Shown here: positions 1 through 41,564 of the stretch, in pieces
Layout of the letters: every line of letters begins with the position of its first letter
Numbering within the stretch: position 1 is the stretch's first letter
DNA from: an uncultured Spartobacteria bacterium
GTDB taxonomy: Bacteria > Verrucomicrobiota > Verrucomicrobiia > Chthoniobacterales > Chthoniobacteraceae
Reading direction: 5' to 3'
DNA: 41,564 nucleotides
Assembly: GCA_903901425.1 (NCBI GenBank)
Contig: CAIURC010000106.1
Location: forward strand, 1 to 41,564
Notes under the pieces: generated by a model
Database searches by the model: none
Told to the model about the DNA's origin: nothing
Seen by the model: the letters and a program-made list of their open reading frames with translations, nothing else
Position numbers and translations under genes: made by a program

Positions 1-663
1 CGACACCTCCTGCGCCGAGGCGTTCTCCGCGAGGATGACCCGCAGTTCCTCCTCGCTGTGTGCGAGTTCGTGGCCGCTCACCGGCTCAATCCGGAAGACC
101 CTCTTGAGTAGCGCGTTTGAGCAGAGGTTCAAAAACCAGATGGCCGGCCGGAACACCGCATAGAAAAGCCTCAACGGCCGGCTCACTGCGAGGGTCGTGC
201 CCAAAGGCTTGCGGATGGCAAAAATCTTCGGTGCCTGTTCCCCGAGCACAATGTGCAGGATGGTGATCAGCGAAAACGCGAGCGCAAAAGAAACCGAGCG
301 CGTCACCGTCTCCGACTCGACGCCCAGCTTCACAAAAACCGGCTGAACCATCTGCGCCAGATACGGTTCGCCGATCCAGCCCAGCCCCAGACTGGCCAGA
401 GTCACCCCCAACTGGCAGGCCGAGAGGTACGCCTCGAGGTCCTCGGTGATCCGGCGCGCCTGCAACGCCGACTCGTCTCCCTCCTCCGAAAGCGCCTCCA
501 ACTGGCTGCCCCGGATCTTCACCAGGGCGAACTCCGCCGCCACAAAAAAACCGTTCAAGACCACCAGCACCGCGATGGCGGACAACTTGACCAGCAGGAC
601 CCCGGGCGGATCCCACCCGGAGGCCACCCCGGCGGATGAGGCGATGAAAATCTCGACGGTCAC
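1..663 (-). CDS. CNNM/TlyC-family (DUF21) membrane protein, C-terminus beyond window
   Basis: The reading frame runs off the left edge after 221 codons. It starts at a GTG (661-663) with GGAGG nine bases upstream, giving a protein that begins MTVEIF. The visible part matches the DUF21 transmembrane domain of the CNNM/CorC/TlyC family: a hydrophobic first helix followed by NGFFVAAEFALVKIR, then ACQLGVTLASLGLGWIGEP, then LGEQAPK. These are hallmark blocks of the family. The CBS-pair and CorC-HlyC domains normally found further along would lie outside the window. Members are linked to divalent cation export; the old 'hemolysin' label is not a demonstrated function here. It follows rpsN on the same strand with a terminator hairpin abutting its ribosome-binding site, so its expression probably depends on read-through or on a promoter inside rpsN. 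Confidence 0.85.
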   Translation of the reverse strand, partial: MTVEIFIASSAGVASGWDPPGVLLVKLSAIAVLVVLNGFFVAAEFALVKIRGSQLEALSEEGDESALQARRITEDLEAYLSACQLGVTLASLGLGWIGEPYLAQMVQPVFVKLGVESETVTRSVSFALAFSLITILHIVLGEQAPKIFAIRKPLGTTLAVSRPLRLFYAVFRPAIWFLNLCSNALLKRVFRIEPVSGHELAHSEEELRVILAENASAQEVS

Positions 664-677
664 GCTCTGCTTCCTCC

Positions 678-715
678 AAAAAAAACGAGCCGCGAAGAAT
701 CCTCTTCGCGACTCG
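678..715 (-). terminator. Rho-independent terminator after rpsN, abutting the downstream RBS
   Basis: On the minus strand a 13-position stem with one mismatch (687-698 against 703-714, plus 686/715) and a 4-base loop is followed at once by eight T residues (plus-strand A tract 678-685). It lies 24 bases beyond the rpsN stop. The T tract directly touches the GGAGG of the next gene (673-677). This is a textbook intrinsic terminator for rpsN. The placement means it could also act as a leader attenuator for the downstream membrane protein. Confidence 0.8.
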
Positions 716-739
716 CAAAAATTTGGCGTGGCTTTGAGA

Positions 740-1009
740 TTACCAACTCGACTTGGTGACGCCCGGGATCAACCCGTTCGACGCCAGTTCACGGAAGGCA
801 ATACGGGAAAGCTTAAAGCGCCCGATGTAGCCGCGCTTGCGGCCAGACACCTGGCAACGCCGGCTCAGACGCACCGGACTTGCGTCCTTGGGCAGCAGGG
901 AAAGACCAATGTAGTCCCCCTTGGCCTTCAACTCCGCACGGAGCGCGGCGTACTTTGCCACCGTGGCGGCCTTGCGTTTCTCTTTCTCAATCCAGCTGGT
1001 CTTTGCCAT
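740..1009 (-). CDS. rpsN: 30S ribosomal protein S14 (zinc-independent type)
   Basis: This encodes an 89-residue protein starting [13 protein letters not shown]. The conserved block [20 protein letters not shown] and the end [10 protein letters not shown] identify S14 of the small-subunit head. Only one cysteine is present in the region where zinc-binding S14 has two CxxC pairs, so this is the zinc-free (C-minus) form. The frame stays open nine codons further upstream, but MAKxS is the usual S14 N-terminus, so the start at 1009 was preferred. The gene stands alone rather than in a large ribosomal-protein operon and is followed by a clear terminator. Confidence 0.95.
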
Positions 1010-1154
1010 AAAAATGAGGGCGCAGACTAGATGCACCTACCGGGATTGCAACCTTTTTCTTGTGCCTAAACAAAGGAATTCTCCGACCTCGCTTTGACAA
1101 AGCCCCTGCTCCAACCTCGACAACCCGCCTCGGTTGCACACAATTTGCACGCCC

Positions 1155-2378
1155 ATGTCCAACCCGGATCCGTCCGAACCCACGCCCGACGCCACTGACC
1201 TCCGCCCCGTGGTCGCAAGCTATTGCACCACCTTTCTCAAACCCGAGATGCGCCACATCTACCGGCAGGTCACCGGGCTGCGCCGGTACCAAACCTTTGT
1301 CCTCACCCGGGAACGGGCCAACCCCGCCCAGTTCCCTTTCGAGCCCGTCGAGGAGATCCCGCGGGCACGGAAAAACTTCCTCAAACGGTTCTGGCTCAAA
1401 TACGTCCGCCGCCTGCCCCCGGTCTATTACAGGGGCGAACTTCAGGAAGTCCTCAAAATCCTCAAACGCAGGCCGGCTGACCTGCTTCATGTCTATTTCG
1501 GACACACCGGCGTCCACCTGCTGCCTTTCATCCTCGAATGGGAAAAACCCTGCGTGGTTTCGTTCCACGGCATGGACATCCAACCGCGCCCCCACCAACC
1601 CGGGTACGATGATCAAATGCGCGGCGTCCTCCAGTCCACCCCGCTGGTCCTCGCCCGCTCCCAGTCCCTCGCCGAACGGCTCGTCCAGATCGGCTGTCCC
1701 CGCGAAAAAATACGGATCAACCGGACCGGAATCCCGCTCTCAGACTTCCCGTTCTCCCAGCGCACCGCCCCCGCAGACGGCGCATGGATTCTGGTCCAAG
1801 CCTGCAGGCTGATCGAAAAAAAGGGCCTCCACACCGCACTCCGCGCATTCGCCCAGTTCCGCAAAACCCAACCGAAGGCCAGGTTCCTGATTGCCGGGGA
1901 TGGGCCGCTCAAGCCCAAACTGCTTCAGTGGATCTCGGAATTGAGCCTTGGCAACTCGGTGGAACTCTGCGGGTTTCTCGCGCAGGACGCTCTGGCCGCG
2001 CTCTACGCGAAAGCACACCTCTTTGTGCACCCCAGCGAAATGCCCCCGGACCAAAATCAGGAGGGCGTGCCCAACTCCATGCTTGAGGCGATGTCCACAG
2101 GGCTGCCAGTTCTGGCCACCCTCCACGGCGGGATCCCTGAAGCGGTCGCAGACGGCGAAAACGGTCTCCTGGTCCCTGAACGCGACCACAACGGCTTGGC
2201 GCACGCCCTGCAGCGCGTCACCTCCCAGCCGGCCCTGTACTCGGCTTTCTCCGCGGCCGCAGCCCGGTCCGTCCGCGCGGAGTTCGAGCAGGAGGCAGCC
2301 ATTGCGAGGCTGGAAGGGTTTTACGACGAGGCCCGGGCCAGATTCGTTCCCACCAAGACCGCTCCCGCAGGGCGCTGA
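1155..2378 (+). CDS. Glycosyltransferase family 4 (first of a pair)
   Basis: A 407-residue GT-B fold enzyme expected to transfer a sugar from a nucleotide-sugar donor in the cytoplasm. The N-terminal domain carries LLHVYFGHTGVHLLPF and FHGMDIQPR. The donor-binding C-terminal domain begins near residue 220 with EKKGLHTALRAF and has FLIAGDGPL. Near residues 300-325 it has EGVPNSMLEAMSTGLPVLAT followed by HGGIPEAV, the GT4 E-x7-E region. The ATG at 1155 was chosen over an in-frame TTG at 1134. A perfect TTGACA lies at 1094-1099, but no convincing -10 follows it. The stop is 15 bases before a second GT4 gene. Acceptor and donor cannot be told from sequence. Confidence 0.88.
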   Translation: MSNPDPSEPTPDATDLRPVVASYCTTFLKPEMRHIYRQVTGLRRYQTFVLTRERANPAQFPFEPVEEIPRARKNFLKRFWLKYVRRLPPVYYRGELQEVLKILKRRPADLLHVYFGHTGVHLLPFILEWEKPCVVSFHGMDIQPRPHQPGYDDQMRGVLQSTPLVLARSQSLAERLVQIGCPREKIRINRTGIPLSDFPFSQRTAPADGAWILVQACRLIEKKGLHTALRAFAQFRKTQPKARFLIAGDGPLKPKLLQWISELSLGNSVELCGFLAQDALAALYAKAHLFVHPSEMPPDQNQEGVPNSMLEAMSTGLPVLATLHGGIPEAVADGENGLLVPERDHNGLAHALQRVTSQPALYSAFSAAAARSVRAEFEQEAAIARLEGFYDEARARFVPTKTAPAGR

Positions 2379-2393
2379 GCGCTCCCACCGCCC

Positions 2394-3689
2394 ATGCATT
2401 CCTTCGCCTACCTGTACGAGCGGTTTCCTTCGTTTGTTCAGACGTTTGTCTACCGGGAAGCGAGCGAAATGATCGCCCAGGGCATGAACCCTCTTCTGGT
2501 CTCCATCCGCCCCCCGGAAGATCACCCCACCCTCGCCGCGGAATTCGAGGCCCCCGTGCTTTACCTTCCAGACTCCGGCGAAATCCGCTCCGAGATCGAC
2601 ACCCTCAGAAAACAACGGCGGCTCCCCCGCAAAACCCACAAGCTTCTTCCAGAGGCGCGCGCGGAGAAGGACTCCACCCGCCTTTTTGAAGCCGCTTGGC
2701 TGGGACCGCGCCTCCTCGAACTCGGCATCCGCCATGTCCACGCTCATTTTGGCGGTATGGCCGCACGCACCGCATGGTGGCTTCGCGAACTCCATGGCAT
2801 CACCTACAGCTTCACCGGGCACGCCAACGACATCTTCTGCCCAACAGATTTCCCAGTGTCGAATTCCGACCTAGCCAAGGCCGCAACGTTTGTCGTTACA
2901 GAAACCGATTTCGCAAAAAACTGGATGGAGGAACACCACCCGTCCGCCCGTGGCCGGGTCTTCCGGATCTACAACGGAATCGACTCCCGGTTCCCAGAAA
3001 AACCACCGGGGTTGAGCCCCAAAAAAATCCTGTCCGTGGGCCGGTACGTGGAAAAAAAGGGGTTCCCAGACCTCATTCGGGCGTGCCAAATCCTCCGCGA
3101 CCGAGGATTGGTCTTTTCGTGTTCCATCATTGGCGAGGGCCCGATGCACCGGGAACTCGAGTCTCTGGTCCGGGAACTGGATCTGGAAGGATTTGTCGAG
3201 ATTGCAGGCCCCCGTTCCCAGAATGCGGTGCGGAGCGCCCTTGCCGAAGCCGACCTGTTTGTACTTGCATGCGTCCCCGATCAGGAGGGAGGAAGCGACA
3301 ACCTACCCACCGTGATCATGGAAGCGATGATGTGCGGCACTCCGGTGGTTTCGACCACTCTGGCAGGGATTCCTGAAATGATCGCAAGCGGCCGCACGGG
3401 GCTCCTCACGCAACCAGGAAACCCCGGGGCACTGGCGGACGCACTTGCGCAACTCCTTCAGAACCCCACAACGGCGCAGACGCTTGCGGATGCCGGACGC
3501 CGGTTCGCATTGGAGAACTTTGCCGTGATCTCCACCACACGGCACCTCAAACACCTTTTGGTGTCCCGGGCCGGCGTCCAAGCTCCCCCGGAGGCGCTCC
3601 GCATCGATCCCGGCCTTCCCGCCGCACCGGCCCGAAGGCGGTGGTGGGACCGGATCCTTGGAACACAGGAACGCTCCAGCAACCCATAA
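2394..3689 (+). CDS. Glycosyltransferase family 4 (second of a pair)
   Basis: A 431-residue GT-B glycosyltransferase beginning MHSFAYLYERFPSFVQTFVYRE, which is typical of colanic-acid/exopolysaccharide-type GT4 enzymes. VHAHFGG and TYSFTGHANDIF lie in the acceptor domain. VEKKGFPDLIRAC starts the donor domain near residue 218. DNLPTVIMEAMMCGTPVVST followed by LAGIPEMI (residues about 302-330) contains the donor-binding glutamates. It shares layout with the upstream GT4 but is a distinct sequence. The stop codon is only 11 bases before the first small secretion-type gene, so the two GTs and the secretion-like genes are likely one transcript. The sugar and acceptor are unknown. Confidence 0.88.
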   Translation: MHSFAYLYERFPSFVQTFVYREASEMIAQGMNPLLVSIRPPEDHPTLAAEFEAPVLYLPDSGEIRSEIDTLRKQRRLPRKTHKLLPEARAEKDSTRLFEAAWLGPRLLELGIRHVHAHFGGMAARTAWWLRELHGITYSFTGHANDIFCPTDFPVSNSDLAKAATFVVTETDFAKNWMEEHHPSARGRVFRIYNGIDSRFPEKPPGLSPKKILSVGRYVEKKGFPDLIRACQILRDRGLVFSCSIIGEGPMHRELESLVRELDLEGFVEIAGPRSQNAVRSALAEADLFVLACVPDQEGGSDNLPTVIMEAMMCGTPVVSTTLAGIPEMIASGRTGLLTQPGNPGALADALAQLLQNPTTAQTLADAGRRFALENFAVISTTRHLKHLLVSRAGVQAPPEALRIDPGLPAAPARRRWWDRILGTQERSSNP

Positions 3690-3700
3690 CCTCCCACATC

Positions 3701-3973
3701 ATGGCACAAGCAATCATGGACCCCGAGCAGGTACGCCGGTTTGCGACCGAGCTCAAACGATTCAACGAGGAAATGCAGTCCAAAGCCGGCGCCCTCCAGG
3801 CCCGGTTCAACTCGCTCTCCTCGACCTGGCAGGATCAGGAACACGCAAAGTTCTCTGAGGAATTTCTGGCCACGATGAAGGCCCTCCGTCGCTTCATGGA
3901 GGTCGCCGAACAGCACACTCCCTTCCTCCTCCGCAAGGCGCAGCGGATCGAAGACTACCTCAACCAGCGCTGA
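3701..3973 (+). CDS. WXG100-like small helical protein (WxD variant)
   Basis: A 90-residue protein with no signal peptide, predicted by eye to be almost all alpha-helix. Residues about 8-38 form the first helix. A turn holds W43-Q44-D45, and a second helix continues through HAKFSEEFLATMKALRRFMEVAEQH. This matches the size and helix-WxG-helix hairpin of WXG100 (ESAT-6-like) proteins, with Asp in place of Gly. In known type VII systems such proteins are exported dimers or export chaperones. Placement four genes upstream of a TolC-like gene and beside an EssC-like ATPase supports that role by inference. The ATG at 3701 is preferred over an in-frame upstream start that would lie inside the preceding GT4 gene. 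It is five bases upstream of the next gene. Confidence 0.7.
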   Translation: MAQAIMDPEQVRRFATELKRFNEEMQSKAGALQARFNSLSSTWQDQEHAKFSEEFLATMKALRRFMEVAEQHTPFLLRKAQRIEDYLNQR

Positions 3974-3978
3974 CTCCC

Positions 3979-4557
3979 ATGGCCGCACAAGCCAGAGTCT
4001 CGGCCGTCGATGCCCTGGAACTGTTCCGCACCCAACTCGTCCAGTATTCCACACGCTCCCACCAGTGCATTGACGAGGTCGGCGATGAAATCCGGCGGGT
4101 CCGGGCATGGATCCAGCACGACCGCAGATCCCACTGGGAGGCCGAACTCCGGCGACGTCGCCGGGACCTTGACCAGGCCGAACAGGAGTTGCTCACCGCC
4201 AAACTCTCCTCACTTCGCGACTCGTACACCCTCCAGAAAAACGCCGTGCTCCGTGCCCGGCGCGCGCTGGCGGAAGCGGAGGAAAAGATCCGGGCAATCA
4301 AGGTGTGGAGCCGGGATTTCGACAACCGCGTGGCACCGTTGCTCAAGCAAATGGAGGGCCTCCGGCAGCACCTCGACATTGACCTGCCCAAGGCCATTGC
4401 ATTCCTCCTGAAGGCTCAGGACACACTGGAATCGTATGCCGCCCTGCGCCCGCCCGCACTGCCGACCGACGCCGACTCCATGCGCCTGAACGCAGCCCCG
4501 GAAACGCCCCAAGATCCGGCTCCCGAGCCCACACCCCCGCCAACGCCCTCCGCATGA
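3979..4557 (+). CDS. Coiled-coil protein of the WXG100/FtsK-like locus, Pro-rich tail
   Basis: A 192-residue soluble protein without a signal peptide or membrane segment. Residues about 1-155 are charged and strongly helical. The segment HWEAELRRRRRDLDQAEQEL and the following LRARRALAEAEEKIRAIKVW have heptad character. The last 30 residues are proline- and acid-rich (TPQDPAPEPTPPPTPS). The stop overlaps the next ATG by four bases (ATGA), implying translational coupling. I do not recognise a named family. Size and composition resemble the longer helical substrates or adaptors that accompany WXG100 proteins (for example LXG-like N-terminal domains), but no diagnostic motif is visible. A role in the secretion-like complex is inferred from position only. 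Confidence 0.55.
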   Translation: MAAQARVSAVDALELFRTQLVQYSTRSHQCIDEVGDEIRRVRAWIQHDRRSHWEAELRRRRRDLDQAEQELLTAKLSSLRDSYTLQKNAVLRARRALAEAEEKIRAIKVWSRDFDNRVAPLLKQMEGLRQHLDIDLPKAIAFLLKAQDTLESYAALRPPALPTDADSMRLNAAPETPQDPAPEPTPPPTPSA

Positions 4558-4766
4558 GCACTCAATCCAGCGCGGCCAACCTCGCTCAGGCCCTCAAGGA
4601 ACTCCACTTCGAGTGGCAGCAGACCGAAGCGTCTTGGCAGGACCACAAAGCCGCCGAGTTCCATTCCCGCTTCCTTGACCCGCTCCCCGCGCAAGTTGCA
4701 CGGGCCACCAACGCCATTCAGGAAATCCACAAACTCCTCTCCCAAGCCCGTTCCGACTGTGAGTAA
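4554..4766 (+). CDS. Very small WXG100-like protein (WxD variant)
   Basis: A 70-residue helical protein that repeats the core of the gene at 3701. W28-Q29-D30 sits between two helices, and the following HKAAEFHSRFLDPL parallels the first protein's EHAKFSEEFLATM. It lacks most of the first helix of its relative, so it is shorter than standard WXG100 proteins (about 100 residues). The start overlaps the preceding stop by four bases. Its own stop (4764-4766) lies eight bases inside the downstream ATPase gene, so all three appear translationally coupled. Likely a dimer partner of the 90-residue protein or a component acting with the ATPase; this is inference. Confidence 0.6.
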   Translation: MSTQSSAANLAQALKELHFEWQQTEASWQDHKAAEFHSRFLDPLPAQVARATNAIQEIHKLLSQARSDCE

Positions 4767-7700
4767 CCAGCCTGCTTTCTCCAAAATCCCGTCCCTGCTC
4801 AGGAGCCTGCGCGAGTCGCTCAACCACTTCGCGAAAACGGAGTCCCAACTGCAGCGCGACTTCCGCCAGCGTCGGGCTTTGCTTGAGCACCGGGCAACTC
4901 AGGCTCTTGAACAAATCGACGCTTCCGCCGCCGCCCGCATCGCTCAGGCGGAGGCCGAAAAGCTCGACCTGGAGTCCCAGATCCAGACCCGGGCCAGCCA
5001 GCGCCGCGAACGGATCACCCGTGCCCACGCAGCAGCCCAACGCTCGATCCCGAAACGGGCCCAGGTGGCCCGTGAAAAATGGCTCGGCCAAATTCAGCAC
5101 CAGCGCTTCCTCTCCGAACGTCTCTACAGCAACTCCCTCCGGGAAACAGACGCCAAATTCATTGAAGCCACCAAGTTTCTCACCGAATCCCGAGACCGGT
5201 ATGCCCAACTCCAATCGGCCGCCCGGCGGATTCTGAGCGGTTGCCCCGGCCTCTCCAAACTGCTCCTCCGCCCGATTGAGGATGCCCCGGCGGATCCCAC
5301 CCAGATGGAACGGTGGCGCCTGGAACTCGAATCCCAAACCACAGCGGCCACCGCAGCCCTCCACGCGCTCCAGGCCAGAGCCGGCCTCCGTTTTTTCTCA
5401 AAACTCCCGCTGCCCACCGTTCTCCCTTTTGCCGCTCTTCTCTCCTGCGCGGGACTGATCCCCCACGGCCCAAATCCCAGCGGGTTCCTCCTTGCAGGCT
5501 CCATTTTTTCGGCCCAGGCGATCCTCGTTTTCCTGCTCCGCGCAACCGCCACCTCGCGGGCACGCCCGGACGCCATCCGCCTCGCAGAAGGGTTGCACGG
5601 CGCCGGCGCGGCGCATCAAGCCAGCTGCGCGAGCACCGACGCATGGCATGCGCGGGAACGCGACCGGATCCAGTCCGAGTTTGATCAGAGATCAGAAAAC
5701 CTCACGACCCGGTGGAACCAGGCCGATGCCAAGGAGGCTGAACACGCCCGCAGTCTGGCCCAGAAACTCGACCACCAGCTTCCCCGAAGCCTGCAAACCA
5801 ATGCACGGATGGCCCAGTCTGCAATCCAACGGGCTGCAGATCACCGCCAACCCGCCCTCCAAGGAGCCGAGGCTACAGAGCAGGCACGCAGGAAACGCAT
5901 CCTTGAACAACTCGAGTCCGATCGCACCGCGCTGACAAACGAAGAGAATGCGCATTGGCAGGTGCTTTTCAAGCAGTGGCGGGAAACACTTCCTCCCACC
6001 TGGCACGCGCTCATGGGCGCCGCCGCCAAACTCCCACCCTCCCCGCCTCCATGGTCCCCCGATTCGGTCGCGGATTGGAACCCGTCCACCGGGTTTCCCG
6101 AGTCCATTCCGCTGGGTGACTTTGGAATCCGTCTCAAAGGCCCGGGCCTCCCCGCGCCTTCAAGCCCGGAACTTTCCCTGCTCGGCCCGGAGGAGCTCCG
6201 GCTGCCCCTGGCGCTTGAACTGCCCACAGGAGGCAACCTTCTGGTGGAATGCACCGAACCCGGCTCGCCGGAGGTGGCCGCCGTGTTTAACCAAGTTCTG
6301 ATCCGGCTCCTCTCCAGCCTGCCCCCGGGCAAATTCAGCTGCACCGTGTTCGATCCCATCGGCCTGGGCCAAAACTTTGCCGGCCTCATGCATCTGGGCG
6401 ACTACGAGGAAAGCCTGATCAATCGGCGAATCTGGACGCAGAGCGATCAACTCGATGCCCGCCTCGCCGAACTCAACGCGCATATCGAAAAAGTCATCCA
6501 GATGTACCTGCGCGACGAGTACCCAACGATCTCCGATTACAACGCGCGGGCCGGTGTGGTTTCGGAAAAGTATCATTTTCTGGTCCTCGCCGATTTTCCC
6601 ACCGAATGCAGCGAGGCGTCCGCAAAACGTCTCCACAGTATCCTGGCCAGCGGCGCCCGCTGCGGCGTCTTTACCCTCCTCCACTGGAACCCCAGAAATC
6701 CCCCCCCGCAGGAGATCTCGCTTGAAGACCTCAGCCGCCACTGCCTGAGACTCCGCTTGGAAAACGGCTCCTGGCACGCTCCGGACTCACCGCTGCCGGA
6801 AGGCTGCGGGATCGAGCTTCTGCCACCGCCAAGCACCCAACTCGGCAGCGAACTCATCCACAGGATCGGACGAGCCAACGTCAATTCCACCCGGGTTCAG
6901 GTCCCGTTCAGCCAAATCGCCCCGTCCCAAGATGCCGTCTGGTCGGGCTCCACCACCCTCGAACTGCGCGTCCCAATTGGCCGGACTGGCGCCACCAAAC
7001 AACAGTTCTTTTCGCTCGGATACGGCACCCGACAGCACGCACTTCTGGCCGGCAAAACGGGTTCCGGAAAATCCACACTGCTCCACGTCCTCATCACCAA
7101 TCTTGCGCTCCATTTCAGCCCCGCAGAGGTCGAGTTCTACCTCATCGACTTCAAGAAGGGCGTCGAGTTTAAGTGCTACGCGGAACACAGACTTCCCCAT
7201 GCCCGGGTCATTGCCGTGGAGAGTGACCGGCAGTTCGCACTCAGCGTCCTGGAACGCATCGACGACGAGCTCCGCAGACGCGGCGAAATCTTCCGTGCCC
7301 TTGGTGTCCAAGACCTGGCCGGCTACCGCAAGACAGGCTCTCAGGAACCCATCCCGCGTTCGCTTCTGCTCATCGACGAGTTCCAAGAGTTCTTCGTCGA
7401 AGACGACTCGATTGCGCAGAAGGCCGCCCTTCTCCTCGACCGGATTGTCCGCCAAGGCCGCGCCTTTGGAATGCACGCCCTACTCGGCTCCCAGACTCTG
7501 GGCGGCGCGTACACGCTCGCCAGAACCACACTCGGCCAGATGGGCGTCCGGATTGCGCTCCAGTGCAACGAGGCCGATGCCTACCTGATCATGGATGAGG
7601 ACAACGCAGCCCCGCGCCTGCTCTCGCGCCCCGGTGAAGGCATCTACAACGATGCCGCCGGCGCCCTCGAGGGAAACAGCCCGTTCCAAGTCGTGTGGCT

Positions 7701-8667
7701 GCCTGACTCCGAGCGCGATGCGCTCCTGCGGCAAATCTCCGACCGCGCCACCGCGAACCCGACTCCAGTCCCTGAACCGGTTATCTTCGAGGGAAACGCG
7801 CCCGCAATTCTCGCCGAAAACACCCTTCTCAGGGGCCTTCTGGAAGGCACCCTGCCGCCTTCGACTCCACCGAGGGCATGGCTCGGCGCACCAAACGCCA
7901 TCAAAGGACCCACCGAAATCCTGTTTCCGCGTCAAAACGGCAGGAACCTCCTCCTGGTCGGACAACGACAGGAATCCGTGCTCGGGATTTTCGCGTCCTG
8001 CATTCTTTCGGTCGCGGCCGGATTGCCTCCGCAGAGGGCCCGGTTCCATATTCTGCACGCGTCCGCGCCAGACTCCCGGGAATGTCAGACATTTGACCTG
8101 CTCTCCTCGACCCTGCCGCACGCCGTTTCCTCGGCGGGTCCTTCAGAATCGGGCTCACTTCTGGAGCAACTCGGAGACGAGCTCCATGCCCGGACCGCCT
8201 CCCCGCAGAACGATGCACCGCAGGTTTTTGTGCTGCTGCACGACCTCCACAGGAACCGCAAACTGCGCTACGATGAGGATGCCGCGTTTTCCTTCTCGTC
8301 TGAGGCCCCGCGCAACCCGGGCCTGATTCTGGACGAACTCCTCGTGCAAGGAAGCGCCGTTGGAATTCATGTCCTGGCCAGTCTGGACTCCCTCAGCAGC
8401 GTCCAGCGCTTCTTCAGCCGCAAATCCCTCTCGGAATTCGAGATGCGCGTGCTCTTCCAGATGAGCCCAAACGATTCCTCCTCGCTCATCGACTCCCCCC
8501 TAGCCTCCTCACTTGGACTCCACCGGGCCCTGCTCGCCCACGAACAACAGGGCATCCTCGAAACATTCCGCCCCTACGCGCTTCCCTCCCAAGAGTGGAT
8601 CCGCTCCGCGGCGGGAGGGATCTCCAAAAAGTTTGCCCCGGCTCCCTCAGACACAGCCTTGCCCTAA
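4759..8667 (+). CDS. EssC/FtsK-type membrane ATPase with coiled coils
   Basis: A 1302-residue motor protein. The GTG at 4759 overlaps the preceding gene by eight bases; an upstream in-frame TTG would lie deep inside that gene. Order of parts: a coiled-coil N-terminus (1 to about 190, QAEAEKLDLESQIQ); two membrane helices (about 218-235 and 241-262); a second coiled coil (about 290-420); then three FtsK-like modules. The first (near 490) has no Walker A. The second has a perfect Walker A, GKTGSGKST (765-773), and Walker B LLLIDE with D873-E874. The third (near 1067) reads VGQRQESV where a P-loop is expected. Two adjacent membrane helices followed by tandem P-loop modules are the EssC/EccC layout of type VII secretion, but the forkhead-associated N-terminus of Firmicute EssC is absent. 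DNA translocation cannot be excluded, although no gamma DNA-reading domain is visible. Confidence 0.85.
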   Translation: MSNQPAFSKIPSLLRSLRESLNHFAKTESQLQRDFRQRRALLEHRATQALEQIDASAAARIAQAEAEKLDLESQIQTRASQRRERITRAHAAAQRSIPKRAQVAREKWLGQIQHQRFLSERLYSNSLRETDAKFIEATKFLTESRDRYAQLQSAARRILSGCPGLSKLLLRPIEDAPADPTQMERWRLELESQTTAATAALHALQARAGLRFFSKLPLPTVLPFAALLSCAGLIPHGPNPSGFLLAGSIFSAQAILVFLLRATATSRARPDAIRLAEGLHGAGAAHQASCASTDAWHARERDRIQSEFDQRSENLTTRWNQADAKEAEHARSLAQKLDHQLPRSLQTNARMAQSAIQRAADHRQPALQGAEATEQARRKRILEQLESDRTALTNEENAHWQVLFKQWRETLPPTWHALMGAAAKLPPSPPPWSPDSVADWNPSTGFPESIPLGDFGIRLKGPGLPAPSSPELSLLGPEELRLPLALELPTGGNLLVECTEPGSPEVAAVFNQVLIRLLSSLPPGKFSCTVFDPIGLGQNFAGLMHLGDYEESLINRRIWTQSDQLDARLAELNAHIEKVIQMYLRDEYPTISDYNARAGVVSEKYHFLVLADFPTECSEASAKRLHSILASGARCGVFTLLHWNPRNPPPQEISLEDLSRHCLRLRLENGSWHAPDSPLPEGCGIELLPPPSTQLGSELIHRIGRANVNSTRVQVPFSQIAPSQDAVWSGSTTLELRVPIGRTGATKQQFFSLGYGTRQHALLAGKTGSGKSTLLHVLITNLALHFSPAEVEFYLIDFKKGVEFKCYAEHRLPHARVIAVESDRQFALSVLERIDDELRRRGEIFRALGVQDLAGYRKTGSQEPIPRSLLLIDEFQEFFVEDDSIAQKAALLLDRIVRQGRAFGMHALLGSQTLGGAYTLARTTLGQMGVRIALQCNEADAYLIMDEDNAAPRLLSRPGEGIYNDAAGALEGNSPFQVVWLPDSERDALLRQISDRATANPTPVPEPVIFEGNAPAILAENTLLRGLLEGTLPPSTPPRAWLGAPNAIKGPTEILFPRQNGRNLLLVGQRQESVLGIFASCILSVAAGLPPQRARFHILHASAPDSRECQTFDLLSSTLPHAVSSAGPSESGSLLEQLGDELHARTASPQNDAPQVFVLLHDLHRNRKLRYDEDAAFSFSSEAPRNPGLILDELLVQGSAVGIHVLASLDSLSSVQRFFSRKSLSEFEMRVLFQMSPNDSSSLIDSPLASSLGLHRALLAHEQQGILETFRPYALPSQEWIRSAAGGISKKFAPAPSDTALP

Positions 8668-8726
8668 GCGCCAGCCGAGCAGATAAAGGACGGCTTTCAA
8701 AACACCACATACCTGATCCAGGCCAC

Positions 8727-10436
8727 GTGAACTTCTTTGCCGCATCCAAATCCCGCCTCCTCCTACGGCTCACCCGGTTCACTCTGCTCCTCCCTTTCCT
8801 GCCCCGGCCTGTTCCTGGCGAAAACCTGGATTCGTTGCCGCCGCCCCCGAACCTCACAGATCCCGCCGTTCAGGGGCTCAAATCTGCTGCCCGCCTCCGC
8901 GCGATTCCGCTCTCGCTTGAACTGGCCTACGAACGCGCCACGCAGACCGACCAATCCATTCGGATCGCCTACTTGCGCCTCAAACGCTCCAAGCTTCTGC
9001 CATGGTCCGCGCTGACCCGCATGGAACCCAGAGCCGCAGCGTCCGCCGGCCGGGGCAAGACCGATGAGGACAGAAATTCTTCGTCTTTCTCCCGTGAAAA
9101 CCAGCCGCGCTCGGGATTCGGCTCCAGTCTGGACCGGTCCGTGGACACGCTGAACAGACCAAGATCCGGCACCGAATCCTACACGTTTGAAGAGGACCGG
9201 ATGGAGCGCCAGAGAGTTCCTTTGAGCACTCTGGACCGTTCCCAGCGAATCCAGAGTATGGAAGTCGTGCTCGAGCAACCGCTCCTCGACCTCACCGTGT
9301 TTCCCGCATGGAAGTTTGGGAAACTGGCCACTGAAGCTGCACGCCTCCAGTGCCGGGCTGTCACCCGCGATGTCCTGCTCGGCGTTGCGCACGCCTACTA
9401 CGACGCACTCAAGGCCGACTCCATCCTCCAACTCGCGCGTCAAACCGCAACCCTCGCGCGCGAACAGCAGGAACAGTCCAAAAACCGACTCGACGCCGGT
9501 GAAGCCCTCCGGACCGACCTGCTTCGGGCCAGGACTCTGGTCGAATCGACCCGCAGGGCCGAGATCGAGGCCCTCGCCCAGTCCCGACTCGCGCACGCCA
9601 CGTTGGCCACCCTCCTCAATCTGGACCCGGCACTGAACCTGGTTCTTTCCGAGCCCGCGCAGTTCCCGGAGCCCCATGGCGGCTTCGAAGACCACCTCCA
9701 GCGTGCGTACAGCCGGCGCGACGATTACACCGTGCGCTCGCATTTGGTTGAACAACAGCGCCTGAAGGAAAAGGAAGCCGCTCTCGGCTACCTGCCACGG
9801 GTCGTCGCCCAGTTCCGGGCACAGTCCGTGGATCAGGACGGTTCAAGCCGCGCCTCGGAAAAGGGCCGGCTCACCCGGGAATCCAACCGCAACTCCACAG
9901 GCACATTCACCGACACCTCGGTGGGAAACGGGTTCCGGACAGGCCCCATCTCCAGCTCGGAATCCGAGTTTTTCTCTCAGGACTTCAACAACCGCACCTC
10001 GAGCCGGAGTTCCCAGACCACCACGGGTTGGGAGGCCCTGCTGACGTTCGAGATGCCGCTTTGGGGCCAGCGCACCATTGACCTTCGCAAAGCCTCCTAC
10101 GACACCGCCATTGCGCGCACCGAACAGGAACAGGCCGCACGCAACCTGCGCGAAGAGGTCCGACTCGCATGGGTTGAGGCCAGCACCGCCCGGCAATCTG
10201 TCGAGACGCTGCGAGCCGAAGTCGATGCCGCAGAACAGACCCAACGCGACCTCCAGTCCCAGTACGCCGCAGGAACCGCCACCAGCCTCGAAATCCAGCA
10301 GGCCATCCGCGATCTTAACTCCGCAAGGTCCGCCCTGCTCACCCGCTCCTACGACCTCCAGATTGCACTCCGCGAACTCCAGCGCGCCACCGGCGAGTTC
10401 CAGTCCGAGCGCATCTCAAAACTCCAGTTCCGATGA
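8727..10436 (+). CDS. TolC-like outer-membrane efflux protein (OEP family)
   Basis: A 569-residue exported protein. The GTG start at 8727 gives an N-terminus with two Arg-rich turns and a hydrophobic stretch (LTRFTLLLPFLPRPVPG), a plausible signal peptide. Two OEP repeats are visible. Each has long amphipathic helices (first repeat: LARQTATLAREQQEQSKNRL and DAGEALRTDLLRAR; second: EAQQAT-like segments ending AAGTATSLEIQQAIRDLNSA). Each also has a beta-hairpin region, VVLEQPLLD in the first and LTFEMPLWGQ in the second. TolC proteins form trimeric outer-membrane channels. Ser/Arg-rich insertions sit in both beta-hairpin loops. It lies 59 bases after the ATPase stop on the same strand, with no inner-membrane fusion protein or pump nearby. 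That placement makes a link to the ATPase likely but unproven. Confidence 0.85.
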   Translation: MNFFAASKSRLLLRLTRFTLLLPFLPRPVPGENLDSLPPPPNLTDPAVQGLKSAARLRAIPLSLELAYERATQTDQSIRIAYLRLKRSKLLPWSALTRMEPRAAASAGRGKTDEDRNSSSFSRENQPRSGFGSSLDRSVDTLNRPRSGTESYTFEEDRMERQRVPLSTLDRSQRIQSMEVVLEQPLLDLTVFPAWKFGKLATEAARLQCRAVTRDVLLGVAHAYYDALKADSILQLARQTATLAREQQEQSKNRLDAGEALRTDLLRARTLVESTRRAEIEALAQSRLAHATLATLLNLDPALNLVLSEPAQFPEPHGGFEDHLQRAYSRRDDYTVRSHLVEQQRLKEKEAALGYLPRVVAQFRAQSVDQDGSSRASEKGRLTRESNRNSTGTFTDTSVGNGFRTGPISSSESEFFSQDFNNRTSSRSSQTTTGWEALLTFEMPLWGQRTIDLRKASYDTAIARTEQEQAARNLREEVRLAWVEASTARQSVETLRAEVDAAEQTQRDLQSQYAAGTATSLEIQQAIRDLNSARSALLTRSYDLQIALRELQRATGEFQSERISKLQFR

Positions 10437-10463
10437 CCCCCTCGTTCCGCTGACCCGCTCAAT

Positions 10464-10796
10464 TCACGGTTTTTTACCGTAACTTCCGAACAGGTAATCC
10501 ACCAAGGGCGCCACCTGTTCCGCCGGAACCGTGGCCCCAAATTTCGACTGCATTTTCTCCACAGCCCCCTGCCAGTAGGCCCGCGGCAACAGGGGTTGGG
10601 TGGTGAAATACTCCGCCGAGTGACAGGTCAAACAGTGGCTCAATGCAATGTCCCGGCCCGGCCCAGGCTTGAGCACCGGCGCCTCCAAGGGCAGTTCAAT
10701 CCGGACGGGTGCAGCCCCCAAAGCGCCCACCAAGGCCAGACCCGCCAGACTCCAGAGCGCCATTCTTTTCATGGTTCCGTTGGTATGCGTCTTCAT
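10464..10796 (-). CDS. Sulfite dehydrogenase cytochrome c subunit (SorB-like)
   Basis: A 110-residue c-type cytochrome with a hydrophobic export signal (MALWSLAGLALVGALGAAP). It has one heme-binding motif C55-L-T-C58-H59, and a distal methionine is present in the helix VEKMQSKFG. The region SAEYFTTQPLLPRAYW and the ending VDYLFGSYGKKP resemble SorB of sulfite:cytochrome c oxidoreductase. The start codon overlaps the stop of the molybdoenzyme gene by four bases (ATGA), so the two are translationally coupled. In the periplasm it would accept the electrons from sulfite oxidation and pass them to the respiratory chain. The molybdoenzyme partner makes the assignment fairly firm. Confidence 0.8.
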   Translation of the reverse strand: MKTHTNGTMKRMALWSLAGLALVGALGAAPVRIELPLEAPVLKPGPGRDIALSHCLTCHSAEYFTTQPLLPRAYWQGAVEKMQSKFGATVPAEQVAPLVDYLFGSYGKKP

Positions 10797-12025
10797 GCTT
10801 CAACTCGGGCCCGGACTGTTTCCACCACGTTTCTCATGTACCCGGCCGGATTCCACAACGCCTCGGCGGGCTGGGATTCCCCCAGACGGTTGGTGGCCTT
10901 CACCTTAAATTCCAACTCACCTGGCTGCGACGGCGTGTACGCCAAAGTCCATTCCCGGAAGGAATAGCGCCCGTGATCCCGGCCGAGGAGTGCCTCCTGC
11001 CAGTTCCGTCCGCCGTCTGCAGAAACCAGCACCTCCCGGATCCCGGCTCCACCGTCAAATGCAATCCCGCGCAGCAGACTGGCCACCCCGGGGCGCAGCA
11101 CCGCGCCGTCCCTGTGGCTGGTGAGGAATGACCGCACATTAAAACGCCGGATCGGCACCGTACTTTTCGGCACGGCTCCGGGCTCCACACAGGCACCTGC
11201 GGTATCCGGGATCCGGTAAGCCGTGCTCATCCAGAACCCCGGGAACGGCTCATCCAACACGGTCACCTCATGGAGATGTTTGACCCAGTAAGTCCCATAA
11301 TGACCAGGCACAACCAACCGAACCGGATACCCGTTCAACATGGGGAGCGGTTCCCCGTTCATTTCAAAGGCCAGCAGAATTTCCCCATCCAGCGCCTGGT
11401 CGACGTCCACCGCCTTCACAAAGTCCGGCGTCTTTTCCGAAACCGGTGTGTCCATCCCGTTGAAACTTACCTGCCTCGCCCCTGCCCGCACCCCGGCCCG
11501 CTCCAACACGTCCTTCAAGCGAACCCCCCTCCAGAGGGCGTTGCCCATTGCCCCGTTGCCCAACTGCCCCCCGGGCACGCGCGGCTGGAAAAACCCCCGG
11601 CTGTTCCCCGAACACTGGTTGACCGCAGCCACCTCCACCCCCTCAAACCCCTCCCTCAAATCCTTCAATGAAAGACTCAACGGCCGTTCCACGCTGCCTC
11701 CCACCTCCAACCGGTAGACCTCAGGATCCACCTCCAGCGGCAGGTTCGGCAGATGATACCTGACAAAGAAAGCGTCGTTCGGCGTGAATATCCCCTCGTT
11801 AAAAACCTCAAACGGCGTTTCCAACTGCGGCGGACGCGTCGTCAGACGGATCAGGGGCCGCTTCTGCGGGTACCGAACCAACTCCCGCTCTCCGTTTTCG
11901 AAAGGCATCATCACCCGGGCGTTCTCCGCCCCAAACACACGGCTGCCCCCAATCCATGCGCCCGCAGCCGCCATCTGCAAAAAAGCCCGGCGCCCGATTC
12001 CTCCGAGTTCGCTCCCGTCTCTCAT
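10793..12025 (-). CDS. Sulfite oxidase-type molybdopterin dehydrogenase (SorA-like)
   Basis: A 410-residue molybdoenzyme of the sulfite oxidase family, which oxidises sulfite to sulfate in the periplasm. A twin-arginine signal (R12-R13-AFLQ followed by MAAAGAWIGG) places it in the Tat pathway, as expected for a cofactor folded in the cytoplasm. The motif NQCSGNSRG contains the molybdenum-ligating cysteine (C138). The stretch GYPVRLVVPGHYGTYWVKHL is the conserved substrate/cofactor region, and a C-terminal Ig-like dimerisation domain (VLVSADGGRNWQEA) follows. The frame extends 22 codons further upstream, but the start at 12025 places the Tat motif correctly. Coupled to the cytochrome subunit by a four-base overlap. 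Other sulfite-oxidase-fold enzymes such as YedY lack this paired cytochrome. Confidence 0.85.
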   Translation of the reverse strand: MRDGSELGGIGRRAFLQMAAAGAWIGGSRVFGAENARVMMPFENGERELVRYPQKRPLIRLTTRPPQLETPFEVFNEGIFTPNDAFFVRYHLPNLPLEVDPEVYRLEVGGSVERPLSLSLKDLREGFEGVEVAAVNQCSGNSRGFFQPRVPGGQLGNGAMGNALWRGVRLKDVLERAGVRAGARQVSFNGMDTPVSEKTPDFVKAVDVDQALDGEILLAFEMNGEPLPMLNGYPVRLVVPGHYGTYWVKHLHEVTVLDEPFPGFWMSTAYRIPDTAGACVEPGAVPKSTVPIRRFNVRSFLTSHRDGAVLRPGVASLLRGIAFDGGAGIREVLVSADGGRNWQEALLGRDHGRYSFREWTLAYTPSQPGELEFKVKATNRLGESQPAEALWNPAGYMRNVVETVRARVEA

Positions 12026-12158
12026 CAAATCGAAGCCTAACCAGTTCCGCCCACGAATTGCAGCCTCGAATTCCAACGGTTTTCTTCCCACCCCAACTCC
12101 CGGCAGGCCCCCAGTTTTTTGCAGATTTCAAACTGCCAGCCGGGTTAGGCTCAGGGCC

Positions 12159-12590
12159 ATGTCTGTTCCATTCCCGCGCAGCCCTCACGAAAAAACCCGC
12201 GGCATCTGTTACTTCGGACGGATGCTGGACAAGATCCGGCTCCACCTCAAAGGCCAGTTGCCAGCGGATTACCAACCCAACCTCGGCAAGGGGTTTGACA
12301 GCCGCTGCGTCAACTTTCTCGGCGTTTCCTACGAAGCCCTGTGCGACCGAATGGCCGAGGACGGAACCGACGAACAGATCCTCGACTGGTGCCACGCCAC
12401 TGCAGGAAAAACGCCTTCCCCCGAACAGATCGACATCTGGAACGAATACATGCGAAAGCGCGGCTGGAACGACGACGGCACACCCATGCTCCTCAAACGT
12501 CTGGCCGAGGGCGGCTTCTCCCAAAGGACCGACATCCAGACGTTCTTCGACTACATTGACCTCGACGAGGGCAGGGACAAAGCCCGTTAA
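12159..12590 (+). CDS. DUF5069 domain protein
   Basis: A 143-residue soluble protein of unknown function. Recognisable family features are the N-terminal PHEKTRGICYFGRMLDKIRLHLKGQLPADYQ and FDSRCVNFLGVSYEAL, then DGTDEQILDWC and IDIWNEYMRKRGWND. These agree with DUF5069 proteins that are frequent in Verrucomicrobia. No catalytic motif is evident, apart from the conserved Arg/Lys-rich first helix and several tryptophans. It stands alone, divergent from the sulfite dehydrogenase operon (133-base intergenic region) and convergent with rsmE. Context gives no clue to its role. Confidence 0.75.
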   Translation: MSVPFPRSPHEKTRGICYFGRMLDKIRLHLKGQLPADYQPNLGKGFDSRCVNFLGVSYEALCDRMAEDGTDEQILDWCHATAGKTPSPEQIDIWNEYMRKRGWNDDGTPMLLKRLAEGGFSQRTDIQTFFDYIDLDEGRDKAR

Positions 12591-12648
12591 CGCGCTCCCA
12601 GGCTGGAAATCGCCCGCCCCCCCAAAGATTCCCTCACCCACTTCGGGC

Positions 12649-13371
12649 TCAGCGTCCCGCGTGAGCGACCGCTGCTATCGCGCTCAGTCCGAACACCGCC
12701 GCAGTCTCGCTCCTCAAAACCAGCGGCCCAAAACTCGCCTCCAGACAGCCTGCACCCCGCAGCAACTCCATCTCTTCCGGGCTAAAGTCGCCCTCCGGGC
12801 CGACCAACAACACCAACTCCTCCGGCAACCGTTCCAGCAACCTGATCAACGGCTGGGAAACTGTCGCCAACGATCCCGCGACCAGCACCCCGCCTCCCAG
12901 ACGGTCCCGCAAAAAAGCCTCCAGACTGCAGGGTGCCGAAACTTCCGGCATCCAGTTCTGACCGCACTGTTTGCACGCCTCCAGAACCGTGCGAGCCCAC
13001 TTCAGGCGCTTCCTTTCGCCATCCTCCCCGCACTGAACCACGGTCCGGCGTGTGATCAGAGGCACCACACGGGCCACGCCGAGTTCCGTGGCCTTTTCCA
13101 GAATCCAGTCCATGGTTTTCCCCTTGGGCACGCCCTGGGCCAAGGTGATCCGGCAACGCATGGGTGGAGTCAGACGCGTCTCGAGCAAAGCCAGAGCCAC
13201 TTCCCGGCCCTCCACCGCGCGAATCTGTGCGGTGGCTTCTCGGCCCTGTCCGTCAAAAACGCGGACATGGTCCCCGACCCCGAGTCGGAGGACGCGCAGG
13301 CAATGGTGCGCCTCATCGCCTTGGAGACGCAACCCGGCCCAGTCTGCGGGCTCAATGTGGAACCTCGCCAT
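12649..13371 (-). CDS. rsmE: 16S rRNA (uracil(1498)-N3)-methyltransferase RsmE
   Basis: A 240-residue SPOUT-class methyltransferase that methylates U1498 of 16S rRNA using S-adenosylmethionine. The N-terminal PUA-like domain shows EAHHCLRVLRLGVGD. The middle has QGVPKGKTMDWILEKATELGV, a strong family signature. The C-terminal trefoil knot has LLVGPEGDFSPEE and LRSETAAVFGLSAI, which form the cofactor pocket. It begins 12 bases after the dnaJ stop on the same strand and is the last gene of the chaperone operon. A dnaJ-rsmE pairing is common in bacteria. Confidence 0.95.
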   Translation of the reverse strand: MARFHIEPADWAGLRLQGDEAHHCLRVLRLGVGDHVRVFDGQGREATAQIRAVEGREVALALLETRLTPPMRCRITLAQGVPKGKTMDWILEKATELGVARVVPLITRRTVVQCGEDGERKRLKWARTVLEACKQCGQNWMPEVSAPCSLEAFLRDRLGGGVLVAGSLATVSQPLIRLLERLPEELVLLVGPEGDFSPEEMELLRGAGCLEASFGPLVLRSETAAVFGLSAIAAVAHAGR

Positions 13372-13383
13372 CCTCCGGGCGGC

Positions 13384-14529
13384 TCAACTGAAGAACGCCT
13401 TGGCCTTCTCGAAAAACGATTTGTGCAGGGGAGAATTCTCCTCGCCGGTCATCTCGGCAAACTCCTCAAGTTTCCGGCGCTGCTCCGCATTGAGCCGCGT
13501 GGGCACCTCCACTGCCACGCGCACCAGCAAATCGCCCCGTTGCGAGGAACCCAACACCGGCAACCCGCGGCCCTTCAACTTGAAAATCGTTGCGCTCTGA
13601 GTTCCAGCAGGAATCTTCAAAACGGCCTTCCCCCCCAGAGTGGGCACGGTGATTTCGCCTCCCAGCGCAGCGGTGGTGAATGAAACTGGCAGTTCACACT
13701 GGAGATCCTCCTCGGCGCGCTCAAACACCTCGTGATCCCTCACATGCACCACCACGTAGAGATCCCCGGGCGGACCGCCCCGGATCCCGGCCTCGCCGTT
13801 GCGCGAACTGCGCAGCCTTGAACCGTCCTCAATTCCAGCGGGAATCTTGAGTTTGATCCGGCTGTTGTTTTCCGCACGCCCCTGTCCACCGCATTTCCGG
13901 CACGGCTTCTCCACCACCTGCCCAGTGCCCGAACACCGTCCACAGGTCTGGGCCATGTGGAAAAATCCCCGGGAAGTCACCACCTGCCCCCGACCCTGAC
14001 AGGCCGAGCAGGTCATTGAACGCGATCCAGCCTCGGCCCCCGTGCCCGAGCAGGACTGGCACGCATCCAGTTTCCGGATGTCGATCTCCTTCTCACACCC
14101 CTCCGCCACCTCCTCCAAGGTCAACTGCACGTCATGACGTAAATCCGCCCCGCGCTGCCGCACTTCCCGGTCTTCGCCACCGCCCATCCCGCCGAAAAAC
14201 TGGTCAAAAAAACCGCCCCCGCCTCCGCCGGCCCCGAACACATCGCGGAAAACATCGAACGGATCATGGAACCCGCCCCCGCGCGGAGCCCCACCCCCCT
14301 GCGAGAAAGCTGCATGGCCGTACCGATCGTAGGCAGCCCGCTTCTGCTCGTCCATGAGCACCTCATAGGCCTCCCCCAATTCCTTGAACTTCTCCTCCGC
14401 GGAAGCGTCTCCAGGGTTTTTGTCCGGATGATATTTCACGGCAAGCTTCCGGTACGCCCGCTTGATCTCGTCCTGGGAGACGCCCTTTTCCACGCCCAGC
14501 ACCTCGTAATAATCACGCTTGTTGGCCAT
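13384..14529 (-). CDS. dnaJ: Chaperone protein DnaJ
   Basis: A 381-residue type I J-protein, the DnaK co-chaperone. The J domain (1-70) contains the essential H34-P35-D36. A Gly/Phe-rich segment follows ([18 protein letters not shown] and [16 protein letters not shown]). Four zinc-finger repeats [24 protein letters not shown] and CRKCGGQG are intact. The C-terminal substrate-binding and dimerisation domains end near KAKAFFS. It is 51 bases downstream of grpE and 12 bases upstream of rsmE. No dnaK is present in the window, so DnaK must be encoded elsewhere. Confidence 0.97.
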
Positions 14530-14580
14530 CTGGTCTTTCTCCGTTCCGTTTAAAACTCACCGTCCCTGTACCGGGCGACC

Positions 14581-15156
14581 TCAGGCCTGCGCCTGTTGGG
14601 GCGCCCCCTTTGAAATCAAGACGGTTGCCGGCCGCAGGAGCCGCTCCCGGAGCCGGTACCCTTTGCGCAACTGCCGGGCAACCCCTCCCTCGGCCACCGT
14701 ATCGCTCTCCACCTGGCCAACCGCCTCGTGCAGGTTCGGATCAAACACCGCGCCCTCGGCTTCCACGGCCTCCACACCGGACTGCGTCAAAAACTCCGCC
14801 AACTGCCGGGCAACCATTTCCATCCCTTTAAACACGGGCGAGTCAGCGCCTTCGGCCCGCGCAGCCCCCAATCCCAGCTCAAAGTTGTCAATCACCGGAA
14901 TGAGCCGCTCCAGAAGACTTCCGTTCGCGAACTTCACCGCATCCTCCCGCTCCCGAATCGACCGTTTCCGGAAATTCTCAAAATCCGCCTGGGTTCTCAG
15001 TGCAAGGTCACGGAACCGCTCCACCTCGGCCTCCAGCGCACGCTCCCGCTCGGCGCCCGCCTCGCGCCCCGTTTCAGCCCCCGTTTGCTGGGTCTCCCCC
15101 AGGTTTGCCGGATCCTCCGCCACGCTCTGCTTCTGGTTGTCTGTCGTTTCGCTCAT
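14581..15156 (-). CDS. grpE: Nucleotide exchange factor GrpE
   Basis: A 191-residue GrpE that releases ADP from DnaK. The long N-terminal helix (ALEAEVERFRDLALRTQADFENFRKRS) carries the conserved ADFENFRKR segment. The four-helix bundle and beta-wing follow with LIPVIDNFELGL and VFDPNLHEAVGQVE. The N-terminal 35 residues are acidic and probably disordered. The start codon overlaps the stop of the SpoIIE-phosphatase gene by four bases (ATGA), so heat-shock co-chaperone synthesis is coupled to a signalling phosphatase. Confidence 0.95.
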   Translation of the reverse strand: MSETTDNQKQSVAEDPANLGETQQTGAETGREAGAERERALEAEVERFRDLALRTQADFENFRKRSIREREDAVKFANGSLLERLIPVIDNFELGLGAARAEGADSPVFKGMEMVARQLAEFLTQSGVEAVEAEGAVFDPNLHEAVGQVESDTVAEGGVARQLRKGYRLRERLLRPATVLISKGAPQQAQA

Positions 15157-16538
15157 TTCTTCCGAATCACTATTAAGGTTATGTCATCGTGCTGCGGCGT
15201 CTGTCCCACGAAGGACCTCAAATCCTCCGTCAACCGCGCCAAAACACCGGCCGCTCCGTCACCCGCGCTCGAAACCACCGAACGGATCACATTCTCTAGC
15301 CCGAACTCGGCCCCGGCACTGTCCAAAGCCTCCGTGACCCCGTCCGTGTAGAGTACCAAACAATCGCCGGCCTCAAGCGTCAGGGAAAAATCGCCCGTGA
15401 TTCTACCGAACACCTTCCCGCTGTCAATTCCCACCGCCATCCCCGGCGGACACACCCGCGTCACCGAACGATCCCGGTGATGGTACCAAATCGGCGCGTC
15501 ATGCCCCGCGCGGCTCAACGTGATCTCCCCAGAATCCCGCCTCAGAATCGCGTACGCCATGCTGATGAACATGTCCTCACGAATGTCCGGAAACAACTGC
15601 CCGTTCACCAACCGGAGCGTCTCCGCCGCTGACACTTTCCCCGCCGCCTGTGCCCGCAACACGCTCCGGCACATTGCCATGATCAAAGACGCCGGCACCC
15701 CTTTGCCCGACACATCCGCAATCGCCACCCCGCACCGCTCCTCGTCCACCTCGATGTAATCGTAATAATCCCCGCTCACCTGCCGCGCCGGAAGGTTCAT
15801 CCCGCAAATCTCAAACCCCGAGAGTTCCGGAGCCCGAGAAGGCAGAAGAATCCGCTGCACCTCATGCGCCACCTGCAGGTCTTGATCCAAACGCCTCTTC
15901 TCCGCCGCTTCCGAAAAAATAAACGCGTTGTAAATCGCAAATGCGGACTGCTCGGCAATGCCCTGGAAAATCTTTAAAGCCGCCGCCGGAAACCCCTCCC
16001 TGCCCGCGCGCCGGCCCAGCAGCAAAAGGCCCATCCTCTGAGTCCCATACACCAACGGCGCCACCATCACAGGCGCCGCTGCCACTCCACGCTGGATCCC
16101 ATTCTCGCCTGCCATGACCGGCCGCTGTTCGCGCCATGCCGCCGCAATCAGATCCACGTACATCGGGCATCCCCGGGACACGAAACTGGGCCGCAACCGG
16201 TCACCCGACCGGTCCACCAGATACAATCCCCCAATATCCGCGCCCAGAATCCTCTGGCTGCCCTCGACGATCAACCGGTGCAAATCCTTGGGATCGTTTT
16301 CCGTGGAAACCGCGGCACCCAAGCCGTGAAAAAACTCGAGAACCAGCGCCTCCTCCGTCTCCAAGCGCTCCCGTTCCTTCCTGAGAACCTCGATCTCCCG
16401 GGCCTGCTCCTCCAACGCACGCTCCCGCCTTCCAAGGTCCGTCTCCAAACTCACGCACCGGAGCTCCGAACGCCGGTTCAAAAGCCACATCCCCACCGCA
16501 CCCGCAGACACAAATCCGAGCAGTGGCAGTTCCCACAT
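15153..16538 (-). CDS. GAF-SpoIIE (RsbU-type) protein serine phosphatase
   Basis: A 461-residue protein. One N-terminal membrane helix (residues 2-20) is followed by a coiled coil (RERALEEQAREIEVLRKERERLE). A GAF-like sensor domain lies around residues 75-215 (LVEGSQRILGADIGGLYLVD). A PP2C-type SpoIIE phosphatase domain lies around 230-460, with metal-binding blocks VSGDYYDYIEV near residue 256 and AIADVSGKGVPASL, and DCLVLYTDGVTEA near the end. Such phosphatases dephosphorylate STAS anti-sigma antagonists to free a sigma factor. The STAS gene is immediately upstream (six-base gap). The ligand sensed by the GAF domain is unknown. No matching anti-sigma kinase is in the window. Confidence 0.88.
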   Translation of the reverse strand: MWELPLLGFVSAGAVGMWLLNRRSELRCVSLETDLGRRERALEEQAREIEVLRKERERLETEEALVLEFFHGLGAAVSTENDPKDLHRLIVEGSQRILGADIGGLYLVDRSGDRLRPSFVSRGCPMYVDLIAAAWREQRPVMAGENGIQRGVAAAPVMVAPLVYGTQRMGLLLLGRRAGREGFPAAALKIFQGIAEQSAFAIYNAFIFSEAAEKRRLDQDLQVAHEVQRILLPSRAPELSGFEICGMNLPARQVSGDYYDYIEVDEERCGVAIADVSGKGVPASLIMAMCRSVLRAQAAGKVSAAETLRLVNGQLFPDIREDMFISMAYAILRRDSGEITLSRAGHDAPIWYHHRDRSVTRVCPPGMAVGIDSGKVFGRITGDFSLTLEAGDCLVLYTDGVTEALDSAGAEFGLENVIRSVVSSAGDGAAGVLARLTEDLRSFVGQTPQHDDITLIVIRKK

Positions 16539-16544
16539 CGTGTC

Positions 16545-17081
16545 TCAGCCCGAATTCCTCAAGTCCTCCTTGAGGTACTTCAGGACATCCTTGAACTTCG
16601 CTGCGTTCTCCGGATTCGCCTCCACACAGGCCTCGTGCGCCTCCAGCATCGTCCGCGCACGCGCCTCCTTGTCCTCCTCCGCCACCGGCAACGCCTCGCG
16701 TGCCGCATTCGCCGCATTCGCCGCATTCGCCGCATTCGCCGCAGCCCCCGCCCCCCCCTCGCCAGTCTCCATCCGGAAAAGCTGGTCCAACCCCAGGTTC
16801 GCCAGCAAATCCCGGTTCCGCTCGTTCAAATTCACCACCCGCAACTCTCCCTCCCCGAGGTCGTTCAAACGCAGCGCAATCCCGGCCAGCGTCCCCATGA
16901 AAGTCGAATCCATCACCGGACAGTTCCTCAAATCCACCGCAAAATCGCGGTACCCGCGCTCCGTCATCTCCCGGGCAAACTCTTTCAACCCCCCACTGTT
17001 GAGGAAAGACCCCTTCCCCTCCACACGCACCCAGACCCTTTGATTCTCGGTCCCCACCAAAATGGAAGGCACGGCGTTCAC
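16545..17081 (-). CDS. STAS-domain anti-anti-sigma factor with Ala/Asn repeat linker
   Basis: A 178-residue protein. Residues about 5-110 form a STAS domain with the phosphorylation loop CPVMDSTFMGTL; the candidate regulatory serine is S59. Strand and helix order (VWVRVEGKGSF, FAVDLRNC, ELRVVNLNER, LLANLGLDQLF) agrees with SpoIIAA/RsbV. An Ala-Asn-Ala repeat linker encoded by a perfect 9-base tandem repeat follows. A C-terminal helical tail (LEAHEACVEANPENAAKFKDVL) is longer than in classical antagonists. In partner switching, the unphosphorylated form binds an anti-sigma kinase. The adjacent SpoIIE phosphatase is the probable activator. The start at 17081 follows the exported-protein gene by 48 bases. 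Confidence 0.85.
   Translation of the reverse strand: MNAVPSILVGTENQRVWVRVEGKGSFLNSGGLKEFAREMTERGYRDFAVDLRNCPVMDSTFMGTLAGIALRLNDLGEGELRVVNLNERNRDLLANLGLDQLFRMETGEGGAGAAANAANAANAANAAREALPVAEEDKEARARTMLEAHEACVEANPENAAKFKDVLKYLKEDLRNSG
16702..16743. repeat. 9-bp tandem repeat inside the STAS gene
   Basis: Four perfect copies of GCCGCATTC (16702-16737) and a partial fifth (16738-16743) lie in frame in the STAS gene and encode the Asn-Ala-Ala linker on the minus strand. Because the unit is a multiple of three, copy-number change by slippage would alter linker length without breaking the frame. Confidence 0.9.
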
Positions 17082-17129
17082 AGATTCAATTCCTCAAACA
17101 ACCTCGCACATCCCTGATCCGTTTCCAGC

Positions 17130-17651
17130 TTAGTTCCAGAGAAACGACTGGCTCAATGCAACCACCTTGCCCTCCTCGATGATCAGCGCGCGCCATGCCG
17201 TCACACGCCCATCCTGAAGGTGCTCGTCTCCAATCACCTCAAAACTCGACTGCTGGTTCCCCTTGGCCGCCGTGTAAGTCCGTTCGATTGCTTGCACAAA
17301 ATTCCCCAGTTTCTCCAGCCGGTACTCGAACCGGACCGTCACGTCTGCCACACGGTCCGTCCGCCAAAAAAATGTGTAGTAGTTCCCGAAGCGTTCCCTC
17401 AAATCCGCGTTCGTGACCGCTCCATAGTTGCGGTGCTGCCTCTCAAAGGACAGCATCCGGTTCACCCCGGATTGCCCGTTCATGGTCCTTTCGTTTAAAA
17501 AATGCTTCGTCTTCTGGAACCGAATGGCGTCGTCCAATGCCAGCGGTAACACCTCAGCCCGGTCCAAACGCCGCGCTGGCTCCTTCGCGCGCCCCGGTTC
17601 CACCTTGAAAAGGCACACCGCCAGCGCCACCACGTACACGATGCGATTCAT
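17130..17651 (-). CDS. Exported protein of unknown function heading the STAS/chaperone cluster
   Basis: A 173-residue protein with a clear N-terminal signal sequence (MNRIVYVVALAVCLF followed by KVEPGRAKE). The mature part is basic and mixed alpha/beta, with FQKTKHFLNER, FGNYYTFFWRT and VTVRFEYRLEKLG. I do not recognise a family. The stretch TVRFEYR followed by WRALIIEEGKVVALSQSFLW looks like beta-sheet ending, and a lipid- or surface-binding fold is possible but unsupported. A TTGACA promoter lies just upstream. The gene is 48 bases before the STAS gene, so it may be the first gene of the stress operon. The open frame continues upstream on this strand, but that extension overlaps the ligase gene and lacks coding character, so the start at 17651 was chosen. 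Confidence 0.7.
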   Translation of the reverse strand: MNRIVYVVALAVCLFKVEPGRAKEPARRLDRAEVLPLALDDAIRFQKTKHFLNERTMNGQSGVNRMLSFERQHRNYGAVTNADLRERFGNYYTFFWRTDRVADVTVRFEYRLEKLGNFVQAIERTYTAAKGNQQSSFEVIGDEHLQDGRVTAWRALIIEEGKVVALSQSFLWN

Positions 17652-17662
17652 AACTTCCCGCC

Positions 17663-17692
17663 ACACTACGCCAGCCCCGGCAAAAGTGTCAA
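17663..17692 (-). promoter_or_regulatory. Candidate sigma-70-type promoter for the minus-strand stress operon
   Basis: On the minus strand there is a perfect TTGACA (17687-17692) and TAGTGT (17663-17668), separated by 18 bases. The expected transcript start falls a few bases before the ATG at 17651. It sits in the 57-base gap between two divergent genes. The -35 is perfect and the -10 is moderate, so the call is plausible rather than firm. Confidence 0.45.
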
Positions 17693-17708
17693 TTGATCGC
17701 CTCCACCC

Positions 17709-20396
17709 GTGATCCACGCCCTCGCACACCGCGGCATCCATCTCCCGGCCCAGAACCTCTGGCTCGACCCCTGGGATCCCCGCGATTTCGCGTTCGTTTC
17801 CCACGCCCACGCCGATCACATCGCTCCTCACTCCCACATTCTCGCCTCCCCAGACACGCTCAGGCTCCTCCAAATCCGCCTCCCGTCCTCCCTCAACCAC
17901 ACCGCACTCCCGTTCCTCACCCCGTACACCCACCAAAACGCAGTCCTCCAACTCCTCCCCGCAGGACACATCGCCGGCTCCGCGCAACTCCACCTCCAGG
18001 ACGATTCCGGTTCCCTCCTCTACACCGGCGACTTTTCCCTCCGCCCAAACCCGTCCTGCCAGCCCGCCCAGTGGCTCCCTGCTGAAACCCTCGTGATGGA
18101 GACCACCTTCGGCCTCCCTCACTTCGAGTTCCCACCCACCCAGCGCACCGTGTCGGAGATCCTCGATTTCTGTTCCCAAACCCTGACGGACGGCGCCGTT
18201 CCCATCCTGCTCGCGTATCCCCTGGGCAAGTCCCAGGAAATCCTCTGGGAACTCCTGAGCGCCGGGATGCCCACCATGCTCCATCCCTCCGCGTTCACCC
18301 TCACCGAGGTTTACCGCAAAATCGACCCCGATTTCCCCGCGAACTACCGCAAATTCCTGCTCAGTGAAATCGAGGGCCACGTCCTCATCTGCCCACCTTC
18401 CGTCCTCCGTTCGCCCTTCCTTTCCAGGATCCGGCGGCCCCGCACGGCCATCCTCACCGGCTGGGCCCTCGATCCTTCCGCCCGGTTCCGCTACGGCACC
18501 GATGCTGCCTTCCCACTCAGCGACCACGCCGGTTACGACGACCTCCTCCGCTACGTTGAACTGGTGCAACCCAAACGCGTCCTCACCACGCACGGTTATG
18601 CCTCCGAATTCGCTGCCGACCTCCGCAGGCGCGGCATCGAAGCATGGTCGCTCCACGGCCAAAACCAACTCGAACTCCAGTTCGGCTGGACACCCACCCA
18701 GTCCGCTCAGCCTCCGAGCCCGCCCCCCCACGCATCAGCCGCCTCCCCCCCATCCGAATTGCTCCAACTCGCCCTCTGTGCCGAGGAAATCCGCACCCTC
18801 TCCAGCCGCAACCTCAAACTCCAACGCCTCAGCTCACTTCTCCAAAGCTTGCCCTCGCCGCAACTTGGCCTTGCCGCCCTCTTTCTCTCCGGTCGCCCAT
18901 TCCCGCAGTCCGATTCCCGCTCTCTTCAAACCGGTTGGAGCCTGATCCGCAAGGCTCTCCTCGCCGCCTCGGGCATCGGGGAACTCAAGTTCCGCGAAAT
19001 CTCGAGTCGCCACCGCGATCCTGGGCCGACCGCTCTTGAAGCTCTGGAGAACACCCCAAAACCACCCTCATTCTCCCTCCAGGGCGCCGCTGACTTCTTT
19101 AACTCACTCGCCGCCACTCCGGGGGCCACACGGAAACTCGACCTCCTCACACGCACCTTTTCCCATGGGGCGCCCATGGAGTGCTCTTATCTGGTGCGCA
19201 TCCTCACCGGTGAACTCCGGATGGGGCTCGGCGAGGGACTCGTCGAAGAGGCCCTCGCACTCGCCTCCCAGTGTTCAGTGGCCGAAATCCGCCGCGCCCA
19301 GATGCTTCTCGGCGACCTTTCAGAAACCGCGCGCAGGGCGCGGTCGGGCCAACTCGCCACCGCAGACCTCCAGCTTTTCCGACCGCTCCAGTGCATGCTG
19401 GCTCACCCGGAGCCGAAACCCGATTCGGCATGGACACGGGTTCAGGCTTCGGACACCCCGGCGCTCTGGTGGGCGGAACCGAAACTGGACGGAATCCGGG
19501 CCCAACTCCACAGCCAGCCTGAACGCGCCGAACTCTTCAGCAGAGACCTGCGGCCCCTCGCTGAACAGTTTCCTGAAATCGTCCGTGCCGCAGCCGAACT
19601 CCAGATCTCAGCGGTTCTGGACGGCGAAATCGTGGCCATTGGAACCAACGGCCGTTTCAGCTTTGCCCAACTCCAGAAACGCCTGGGCCGCAAGAACGTC
19701 GAAGACTGGTTTTCCCAGCCCACACCTGTCCTTTTCTGTTGCTTCGATCTTCTTCATTTCGAGGGCCGATCCCTGCTTCAGACCCCACTCCGGGAACGCC
19801 GCGCTCTGCTAGAAAAGCTCCCTTTGCCGGAGGGCTTCAAGGTTCTGCCAGCATCACCCGTGGGGTCGCTCGACGAACTCCGGAACCTGTTCCGGGAAGC
19901 ACGCGCCGCGGGCCACGAGGGGCTCATCCTTAAAAACAGCGGATCGCTGTACTCGCCGGGCCAACGCGGCTTGGAATGGCTCAAGCTCAAACAGGCGCTC
20001 GGAACACTCGACGTGGTGGTGGTCGCAGCCCAGCAAGGACACGGCCGACGCCGCCATCTCCTCAGCGACCTGACGTTCGCCATCCGCGATCCTGCCTCCG
20101 ACACCCTCCTCCCCATCGGCAAAGCCTACTCTGGCCTCACCAACGCTGAACTGGAGGAACTCACCGCCCATTTCAAGTCCACCACCCTGCGGACCGAAGG
20201 CAGCCGGTGCGAGGTCCTGCCCTCCATCGTTCTCGAGGTCGCTTTTGATCGCCTGCAACCCAGTACCCGCCACGCCAGCGGACTGGCCATGCGATTTCCC
20301 CGTATCAAATCCATCCGGAAGGACAAGACCCCCTCCGAAATCGATACCCTTCAGACCGCGCGCGCCCTGGCCGGACTTCCCGCCGAGCCTGCCTGA
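17709..20396 (+). CDS. Fusion: beta-lactamase-fold DNA exonuclease + ATP-dependent DNA ligase
   Basis: An 895-residue two-enzyme protein. Residues 1 to about 325 form a metallo-beta-lactamase nuclease with the H32-A-H34-A-D36-H37 metal motif, LLYTGDFSLRP, and a beta-CASP-like part ending LTTHGYASEFA. This matches the 'ligase-associated exonuclease' family. A Pro/Ser/Ala-rich linker (about 335-355) follows. Residues 360-570 match the ligase DNA-binding domain. The adenylation domain follows with the nucleophile in EPKLDGIRAQ (K592), then CFDLLHFEGR, EGLILKN and WLKLKQAL, and an OB-fold end. The start is a GTG at 17709. In most genomes these are separate neighbouring genes. The single chain should process and seal DNA ends, although the actual repair pathway is inferred. 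No Ku or polymerase gene is adjacent. Confidence 0.9.
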   Translation: MIHALAHRGIHLPAQNLWLDPWDPRDFAFVSHAHADHIAPHSHILASPDTLRLLQIRLPSSLNHTALPFLTPYTHQNAVLQLLPAGHIAGSAQLHLQDDSGSLLYTGDFSLRPNPSCQPAQWLPAETLVMETTFGLPHFEFPPTQRTVSEILDFCSQTLTDGAVPILLAYPLGKSQEILWELLSAGMPTMLHPSAFTLTEVYRKIDPDFPANYRKFLLSEIEGHVLICPPSVLRSPFLSRIRRPRTAILTGWALDPSARFRYGTDAAFPLSDHAGYDDLLRYVELVQPKRVLTTHGYASEFAADLRRRGIEAWSLHGQNQLELQFGWTPTQSAQPPSPPPHASAASPPSELLQLALCAEEIRTLSSRNLKLQRLSSLLQSLPSPQLGLAALFLSGRPFPQSDSRSLQTGWSLIRKALLAASGIGELKFREISSRHRDPGPTALEALENTPKPPSFSLQGAADFFNSLAATPGATRKLDLLTRTFSHGAPMECSYLVRILTGELRMGLGEGLVEEALALASQCSVAEIRRAQMLLGDLSETARRARSGQLATADLQLFRPLQCMLAHPEPKPDSAWTRVQASDTPALWWAEPKLDGIRAQLHSQPERAELFSRDLRPLAEQFPEIVRAAAELQISAVLDGEIVAIGTNGRFSFAQLQKRLGRKNVEDWFSQPTPVLFCCFDLLHFEGRSLLQTPLRERRALLEKLPLPEGFKVLPASPVGSLDELRNLFREARAAGHEGLILKNSGSLYSPGQRGLEWLKLKQALGTLDVVVVAAQQGHGRRRHLLSDLTFAIRDPASDTLLPIGKAYSGLTNAELEELTAHFKSTTLRTEGSRCEVLPSIVLEVAFDRLQPSTRHASGLAMRFPRIKSIRKDKTPSEIDTLQTARALAGLPAEPA

Positions 20397-20402
20397 AAAT
20401 GC

Positions 20403-20433
20403 AAAAACCCCGCACCATTCAGCGCGGGGTTTT
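20403..20433. terminator. Bidirectional terminator between ligase fusion and rpmA
   Basis: A perfect 10-bp stem (AAAACCCCGC at 20404-20413 with GCGGGGTTTT at 20424-20433) and a 10-base loop lie between two convergent stops. GC core plus T tract on either strand makes it functional in both directions. It would end the exonuclease-ligase transcript and the rplU-rpmA transcript. Confidence 0.85.
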
Positions 20434-20484
20434 GGAAAATTGCGTCTCAGGAGTCCGGCCAGTGCCAGACGGTGCCGGACCTGC

Positions 20485-20748
20485 TCAGTTGGACCCGACT
20501 GCCACGGCTGGATCCACATTGATCCGGCGGCCTTCACGGTCAAACCAGACCCGGCCATCCACCAAGGCGAACAGGGTGTAGTCGCGGCCCTGGCCGACGT
20601 TTTTCCCGGCGAGGAACTTGGTGCCGCGCTGGCGAATCAAAATGTTGCCTGCGACAACCTCCTGGCTGCCGAACTTCTTCACCCCGAGCCGCTTGCTTAC
20701 GCTGTCGCGGCCGTTCTTGACGCTTCCCTGACCTTTCTTGTGAGCCAT
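20485..20748 (-). CDS. rpmA: 50S ribosomal protein L27
   Basis: An 87-residue protein beginning [16 protein letters not shown], the conserved L27 N-terminus that reaches the peptidyl-transferase centre. [19 protein letters not shown] and the basic body agree with the family. No N-terminal extension needing cleavage, as found in Firmicutes, is present. It follows rplU by 51 bases, the standard rplU-rpmA order, and is followed by a bidirectional terminator. Confidence 0.97.
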
Positions 20749-20799
20749 AGCTTTCTAAGCAGTTTTAAATGAGTTTCCTCAGTCGGTTTTTGCGTGGGT

Positions 20800-21111
20800 T
20801 CAAGCAGGAATGCTTGTGATCTTCAAACGGGTCAACTGACGGCGATGCCCAACCGTCCGGTGGTAGCCCTTCCGGCGGCGGTACTTGTAAGCCACCACCT
20901 TGTCGCCCTTCACCTGACCGAGCACCTCGGCCTGAACCGATGTGCCGGCCAGATCCGCGCCGCCCTTCACATTCACCCCGTCAGAAACCAGCAGCACTTC
21001 CGGGAAAGACTGCGTGGATCCCACCTCCACCGCCAGTTTCTCCACATCCAGAACTTCCCCCTGACTCACGCGGTACTGTTTTCCGCCCGTCTTGAAAATT
21101 GCGTATGCCAT
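20800..21111 (-). CDS. rplU: 50S ribosomal protein L21
   Basis: A 103-residue protein starting MAYAIFKTGGKQYRVSQGEVL, the diagnostic L21 opening. The ending KYRRRKGYHRTVGHRRQLTRLKI is the conserved rRNA-binding tail. First gene of the rplU-rpmA pair. The 187 bases upstream, back to the livF stop, contain no gene and would hold its promoter and leader. I found no convincing promoter hexamers or leader fold there. Confidence 0.97.
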   Translation of the reverse strand: MAYAIFKTGGKQYRVSQGEVLDVEKLAVEVGSTQSFPEVLLVSDGVNVKGGADLAGTSVQAEVLGQVKGDKVVAYKYRRRKGYHRTVGHRRQLTRLKITSIPA

Positions 21112-21298
21112 ATGTAACTCGTTTTGACCGTCGCTGTTCGTGAAAATTAAGGCCGGCCCAGCTCACAGCCGGATCCGATCAATGAAAATGGGAGGCGGAG
21201 GCTGCCATGACGAGGACACTCTGCCAAGAAGTTTTTCGCAGTTTCCAAAGACCTTCTTCAGCAGCGCGTCCCAGAGAAGGCTCTGCCCCCCTCGGAAT

Positions 21299-22009
21299 TC
21301 AGCCTCCGCCGAGGTACGCCTCACGCACCCGGGCATTGGTCCGAAGCACCTCCGCACGGTCCTCAAGCAGAATCCGCCCCGTCTCCAGCACGTAGCCGTA
21401 ATGCGAGATTTCAAGCGCCATGTGCGCGCTCTGCTCCACCAGAAGGATCGTCAGCCCCAGTTGCCGGTTGATCTCCACAATCTTTTGGAAAATCGTCTGC
21501 ACCAACTTCGGCGCAATCCCCAACGAAGGCTCGTCCAGGAGCAGACACTTGGGACGGCTCATCAAGGCCCGGCCGATTGCCAGCATCTGCTGTTCCCCCC
21601 CGGAAAGGGTCCCTGCCTGCTGCCACAGCCGTTCCTGCAACCGGGGGAACACGCCGTAGACAAATTCCAAGTCGCGCTTCACCCCCTCCGCGTCCCTCCT
21701 CAAATACGCCCCCATTCGGAGGTTTTCGATCACGCTGAGGTTTGCAAACACCATCCGCCCCTCGGGCGAATGCGCAAGACCGCGCGCCACCAGTTCGTGC
21801 GCCGCACACCGCGTCACATCCAGCCCCTCCAACAACACCTGACCCCGCCGTGCCCGCAACAACCCGGAAATCGCACGCAGGGTCGTCGTCTTTCCAGCCC
21901 CGTTCGCCCCGATCAAAGTCACGATCCGGCCCGTCTCCACCTTCAAAGAAATCCCGTGCAACGCCGTGATCGCCCCGTACCCAACCTCCAAGTCCCTTAC
22001 TTCAAGCAT
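21299..22009 (-). CDS. livF: Branched-chain amino-acid ABC transporter ATPase LivF
   Basis: A 236-residue ABC ATPase starting MLEVRDLEVGYG. Walker A GANGAGKTT, signature LSGGEQQMLAIGRALM, Walker B CLLLDEPSLGI and the LivF-typical EINRQLGLTILLVEQ are all intact. The start at 22009 overlaps the livG stop by eight bases. A longer in-frame start would add ten basic residues and extend further into livG. It is the last gene of the liv operon and pairs with LivG to energise hydrophobic amino-acid uptake. Confidence 0.93.
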   Translation of the reverse strand: MLEVRDLEVGYGAITALHGISLKVETGRIVTLIGANGAGKTTTLRAISGLLRARRGQVLLEGLDVTRCAAHELVARGLAHSPEGRMVFANLSVIENLRMGAYLRRDAEGVKRDLEFVYGVFPRLQERLWQQAGTLSGGEQQMLAIGRALMSRPKCLLLDEPSLGIAPKLVQTIFQKIVEINRQLGLTILLVEQSAHMALEISHYGYVLETGRILLEDRAEVLRTNARVREAYLGGG

Positions 22010-22781
22010 CCGCCACCTCCTGCCCCAGATACGCCGCAATCACGTTCGGATTCCGCCGGATTTCCACCGGCGACCCCTCCGCGATCTTCCGCCCGTAATC
22101 GAGCACCGCGATCCGCTCACAAACCGACATCACCACCTTCATGTCGTGTTCGACCAGCAGCACCGAAATCTTGAACCGCTCCTGCACCAATCGGATCAAC
22201 CGCGCCAACTCCACCTTCTCCGTCGGGTTCATTCCGGCTGCAGGCTCGTCCAGCAACAGCAACCGCGGACTGGTGGCCAGCGCCCGCACAATCTCCAGAC
22301 GCCGCTGCTCGCCGTAGGGCAACCCCAGCGCGTTCTCCTGACACCGCTCCTCCAGACCAAAAATCGCCAGAAGCTCGCGCGCCTTGGATTCCACGCCCCG
22401 TTCAGACTCCCGCGCCTGATTACCCCTCCAAAGCGCCTGCCTCCATCCATCCCTGCGGTGCAACTGCATCGCTGCACGCACGTTGTCCAGCACACTCATC
22501 GAACCAAACAGCCGGATGTTCTGAAAGGTACGCGCCATGCCCATCCGGGTCCGGTGATGCGGCCTCAGCCCAAGCAGCCCCCGGCCGCCAAACAAAACCT
22601 GCCCGGAGGTGGGCTGATAAACCCCCGTGATAAGGTTGAACATCGTCGTTTTCCCGGCTCCGTTGGGCCCGATCAGCCCCACCAGCTCCCCATGCCCGAT
22701 GGACAGGTCCACCTCGGAAACCGCCGTTAACCCGCCAAACCGGATCGTCACTGCATCCAGTTGCAGAAGTTTCTCGCTCAC
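22002..22781 (-). CDS. livG: Branched-chain amino-acid ABC transporter ATPase LivG
   Basis: A 259-residue ABC ATPase. Walker A is GPNGAGKTT, the signature region is GLPYGEQRRLEIVRALA, Walker B is RLLLLDEPAAGMN, and the H-loop segment is VLLVEHDMKVVM. The ending DYGRKIAEGSPVEIRRNPNVIAAYLG is the LivG-type C-terminus that distinguishes it from LivF. It overlaps livM upstream by four bases and livF downstream by eight. Together the two ATPases drive the LivHM channel. Confidence 0.93.
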   Translation of the reverse strand: MSEKLLQLDAVTIRFGGLTAVSEVDLSIGHGELVGLIGPNGAGKTTMFNLITGVYQPTSGQVLFGGRGLLGLRPHHRTRMGMARTFQNIRLFGSMSVLDNVRAAMQLHRRDGWRQALWRGNQARESERGVESKARELLAIFGLEERCQENALGLPYGEQRRLEIVRALATSPRLLLLDEPAAGMNPTEKVELARLIRLVQERFKISVLLVEHDMKVVMSVCERIAVLDYGRKIAEGSPVEIRRNPNVIAAYLGQEVADA

Positions 22782-23707
22782 AATCCGCCCCCCTTCCCGG
22801 AACGCCGGAACAACCCCTGGGGCCGCAACAGCATCAGCACGATGATCAACAGCGAATACGCGATCATTCGGCAGTCGCTGAACCCGCGCAACAATTCGGG
22901 CAGAACCGTCAACAGCACCGCCGCAGCCACCACCCCCGCCGTGTTCCCCATCCCCCCAAGAATCACCATCACCACCACGTCAATGGAACGCATGAAGTTG
23001 AATCCTTCCGGATTGATCGCCCGCTTCATGTGGGCAAACAGCCCCCCAGCCACCCCCGCAAAAAACGCCCCCACCAAAAACGCCGTGACCTTGTACTTCA
23101 ACGGGTTGAGCCCCATCGCAGATGCCGCAATCTCGTCGTCGTTCACCGCCAGAAACCCGCGGCCATACGTCGAATGCACGAGCGCCAAAACCACGTACAC
23201 CGTCAGCGCCGCCACCCCCCAGGACCAGCCAAAGGTCGTCCATGGCGCGATTCCCGAAAGGCCCGTTGCGGCCCCGAAAAACGCCGAGTTCTGGAATACC
23301 ACCCGGATGATCTCCCCAAAACACAGCGTGACCACCGCCAGATAATCCCCCCGCAACCGGAGCGAAGGAACGCCCACAGCCAGACCCGCAAGGGCAGCTG
23401 CTCCGCCGCCGGCAACCAGCGCCCCTGCAAACAACAGCGGTTGAAACGCGGCGCCGACCTGTTCACCAAACACCAGGGTCATCTTTGCAGCCACATACGC
23501 CCCCACCGCCATAAACCCGCCGTGCCCCAGACTGAACTGGCCTGTGTAGCCGTTGATCAGGTTGAGGCTCACCGCGAGGATCACGTTGATCCCCACCTCC
23601 GAAGCCACTCCCAGATAGTACCGGTTCATCACACCGGACCCGGCTGAAACTGCGGCCGCCACCAGCAGCGCCAACACCAGCCACCGTCTTGCGCCCCCCA
23701 GCCTCAT
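22778..23707 (-). CDS. livM: Branched-chain amino-acid ABC transporter permease LivM
   Basis: A 309-residue inner-membrane permease with about nine hydrophobic helices. The family block INGYTGQFSLGHGGFMAVGAYVA and the later LPSLRLRGDYLAVVTLCFGEIIR are hallmarks of LivM. The segment GRGFLAVNDDEIAASAMGLN is the cytoplasmic coupling region that contacts an ATPase. Start and stop overlap livH and livG by four bases each (ATGA arrangement), implying tight translational coupling. Confidence 0.93.
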   Translation of the reverse strand: MRLGGARRWLVLALLVAAAVSAGSGVMNRYYLGVASEVGINVILAVSLNLINGYTGQFSLGHGGFMAVGAYVAAKMTLVFGEQVGAAFQPLLFAGALVAGGGAAALAGLAVGVPSLRLRGDYLAVVTLCFGEIIRVVFQNSAFFGAATGLSGIAPWTTFGWSWGVAALTVYVVLALVHSTYGRGFLAVNDDEIAASAMGLNPLKYKVTAFLVGAFFAGVAGGLFAHMKRAINPEGFNFMRSIDVVVMVILGGMGNTAGVVAAAVLLTVLPELLRGFSDCRMIAYSLLIIVLMLLRPQGLFRRSGKGGGL

Positions 23708-24603
23708 ACCTTCTCCACCTGCGCCCTTCCCAACAAACCCGAGGGACGCACCAGCAAAATCACCACCAGCATCCCAAACGAAATCGCATCCCGGTAGTTT
23801 GAAACACCCGGCAAACCACCGACGTACGTCTCCAGCATCCCCAGCAAAAGCCCCCCAAGCACTGCCCCAGCCAAGTCCCCAATGCCCCCCACCACCGCCG
23901 CAGAAAACGCGATCAACCCGGGCCGGATCCCCATGAGCGGATCAATCCCAGAAGCCCGGACCGAGTACAGAACACCAGCCACCGCCGCCAATGCCGAACC
24001 CAGCGCGAACGTGAATGAAATCACACGGTTATTGTTCACTCCCATCAACGCCGCCGCCTGCTGGTTGAATGAAACTGCGCGCATCGCCATCCCCATCCGC
24101 GTCCGCTGCACCAACCACCACAACCCCATCAGCAACCCGCAGGTCACCAGAGGAATCACCATGTCCACCCGCGACACCGTGGCTCCCAAGAAATGGATCT
24201 GTTCCGCCGGAAGCAGCTGCGGAAAGGGACGCGTCTTCGCCCCAAACACCGCAGGATGCTGGCACCCAAACTCCATGAGCAACGACACTCCAATTGCCGT
24301 GATCAGCACTGTCAACTTCGGCCGGTTCCTCAATGGACGGTACGCAAGGTACTCAATCCCGGCCCCAACCCCTGCACACGCCACAGCCGCGAGAAAAACC
24401 GTAGCCGCCAGCAGCCCGTACGAAGCCTCCCCGAACACCGGGGCCAGCGCAGGTGCCACAAAGTAACCCGCGTACGCCCCCAGCATCAGCAGGTCGGCAT
24501 GGGCGAAATTGATGAATCGCAAAACGCCGTACACCATCGTGTACCCCAAGGCGATCAGGGCGTAGATGGATCCGAGCGCGAGTCCGTTTACAAGTTGCTG
24601 CAA
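23704..24603 (-). CDS. livH: Branched-chain amino-acid ABC transporter permease LivH
   Basis: A 299-residue permease with about eight membrane helices. The opening LVNGLALGSIYALIALGYTMVYGVLRFINFAHADLLMLGAY is nearly the textbook LivH N-terminus. GMAMRAVSFNQQAAALMGVNNNRVISFTFALG is the coupling loop. It forms the membrane channel with LivM. It begins 13 bases after the binding-protein stop and overlaps livM by four bases. Confidence 0.94.
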   Translation of the reverse strand: MQQLVNGLALGSIYALIALGYTMVYGVLRFINFAHADLLMLGAYAGYFVAPALAPVFGEASYGLLAATVFLAAVACAGVGAGIEYLAYRPLRNRPKLTVLITAIGVSLLMEFGCQHPAVFGAKTRPFPQLLPAEQIHFLGATVSRVDMVIPLVTCGLLMGLWWLVQRTRMGMAMRAVSFNQQAAALMGVNNNRVISFTFALGSALAAVAGVLYSVRASGIDPLMGIRPGLIAFSAAVVGGIGDLAGAVLGGLLLGMLETYVGGLPGVSNYRDAISFGMLVVILLVRPSGLLGRAQVEKV

Positions 24604-24616
24604 GAAGAACCTCCGT

Positions 24617-25768
24617 TCAGGGCGCCTTGCTCTGCGGTTTTACCGTGTCCACGTACTGGAACTTCCCCCCCTTGATCTGCATGACCACCGCCGACTTCGT
24701 CGCGTCCCGGTCTCCGTTGATCGTTGTCCGGCCCGTTGCCCCCTCAAAATCCTTGATCTGCGCCAGTTTTTCGCGAACCGCACTCCCCTCGGTGGTTCCC
24801 GCCTGCCGGATCGCCTCCACCAGAACCAGCGCGGAATCAAATCCCAGCGCCGCCATCGTGTCCGGCGTCTTGCCGCTGTAACGCTTCTTGTAGTCCTCCA
24901 CAAACTTGGCCCCCTTGGGCGAACCCGCTTCCGGCGTGTAATGCGTGGAGAAGTAATGCCCTTCCATCGCCTCCTTGCCAATCTTCACCAACTCCTCCGA
25001 CTCCCAGCCATCCCCCCCCAGAAACGGCACTTCCAGACCCACTTCCTTCGCCTGCCGGCAGATCAACGCCGTGTCCGTGTAGTAGCCCGGGAGGAAAACG
25101 GCTTCCGGATTCGACCCCTTGATCGTCGTCAACTGCGCCTTGAAATCCTTGTCCCCGCCGTTGAAATCCAACCGCGCGCACACCTCGCCTCCAGACTCCG
25201 CAAAGCTCTGCTCGAAAAACTTTGCAAGCCCTTTTGAGTAGTCGCTCTTCACGTCCGTCAAAACGGCCACCCGCCGCAGCTTCAGCTTCTGCGTCGCAAA
25301 ATTCGCCATCACCGTCCCCTGAAACGGGTCGATGAAACACACCCGGAAAATGTAGTTCCCAATCCGGGTCACCTTCGGGTTGGTCGACGCCGGCGAGATC
25401 ATCGGCACCCGGTTTTCCTGGCAGATCGGTGCGCCCTCCAGGGACCGGCTCGAGGCCACCTCCCCGAGAATCGCCACCGCCCCATCCCGCGAAATCATCT
25501 TTGAAACCACCGTCGCCGACTCCCCTGCCTTGCTCTGGTTGTCCTCGGTCACCAGCTTGATTGGACGCCCCAAAACCCCGCCCTCCGCGTTGATCTGCTC
25601 CACCGCCAACTGGGTGCCCTCATGGGACGACATCCCAAAGGTCGCCTCCTTGCCCGTCAACGACGCAAACTCCCCCACCACAATCGCTCCATCCGCTCCA
25701 CCCGGCTTCTGACAGCCCGCAAACAGGCAGAACGCAGCCACTGTACCCAGTAAAATCGATCGGTTCAT
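24617..25768 (-). CDS. Branched-chain amino-acid-type substrate-binding lipoprotein (LivK-like)
   Basis: A 383-residue periplasmic-binding protein of the Leu/Ile/Val type. The N-terminus is a lipoprotein signal with lipobox LFAGC (C19), so it should be membrane-tethered. The mature part starts with the family pattern IVVGEFASLTGKEATFGMSSHEGTQLAVEQINAEGG split across two lobes, with ASSRSLEGAPICQENRVPMISPAST and YYTDTALICRQAKEVG later. It delivers ligand to LivHM. The exact ligand (branched-chain amino acids, other amino acids or urea) cannot be read from sequence. First gene of the liv operon. Confidence 0.9.
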   Translation of the reverse strand: MNRSILLGTVAAFCLFAGCQKPGGADGAIVVGEFASLTGKEATFGMSSHEGTQLAVEQINAEGGVLGRPIKLVTEDNQSKAGESATVVSKMISRDGAVAILGEVASSRSLEGAPICQENRVPMISPASTNPKVTRIGNYIFRVCFIDPFQGTVMANFATQKLKLRRVAVLTDVKSDYSKGLAKFFEQSFAESGGEVCARLDFNGGDKDFKAQLTTIKGSNPEAVFLPGYYTDTALICRQAKEVGLEVPFLGGDGWESEELVKIGKEAMEGHYFSTHYTPEAGSPKGAKFVEDYKKRYSGKTPDTMAALGFDSALVLVEAIRQAGTTEGSAVREKLAQIKDFEGATGRTTINGDRDATKSAVVMQIKGGKFQYVDTVKPQSKAP

Positions 25769-25777
25769 GGGACACGG

Positions 25778-25806
25778 ACCCTATTCCCTGCCTTCCAACC
25801 TTTCAA
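25778..25806 (-). promoter_or_regulatory. Candidate promoter of the liv operon
   Basis: On the minus strand TTGAAA (25801-25806) and TAGGGT (25778-25783) are separated by exactly 17 bases. They lie just upstream of the binding-protein start at 25768, which would give a very short leader. Both hexamers are partial matches to consensus, so this is a candidate only. Confidence 0.4.
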
Positions 25807-25905
25807 CTGCCAATCCACCCCACACCCCCGTCATTTCCACTCATGTTTTGACTAGAAACCCGAACCCCGGCCGCTACTCTCCTGTCCCCACCCCCAAAAC
25901 CTGCA

Positions 25906-26622
25906 ATGTCCATCCCCCCACGCTCCCTCTGGCTCCATCTCGTCCCCCTTCTGGCCGCCCCCCTGCTCCATGCCCAGTCCAGTCCGGAGGACGGTCCCCC
26001 GTGGAAAATCCTCTTCGACGGCAAATCCGTCACCGGCCTCAAAGGAGTCCAGAAATCCGATTTCCTCAGGAGCGGTTGGAAAATCGCCGACGGCGCGCTC
26101 AACCTCACCAAAACCATCAAGGAAACCGGCCGCGTCACCGGCGGCGACCTCGCCACCGCCGATTCATTCACGGACTTTGAGTTCGCGTTCGAATGGAAAA
26201 ACTCCGTTTCCGGCAATTCCGGTGTTCTGTACTTCAACCGGTCTGGACTCGGCCAAAAACCCGCCGGCAACGAGTTCCAGATCATCGACGATGTCCGAAA
26301 CCCAGACGGGTTGAAGGGTGGCCCCATCCGAAGGACCGGCTCTCTCTATGGCGTGCTCCCCCCGGCAGAGGCTCCGCGTCTCAACGACGGCGACTGGAAC
26401 GAAGGCCGCATCGTGGTGCGGGCCAACCAAGTCCAGCACTGGATCAATGGCACCAAAGTCCTGGAGTACACCCTAGGCCCAGAACTGGCCAAAACCGCGG
26501 CGGCTTCCGGGATCAAGCCGCCTTTCGGATTTGGCACAAAAAACAAATCCCCCGTTTTCCTTCTCGACCAAGGCGACGAGGTTTCGTTCCGCAACCTTAA
26601 GATCCGCCCACTCGTCCCGTAA
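25906..26622 (+). CDS. Exported DUF1080 (3-keto-disaccharide hydrolase-type) protein, copy 1
   Basis: A 238-residue exported protein. The signal peptide covers about residues 1-24 (LVPLLAAPLLHAQ). The mature domain opens with WKILFDGKSVTGLKG and contains FTDFEFAFEWKNSVSGNSGVLYFN, GNEFQIIDDVRNPDG, TGSLYGVLPP and the closing FRNLKIRPL. These are the sequence blocks of the concanavalin-like DUF1080 fold; some members hydrolyse 3-keto-glycosides. Substrate is unknown here. A second DUF1080 gene follows 49 bases downstream on the same strand. Confidence 0.88.
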   Translation: MSIPPRSLWLHLVPLLAAPLLHAQSSPEDGPPWKILFDGKSVTGLKGVQKSDFLRSGWKIADGALNLTKTIKETGRVTGGDLATADSFTDFEFAFEWKNSVSGNSGVLYFNRSGLGQKPAGNEFQIIDDVRNPDGLKGGPIRRTGSLYGVLPPAEAPRLNDGDWNEGRIVVRANQVQHWINGTKVLEYTLGPELAKTAAASGIKPPFGFGTKNKSPVFLLDQGDEVSFRNLKIRPLVP

Positions 26623-26671
26623 ATCTGCATCCTTCTTTTTCCCTGAAATCCCGTTTCCACCCATCATCCCC

Positions 26672-27382
26672 ATGAAAACCTGCGCCACGTCCCTTCTGCT
26701 GTCCGCTCTCTGCTCAACCGCATTTCTCCATGCCGCGGACCCCAACACCCTTTCTCCGGAGGAAAAACAGACTGGATGGCGCCTGCTTTTTGACGGCAAA
26801 TCCACCTCCGGTTGGCAGGCCCTCGGCGGAAAACCCTTCCCCGAAACCGGCTGGAGCGTCCAGGACGGCTCGATTGTCCTCGCAAAAGGCAGCAAAGTGC
26901 CGGACATCGTCACCGCTGAGCAATTCCTCAACTTCGAGTTTTCCTGGGACTGGAAAATCGCCCATGCCGGGAACAGCGGCGTCAAATACAACCTCCCAGA
27001 CCCCGCCAAAAATCTGGGCTTCGAGTACCAGATGCTCGATGACACCAACCACCCCGATGGCGTGAAGAACGGCACCCTGCACCAGACGGCCTCGCTCTAC
27101 GACCTCCTTCAGCCGGCACCCGAACGGAAAGTAAACCCGGTTGGGGAATGGAACTCGAGCCGGATCGTTGTCAATGGATCCCACGCTGAACACTGGCTCA
27201 ATGGCACGCGCACCGTTTCGTTTGAAATCGGCAGCCCGGAAATGCAGAAGGCCGTGGCCGGAAGCAAATACCGCTCCGTGCCCAAATTCGGGGAGAAAAT
27301 CGCCTCCCCGCTCCTGCTCCAGAACCACGGAGACGCGGTGGAATTCCGGAACCTGAAGATCCGCCCGATTTCGAACCCCTGA
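26672..27382 (+). CDS. Exported DUF1080 (3-keto-disaccharide hydrolase-type) protein, copy 2
   Basis: A 236-residue paralogue of the preceding gene. The signal peptide MKTCATSLLLSALCSTAFLHA is followed by WRLLFDGKSTSGWQALGG, NFEFSWDWKIAHAGNSGVKYN, GFEYQMLDDTNHPDG and the ending FRNLKIRPI. The ATG at 26672 was chosen because it gives a clean signal peptide; the open frame extends into the upstream gene. The two copies have diverged well beyond a recent duplication, so they may act on different sugars. The large cytochrome gene follows 23 bases downstream. Confidence 0.88.
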   Translation: MKTCATSLLLSALCSTAFLHAADPNTLSPEEKQTGWRLLFDGKSTSGWQALGGKPFPETGWSVQDGSIVLAKGSKVPDIVTAEQFLNFEFSWDWKIAHAGNSGVKYNLPDPAKNLGFEYQMLDDTNHPDGVKNGTLHQTASLYDLLQPAPERKVNPVGEWNSSRIVVNGSHAEHWLNGTRTVSFEIGSPEMQKAVAGSKYRSVPKFGEKIASPLLLQNHGDAVEFRNLKIRPISNP

Positions 27383-27405
27383 ACCGAATCCCCCCCTCTC
27401 ATTTC

Positions 27406-30400
27406 ATGCGCAACACCGTCTACGCACTTCCCGGACTTTTCCTCATTGCAGGCTCGCTTTCCGCCGCTGAAATCGGCGCCGTCTCTGGTGGAACCACCGG
27501 ACTCAAAGGCCCGGAACGCCTGGCCCAGCCTCAGGTGGCTCCAGCCTCCGAGGACGCGGAAAAGTCGCTGCTCAAGGCCAAGCCCCCCGAGGGGTTTAGC
27601 CTCAGCCTCTGGGCGGCTGAACCGCTTTTGGGAAATCCGGTGGCGCTTTCGGTGGATGAAAAGGGACGCGTTTTTGCCGCTGAAACCTACCGGTACCGCA
27701 GCAGCGCCCTCGATATCCGGCACTACATGTTCATGCTCGAGGACGACCTCGCCTGCAGAACCACCGAGGACCGCATCGCCGCGATCAAAAAGAATTTCCC
27801 CAAGGACTGGGAAAAACTCGGCACCGAAACCGAGGTCGTCCGACTGATCGAAGACCGGGACGGCGACGGCAAGGCCGATGCCAGCTCCCCGTACGCCGAG
27901 CAACTCAACTCCCTGCTGGACGGGATCAACTCCGGGGTTCTGGCCCGGGGCAACAAGGTGTGGTGCACCAACATCCCCAACCTCTGGCTGTTTGAGGGCA
28001 CCACGGAAAAAGGCGTGGCCCAAAAACGCACCCCGATCAGTCAGGGCTACGGCGTCCGCTTTAGTTACACCGGCCATGACATGCACGGCCTGATCCTGGG
28101 CCCCGACGGCCTCCTCTACTTCACGTTCGGCGACCGTGGCGCGCATGTGCAGACCCGGGAAGGCCGCACCCTCGCCTATCCCGATGAAGGCGCTGTGTTC
28201 CGATGCGAACCCGATGGTTCCCACCTCGAACCTGTCGCGCGCGGCCTCCGCAACCCGCAGGAACTTGCCTTCGACGACCATGGCAACCTCTTTACTGGCG
28301 ACAACGACTCCGACCAGGGCGACCGGGAACGCTGGGTCTACATCGTCGAAGGCGCCGACAGCGGCTGGCGCGTCGGCTGGCAGCACCATCCCCTCGGCAA
28401 ACTCCGCAACCCGTGGCTCTCTCTGAAAATGTGGGAACCCCGCGCAGAGGGCACGCCCTTCTACCTCAACACGCCCATCCTCAACATCCCCGACGGCCCC
28501 TCTGGCGTAGCCTATTACCCAGGCACCGGTCTCCCAGAACAGTACGCCGGCCACTTCTTCATCTGTGGGTTCAAGGGTTCCAGCGCCCGCAGTTCCATCT
28601 CCTCCCTCAAAGTCGCTGAACAGGGCGCCGGATTCTCTGTGGCAAATCCGCCTGCCGATTTCGTCAGCTCCATCCAGGCCACCGACCTCGCGTTCGGGCC
28701 GGATTCTAAAATCTACATCTCCGAATGGGGCGAGGGCTGGGAAGGTTCCGGGCGCGGCCGCATCATGGCGCTCTCCCATGCCGCGGTCCGCCAGTCCCAG
28801 TCCGCCCAAATCGCCGAGGTCCAAAAACTCCTGGCAGCTGGCTTTGACTCCAAGCCCGATTCTGAACTCGGCGCTCTTCTCTCCCATCCCGACCAGCGCA
28901 TACGGCTCGAGGCCCAGTGGACACTCGCAGCACGTTCTGGCGGCACGAAAACCCTCGATGCGATTGCACGCGCCAACGCCCCCACCCTGGCCAGAATCCA
29001 CGCCCTCTGGGGGCTCGGCCATGCCGCGCGCCTCGGAGTCCGACAGAAAAATGCGGCCCCGCTTCCCACGCTGCAAACCGCACTCGATCTGATCAAGGAC
29101 GCCGATCCCGAGGTCCGCGCCCAGGCCGCGCGCGTCCTTGGCGACAACCGGGTCGCGGAAGCCTTTGCCCCGCTCCAAGCCGCCCTCGCCGACCCGCAGC
29201 CCCGCGTCCAGTTCTTTGCCGCACAAGGCCTCGGCCGCATCGGCAACCCGCTCGCTTCCAAGCCCCTCGTCGAACTCCTCAGAAAAAACGCAGACGCCGA
29301 TCCCTTCCTCCGGATGGCCGCCAGCCAAGCCCTGGCCGTCCTGAAAGATTCCGGGACGCTCCAAAGCGCCTCCACCGATTCCGCACCGGCTGTCCGCTTG
29401 GGCGCACTGCTCGCATGGCGCTCCCTCAAAGATCCGCGTCTGGCCAGTTTCCTGAAAGATCCCCAGCCGCTCCTGGTTCGCGAAGCGGCCCTCGCCATCC
29501 ATGACGAATCGGTGGACGCCCTTCCCGCACTCGCAGCTCTGGATCTTTCCGGCGACGAACAGATTGCGCTCCGGATTCTCAACGCCAACTACCGGCTCGG
29601 CTCGGAAAGCGGCGCACAAAAACTGGCTGATTTCGCTGCAAATCCGGCGACTGGCGAATCTCTCCGCGTTGAGGCCCTTGCGCTGCTCAAGCAATGGGAA
29701 AAACCCGCCGCACGGGACCGCCTCACCGGCAACTTCAATCCGATCCCAGCCCGCTCCGCCGCCCCGGCTGTCGCTGCGCTTGAAGCCCGGTTTTCGGCCC
29801 TTCTGTCCGACCCCAGTCCTGCCGTGGTTTCGGCCACCGTGGATGCTCTGGCCACCCTCGCGGTCGGAAAAGCGGAGCCCGAAATCCAGGCCCTGGCTCT
29901 GAAATCCGGGGCGTCAGGCGCCCTCAGGGCGCGCGCACTTGAAGCCCTCGCCACACTCAAAAGCCCGGCCCTGAAACAGGCCATCAAATCCTGCATCGCG
30001 GACTCCGACCCTGCGCTCCGCGTCGCCGCAATGGGCCTTCTTGGACAACTCGATCCGGATGAGGCCGCGGAACAACTCGCTGCCGTGTTCGACAAGGCTG
30101 CGGTTGCTGAAAAGAAAACCATCCTCGCGTCCATAGGCGACCTGAAAACCCCAAAAACGGCGGCACATCTCACACGCTGGGTGGCTCAACTTGCCGAGGG
30201 CAAAATCCCCGGTCCCGCCCAGCTTGAACTGGTGCAGGCCGCGGAAAAACAGGACTCCGGAGTCGTGCGCTCCGCGCTTGCCGCCTACAAAGCCTCTCTG
30301 CCCGCTTCTGATCCTCTGGCTCCTTTCCAGATCCTGCTGGAAGGCGGCGACCGTAAAGCCGGCGAAAAACTCTTCAAAGAACACGCCGTGGCAGCCTGCA

Positions 30401-30777
30401 TGCGCTGCCACAAAGTCGCCGGCGTCGGCGGCGAGGCCGGCCCAGAACTCACCGGCATCGGCTCCCATAAAGACCGGCGTTACCTCCTCGAATCGATCCT
30501 GCTCCCAAATGCCCAGATCGCCGAGGGGTTCAAAACCGTCCTGCTCACCCTCAACAACGGTGAAATGGTTGCCGGCCTCCTCAAAAAGGAGTCCCCGTCC
30601 GAACTCGTCATCCAGGCCCCGGTCCCCGGCGCCCCGGTCACACCAGTCCGCCGCGCCGATGTTAAATCCGTCGACAACGCGCCCTCCGGCATGCCACCCA
30701 ACTTCGCGGATCTCCTCTCCAAATCCGAGTTGCGCGACATCCTCGAATACGTGGCGGCCCTCCGGGAAAAGAAATAG
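27406..30777 (+). CDS. PVC-type heme-binding CxxCH protein with dehydrogenase-like and HEAT domains
   Basis: A 1123-residue exported protein. The signal peptide is about residues 1-20. Residues about 60-440 form the beta-propeller-like 'membrane-bound dehydrogenase' domain of Pirellula/Verrucomicrobium proteins (PPEGFSLSLWAAEPL, DRDGDGKAD, HDMHGLILGPDGLLYFTFGDRG, NPQELAFDDHGNLFTGDNDSDQGD). Residues about 470-960 are alanine-rich HEAT-like helical repeats. The C-terminus is a cytochrome c domain with C998-M-R-C-H1002 followed by GPELTGIGSHKDRRYLLESIL. Such proteins probably oxidise sugars or alcohols outside the cytoplasm and pass electrons to heme, but the substrate is not established. The preceding DUF1080 genes suggest sugar metabolism. 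Confidence 0.9.
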   Translation: MRNTVYALPGLFLIAGSLSAAEIGAVSGGTTGLKGPERLAQPQVAPASEDAEKSLLKAKPPEGFSLSLWAAEPLLGNPVALSVDEKGRVFAAETYRYRSSALDIRHYMFMLEDDLACRTTEDRIAAIKKNFPKDWEKLGTETEVVRLIEDRDGDGKADASSPYAEQLNSLLDGINSGVLARGNKVWCTNIPNLWLFEGTTEKGVAQKRTPISQGYGVRFSYTGHDMHGLILGPDGLLYFTFGDRGAHVQTREGRTLAYPDEGAVFRCEPDGSHLEPVARGLRNPQELAFDDHGNLFTGDNDSDQGDRERWVYIVEGADSGWRVGWQHHPLGKLRNPWLSLKMWEPRAEGTPFYLNTPILNIPDGPSGVAYYPGTGLPEQYAGHFFICGFKGSSARSSISSLKVAEQGAGFSVANPPADFVSSIQATDLAFGPDSKIYISEWGEGWEGSGRGRIMALSHAAVRQSQSAQIAEVQKLLAAGFDSKPDSELGALLSHPDQRIRLEAQWTLAARSGGTKTLDAIARANAPTLARIHALWGLGHAARLGVRQKNAAPLPTLQTALDLIKDADPEVRAQAARVLGDNRVAEAFAPLQAALADPQPRVQFFAAQGLGRIGNPLASKPLVELLRKNADADPFLRMAASQALAVLKDSGTLQSASTDSAPAVRLGALLAWRSLKDPRLASFLKDPQPLLVREAALAIHDESVDALPALAALDLSGDEQIALRILNANYRLGSESGAQKLADFAANPATGESLRVEALALLKQWEKPAARDRLTGNFNPIPARSAAPAVAALEARFSALLSDPSPAVVSATVDALATLAVGKAEPEIQALALKSGASGALRARALEALATLKSPALKQAIKSCIADSDPALRVAAMGLLGQLDPDEAAEQLAAVFDKAAVAEKKTILASIGDLKTPKTAAHLTRWVAQLAEGKIPGPAQLELVQAAEKQDSGVVRSALAAYKASLPASDPLAPFQILLEGGDRKAGEKLFKEHAVAACMRCHKVAGVGGEAGPELTGIGSHKDRRYLLESILLPNAQIAEGFKTVLLTLNNGEMVAGLLKKESPSELVIQAPVPGAPVTPVRRADVKSVDNAPSGMPPNFADLLSKSELRDILEYVAALREKK

Positions 30778-30783
30778 CGCGTG

Positions 30784-31746
30784 ATGCCGCGGCGTCCGGT
30801 GTTTGCAGCATTCCTGGCAGCGCTGGCTGCGGCGACCTGCCATGCCTCGGCGGAGCCCGCCCCATCAAACCGCGCGCTTGTTGCTGCCTCTTCCGGCCAC
30901 GGCTGTTTCCGGTCCACCGACGGCGGTCTGCACTGGCGTGCTGTCCCGCCTCCCACCGGACTCAGCCGCTGGCCCCGGATCATCAGCCTCGTCAGGAACG
31001 GCGCGCGCCTCGCCGCCGTCACCCCAGAGGGATTCTTCGAATCCCGCGATGGCGCCTCCTGGAGCCCAAGTCCGCATGGGCCCATGCCCGTCCTCGCACT
31101 CTGTTTCCAGCCCGCGCTGAATCCTGATTCAGCGCCCTTTCTGTGGGTGTCCCCGGACGGCATCCGCCTGGAACGCGTCCCGGGCACCAGTGCCGCACCA
31201 GTTCCCCTGCCGTTTCCCGGCGCGCCGTCCCTCGCCATTTTCGGGGAAGGAGAAGCCGGTCCCCGGTTCCTTCTGGTGGCCGCAGAAGACGCATGGCGCG
31301 CCTGCACCGAGGACGGACGCTCGTTTCTGTCCCATGAACGCCTCCAAGGCCCGGTCGCCGGCGCAGTCTACGGAGCCGGCCGTTTTGTGGTCGCCGGGAC
31401 CGGCGGCTGGATCGACTCCTCCCACGACGCGCAGCTCTGGATCCACGCACCGCCACTCCCGGGACCCGTCCAGTCCCTCCTGTGGTCCGGCCAGCGGTTT
31501 GTCCTGTCCTCGGATCCCCGCACATGGACCTCCCCTGACGGAATTGAATGGGCTCCACTTGTCCCCCCGGTCCCAGCCCCTCTCAAGTTCGTGCGCGAAA
31601 ACGATTCGGAAAACCTCTGGATCGCAGGACGCGTTTCCCAGACGTGGAGGTCCGCCGACGGACTCCGCTGGACGCCTTCTAGTGAACCGCTCCCGGTTGA
31701 GGTCGAATGGGTGCTCGATACCCACCCCGACGCCCCGGCCCCCTGA
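30784..31746 (+). CDS. Exported BNR/photosystem-II-stability-like repeat protein
   Basis: A 320-residue protein with a signal sequence (PVFAAFLAALAAATCHASA). At least four spaced motifs of the S-x-D-G-x-x-W type are visible: STDGGLHWRAV, ESRDGASWSPS, TSPDGIEWAPL and RSADGLRWTPS. This is the Asp-box/BNR pattern found in beta-propellers of sialidase-like and photosystem-stability-like proteins. Catalytic residues of a glycosidase cannot be recognised. A GTG directly before the ATG (30781) is an equally possible start. It begins four to seven bases after the cytochrome stop, so it is probably co-expressed with it. Confidence 0.7.
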   Translation: MPRRPVFAAFLAALAAATCHASAEPAPSNRALVAASSGHGCFRSTDGGLHWRAVPPPTGLSRWPRIISLVRNGARLAAVTPEGFFESRDGASWSPSPHGPMPVLALCFQPALNPDSAPFLWVSPDGIRLERVPGTSAAPVPLPFPGAPSLAIFGEGEAGPRFLLVAAEDAWRACTEDGRSFLSHERLQGPVAGAVYGAGRFVVAGTGGWIDSSHDAQLWIHAPPLPGPVQSLLWSGQRFVLSSDPRTWTSPDGIEWAPLVPPVPAPLKFVRENDSENLWIAGRVSQTWRSADGLRWTPSSEPLPVEVEWVLDTHPDAPAP

Positions 31747-31749
31747 GCC

Positions 31750-31779
31750 GCAGGCGCTTTGAAAAAAACCGGCTCCGGC
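31750..31779 (-). terminator. Possible terminator between the BNR-like gene and sbtB
   Basis: The 33-base gap between two convergent genes contains, on the minus strand, GCCGGAGCCGG followed by seven T residues, just after the sbtB stop. The stem is short and can be drawn in more than one register, so this is a weak call. Confidence 0.3.
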
Positions 31780-32082
31780 TCAGAACTTGTCCGGCCGCAG
31801 CACGCTCACCTCGCCCACGTAGGCCACCATGGCGTAGTCCCGGAAAAAATCTGCGTGCAACCTTTGAAGGATGACCTCCGCCACGGCGGGCTTCGCAATG
31901 ACCTGAATCTGCAGGTTGCCGCTCTCCACCAGGTCGGCACTGCGCGTCCCTTGGGAACCGCCCCCGCGCACGTCAAACGCCGTGTGCCCGTGCGCGCCAC
32001 ACTCGCCCAGCACCTCGACGATCCGCTCTTCAAGCACCGATTCGCAGACAATCGTCACCAGTTTCATGGAATGCAGGTTCAT
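31780..32082 (-). CDS. PII-like regulator of the bicarbonate transporter (SbtB-like)
   Basis: A 100-residue protein with a ferredoxin-like PII fold: MKLVTIVCESVLEERIVEVLGECGAHGHTAFDVRGGGSQGTR contains the first beta-alpha-beta unit and the T-loop (about residues 36-55). QIQVIAKPAVAEVILQRLHADFF and MVAYVGEVSVLRPDKF follow. It lies eight bases downstream of an SbtA-type transporter gene, the conserved partnership in cyanobacteria, where SbtB binds adenine nucleotides and gates SbtA. An internal ATG (32067) would give the more typical MKLVTIV start. The cysteine pair of some SbtB C-termini is absent. Confidence 0.8.
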   Translation of the reverse strand: MNLHSMKLVTIVCESVLEERIVEVLGECGAHGHTAFDVRGGGSQGTRSADLVESGNLQIQVIAKPAVAEVILQRLHADFFRDYAMVAYVGEVSVLRPDKF

Positions 32083-32090
32083 GGCGGGAC

Positions 32091-33074
32091 TCAGTGGGAT
32101 ATCCGCTTCGCGGCTTCAAAAAACAGGGGGATGCCGAAGCTGATATTGAACGGAAAAGTGATAGCAAGCGCTGCCGTCAGTGAAAAGGTCGGATTCGCCT
32201 CCGGAATCGACAAACGGACCGCCGCAGGTGCCGCAATGTAACTGGCGCTCGCAGAAAGCACCCCCAACAGCATTGCCCCCCCCGTGCTGAGCCCCACCCA
32301 TTTCCCCAGTGCCACCCCTCCAAACCCGTTCACCAGAGGCGCCACCACCCCAAAAACCAGCAGAAACGCCCCCACCTTCCTGAGGTCCCCCAGCCTGCGT
32401 CCCGCCACCATCCCCATCTCCAAAAGGAACAACGCCAGCACCCCTTGGAACGGCGTCACAAAAAAACCTTCCACGGCATCCATCCCGCGCTTTCCACAGA
32501 GCGCCCCGATCCCCATCGCACCCACCAGCAGCAAAACTCCCCGCCCCAGAACCGCGTCCCGCAACGCATGCCGGATCCCGGGATCCGACAGAGAAAACCT
32601 CCCGCCCCCGAGCACGCCCTTGCCCAACAACACCCCGACAATGATCGCCGGCGATTCCATCACCGCCAGAAACGCCGATGCGTAACTCTCGTACGGCTCC
32701 TGCACCCCCTTTAAAAAATTCGTGGCCGCGATGAAGGTCACGGCGCTCACGCTGCCGTAATGCGCCGCAATCGCCCCGGCATCCGCCACACTCATCCCAC
32801 CCACTTTCCGGAGCACCGGATAGGTCCAAAGCGGGATCAGCGCTCCCAGCGCGATTGCACACAGCGCAGGCAACCAAACCGCCCCAATCCCCGCCTGATG
32901 AATCGCCACCCCGCCTTTGAACCCAATGGCTGTCAGCAGATAGATCGTCAGCGTCGTGTAGAGCGACTCGGGAAATTTCAGGTCCCTCTTGGACACCGCC
33001 GCAAAAATACCGAGAACAAAGAACAGGACCGCAGGACTCAGCAAATTGGCTTGGATGGCGGTGAGTAGATCCAT
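32091..33074 (-). CDS. Sodium-dependent bicarbonate transporter SbtA-like
   Basis: A 327-residue inner-membrane protein with about ten hydrophobic helices. SbtA signature blocks are visible: LLSPAVLFFVLGIFAAVSKRDLKFPE, LTIYLLTAIGFKGGVAI, AIAAHYGSVSAVTFIAA, and near the C-terminus GVLSASASYIAAPAAVRLSIPEANP, whose helix-breaking segment binds the ion and substrate in studied members. The start MDLLTAIQ at 33074 was preferred over an extension of nine residues. Expected reaction: sodium-coupled uptake of bicarbonate, controlled by the PII-like protein next door. No carboxysome, RuBisCO or carbonic anhydrase gene is in the window. Confidence 0.88.
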   Translation of the reverse strand: MDLLTAIQANLLSPAVLFFVLGIFAAVSKRDLKFPESLYTTLTIYLLTAIGFKGGVAIHQAGIGAVWLPALCAIALGALIPLWTYPVLRKVGGMSVADAGAIAAHYGSVSAVTFIAATNFLKGVQEPYESYASAFLAVMESPAIIVGVLLGKGVLGGGRFSLSDPGIRHALRDAVLGRGVLLLVGAMGIGALCGKRGMDAVEGFFVTPFQGVLALFLLEMGMVAGRRLGDLRKVGAFLLVFGVVAPLVNGFGGVALGKWVGLSTGGAMLLGVLSASASYIAAPAAVRLSIPEANPTFSLTAALAITFPFNISFGIPLFFEAAKRISH

Positions 33075-33254
33075 GCGGCTGAGGTTTATGCACGGCCACA
33101 CAGGTTCGATCTATTTTAATTTTTCGATGGTTGCGTTCTGTTTTTTTAAATCCTTGCCAACGCAAACCAGTTCCCACGGTCTTTGCTGCCCCCCTCCTTT
33201 CGGGCCGATTTGATACCCGCCCACCAAAAAACGACCCGCCAACCCAAGATTTCC

Positions 33255-33283
33255 TTGCCTAGGCCTCCGCCGTCATCTAATCA
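33255..33283 (+). promoter_or_regulatory. Candidate promoter for tRNA-Lys
   Basis: TTGCCT (33255-33260) and TAATCA (33278-33283) are separated by 17 bases, upstream of the tRNA gene at 33317. A start near 33290 would leave a leader of about 27 bases that contains a perfect hairpin. The spacing is ideal and both hexamers are good partial matches. Confidence 0.5.
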
Positions 33284-33292
33284 CGACCCCTC

Positions 33293-33311
33293 ACCCGAGA
33301 TTTTCTCGGGT
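33293..33311 (+). other. Perfect hairpin in the tRNA-Lys leader
   Basis: ACCCGAGA (33293-33300), TTT, TCTCGGGT (33304-33311) form a perfect 8-bp stem with a 3-base loop ending five bases before the mature tRNA. No T tract follows, so it is not an obvious terminator. It could guide 5' processing or be left over from a former upstream transcript. Confidence 0.6.
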
Positions 33312-33316
33312 CTGCC

Positions 33317-33388
33317 GGGTTGGTAGCTCAATGGTAGAGCAGCGCCCTTTTAAGGCGTTGGTTGAGAGTTCGAGTCTCTCCCAACCCA
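33317..33388 (+). tRNA. tRNA-Lys(UUU)
   Basis: All four arms fold. Acceptor stem GGGTTGG (33317-33323) pairs with CCAACCC (33381-33387). The D arm is GCTC/GAGC. The anticodon arm is GCGCC/GGCGT with loop CTTTTAA, and the anticodon TTT is at 33349-33351. The T arm is GAGAG/CTCTC with TTCGAGT, and the discriminator is A33388. CCA is not encoded. The gene sits at the point where gene style changes, so it may mark an integration site. No second copy of its 3' end was seen in the window. Confidence 0.95.
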
Positions 33389-33663
33389 CTCCCCTCACTC
33401 TGCAGGGGATCCCGGCTTCCGACGTCACCCCTCACGGGGGGGGCATGTCGAGCCACAGCCGGTTCATGGCTTTAGACCCGCAAACGAACCCATCTGTTCT
33501 CCTGGGCAATCGCATGCAAACCGGCCCGCAAGAGCCCTCTGATTTTCCATTCCGGGCCATCCTCCGCGCCGTGCCAGATCCGATTCGAGTAACCTGAGGA
33601 ATTCCTGGCCATCCTTGGCCGAGCGGCGGACCATAAATCTGCCCTCCACTTATCCTGCCAGCT
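33389..33663. other. Intergenic sequence between tRNA-Lys and DUF1501 remnant
   Basis: About 275 bases without a gene I can support. Short open frames exist on both strands, for example a 64-codon minus-strand frame ending near 33472, but none resembles a known protein and none has a clear ribosome-binding site. A small inverted repeat CCCCTCAC/GTCACCCCTCAC is present only as a direct echo (33391 and 33424 areas). The stretch is most simply read as decayed DNA at an island edge. Confidence 0.5.
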
Positions 33664-33855
33664 CACGCATACGAGAGAGCAACGAGGGGGGCATCAACAG
33701 CGGACCGCGCCAACTCCATGCAGGTGTACAACGTCCGCGCGACCGTTCTTCAATTGCTTTGAATCGACCACACGAAGCTCACCTTCCGGCACAACGGAAT
33801 CGATCGGCGCCTCACCGACGTCCATGGCCACGTCATTGAGGGCCTGCTGGCGTAG
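33664..33855 (+). pseudogene. Degraded C-terminus of a DUF1501 protein
   Basis: In one plus-strand frame, ADRANSMQVYNVRATVLQLL, then a TGA (33760-33762), then [20 protein letters not shown] and [10 protein letters not shown], ending at TAG (33853-33855). DUF1501 proteins of planctomycetes and verrucomicrobia typically end with a matching block: 'DLHATxLHLLGxDHxxLTxRxxGxDxRLTDVxGxVxxxILA'. The TGA occupies the place of the conserved glycine (GGA to TGA). No upstream part of the gene is recognisable. It is a different subfamily from the intact DUF1501 gene at 39899, so it is debris of another locus rather than a copy of that one. Confidence 0.6.
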
Positions 33856-33895
33856 GGCGCCGAAACTTCTGGGCGGGAACTTCTGGCTCTAGACT

Positions 33896-35263
33896 TTAGT
33901 GCGAAATCAACCGGCGCACTTCACTGCCGTCATCCAGATTCCATCCCCGCACCTGACCACTCCAGTCACTCGCAAAACCTTCACTGTCGTTGTGGTTAAA
34001 GGCGACCCGGAAGGTGCTTCCGGCGTAACCCGAGTTTTCGCTTACCTTAGTGCCGTCACCTTTCCAAAGCCGGGTGGTTCCGTCATGGCCGCCAGTCAGA
34101 ATTCGGCCATCCTTTGCGAAGGCGAGGCTCAGACACCCCCGTTTATGGGCCTCCCATTTCGCGGCAATATTGCGCTTCTCCGGGTCCACGATTAGCGCAC
34201 TGCCATCCCCGGCCGCCACACCCAAAACCTTGCCATCCGGCCGCCACGCAAGTTGATGCACTCCATCAACCACTCCCTCTATGAGGGCGGGCGCAGTACC
34301 CGAAGCCGCAGGATACACATAAAGGCCCGACGCACGGTCACCGCTTGCGATCGACTTTCCATCGGGTGAAAACTCGATGGCGGTAATGAAATCCGTATGT
34401 TTCTTCACCGTGTAGGCCAGGCTGCCATCCGCCACCCGATACACGCGGACCAATTTTTCAGGCCCCCCCAAGGCGAGTAAACTCTGGTCCGGACTGAGGT
34501 CTGCGGCCAGCACGACGTCAAAATCGTCTCCGATCGTGGCGATCGCTTTCCCCGTGGTGACATCGACAAGCACAGCCTTGCCGGAAGCCGTCTCTTTTCC
34601 ACCGGCGATCAGAACCAGCTTTCCGTTCCGGCTAAACCGCAACACGCGAACATCACCGGGCTCGAACGGTAAACTCCCAATCCGTTTGCCGCTTGCCAGA
34701 TCGTGCAATACGGCTTCCCGATGCCCTCCGACTACCGCGACTGGCGCCCACGGATTTGTGGCAAGCGCACTGACAGGCAAAGCCCGGGTCTGCCGCGGAG
34801 GTGCGGCCGGGGCGGGCAATTCCTTCACGTAAACAATGGGTTCCTTTGGCGCTCCAAGCGTGGCGGGATCAATGGCGATATCCAAAACCGCCGAGGCTTT
34901 CTTCGCGAGGCCGCTGGCCGTCGGCTTCAATCCTCCCTCAATCCACGCCTTAAAAACCTTCAGAATCGGATCCGACAAACGATCCTTATCCGGCGGCATC
35001 GCCTCTTCTTTGCCGATATGCGCAATCGCGCGATACAGCGGACTATTTTCCGCCACCCCGGGCACTACCGAGGCCCCCGATGAACCTCCTTTTTCGATAG
35101 CCGCCACGTTTGTGAGATCCAGGCCGGCGCGAGTCTTGCCGGGCCGATGACAGCTCACACAATGGTCACGCAGGAGGGGCAGGACGTGATCTTCGAAATT
35201 GGGGGCCTCCGCTGCGAGGAGCGGTGTGGCTAACAGGAGCGCTGCGAGGAGTGGGCGAACCAT
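33896..35263 (-). CDS. Exported c-type cytochrome + WD40-repeat protein
   Basis: A 455-residue protein. The signal peptide is about residues 1-18 (LLAALLLATPLLAAEA). A planctomycete-type cytochrome domain has C35-V-S-C-H39 followed by PGKTRAGLDLTN and ends near 120 with FKAWIEGGLKP. Residues about 165-455 hold WD40-like repeats, for example IEFSPDGKSIASGD, LAWRPDGKVLGVAAGDGSAL, LAFAKDGRILTGGHDGTTRLW and VRGWNLDDGSEV, giving a beta-propeller. It follows the DUF1549/1553 gene by five bases and is last in the four-gene operon. Probable periplasmic electron-transfer or scaffold role; substrate unknown. Confidence 0.87.
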   Translation of the reverse strand: MVRPLLAALLLATPLLAAEAPNFEDHVLPLLRDHCVSCHRPGKTRAGLDLTNVAAIEKGGSSGASVVPGVAENSPLYRAIAHIGKEEAMPPDKDRLSDPILKVFKAWIEGGLKPTASGLAKKASAVLDIAIDPATLGAPKEPIVYVKELPAPAAPPRQTRALPVSALATNPWAPVAVVGGHREAVLHDLASGKRIGSLPFEPGDVRVLRFSRNGKLVLIAGGKETASGKAVLVDVTTGKAIATIGDDFDVVLAADLSPDQSLLALGGPEKLVRVYRVADGSLAYTVKKHTDFITAIEFSPDGKSIASGDRASGLYVYPAASGTAPALIEGVVDGVHQLAWRPDGKVLGVAAGDGSALIVDPEKRNIAAKWEAHKRGCLSLAFAKDGRILTGGHDGTTRLWKGDGTKVSENSGYAGSTFRVAFNHNDSEGFASDWSGQVRGWNLDDGSEVRRLISH

Positions 35264-35268
35264 TGTGT

Positions 35269-37686
35269 TTAGTGGTTAAAGAGGAACTCGGAACTGTTCA
35301 GCAGCGTCCAAAAAATGTCTTCCAAAGCGGCGTCTTTCCCGCCCGGATGGGTTTGGAGAACTTGGGCAAAGGCCGTCTTTTCGGCATCCGTCGGATTTCG
35401 GCCGAGTGTGGAAAGCACGGCATGGTCGATCACTTTCTCCAGGTCACCCTCGAAGCGCTTTAGCCATTTTGGAATCTGCCCCCCATTGCGAATGCTGCTG
35501 GTGATCGTGTCTCCATTGATGAGGTGGAGTGCCTGCGGGAGTGTAGGCGCGGACTTGGTCTCACAGGTGCAAGGTGTTTCCCGCCGACTGCGTCCGAACA
35601 AAGTCAGGAACGGGGTTGTTGTACCGCCATCCGCGATCTGGACAGCCCGGTTTCCGGGCAACTCGAGACGGCTCAAGGCGGGATGATACCCCGTAACTTC
35701 GTTGATACAGTCCAACAGGATCTCAGCCTGCGGTCGTCTCGGATAACAGCGTGAGAAGTTGCGTTGATCGTTTCGGTTGGTGTCGTTGGGCAACGAAGCC
35801 TGCTGATAAGTGCGCGAATTGAGGATGTCTCTGATCAGGGTCCGGAAATCGAAGTTGGCCTCGGTCAGGCGCTTGGCTAATGCGTCGAGCAGGGCAGGGT
35901 TTGAGGGCGGGTTGGAGACGCGAACATCATCGACCGGGTCAATGATTCCGACACCGAAGAAGTGCTGCCAGTAGATGTTCGACAGGTTCTTCGCCACAAG
36001 CGTGTTGTCCTTGGAGGTGAGCCAGTCCGCGAGCACCTTGCGGCGGTCCATCGCGCCTGTTTTCGGGGTCGCTCCCCCCAGGAATTTGGGTACCATTTCC
36101 GCTTGGGTGACCGGATGCAGCATCTCGCCGGTTCGATTCTCAAAGACCATCATGTCCTGCATGTCCTCTACCGACTTTTTGCCCACCCGCGAAAAGAATG
36201 CCGCCATCCCGTAATAATCATTTTGGGTCCATCGGTCGAAGGGATGGTTGTGACACTGAGCGCACTGAAGGCGGGCTCCGAGAAAGAGCTGGCTCATGTT
36301 TTCCATGAGGACCTTGGGATCTTTCTCGCGGTAAAAGTTGGTCTCGGGTTGCTCGATCCAGGTCCCGGTGCTGCCGATCATGTTCCGGAAGATCTGGTTC
36401 ATCGGCACCCGATCCGTGAGCTGCCGATTCATCCAGGCGGAATATTTAAGCGTCGCTTTCTGGATCCCCGCAGAAGCGTTTACGATGCTGCGGGCCTGCA
36501 GGCGTTCCATCCATTTCATGGTCCAGAGTTCAATGAACTCGTCGCGTTGCAGCAGCGTATCAATGAGATGAACGCGTTTTTGAGGACTCGTATCGGAGAT
36601 AAAGGCGGTGACTTCCTCGGCCGTCGGGAGAAGGCCAATGGTGTCGATATACACTCGCCGGACAAAGGTTCGGTCATCGGCAAGTTCGGCCGGTACAATT
36701 CGCAGCTGTCGCAGTCGCTCCAGCACGTGTTTGTCGATGAAGTTAAAGGTCACTGGAGAAGCCGGGAGCGGCGACTCCAAACGCGGCACCACATCCACCC
36801 GTACACCGGTGATGAGTGCTGGCAAACGTACGGACACAAAAGCTTCCCCGCGCCGGTGGCTGGTGATCAGACCGTCGGCATTCACACTCGCCACGGATTT
36901 GTCCGAGGTCTCGAGGATACTCAGATGCGTCACATCGCGACGTGTGCCGTCACTCATCGAGGCAATCACTCGGACGGCGTGAGTCTGGCCTTTGGCGTCC
37001 AGGGTCAAGACCGAAGGGAACACCGAAACGGAGGCCATGTGCACCGAGGAAGAAGTGTCGTCCTCAGCACCCGCTGCAATCCAGCGGCGCAACAGGTCAT
37101 AATTCGGGTCGCTGGGAACCAGCTTTTTGCCTCCGCCATGGGGAAGGTCATTGGACGCTTTAAGAAGAAGCAGGCTCTCTTCGGGGGCCGCAAGGTTGAC
37201 ACGGCGGTTCACAAATTCCCGGGTGAGCCGGAAATAATCCACCTCGGGATCGTACCCAAAAAGAGACAACCGGAAGCCTTCCTTCCCGCGGGAAGCGCCA
37301 TGACACCCCCCGCCATTACAGCCGTAACGCATGAGGACCGGTCCGACTTCGGTAAGGTAAGAAATACGTTCCGGTTCCATCGTTAACGCTTTGACCGGTG
37401 CACTGGCTTTCTGGCCCCGGTACTCCACGGTCAACGTGGTGTCGCCGGTGGCGGTTGCACGCAATTGTTGTCCGTTCCATTCGGCTATGCCCGGTACGGC
37501 GAAACTGGCTTTGACAGCCGCACTGACGTCCTGGGTGAATCCGTCCTCGTCCTTAAAACTAACCACCACAGCCTGGTGGTCGGTCTTTGGGCCGATGCGG
37601 ATCTCGGGTGGATAGATGGCGAGCGTAGCGGCAGCACCGATCCGGGCGAAACACACGAGGAGGCAGAGCGAAAAGAAGGTTTTCAT
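35269..37686 (-). CDS. Exported DUF1549/DUF1553 protein with Ig-like domains and heme motif
   Basis: An 805-residue protein with a signal peptide (SLCLLVCFARIGAAA). Residues about 20-100 and 215-305 look like bacterial Ig-like (Big_2) folds. Between them is an unusual cytochrome motif C123-NGGG-C128-H129, of CxxxxCH type, followed by GASRGKEGFRLSLFGYDPEVD. DUF1549 begins near residue 315 (FIDKHVLERLRQLRIVPAEL and VRRVYIDTIGLLPTAEE). DUF1553 follows from about 560 (DRRKVLADWLTSKDN, ANFDFRTLIRDILNSRTYQ). DUF1549/1553 proteins are a major PVC family of unproven biochemistry, usually paired with DUF1501 genes as here. The start overlaps the upstream stop by four bases. Confidence 0.9.
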   Translation of the reverse strand: MKTFFSLCLLVCFARIGAAATLAIYPPEIRIGPKTDHQAVVVSFKDEDGFTQDVSAAVKASFAVPGIAEWNGQQLRATATGDTTLTVEYRGQKASAPVKALTMEPERISYLTEVGPVLMRYGCNGGGCHGASRGKEGFRLSLFGYDPEVDYFRLTREFVNRRVNLAAPEESLLLLKASNDLPHGGGKKLVPSDPNYDLLRRWIAAGAEDDTSSSVHMASVSVFPSVLTLDAKGQTHAVRVIASMSDGTRRDVTHLSILETSDKSVASVNADGLITSHRRGEAFVSVRLPALITGVRVDVVPRLESPLPASPVTFNFIDKHVLERLRQLRIVPAELADDRTFVRRVYIDTIGLLPTAEEVTAFISDTSPQKRVHLIDTLLQRDEFIELWTMKWMERLQARSIVNASAGIQKATLKYSAWMNRQLTDRVPMNQIFRNMIGSTGTWIEQPETNFYREKDPKVLMENMSQLFLGARLQCAQCHNHPFDRWTQNDYYGMAAFFSRVGKKSVEDMQDMMVFENRTGEMLHPVTQAEMVPKFLGGATPKTGAMDRRKVLADWLTSKDNTLVAKNLSNIYWQHFFGVGIIDPVDDVRVSNPPSNPALLDALAKRLTEANFDFRTLIRDILNSRTYQQASLPNDTNRNDQRNFSRCYPRRPQAEILLDCINEVTGYHPALSRLELPGNRAVQIADGGTTTPFLTLFGRSRRETPCTCETKSAPTLPQALHLINGDTITSSIRNGGQIPKWLKRFEGDLEKVIDHAVLSTLGRNPTDAEKTAFAQVLQTHPGGKDAALEDIFWTLLNSSEFLFNH

Positions 37687-39857
37687 TTTGCGGAGTCGGC
37701 TGTTTTCGGCGTGATTTCGAGGTAGGTAATCGGCGTACAGGTCCAGTTTAGTCCACGGGTCTCCATTTTTTTCCCGTCCTTGGGCTTAAGATCATAATAC
37801 GGCCAGCCGCCATCCCTTAAATGAGCGAGATCCGTGTCAGTGGCCACCGCAACCAGCGGCCAGAGACCACTTGGGGCGTTCGGGCTGATCTCAAAAGATA
37901 CCTCAATGTTGGATTGATCCGCAGGGACCTCCACAAGCCCCAAATCTCCACCGGGAGGTTGGCAGGGGAACATCAACATCACTGGAAAAGCCGCGCCGGC
38001 GTCCCGCCGGACATGGAGCATCACCTTCGCCTTGCCTCCTTGTACGGTTTGGGGCTCCGCCAAGCTCATCGTCACGCGGAAGGGCAGCTTTTCGACGGTG
38101 GCCACGGCCACCTGCCTGAAATAGGCACTGTGCCAGGTTGTTTGCGCGGGATGACCATGGACCATTCCGACCTCCTGCTGAAACTCAATCGGCAAACCTC
38201 CGTTTAGCGGAACCCCGCGCGGGGTGACAAACGTGGCATCCAGCGGTGCGTCTTCCGCCGCCGATAAAACAACGGGATGATACGTTTGCCGGGGCGCGAC
38301 TTGTGCCACCTCGGCTCCGACTCCCTTGGGCAGCCCGGAGATCTCGGCATGAAACGCAGGCAAAGGGTCCCCTTCCTCGGACGTTCTCAACAGCAACAAC
38401 GTGCGCCCGCCACAAGGAACCGCCGCCTGGATTCCAGCCCGAAACCTGGGTAAGAGCGTCTGTTTTTCCACGGCCTCGGTAGTTAACACGCCGCGCGATC
38501 GGGGCCGTTCCACCACCAGCCGGTACGCGTAATCTGCTCCCCCCTCGCCGCGGACATCACTGACACTGAGCAGGCATGTGTCCGTCTCCAGTTTGATACT
38601 CAGCGACGAGTCCACGGTGTAACGCCGCAAGTCGTCATTCTCCGCCGTACTCCCCCCGGACACTGCTTTAAGAATGGAATCCAGTTTCGAGCGCAGCCGC
38701 CGTGCGTAAACCTGCACCTGGAAAACGTCCCCCTTTTTCCCCTGGATAGAATACCAGTCCACTTCGCCAGACCGACCAATGAGTCCGTCCACAGCACAGG
38801 GAACCTGCGGTAAGGCTTGCGCAATCGAGGGCGCATCATGTTTGGCTTCCTCCACAACGGCCGGAAGGGATGACGCCATCACAAACACCGGACCGGTCCC
38901 CGTGACACCATTCTCCACGGGATACACGGCCTCGGGATTCTGGAATGCCCAGGGGAATTTGTCCGCTCCGACCGGTTCACTCCGAACGAAGGACTCGCGG
39001 TTACCGAACGTGAATTCCTGCCGAAATGGACTGCTTTCCGCCCCCGTGAATACCAAACTTTTCGTTTCTCCCAACGCGCCACCCAACGGCCATACCGTCT
39101 CGGGTTGCGGATAATTCCCGACGTGCAGGACATACATGCAGTCCTTTCCAAAGCCGTAGCGAGGGTCGTCCTGATCAAAGTTATTGCGGGTATCCCGCAA
39201 CGAAACCCGATACTCACCGTCCATCGGTGCCTGAAACGAACACACCGGATCGTGGTAATAGAGAGTCGAAGTATCGGCCTCACGGAACAGTTTGCCATCT
39301 GGAGTAAAAATCTGGAGGACCACATCCAGATACGTGGGTGAAATCCGTAACCCCAGCACTTCGAGGCTACAGCGCTGGCTCTTCTTTAAGGGAATCCGGT
39401 ACCAGTCCGTTTCGTAACGCCGCAGATGTCCCCACACCGTGTGTTCCATTTTTACCAACTGAGCACTCGCCTTCGCGGCGGTCTCGGACTCGATCTCGTT
39501 GACGATCGGCAAGCGGTTAACATGAAAGGAACGGGGAGGAGAAATGCCGGTCCGTGTCCGAATCCGCAGATGCACGTTTCCCGGCGGGTGTCCCGGCTCA
39601 ATTTCGATCCTGGCCCGCTTTTCGCGTAACCGCACATCGCCTTCCTGTGCCGGAATCCAGTCCTGCAAAGTCACCTTCACGCCAGGTTCATGGACATGAA
39701 CGGCTTCGATGTCCTCCAGATACATTCCGCGCAGCACGACATCCTGCGTTGTGCCGGCCTGTCCACAGGGTGGTTCAATCGCCAAAAGAATGGGAGAAGC
39801 GGCGCGGACGGAAACCGAAGCGGCCATGGCCAGCCATAGAATAAGGAATCGACGCAT
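37683..39857 (-). CDS. Exported pre-peptidase C-terminal-type domain protein
   Basis: A 724-residue exported protein. The start at 39857 gives a clean signal peptide (MRRFLILWLAMAASVSVRAA). An N-terminal IPT-like segment follows (PPCGQAGTTQDVVLRGMYLED). Two PPC-like beta-domains can be seen: one with WYRIPLKKSQRCSLEVLGLR and DVVLQIFTPDGK; a second with VDWYSIQGKKGDVFQVQVYARRL and LDSILKA. No catalytic triad or protease motif is recognisable, so it is likely a binding or adhesion component. It lies 41 bases after the DUF1501 stop and overlaps the DUF1549/1553 start by four bases, within the same operon. Confidence 0.82.
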   Translation of the reverse strand: MRRFLILWLAMAASVSVRAASPILLAIEPPCGQAGTTQDVVLRGMYLEDIEAVHVHEPGVKVTLQDWIPAQEGDVRLREKRARIEIEPGHPPGNVHLRIRTRTGISPPRSFHVNRLPIVNEIESETAAKASAQLVKMEHTVWGHLRRYETDWYRIPLKKSQRCSLEVLGLRISPTYLDVVLQIFTPDGKLFREADTSTLYYHDPVCSFQAPMDGEYRVSLRDTRNNFDQDDPRYGFGKDCMYVLHVGNYPQPETVWPLGGALGETKSLVFTGAESSPFRQEFTFGNRESFVRSEPVGADKFPWAFQNPEAVYPVENGVTGTGPVFVMASSLPAVVEEAKHDAPSIAQALPQVPCAVDGLIGRSGEVDWYSIQGKKGDVFQVQVYARRLRSKLDSILKAVSGGSTAENDDLRRYTVDSSLSIKLETDTCLLSVSDVRGEGGADYAYRLVVERPRSRGVLTTEAVEKQTLLPRFRAGIQAAVPCGGRTLLLLRTSEEGDPLPAFHAEISGLPKGVGAEVAQVAPRQTYHPVVLSAAEDAPLDATFVTPRGVPLNGGLPIEFQQEVGMVHGHPAQTTWHSAYFRQVAVATVEKLPFRVTMSLAEPQTVQGGKAKVMLHVRRDAGAAFPVMLMFPCQPPGGDLGLVEVPADQSNIEVSFEISPNAPSGLWPLVAVATDTDLAHLRDGGWPYYDLKPKDGKKMETRGLNWTCTPITYLEITPKTADSAK

Positions 39858-39898
39858 AATCCGGGGGGATAGGTGTTCTCGAGAGGACCAGGCTGGGA

Positions 39899-41209
39899 TT
39901 ACGCCAGAATGGCCTGCACAGGTTTGCCGCTCGTGATGGCCATGGGACGATTGCCTGGAGCCATCAACCGCTTCTCCAGAGACATTCCCATCAATTGCAG
40001 CACCGTTGCGCCGTAGTCTTCGGCTGCTACCGCTCCTTCCAGCGGCTCGGCCCCTGTCGAATCGGAAACCCCGTGCACCATTCCGCGTTTCAACCCCGCT
40101 CCGGCCATCACGACACTGAAACACTTCGTCCAATGGTCGCGACCCCCGTCGATGTTCATTTTTGGGGTGCGCCCAAAGTCGGAGGAAACCACCACCAGCA
40201 CCTCGTCGAGGAGGCCTTGGGCATCGAGGTCCGAAATGAGTGCGGCGAAGGCCTGATCGAAAGCAGGCAGTTGCTCCTGGACTCCTTTCCGCAGGCCCTT
40301 GTGGTGATCCCAGAAACCGTAATTGGCCGTAATAAAACGCACCCCCGACTGCGCCAGTCGCCGGGCCAGTAACAAGGTTTGCCCGGCGGGATTAAGACCG
40401 TACGCCTCGCGGATGTGCTGGGGTTCCGCGCCGAGATTAAAAGCTTCGCGCGCCACCGGCTCGGAGATCATGCCGTAAGCCTTTTGATAAAACTCGTTCA
40501 TCGCCAACACGGCGGGTTCAGCCGCTAACGACTGGAAGTTCTGCTGCACGACGTCCCTCAAGCCTCGGCGGATATCGAACCGAGTCGGGTCAATACCCTT
40601 CGGCAACGCCAGATCTCGCACCTGAAACCCGGTGGCGGTCGGGGTGCCACCTACGTCAAACGGACCATAGACGTCGCCCAGATACCCGGCCTGGGACGCG
40701 GGATCCGAGGTGGGAATACACACATATGGCGGCAGGTTACGCTGGGAGCCGAGTTCGTGAGAAATCACACTTCCCAGACTCGGATAAACGATCGCCGGAC
40801 TTGGCCGCCAACCCGTCATCATCGTTTGCACGCCGCGTTCGTGAGCCGCTTCGTTGTGCCACACCCCGCGTAACAGGGTCAATTTGTCGGCAATCCCGGC
40901 GGTTTTTGCCAGGAGTTCCCCGAACTGAACTCCCGAGAGTTTGGTGTCGATCGCTCCAAATTCTCCGCGGACCGCGGACATGGCCTCGGGTTTGGGATCC
41001 CAGGACTCGTGCTGGGCCATGGCTCCTGGAAGAAAGATATGAATCAGGGACTTCGCTTTGGCCACTGCCGAGGTGGGAGCCGGCTCTGCTGCCGCCCACG
41101 AGCCAGTTGCTCCAAGACCCAGAAGACTGGCGCAGCCTGCCTTTAAAAAGTGACGTCGGCGCATGGGAGCGATTGAGGCGAAATCCAGCGAAGAAAATGG
41201 AGGGTTCAT
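39899..41209 (-). CDS. DUF1501 protein with twin-arginine signal
   Basis: A 436-residue member of the DUF1501 family, related to the alkaline-phosphatase/sulfatase superfamily. A Tat signal is present: RRRHFLKAG followed by ASLLGLGATGSWA. Family blocks: SLIHIFLPGAMAQHESWDPKPEA, FGELLAKTAGIADKLTLLRGVWHNEAAHERG, SLGSVISHELGSQRNLPPYV, and VVVSSDFGRTPKMNIDGGRDHW near the C-terminus. Start at 41209; an ATG at 41164 would also keep the Tat motif. First gene of the four-gene operon and preceded by a good candidate promoter. DUF1501 proteins are nearly always beside DUF1549/1553 genes; their substrate is unknown. Confidence 0.92.
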   Translation of the reverse strand: MNPPFSSLDFASIAPMRRRHFLKAGCASLLGLGATGSWAAAEPAPTSAVAKAKSLIHIFLPGAMAQHESWDPKPEAMSAVRGEFGAIDTKLSGVQFGELLAKTAGIADKLTLLRGVWHNEAAHERGVQTMMTGWRPSPAIVYPSLGSVISHELGSQRNLPPYVCIPTSDPASQAGYLGDVYGPFDVGGTPTATGFQVRDLALPKGIDPTRFDIRRGLRDVVQQNFQSLAAEPAVLAMNEFYQKAYGMISEPVAREAFNLGAEPQHIREAYGLNPAGQTLLLARRLAQSGVRFITANYGFWDHHKGLRKGVQEQLPAFDQAFAALISDLDAQGLLDEVLVVVSSDFGRTPKMNIDGGRDHWTKCFSVVMAGAGLKRGMVHGVSDSTGAEPLEGAVAAEDYGATVLQLMGMSLEKRLMAPGNRPMAITSGKPVQAILA

Positions 41210-41244
41210 TGGTGAAGAGGGAGCCGGAGTATGGAGTTGTCCTG

Positions 41245-41273
41245 AGTATAGTCGGAGCGACGGATTTTGTTTA
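41245..41273 (-). promoter_or_regulatory. Candidate promoter of the DUF1501 operon with upstream inverted repeat
   Basis: On the minus strand TAAACA (41268-41273) and TATACT (41245-41250) are exactly 17 bases apart. The -10 matches consensus at five of six positions. Directly upstream of the -35 lies CCCGCG-AA-CGCGGG (41275-41288), a 6-bp inverted repeat that could be an operator. The start codon at 41209 leaves a leader of about 30 bases. Confidence 0.5.
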
Positions 41274-41360
41274 CCCCGCGAACGCGGGATTGACGGTGGG
41301 TCTCTTACTGAGCATTCCAAAAAACCTCATAATTGGTAAAGGACCTGCTTGCTATCACGC

Positions 41361-41564
41361 ATGGCAAGAAGATCTTTGAAAACTGTGACAGACAGAAGGA
41401 GCAGGCAGGAGCAACGCAGATTGCAAGCGGCGGAGATGTTCGCTGCTGGGAAAACGCGTGCCGAGGTATCCAGAGAAACTGGCGTGAGTTGGCGTTCGGT
41501 CCATGAATGGTATTTGGCGTGGCAGCAGGGCGGTCGCGAAGCGATGAAGTCTGCAGGTAAGCCA
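41361..41564 (+). CDS. IS630-family transposase, N-terminal part (runs off window)
   Basis: The last 204 bases encode 68 residues from an ATG at 41361 without a stop. The segment RRLQAAEMFAAGKTRAEVSR, then ETGVSWRSVHEWYLAWQQGG and REAMKSAGKP, is the helix-turn-helix pattern of IS630-type transposases (winged-helix family, 'A-x-x-L-G-V-S-x-x-S-V-x-x-W-x-x-x-W-x-x-G-G-x-x-A-L'). The catalytic DDE domain would lie outside the window. No terminal inverted repeat could be identified upstream of the ATG. It is divergent from the DUF1501 gene and marks probable mobile DNA at the right edge. Confidence 0.82.
   Translation, partial: MARRSLKTVTDRRSRQEQRRLQAAEMFAAGKTRAEVSRETGVSWRSVHEWYLAWQQGGREAMKSAGKP

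What the first reader, a model, noticed from the sequence alone, without database searches (positions are those of the whole stretch)
3701..10436. A type VII-like secretion locus in a diderm, ending in a TolC-type channel
Five consecutive plus-strand genes join two small WxD-motif helical hairpin proteins, a coiled-coil protein, an EssC/FtsK-layout ATPase with two membrane helices, and a TolC-family outer-membrane protein. Three of the four junctions are overlapping or within six bases. WXG100 proteins with an EssC/EccC ATPase define type VII secretion in monoderms and mycobacteria, where no TolC is involved. WXG100-like genes have been noted before in Verrucomicrobia and Planctomycetes, but I know of no characterised system that pairs them with a TolC-like exit. 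The inference is a two-membrane export path: ATPase in the inner membrane, TolC in the outer membrane.
Basis: partly seen in the sequence, partly recalled or inferred. Interest (0 to 1): 0.87.

Follow-up and report, generated by a model that had tools for sequence, protein, structure and literature searches.

The report
Membrane-tethered WXG100 motor cassette, no TolC
A four-gene module related to the type VII secretion motor of Gram-positive bacteria is real and strongly conserved across Verrucomicrobiota, but the neighbouring TolC-like gene looks like a chance neighbour, and some species have lost the motor's membrane anchor while keeping the other genes, so export itself is unproven.

Summary
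Genes 1-4 (A, WxD WXG100; B, helical hairpin; C, small WxD protein; D, EccC-like ATPase) form one conserved unit: 98 of 105 non-redundant D loci with room upstream carry A-B-C-D in order, and 26 of 26 D-bearing genomes of the order have A. Gene 5, the TolC-family protein, is not part of it: it follows D in 1 of 97 loci, the window itself. In two same-genus genomes its relatives lie on other contigs, beside a phytase-like gene. D's cytoplasmic part folds like EccC: DUF, one active ATPase, one degenerate ATPase. The family was noted in 2012, Verrucomicrobia named, as "mobile versions of T7SS" (PMC3482391, passage). New, as far as my searches show: D has two membrane helices in 95 of 106 relatives, but 11, in three clades, lack that segment; nine of the 11 keep A, B and C. 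D's anchor thus seems dispensable, and secretion is a leading hypothesis, not a finding.

The parts
3701..3973 (+). Gene A: 90-aa WXG100-family protein with WQD in place of WxG
   Evidence: Pfam PF06013 E 7e-9, over cut-off; W43 and D45 invariant in 18 rows; best PDB relatives H. pylori HP0062 3fx7/2gts, E 1e-12 and 3.5e-12, then EsxB/EsxA entries
3979..4557 (+). Gene B: 192-aa protein; one long antiparallel helical hairpin (residues 2-76 and 80-155) plus a low-confidence Pro-rich tail
   Evidence: AlphaFold mean pLDDT 90, 32 rows; no Pfam family over cut-off
4554..4766 (+). Gene C: 70-aa WxD protein, short WXG100-like
   Evidence: W28, D30, F36 invariant in 16 rows; TIGR03930 E 0.003; weak profile match to HP0062 (E 0.05)
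4759..8667 (+). Gene D: 1302-aa EccC-like ATPase (GTG start)
   Evidence: TIGR03924 E 1.3e-31; Foldseek of residues 425-1302: best 4nh0 EccC E 1.2e-29 over 888 columns, TM-score 0.32
5404..5538 (+). Two hydrophobic helices of D (residues 216-260), the segment lost in three clades of relatives
   Evidence: hydropathy scan; 95 of 106 relatives have two, 11 have none
6031..6885 (+). DUF-like module of D, residues 425-709
   Evidence: VIA Z 14.6 to EccC5 DUF domain 8rin, rmsd 3.9 over 219 residues
6889..7743 (+). Active ATPase module of D, residues 711-995; Walker A AGKTGSGKST at 7048-7077
   Evidence: VIA Z 23.5 to EccCb1-D2 (9jv8), rmsd 2.8 over 247; Z 25.2 to FtsK motor 6t8b; Walker A read
7783..8589 (+). 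Degenerate third ATPase-like module of D, residues 1009-1277 (no Walker A by reading)
   Evidence: VIA Z 18.3 to 6jd5_B (listed only as ATPase) and 14.8 to EssC D3 6tv1
8727..10436 (+). TolC/OEP-family gene: real, but judged NOT part of the module
   Evidence: Pfam OEP E 1e-34; next to D in 1 of 97 loci; relatives on other contigs beside PF13449 genes in two same-genus genomes

Best explanation
A-B-C-D is a minimal, usually membrane-tethered member of the 'solo WXG plus EccC-like ATPase' family known from diderms. A, C and B are helical proteins that associate into a bundle, which D recognises and works on with its single active ATPase module. The most likely outcome is export of A and B (with C) across the inner membrane, as in type VII systems, with B as carrier: in relatives elsewhere the gene in B's position ends in a nuclease-type domain. 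The TolC-family gene next door is not the exit. Shown: the four-gene unit, the EccC-like fold of D, the WXG100 identity of A, the predicted hairpin of B, the non-conservation of the OEP gene. Inferred: complex formation, ATP-driven handling, export. Rough confidence by step: unit 0.97; OEP not part 0.93; D acts on A/B/C 0.8; export across the inner membrane 0.45-0.5. How anything would cross the outer membrane is unknown.
For: Order: 98 of 105 unique loci with at least 1.3 kb upstream carry A-B-C-D in order (124 loci with D, 114 left after removing D at 97% identity or more). B and C overlap by 4 bp in 12 of 17 loci. Flanking genes differ between most loci, with shared flanks in L046-L048. Co-occurrence: order, 26 of 26 D genomes have A, 1 of 171 others has A only (p 1e-31); phylum, 20 of 22 D genomes have A, 1 weak A-only of 365 (p 3e-30). 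D residues 425-1302 are nearest EccC; modules 2 and 3 together align with EccC ATPases 2 and 3 (4n1a, Z 24.5, rmsd 8.3, 478 residues) and module 1 with the EccC5 DUF. 95 of 106 D proteins carry two membrane helices. Relatives put an effector-like domain in the B position: Helicobacter L225 has A, a 340-aa protein ending in a WHH/colicin-DNase domain, a SUKH immunity-type gene, a 77-aa gene, then D; Caballeronia L227 and Verrucomicrobial L051/L210 have A, then a 436-445-aa protein with a helical-looking N-terminal part and a further domain, then D (PMC11090510 describes a coiled coil fused to a D-ExK nuclease there).
Against: Eleven D proteins in three clades lack the membrane segment; nine of these have A, B and C, L084 has only C nearby and L100 starts at its contig edge. 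D relatives L051, L210 and L226 show no hydrophobic segment and L227 only marginal ones; Helicobacter L225 has two isolated ones (121-137, 455-471), not a pair; L224 one near its start and marginal ones. The B profile does not match the Helicobacter nuclease protein (E 5) or Caballeronia's (E 0.6), and only weakly the others (L051 E 0.004, L210 E 0.03, L224 E 7e-5), so B's kinship to them is positional, not shown. No YukD/EsaB (PF08817) or YukC/EssB (PF10140) in the window's genome; the B. subtilis control rings. YxxxD/E in the C-terminal part: 0 of 18 A, 6 of 17 B. B has no toxin domain: median 9 residues after the profile end, at most 72 (98 loci). The overall superposition on EccC is loose (TM-score 0.32, rmsd 16.6). 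The A profile was built from loci found through D, and Fisher tests treat related genomes as independent, so the p values are overstated. No expression, localisation or secretion data exist here.
Confidence: 0.5

Rival explanations
1. Not a secretion system. D is an ATP-driven remodelling or assembly machine that acts on the A/B/C helical bundle in the cytoplasm or at the inner face of the membrane, as part of a stress or conflict response; the membrane helices only tether it.
For: Loss of the membrane segment in three clades, with A, B and C kept in nine of the 11 loci. Relatives of D sit in conflict-type clusters with vWA, PP2C, kinase, CARF and helicase genes (L051, L227) or near TerD genes (Rhodococcus L224), and show no clear membrane pair. 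PMC11090510 (passages) notes that the CoCoNuT-linked EssC homologues lack membrane domains and that a different mechanism appears likely. PADLOC SspH and mad8 profiles hit D, though only its ATPase module.
Against: 95 of 106 Verrucomicrobial D have both helices. The D fold is nearest EccC. A nuclease-type gene with a SUKH gene between A and D in Helicobacter fits delivery to other cells better than a purely internal role. The authors of PMC11090510 still consider secretion likely.
Confidence: 0.33
2. One reading: a two-membrane export path with D in the inner membrane and the adjacent TolC-family protein as the dedicated outer-membrane exit.
For: Same strand, 59 bp after D; no terminator-like site listed between D and E; the OEP family assignment is sound. 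Over the whole order, D and P0005-like genes do co-occur more than expected (8 of 26 against 12 of 171, p 0.001).
Against: 1 of 97 loci; about 0.2 such neighbours expected by chance over 97 loci, taking 9 OEP genes among roughly 4400. Inside the window's family the co-occurrence disappears (p 0.34). Same-genus genomes G402 and G468 hold both genes on separate, long contigs. None of the five genes is an HlyD-type adaptor. Three other loci have an OEP gene 3-5 kb away, one on the opposite strand next to a 12-helix 1046-aa gene that looks like an RND pump (not scanned).
Confidence: 0.04
3. D is a DNA pump (FtsK-like) and the small proteins are adaptors for DNA.
For: The active module matches the FtsK motor with DNA (Z 25.2) at least as well as EccC/EssC modules (Z 23.5-24.5).
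Against: The layout over all three modules matches EccC; sequence models rank EccCa (E 1e-31) far above FtsK (E 6.5e-9); no FtsK gamma-type domain among the Pfam matches.
Confidence: 0.1

Closest known systems
Solo-WXG systems with a three-domain YueA-like ATPase, only the middle domain active (Zhang et al. 2012, PMC3482391, table footnote; passages seen)
   Same: WXG protein without toxin fusion; ATPase with three FtsK/HerA-type modules of which only the middle keeps Walker A; verrucomicrobia named by the authors
   Different: The footnote gives no operon; here a fixed four-gene order with B and C, and a membrane pair in most D
H. pylori WXG100 secretion system, HP0062/HP0066 (PMC4978471, PMC3397514; passages seen)
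   Same: WxD instead of WxG (WRD in HP0062), helical hairpin, FtsK/SpoIIIE partner gene; the A profile finds HP0062 first in PDB
   Different: The H. pylori cluster includes an HNH/EndoVII-type nuclease (table in PMC4978471), as does Helicobacter L225; none in the Verrucomicrobial B
[quoted passage not shown] passages seen)
   Same: EssC-like ATPase with N-terminal coiled coil and one active module, WXG100 proteins, coiled-coil partner
   Different: That version lies between vWA genes, its coiled coil carries a nuclease, and its ATPase lacks membrane helices; the window has no such neighbours
Type VII secretion systems T7SSa/T7SSb (ESX, Ess/Yuk)
   Same: WXG100 protein, EccC/EssC-type ATPase with DUF-like module and two membrane helices
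   Different: One ATPase module fewer, WxD motif, no EsaB or EssB homologue found, diderm host, no conserved export motif

Membership tests
Type VII secretion (T7SSa/T7SSb) | WXG100-family protein in the locus | tested here: met
   PF06013 36.2 bits, cut-off 27.3; below the TIGR03930 cut-off, 31.2 of 44.85
Type VII secretion (T7SSa/T7SSb) | W-x-G at the hairpin turn | tested here: not met
   W-x-D in all 18 aligned A proteins and all 16 aligned C proteins
Type VII secretion (T7SSa/T7SSb) | EccC/EssC ATPase: two membrane helices, DUF, three ATPase modules | tested here: not met
   Helices present in the window; DUF-like module plus two, not three, further modules, one with Walker A
Type VII secretion (T7SSa/T7SSb) | YukD/EsaB (PF08817) and YukC/EssB (PF10140) | tested here: not met
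   None in the window's genome, 96% complete; B. subtilis control positive
Type VII secretion (T7SSa/T7SSb) | EccB, EccD membrane part, EccE, EssA, EsaA | not tested
   no search run
Type VII secretion (T7SSa/T7SSb) | YxxxD/E export motif | tested here: not met
   C-terminal part: 0 of 18 A, 6 of 17 B
Type VII secretion (T7SSa/T7SSb) | ATP-dependent export of WXG100 proteins | not testable with these tools
   needs secretome of wild type and D deletion
Solo-WXG systems with three-module ATPase (PMC3482391) | Three FtsK/HerA-type modules, only the middle active | tested here: met
   Fold of D, and Walker A only in the middle module by reading
Solo-WXG systems with three-module ATPase (PMC3482391) | WXG protein without fused toxin | tested here: met
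   A is 90 aa
Solo-WXG systems with three-module ATPase (PMC3482391) | Mobile | tested here: inconclusive
   Flanks differ between most loci and distribution is patchy (26 of 197); neighbouring window genes were read, not scanned, for mobility functions
TolC-dependent export | OEP gene conserved with the transporter | tested here: not met
   1 of 97 loci; same-genus relatives elsewhere
CoCoNuT Type III-A extension (PMC11090510) | vWA, kinase, PP2C, CARF and helicase genes around the ATPase | tested here: inconclusive
   None seen next to the window's D by reading the neighbouring ORFs, which were not Pfam-scanned; found in L051 by Pfam and annotated in L227

The most novel reading that the evidence does not exclude
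WXG100/EccC modules are not inherently secretion machines. The Verrucomicrobial cassette is an ATP-driven machine for handling helical-hairpin complexes that works with or without a membrane anchor, and type VII secretion is one specialised use of an older cytoplasmic activity.
Probability: 0.3. Interest if true: 0.78.

Novelty: new variant of a known kind. Interest (0 to 1): 0.5.

Why it matters
A WXG100 plus EccC/EssC pair is commonly read as secretion. Here a natural experiment exists: related cassettes with and without the membrane pair of the motor. Comparing them in culturable Verrucomicrobia would test whether the WXG100 motor needs a membrane, and whether diderms export Esx-type proteins at all. 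Taking the TolC gene out of the model saves others from building on a chance neighbour.

Tried and rejected
TolC as conserved partner: rejected. The order-wide association between D and P0005-like genes (8 of 26 against 12 of 171, p 0.001) looks like a lineage effect: inside the window's family it vanishes (8 of 21 against 11 of 19, p 0.34).

Defence-system filing: PADLOC hits cover the ATPase module only; not filed as a defence system. Fold of B: Foldseek gave no match at E 0.001 or better, only long helical proteins. Phage records: in the ten listed of 141, P0004 matches cover at most 49% of the query; a phage link was not followed. A scan of 3500-10700 found no sigma-70-like site and terminator-like sites at shuffle level (6 against a mean of 7.6).

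Search for a substitute membrane gene beside D without helices: 9 of the 11 loci examined (L088 and L100 not); nothing shared in the operon. In 4 of 7 examined loci of the nine-member clade (L075, L086, L090, L091) a two- to three-helix gene lies upstream on the opposite strand, which may be plain synteny.

Limits: the OEP profile was built here from P0005 by iteration (14 members) and may miss divergent OEPs. Gene calling is my own codon-usage caller. Membrane helices are from a Kyte-Doolittle scan with a threshold I chose; an earlier, cruder scan gave a wider spread of counts (63 of 114 with two, 15 with none). The tree behind the three clades is FastTree on the conserved D part, midpoint-rooted, with no test of the losses. 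In one search, 236 of 387 genomes match at 1e-10, mostly weak matches to the ATPase module; I counted only the 22 at 1.2e-41 or better. The seven of 105 loci without full A-B-C: L095 (B, C), L057 and L084 (C only), L050, L051 and L210 (the vWA-type cluster or its like, with A), L049 (A-B-C on another contig, L221).

Papers: PMC11217815 abstract and passages; PMC3397514, PMC11090510, PMC4978471 and PMC3482391 passages only; others search listings only. Anantharaman 2012 was not seen, only as cited in PMC11090510. 'New' rests on searches of open-access papers. The module count of canonical EccC/EssC beyond that passage, and the YxxxD/E motif, are recalled.
Full report
What is there. A (90 aa) is a WXG100 protein by Pfam; C (70 aa) is a weak relative; both have W-Q-D at the turn. 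B (192 aa) matches no Pfam family over cut-off. D (1302 aa, GTG start at 4759) scores best against EccC/EssC models, below their curated cut-offs. E (569 aa) is a TolC/OEP-family protein.

A conserved four-gene unit. The phylum-wide search (387 genomes) gave 22 genomes with a strong D match (E 1.2e-41 or better) and the order-wide search (197 genomes) gave 26 (E 1e-30 or better). I built profiles of A, B, C and D and scanned the loci. After removing near-identical D (97% or more), 114 of 124 loci remain. Of 105 with at least 1.3 kb upstream, 98 have A, B and C in order before D. A is in the same genomes as D: 26 of 26 in the order, with one A-only genome; 20 of 22 in the phylum, with one weak A-only genome. 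The two D genomes without A hold D on two short contigs (G320) or as a partial match (G051). In G086, A-B-C and D are on different contigs, both kept; in G004 A-B-C runs into D at a contig end.

The TolC gene is a neighbour. No other locus has an OEP gene next to D (1 of 97 with at least 2 kb downstream). Three of 114 have one 3-5 kb away. The two same-genus genomes with D, G402 and G468, carry the nearest P0005 relatives (42% and 38% identity) on other contigs, each followed by a phytase-like PF13449 gene; a third same-genus genome, G515, has a P0005 relative but no D match. The window's genome has its only PF13449 gene on yet another contig. In the window's family, P0005-like genes are no commoner with D than without (8 of 21 against 11 of 19). 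With about nine OEP genes in the genome, roughly 0.2 such neighbours are expected over 97 loci, so one is unremarkable.

What D is. AlphaFold of residues 425-1302 (26 rows, mean pLDDT 82, pTM 0.69) matches the EccC cytoplasmic domain best (4nh0, E 1.2e-29, 888 columns), though the overall superposition is loose (TM-score 0.32). By module: residues 425-709 resemble the EccC5 DUF domain; 711-995 EccCb1-D2 and the FtsK motor; 1009-1277 the EssC D3 module and ATPase 6jd5_B; the last two together align with EccC ATPases 2 and 3 (4n1a, Z 24.5). By sequence, though, the active module scores higher against EccC ATPase 1 than ATPase 2 (76.7 against 39.5 bits), so which module is missing is open. Only the middle module has a Walker A motif (by reading).

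The membrane anchor. 95 of 106 D proteins that cover the region have two hydrophobic helices, 11 have none and none has one; the 11 fall in three clades of nine, one and one. The alignment shows a deletion of roughly 40-55 residues with both flanks kept. Nine of the 11 have A, B and C; L084 shows only C although 8 kb upstream is held, and L100 starts at the contig edge. No replacement membrane gene is shared beside the nine examined. I regard this as the most informative new observation: it argues that the cassette's essential work does not need D itself to sit in the membrane.

Relatives in other phyla. Among the 15 plasmid records listed of 362, three cover half or more of D. Helicobacter L225: A (profile E 1e-20, just under the Pfam cut-off), a 340-aa protein ending in a WHH/colicin-type nuclease domain, a SUKH gene, a 77-aa gene, D. 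Caballeronia L227: vWA, WXG100, a 436-aa protein, two small genes, D, CARF protein, vWA, PP2C, kinase, helicase-like gene, matching Verrucomicrobial L051 and L210 and the CoCoNuT Type III-A extension described in PMC11090510. Rhodococcus L224 has D, a 314-aa protein and A near TerD genes. Deinococcus L226 has A-like genes after D. So the gene in the B position can carry an effector-like domain elsewhere; its homology to B is not shown by the B profile, except weakly. In Verrucomicrobia B is a bare hairpin with a low-confidence tail.

How it probably works. The helical proteins A, B and C likely associate and are handled by D. Export across the inner membrane is my leading reading at about even odds, because of the EccC-like fold, the usual anchor and the nuclease-plus-SUKH pair in Helicobacter. 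The loss of the anchor, the missing partner proteins and the absent export motif keep a non-secretory role open at about one third.

Known or new. The family was noted in 2012 with Verrucomicrobia named (PMC3482391), and in H. pylori in 2012 and 2016 (PMC3397514, PMC4978471). New, as far as these searches show, are the fixed four-gene order, the anchored form of D and its loss in three clades.

Noticed in passing
L223:10280-10564 (+), own genome contig C207: A second A-like protein in the window's genome that lacks the WxD motif; no B, C or D match in the 19.9 kb fetched around it (E 1e-14 to the A profile).
   Followed up: partly
L051:4666-18740; L210:5191-18615; L227:5555-18990: A second kind of WXG100-ATPase cluster with vWA, PP2C, kinase, CARF nuclease and helicase genes (named by Pfam in L051, by annotation in L227, by eye in L210) in Verrucomicrobiota and on a Caballeronia plasmid; matches the CoCoNuT Type III-A extension.
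   Followed up: partly
L225:5128-9530: Helicobacter plasmid: WXG100-like gene, protein with a WHH/colicin-type nuclease end, SUKH immunity-type gene and EccC-like ATPase in one run.
   Followed up: partly
L075, L079, L084, L086, L088, L090, L091, L096, L100, L119, L126 (D genes): The ATPase lacks the two-helix membrane segment, in three clades.
   Followed up: yes
L226:8117-8545: Deinococcus plasmid: a 142-aa protein with one strong C-terminal membrane helix sits just before a D relative without helices, as if the anchor were a separate subunit.
   Followed up: no
L204:7986-11194; L205:9246-12695: OEP gene followed by a phytase-like PF13449 gene in two genomes of the window's genus, a possible two-gene unit of its own.
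   Followed up: partly
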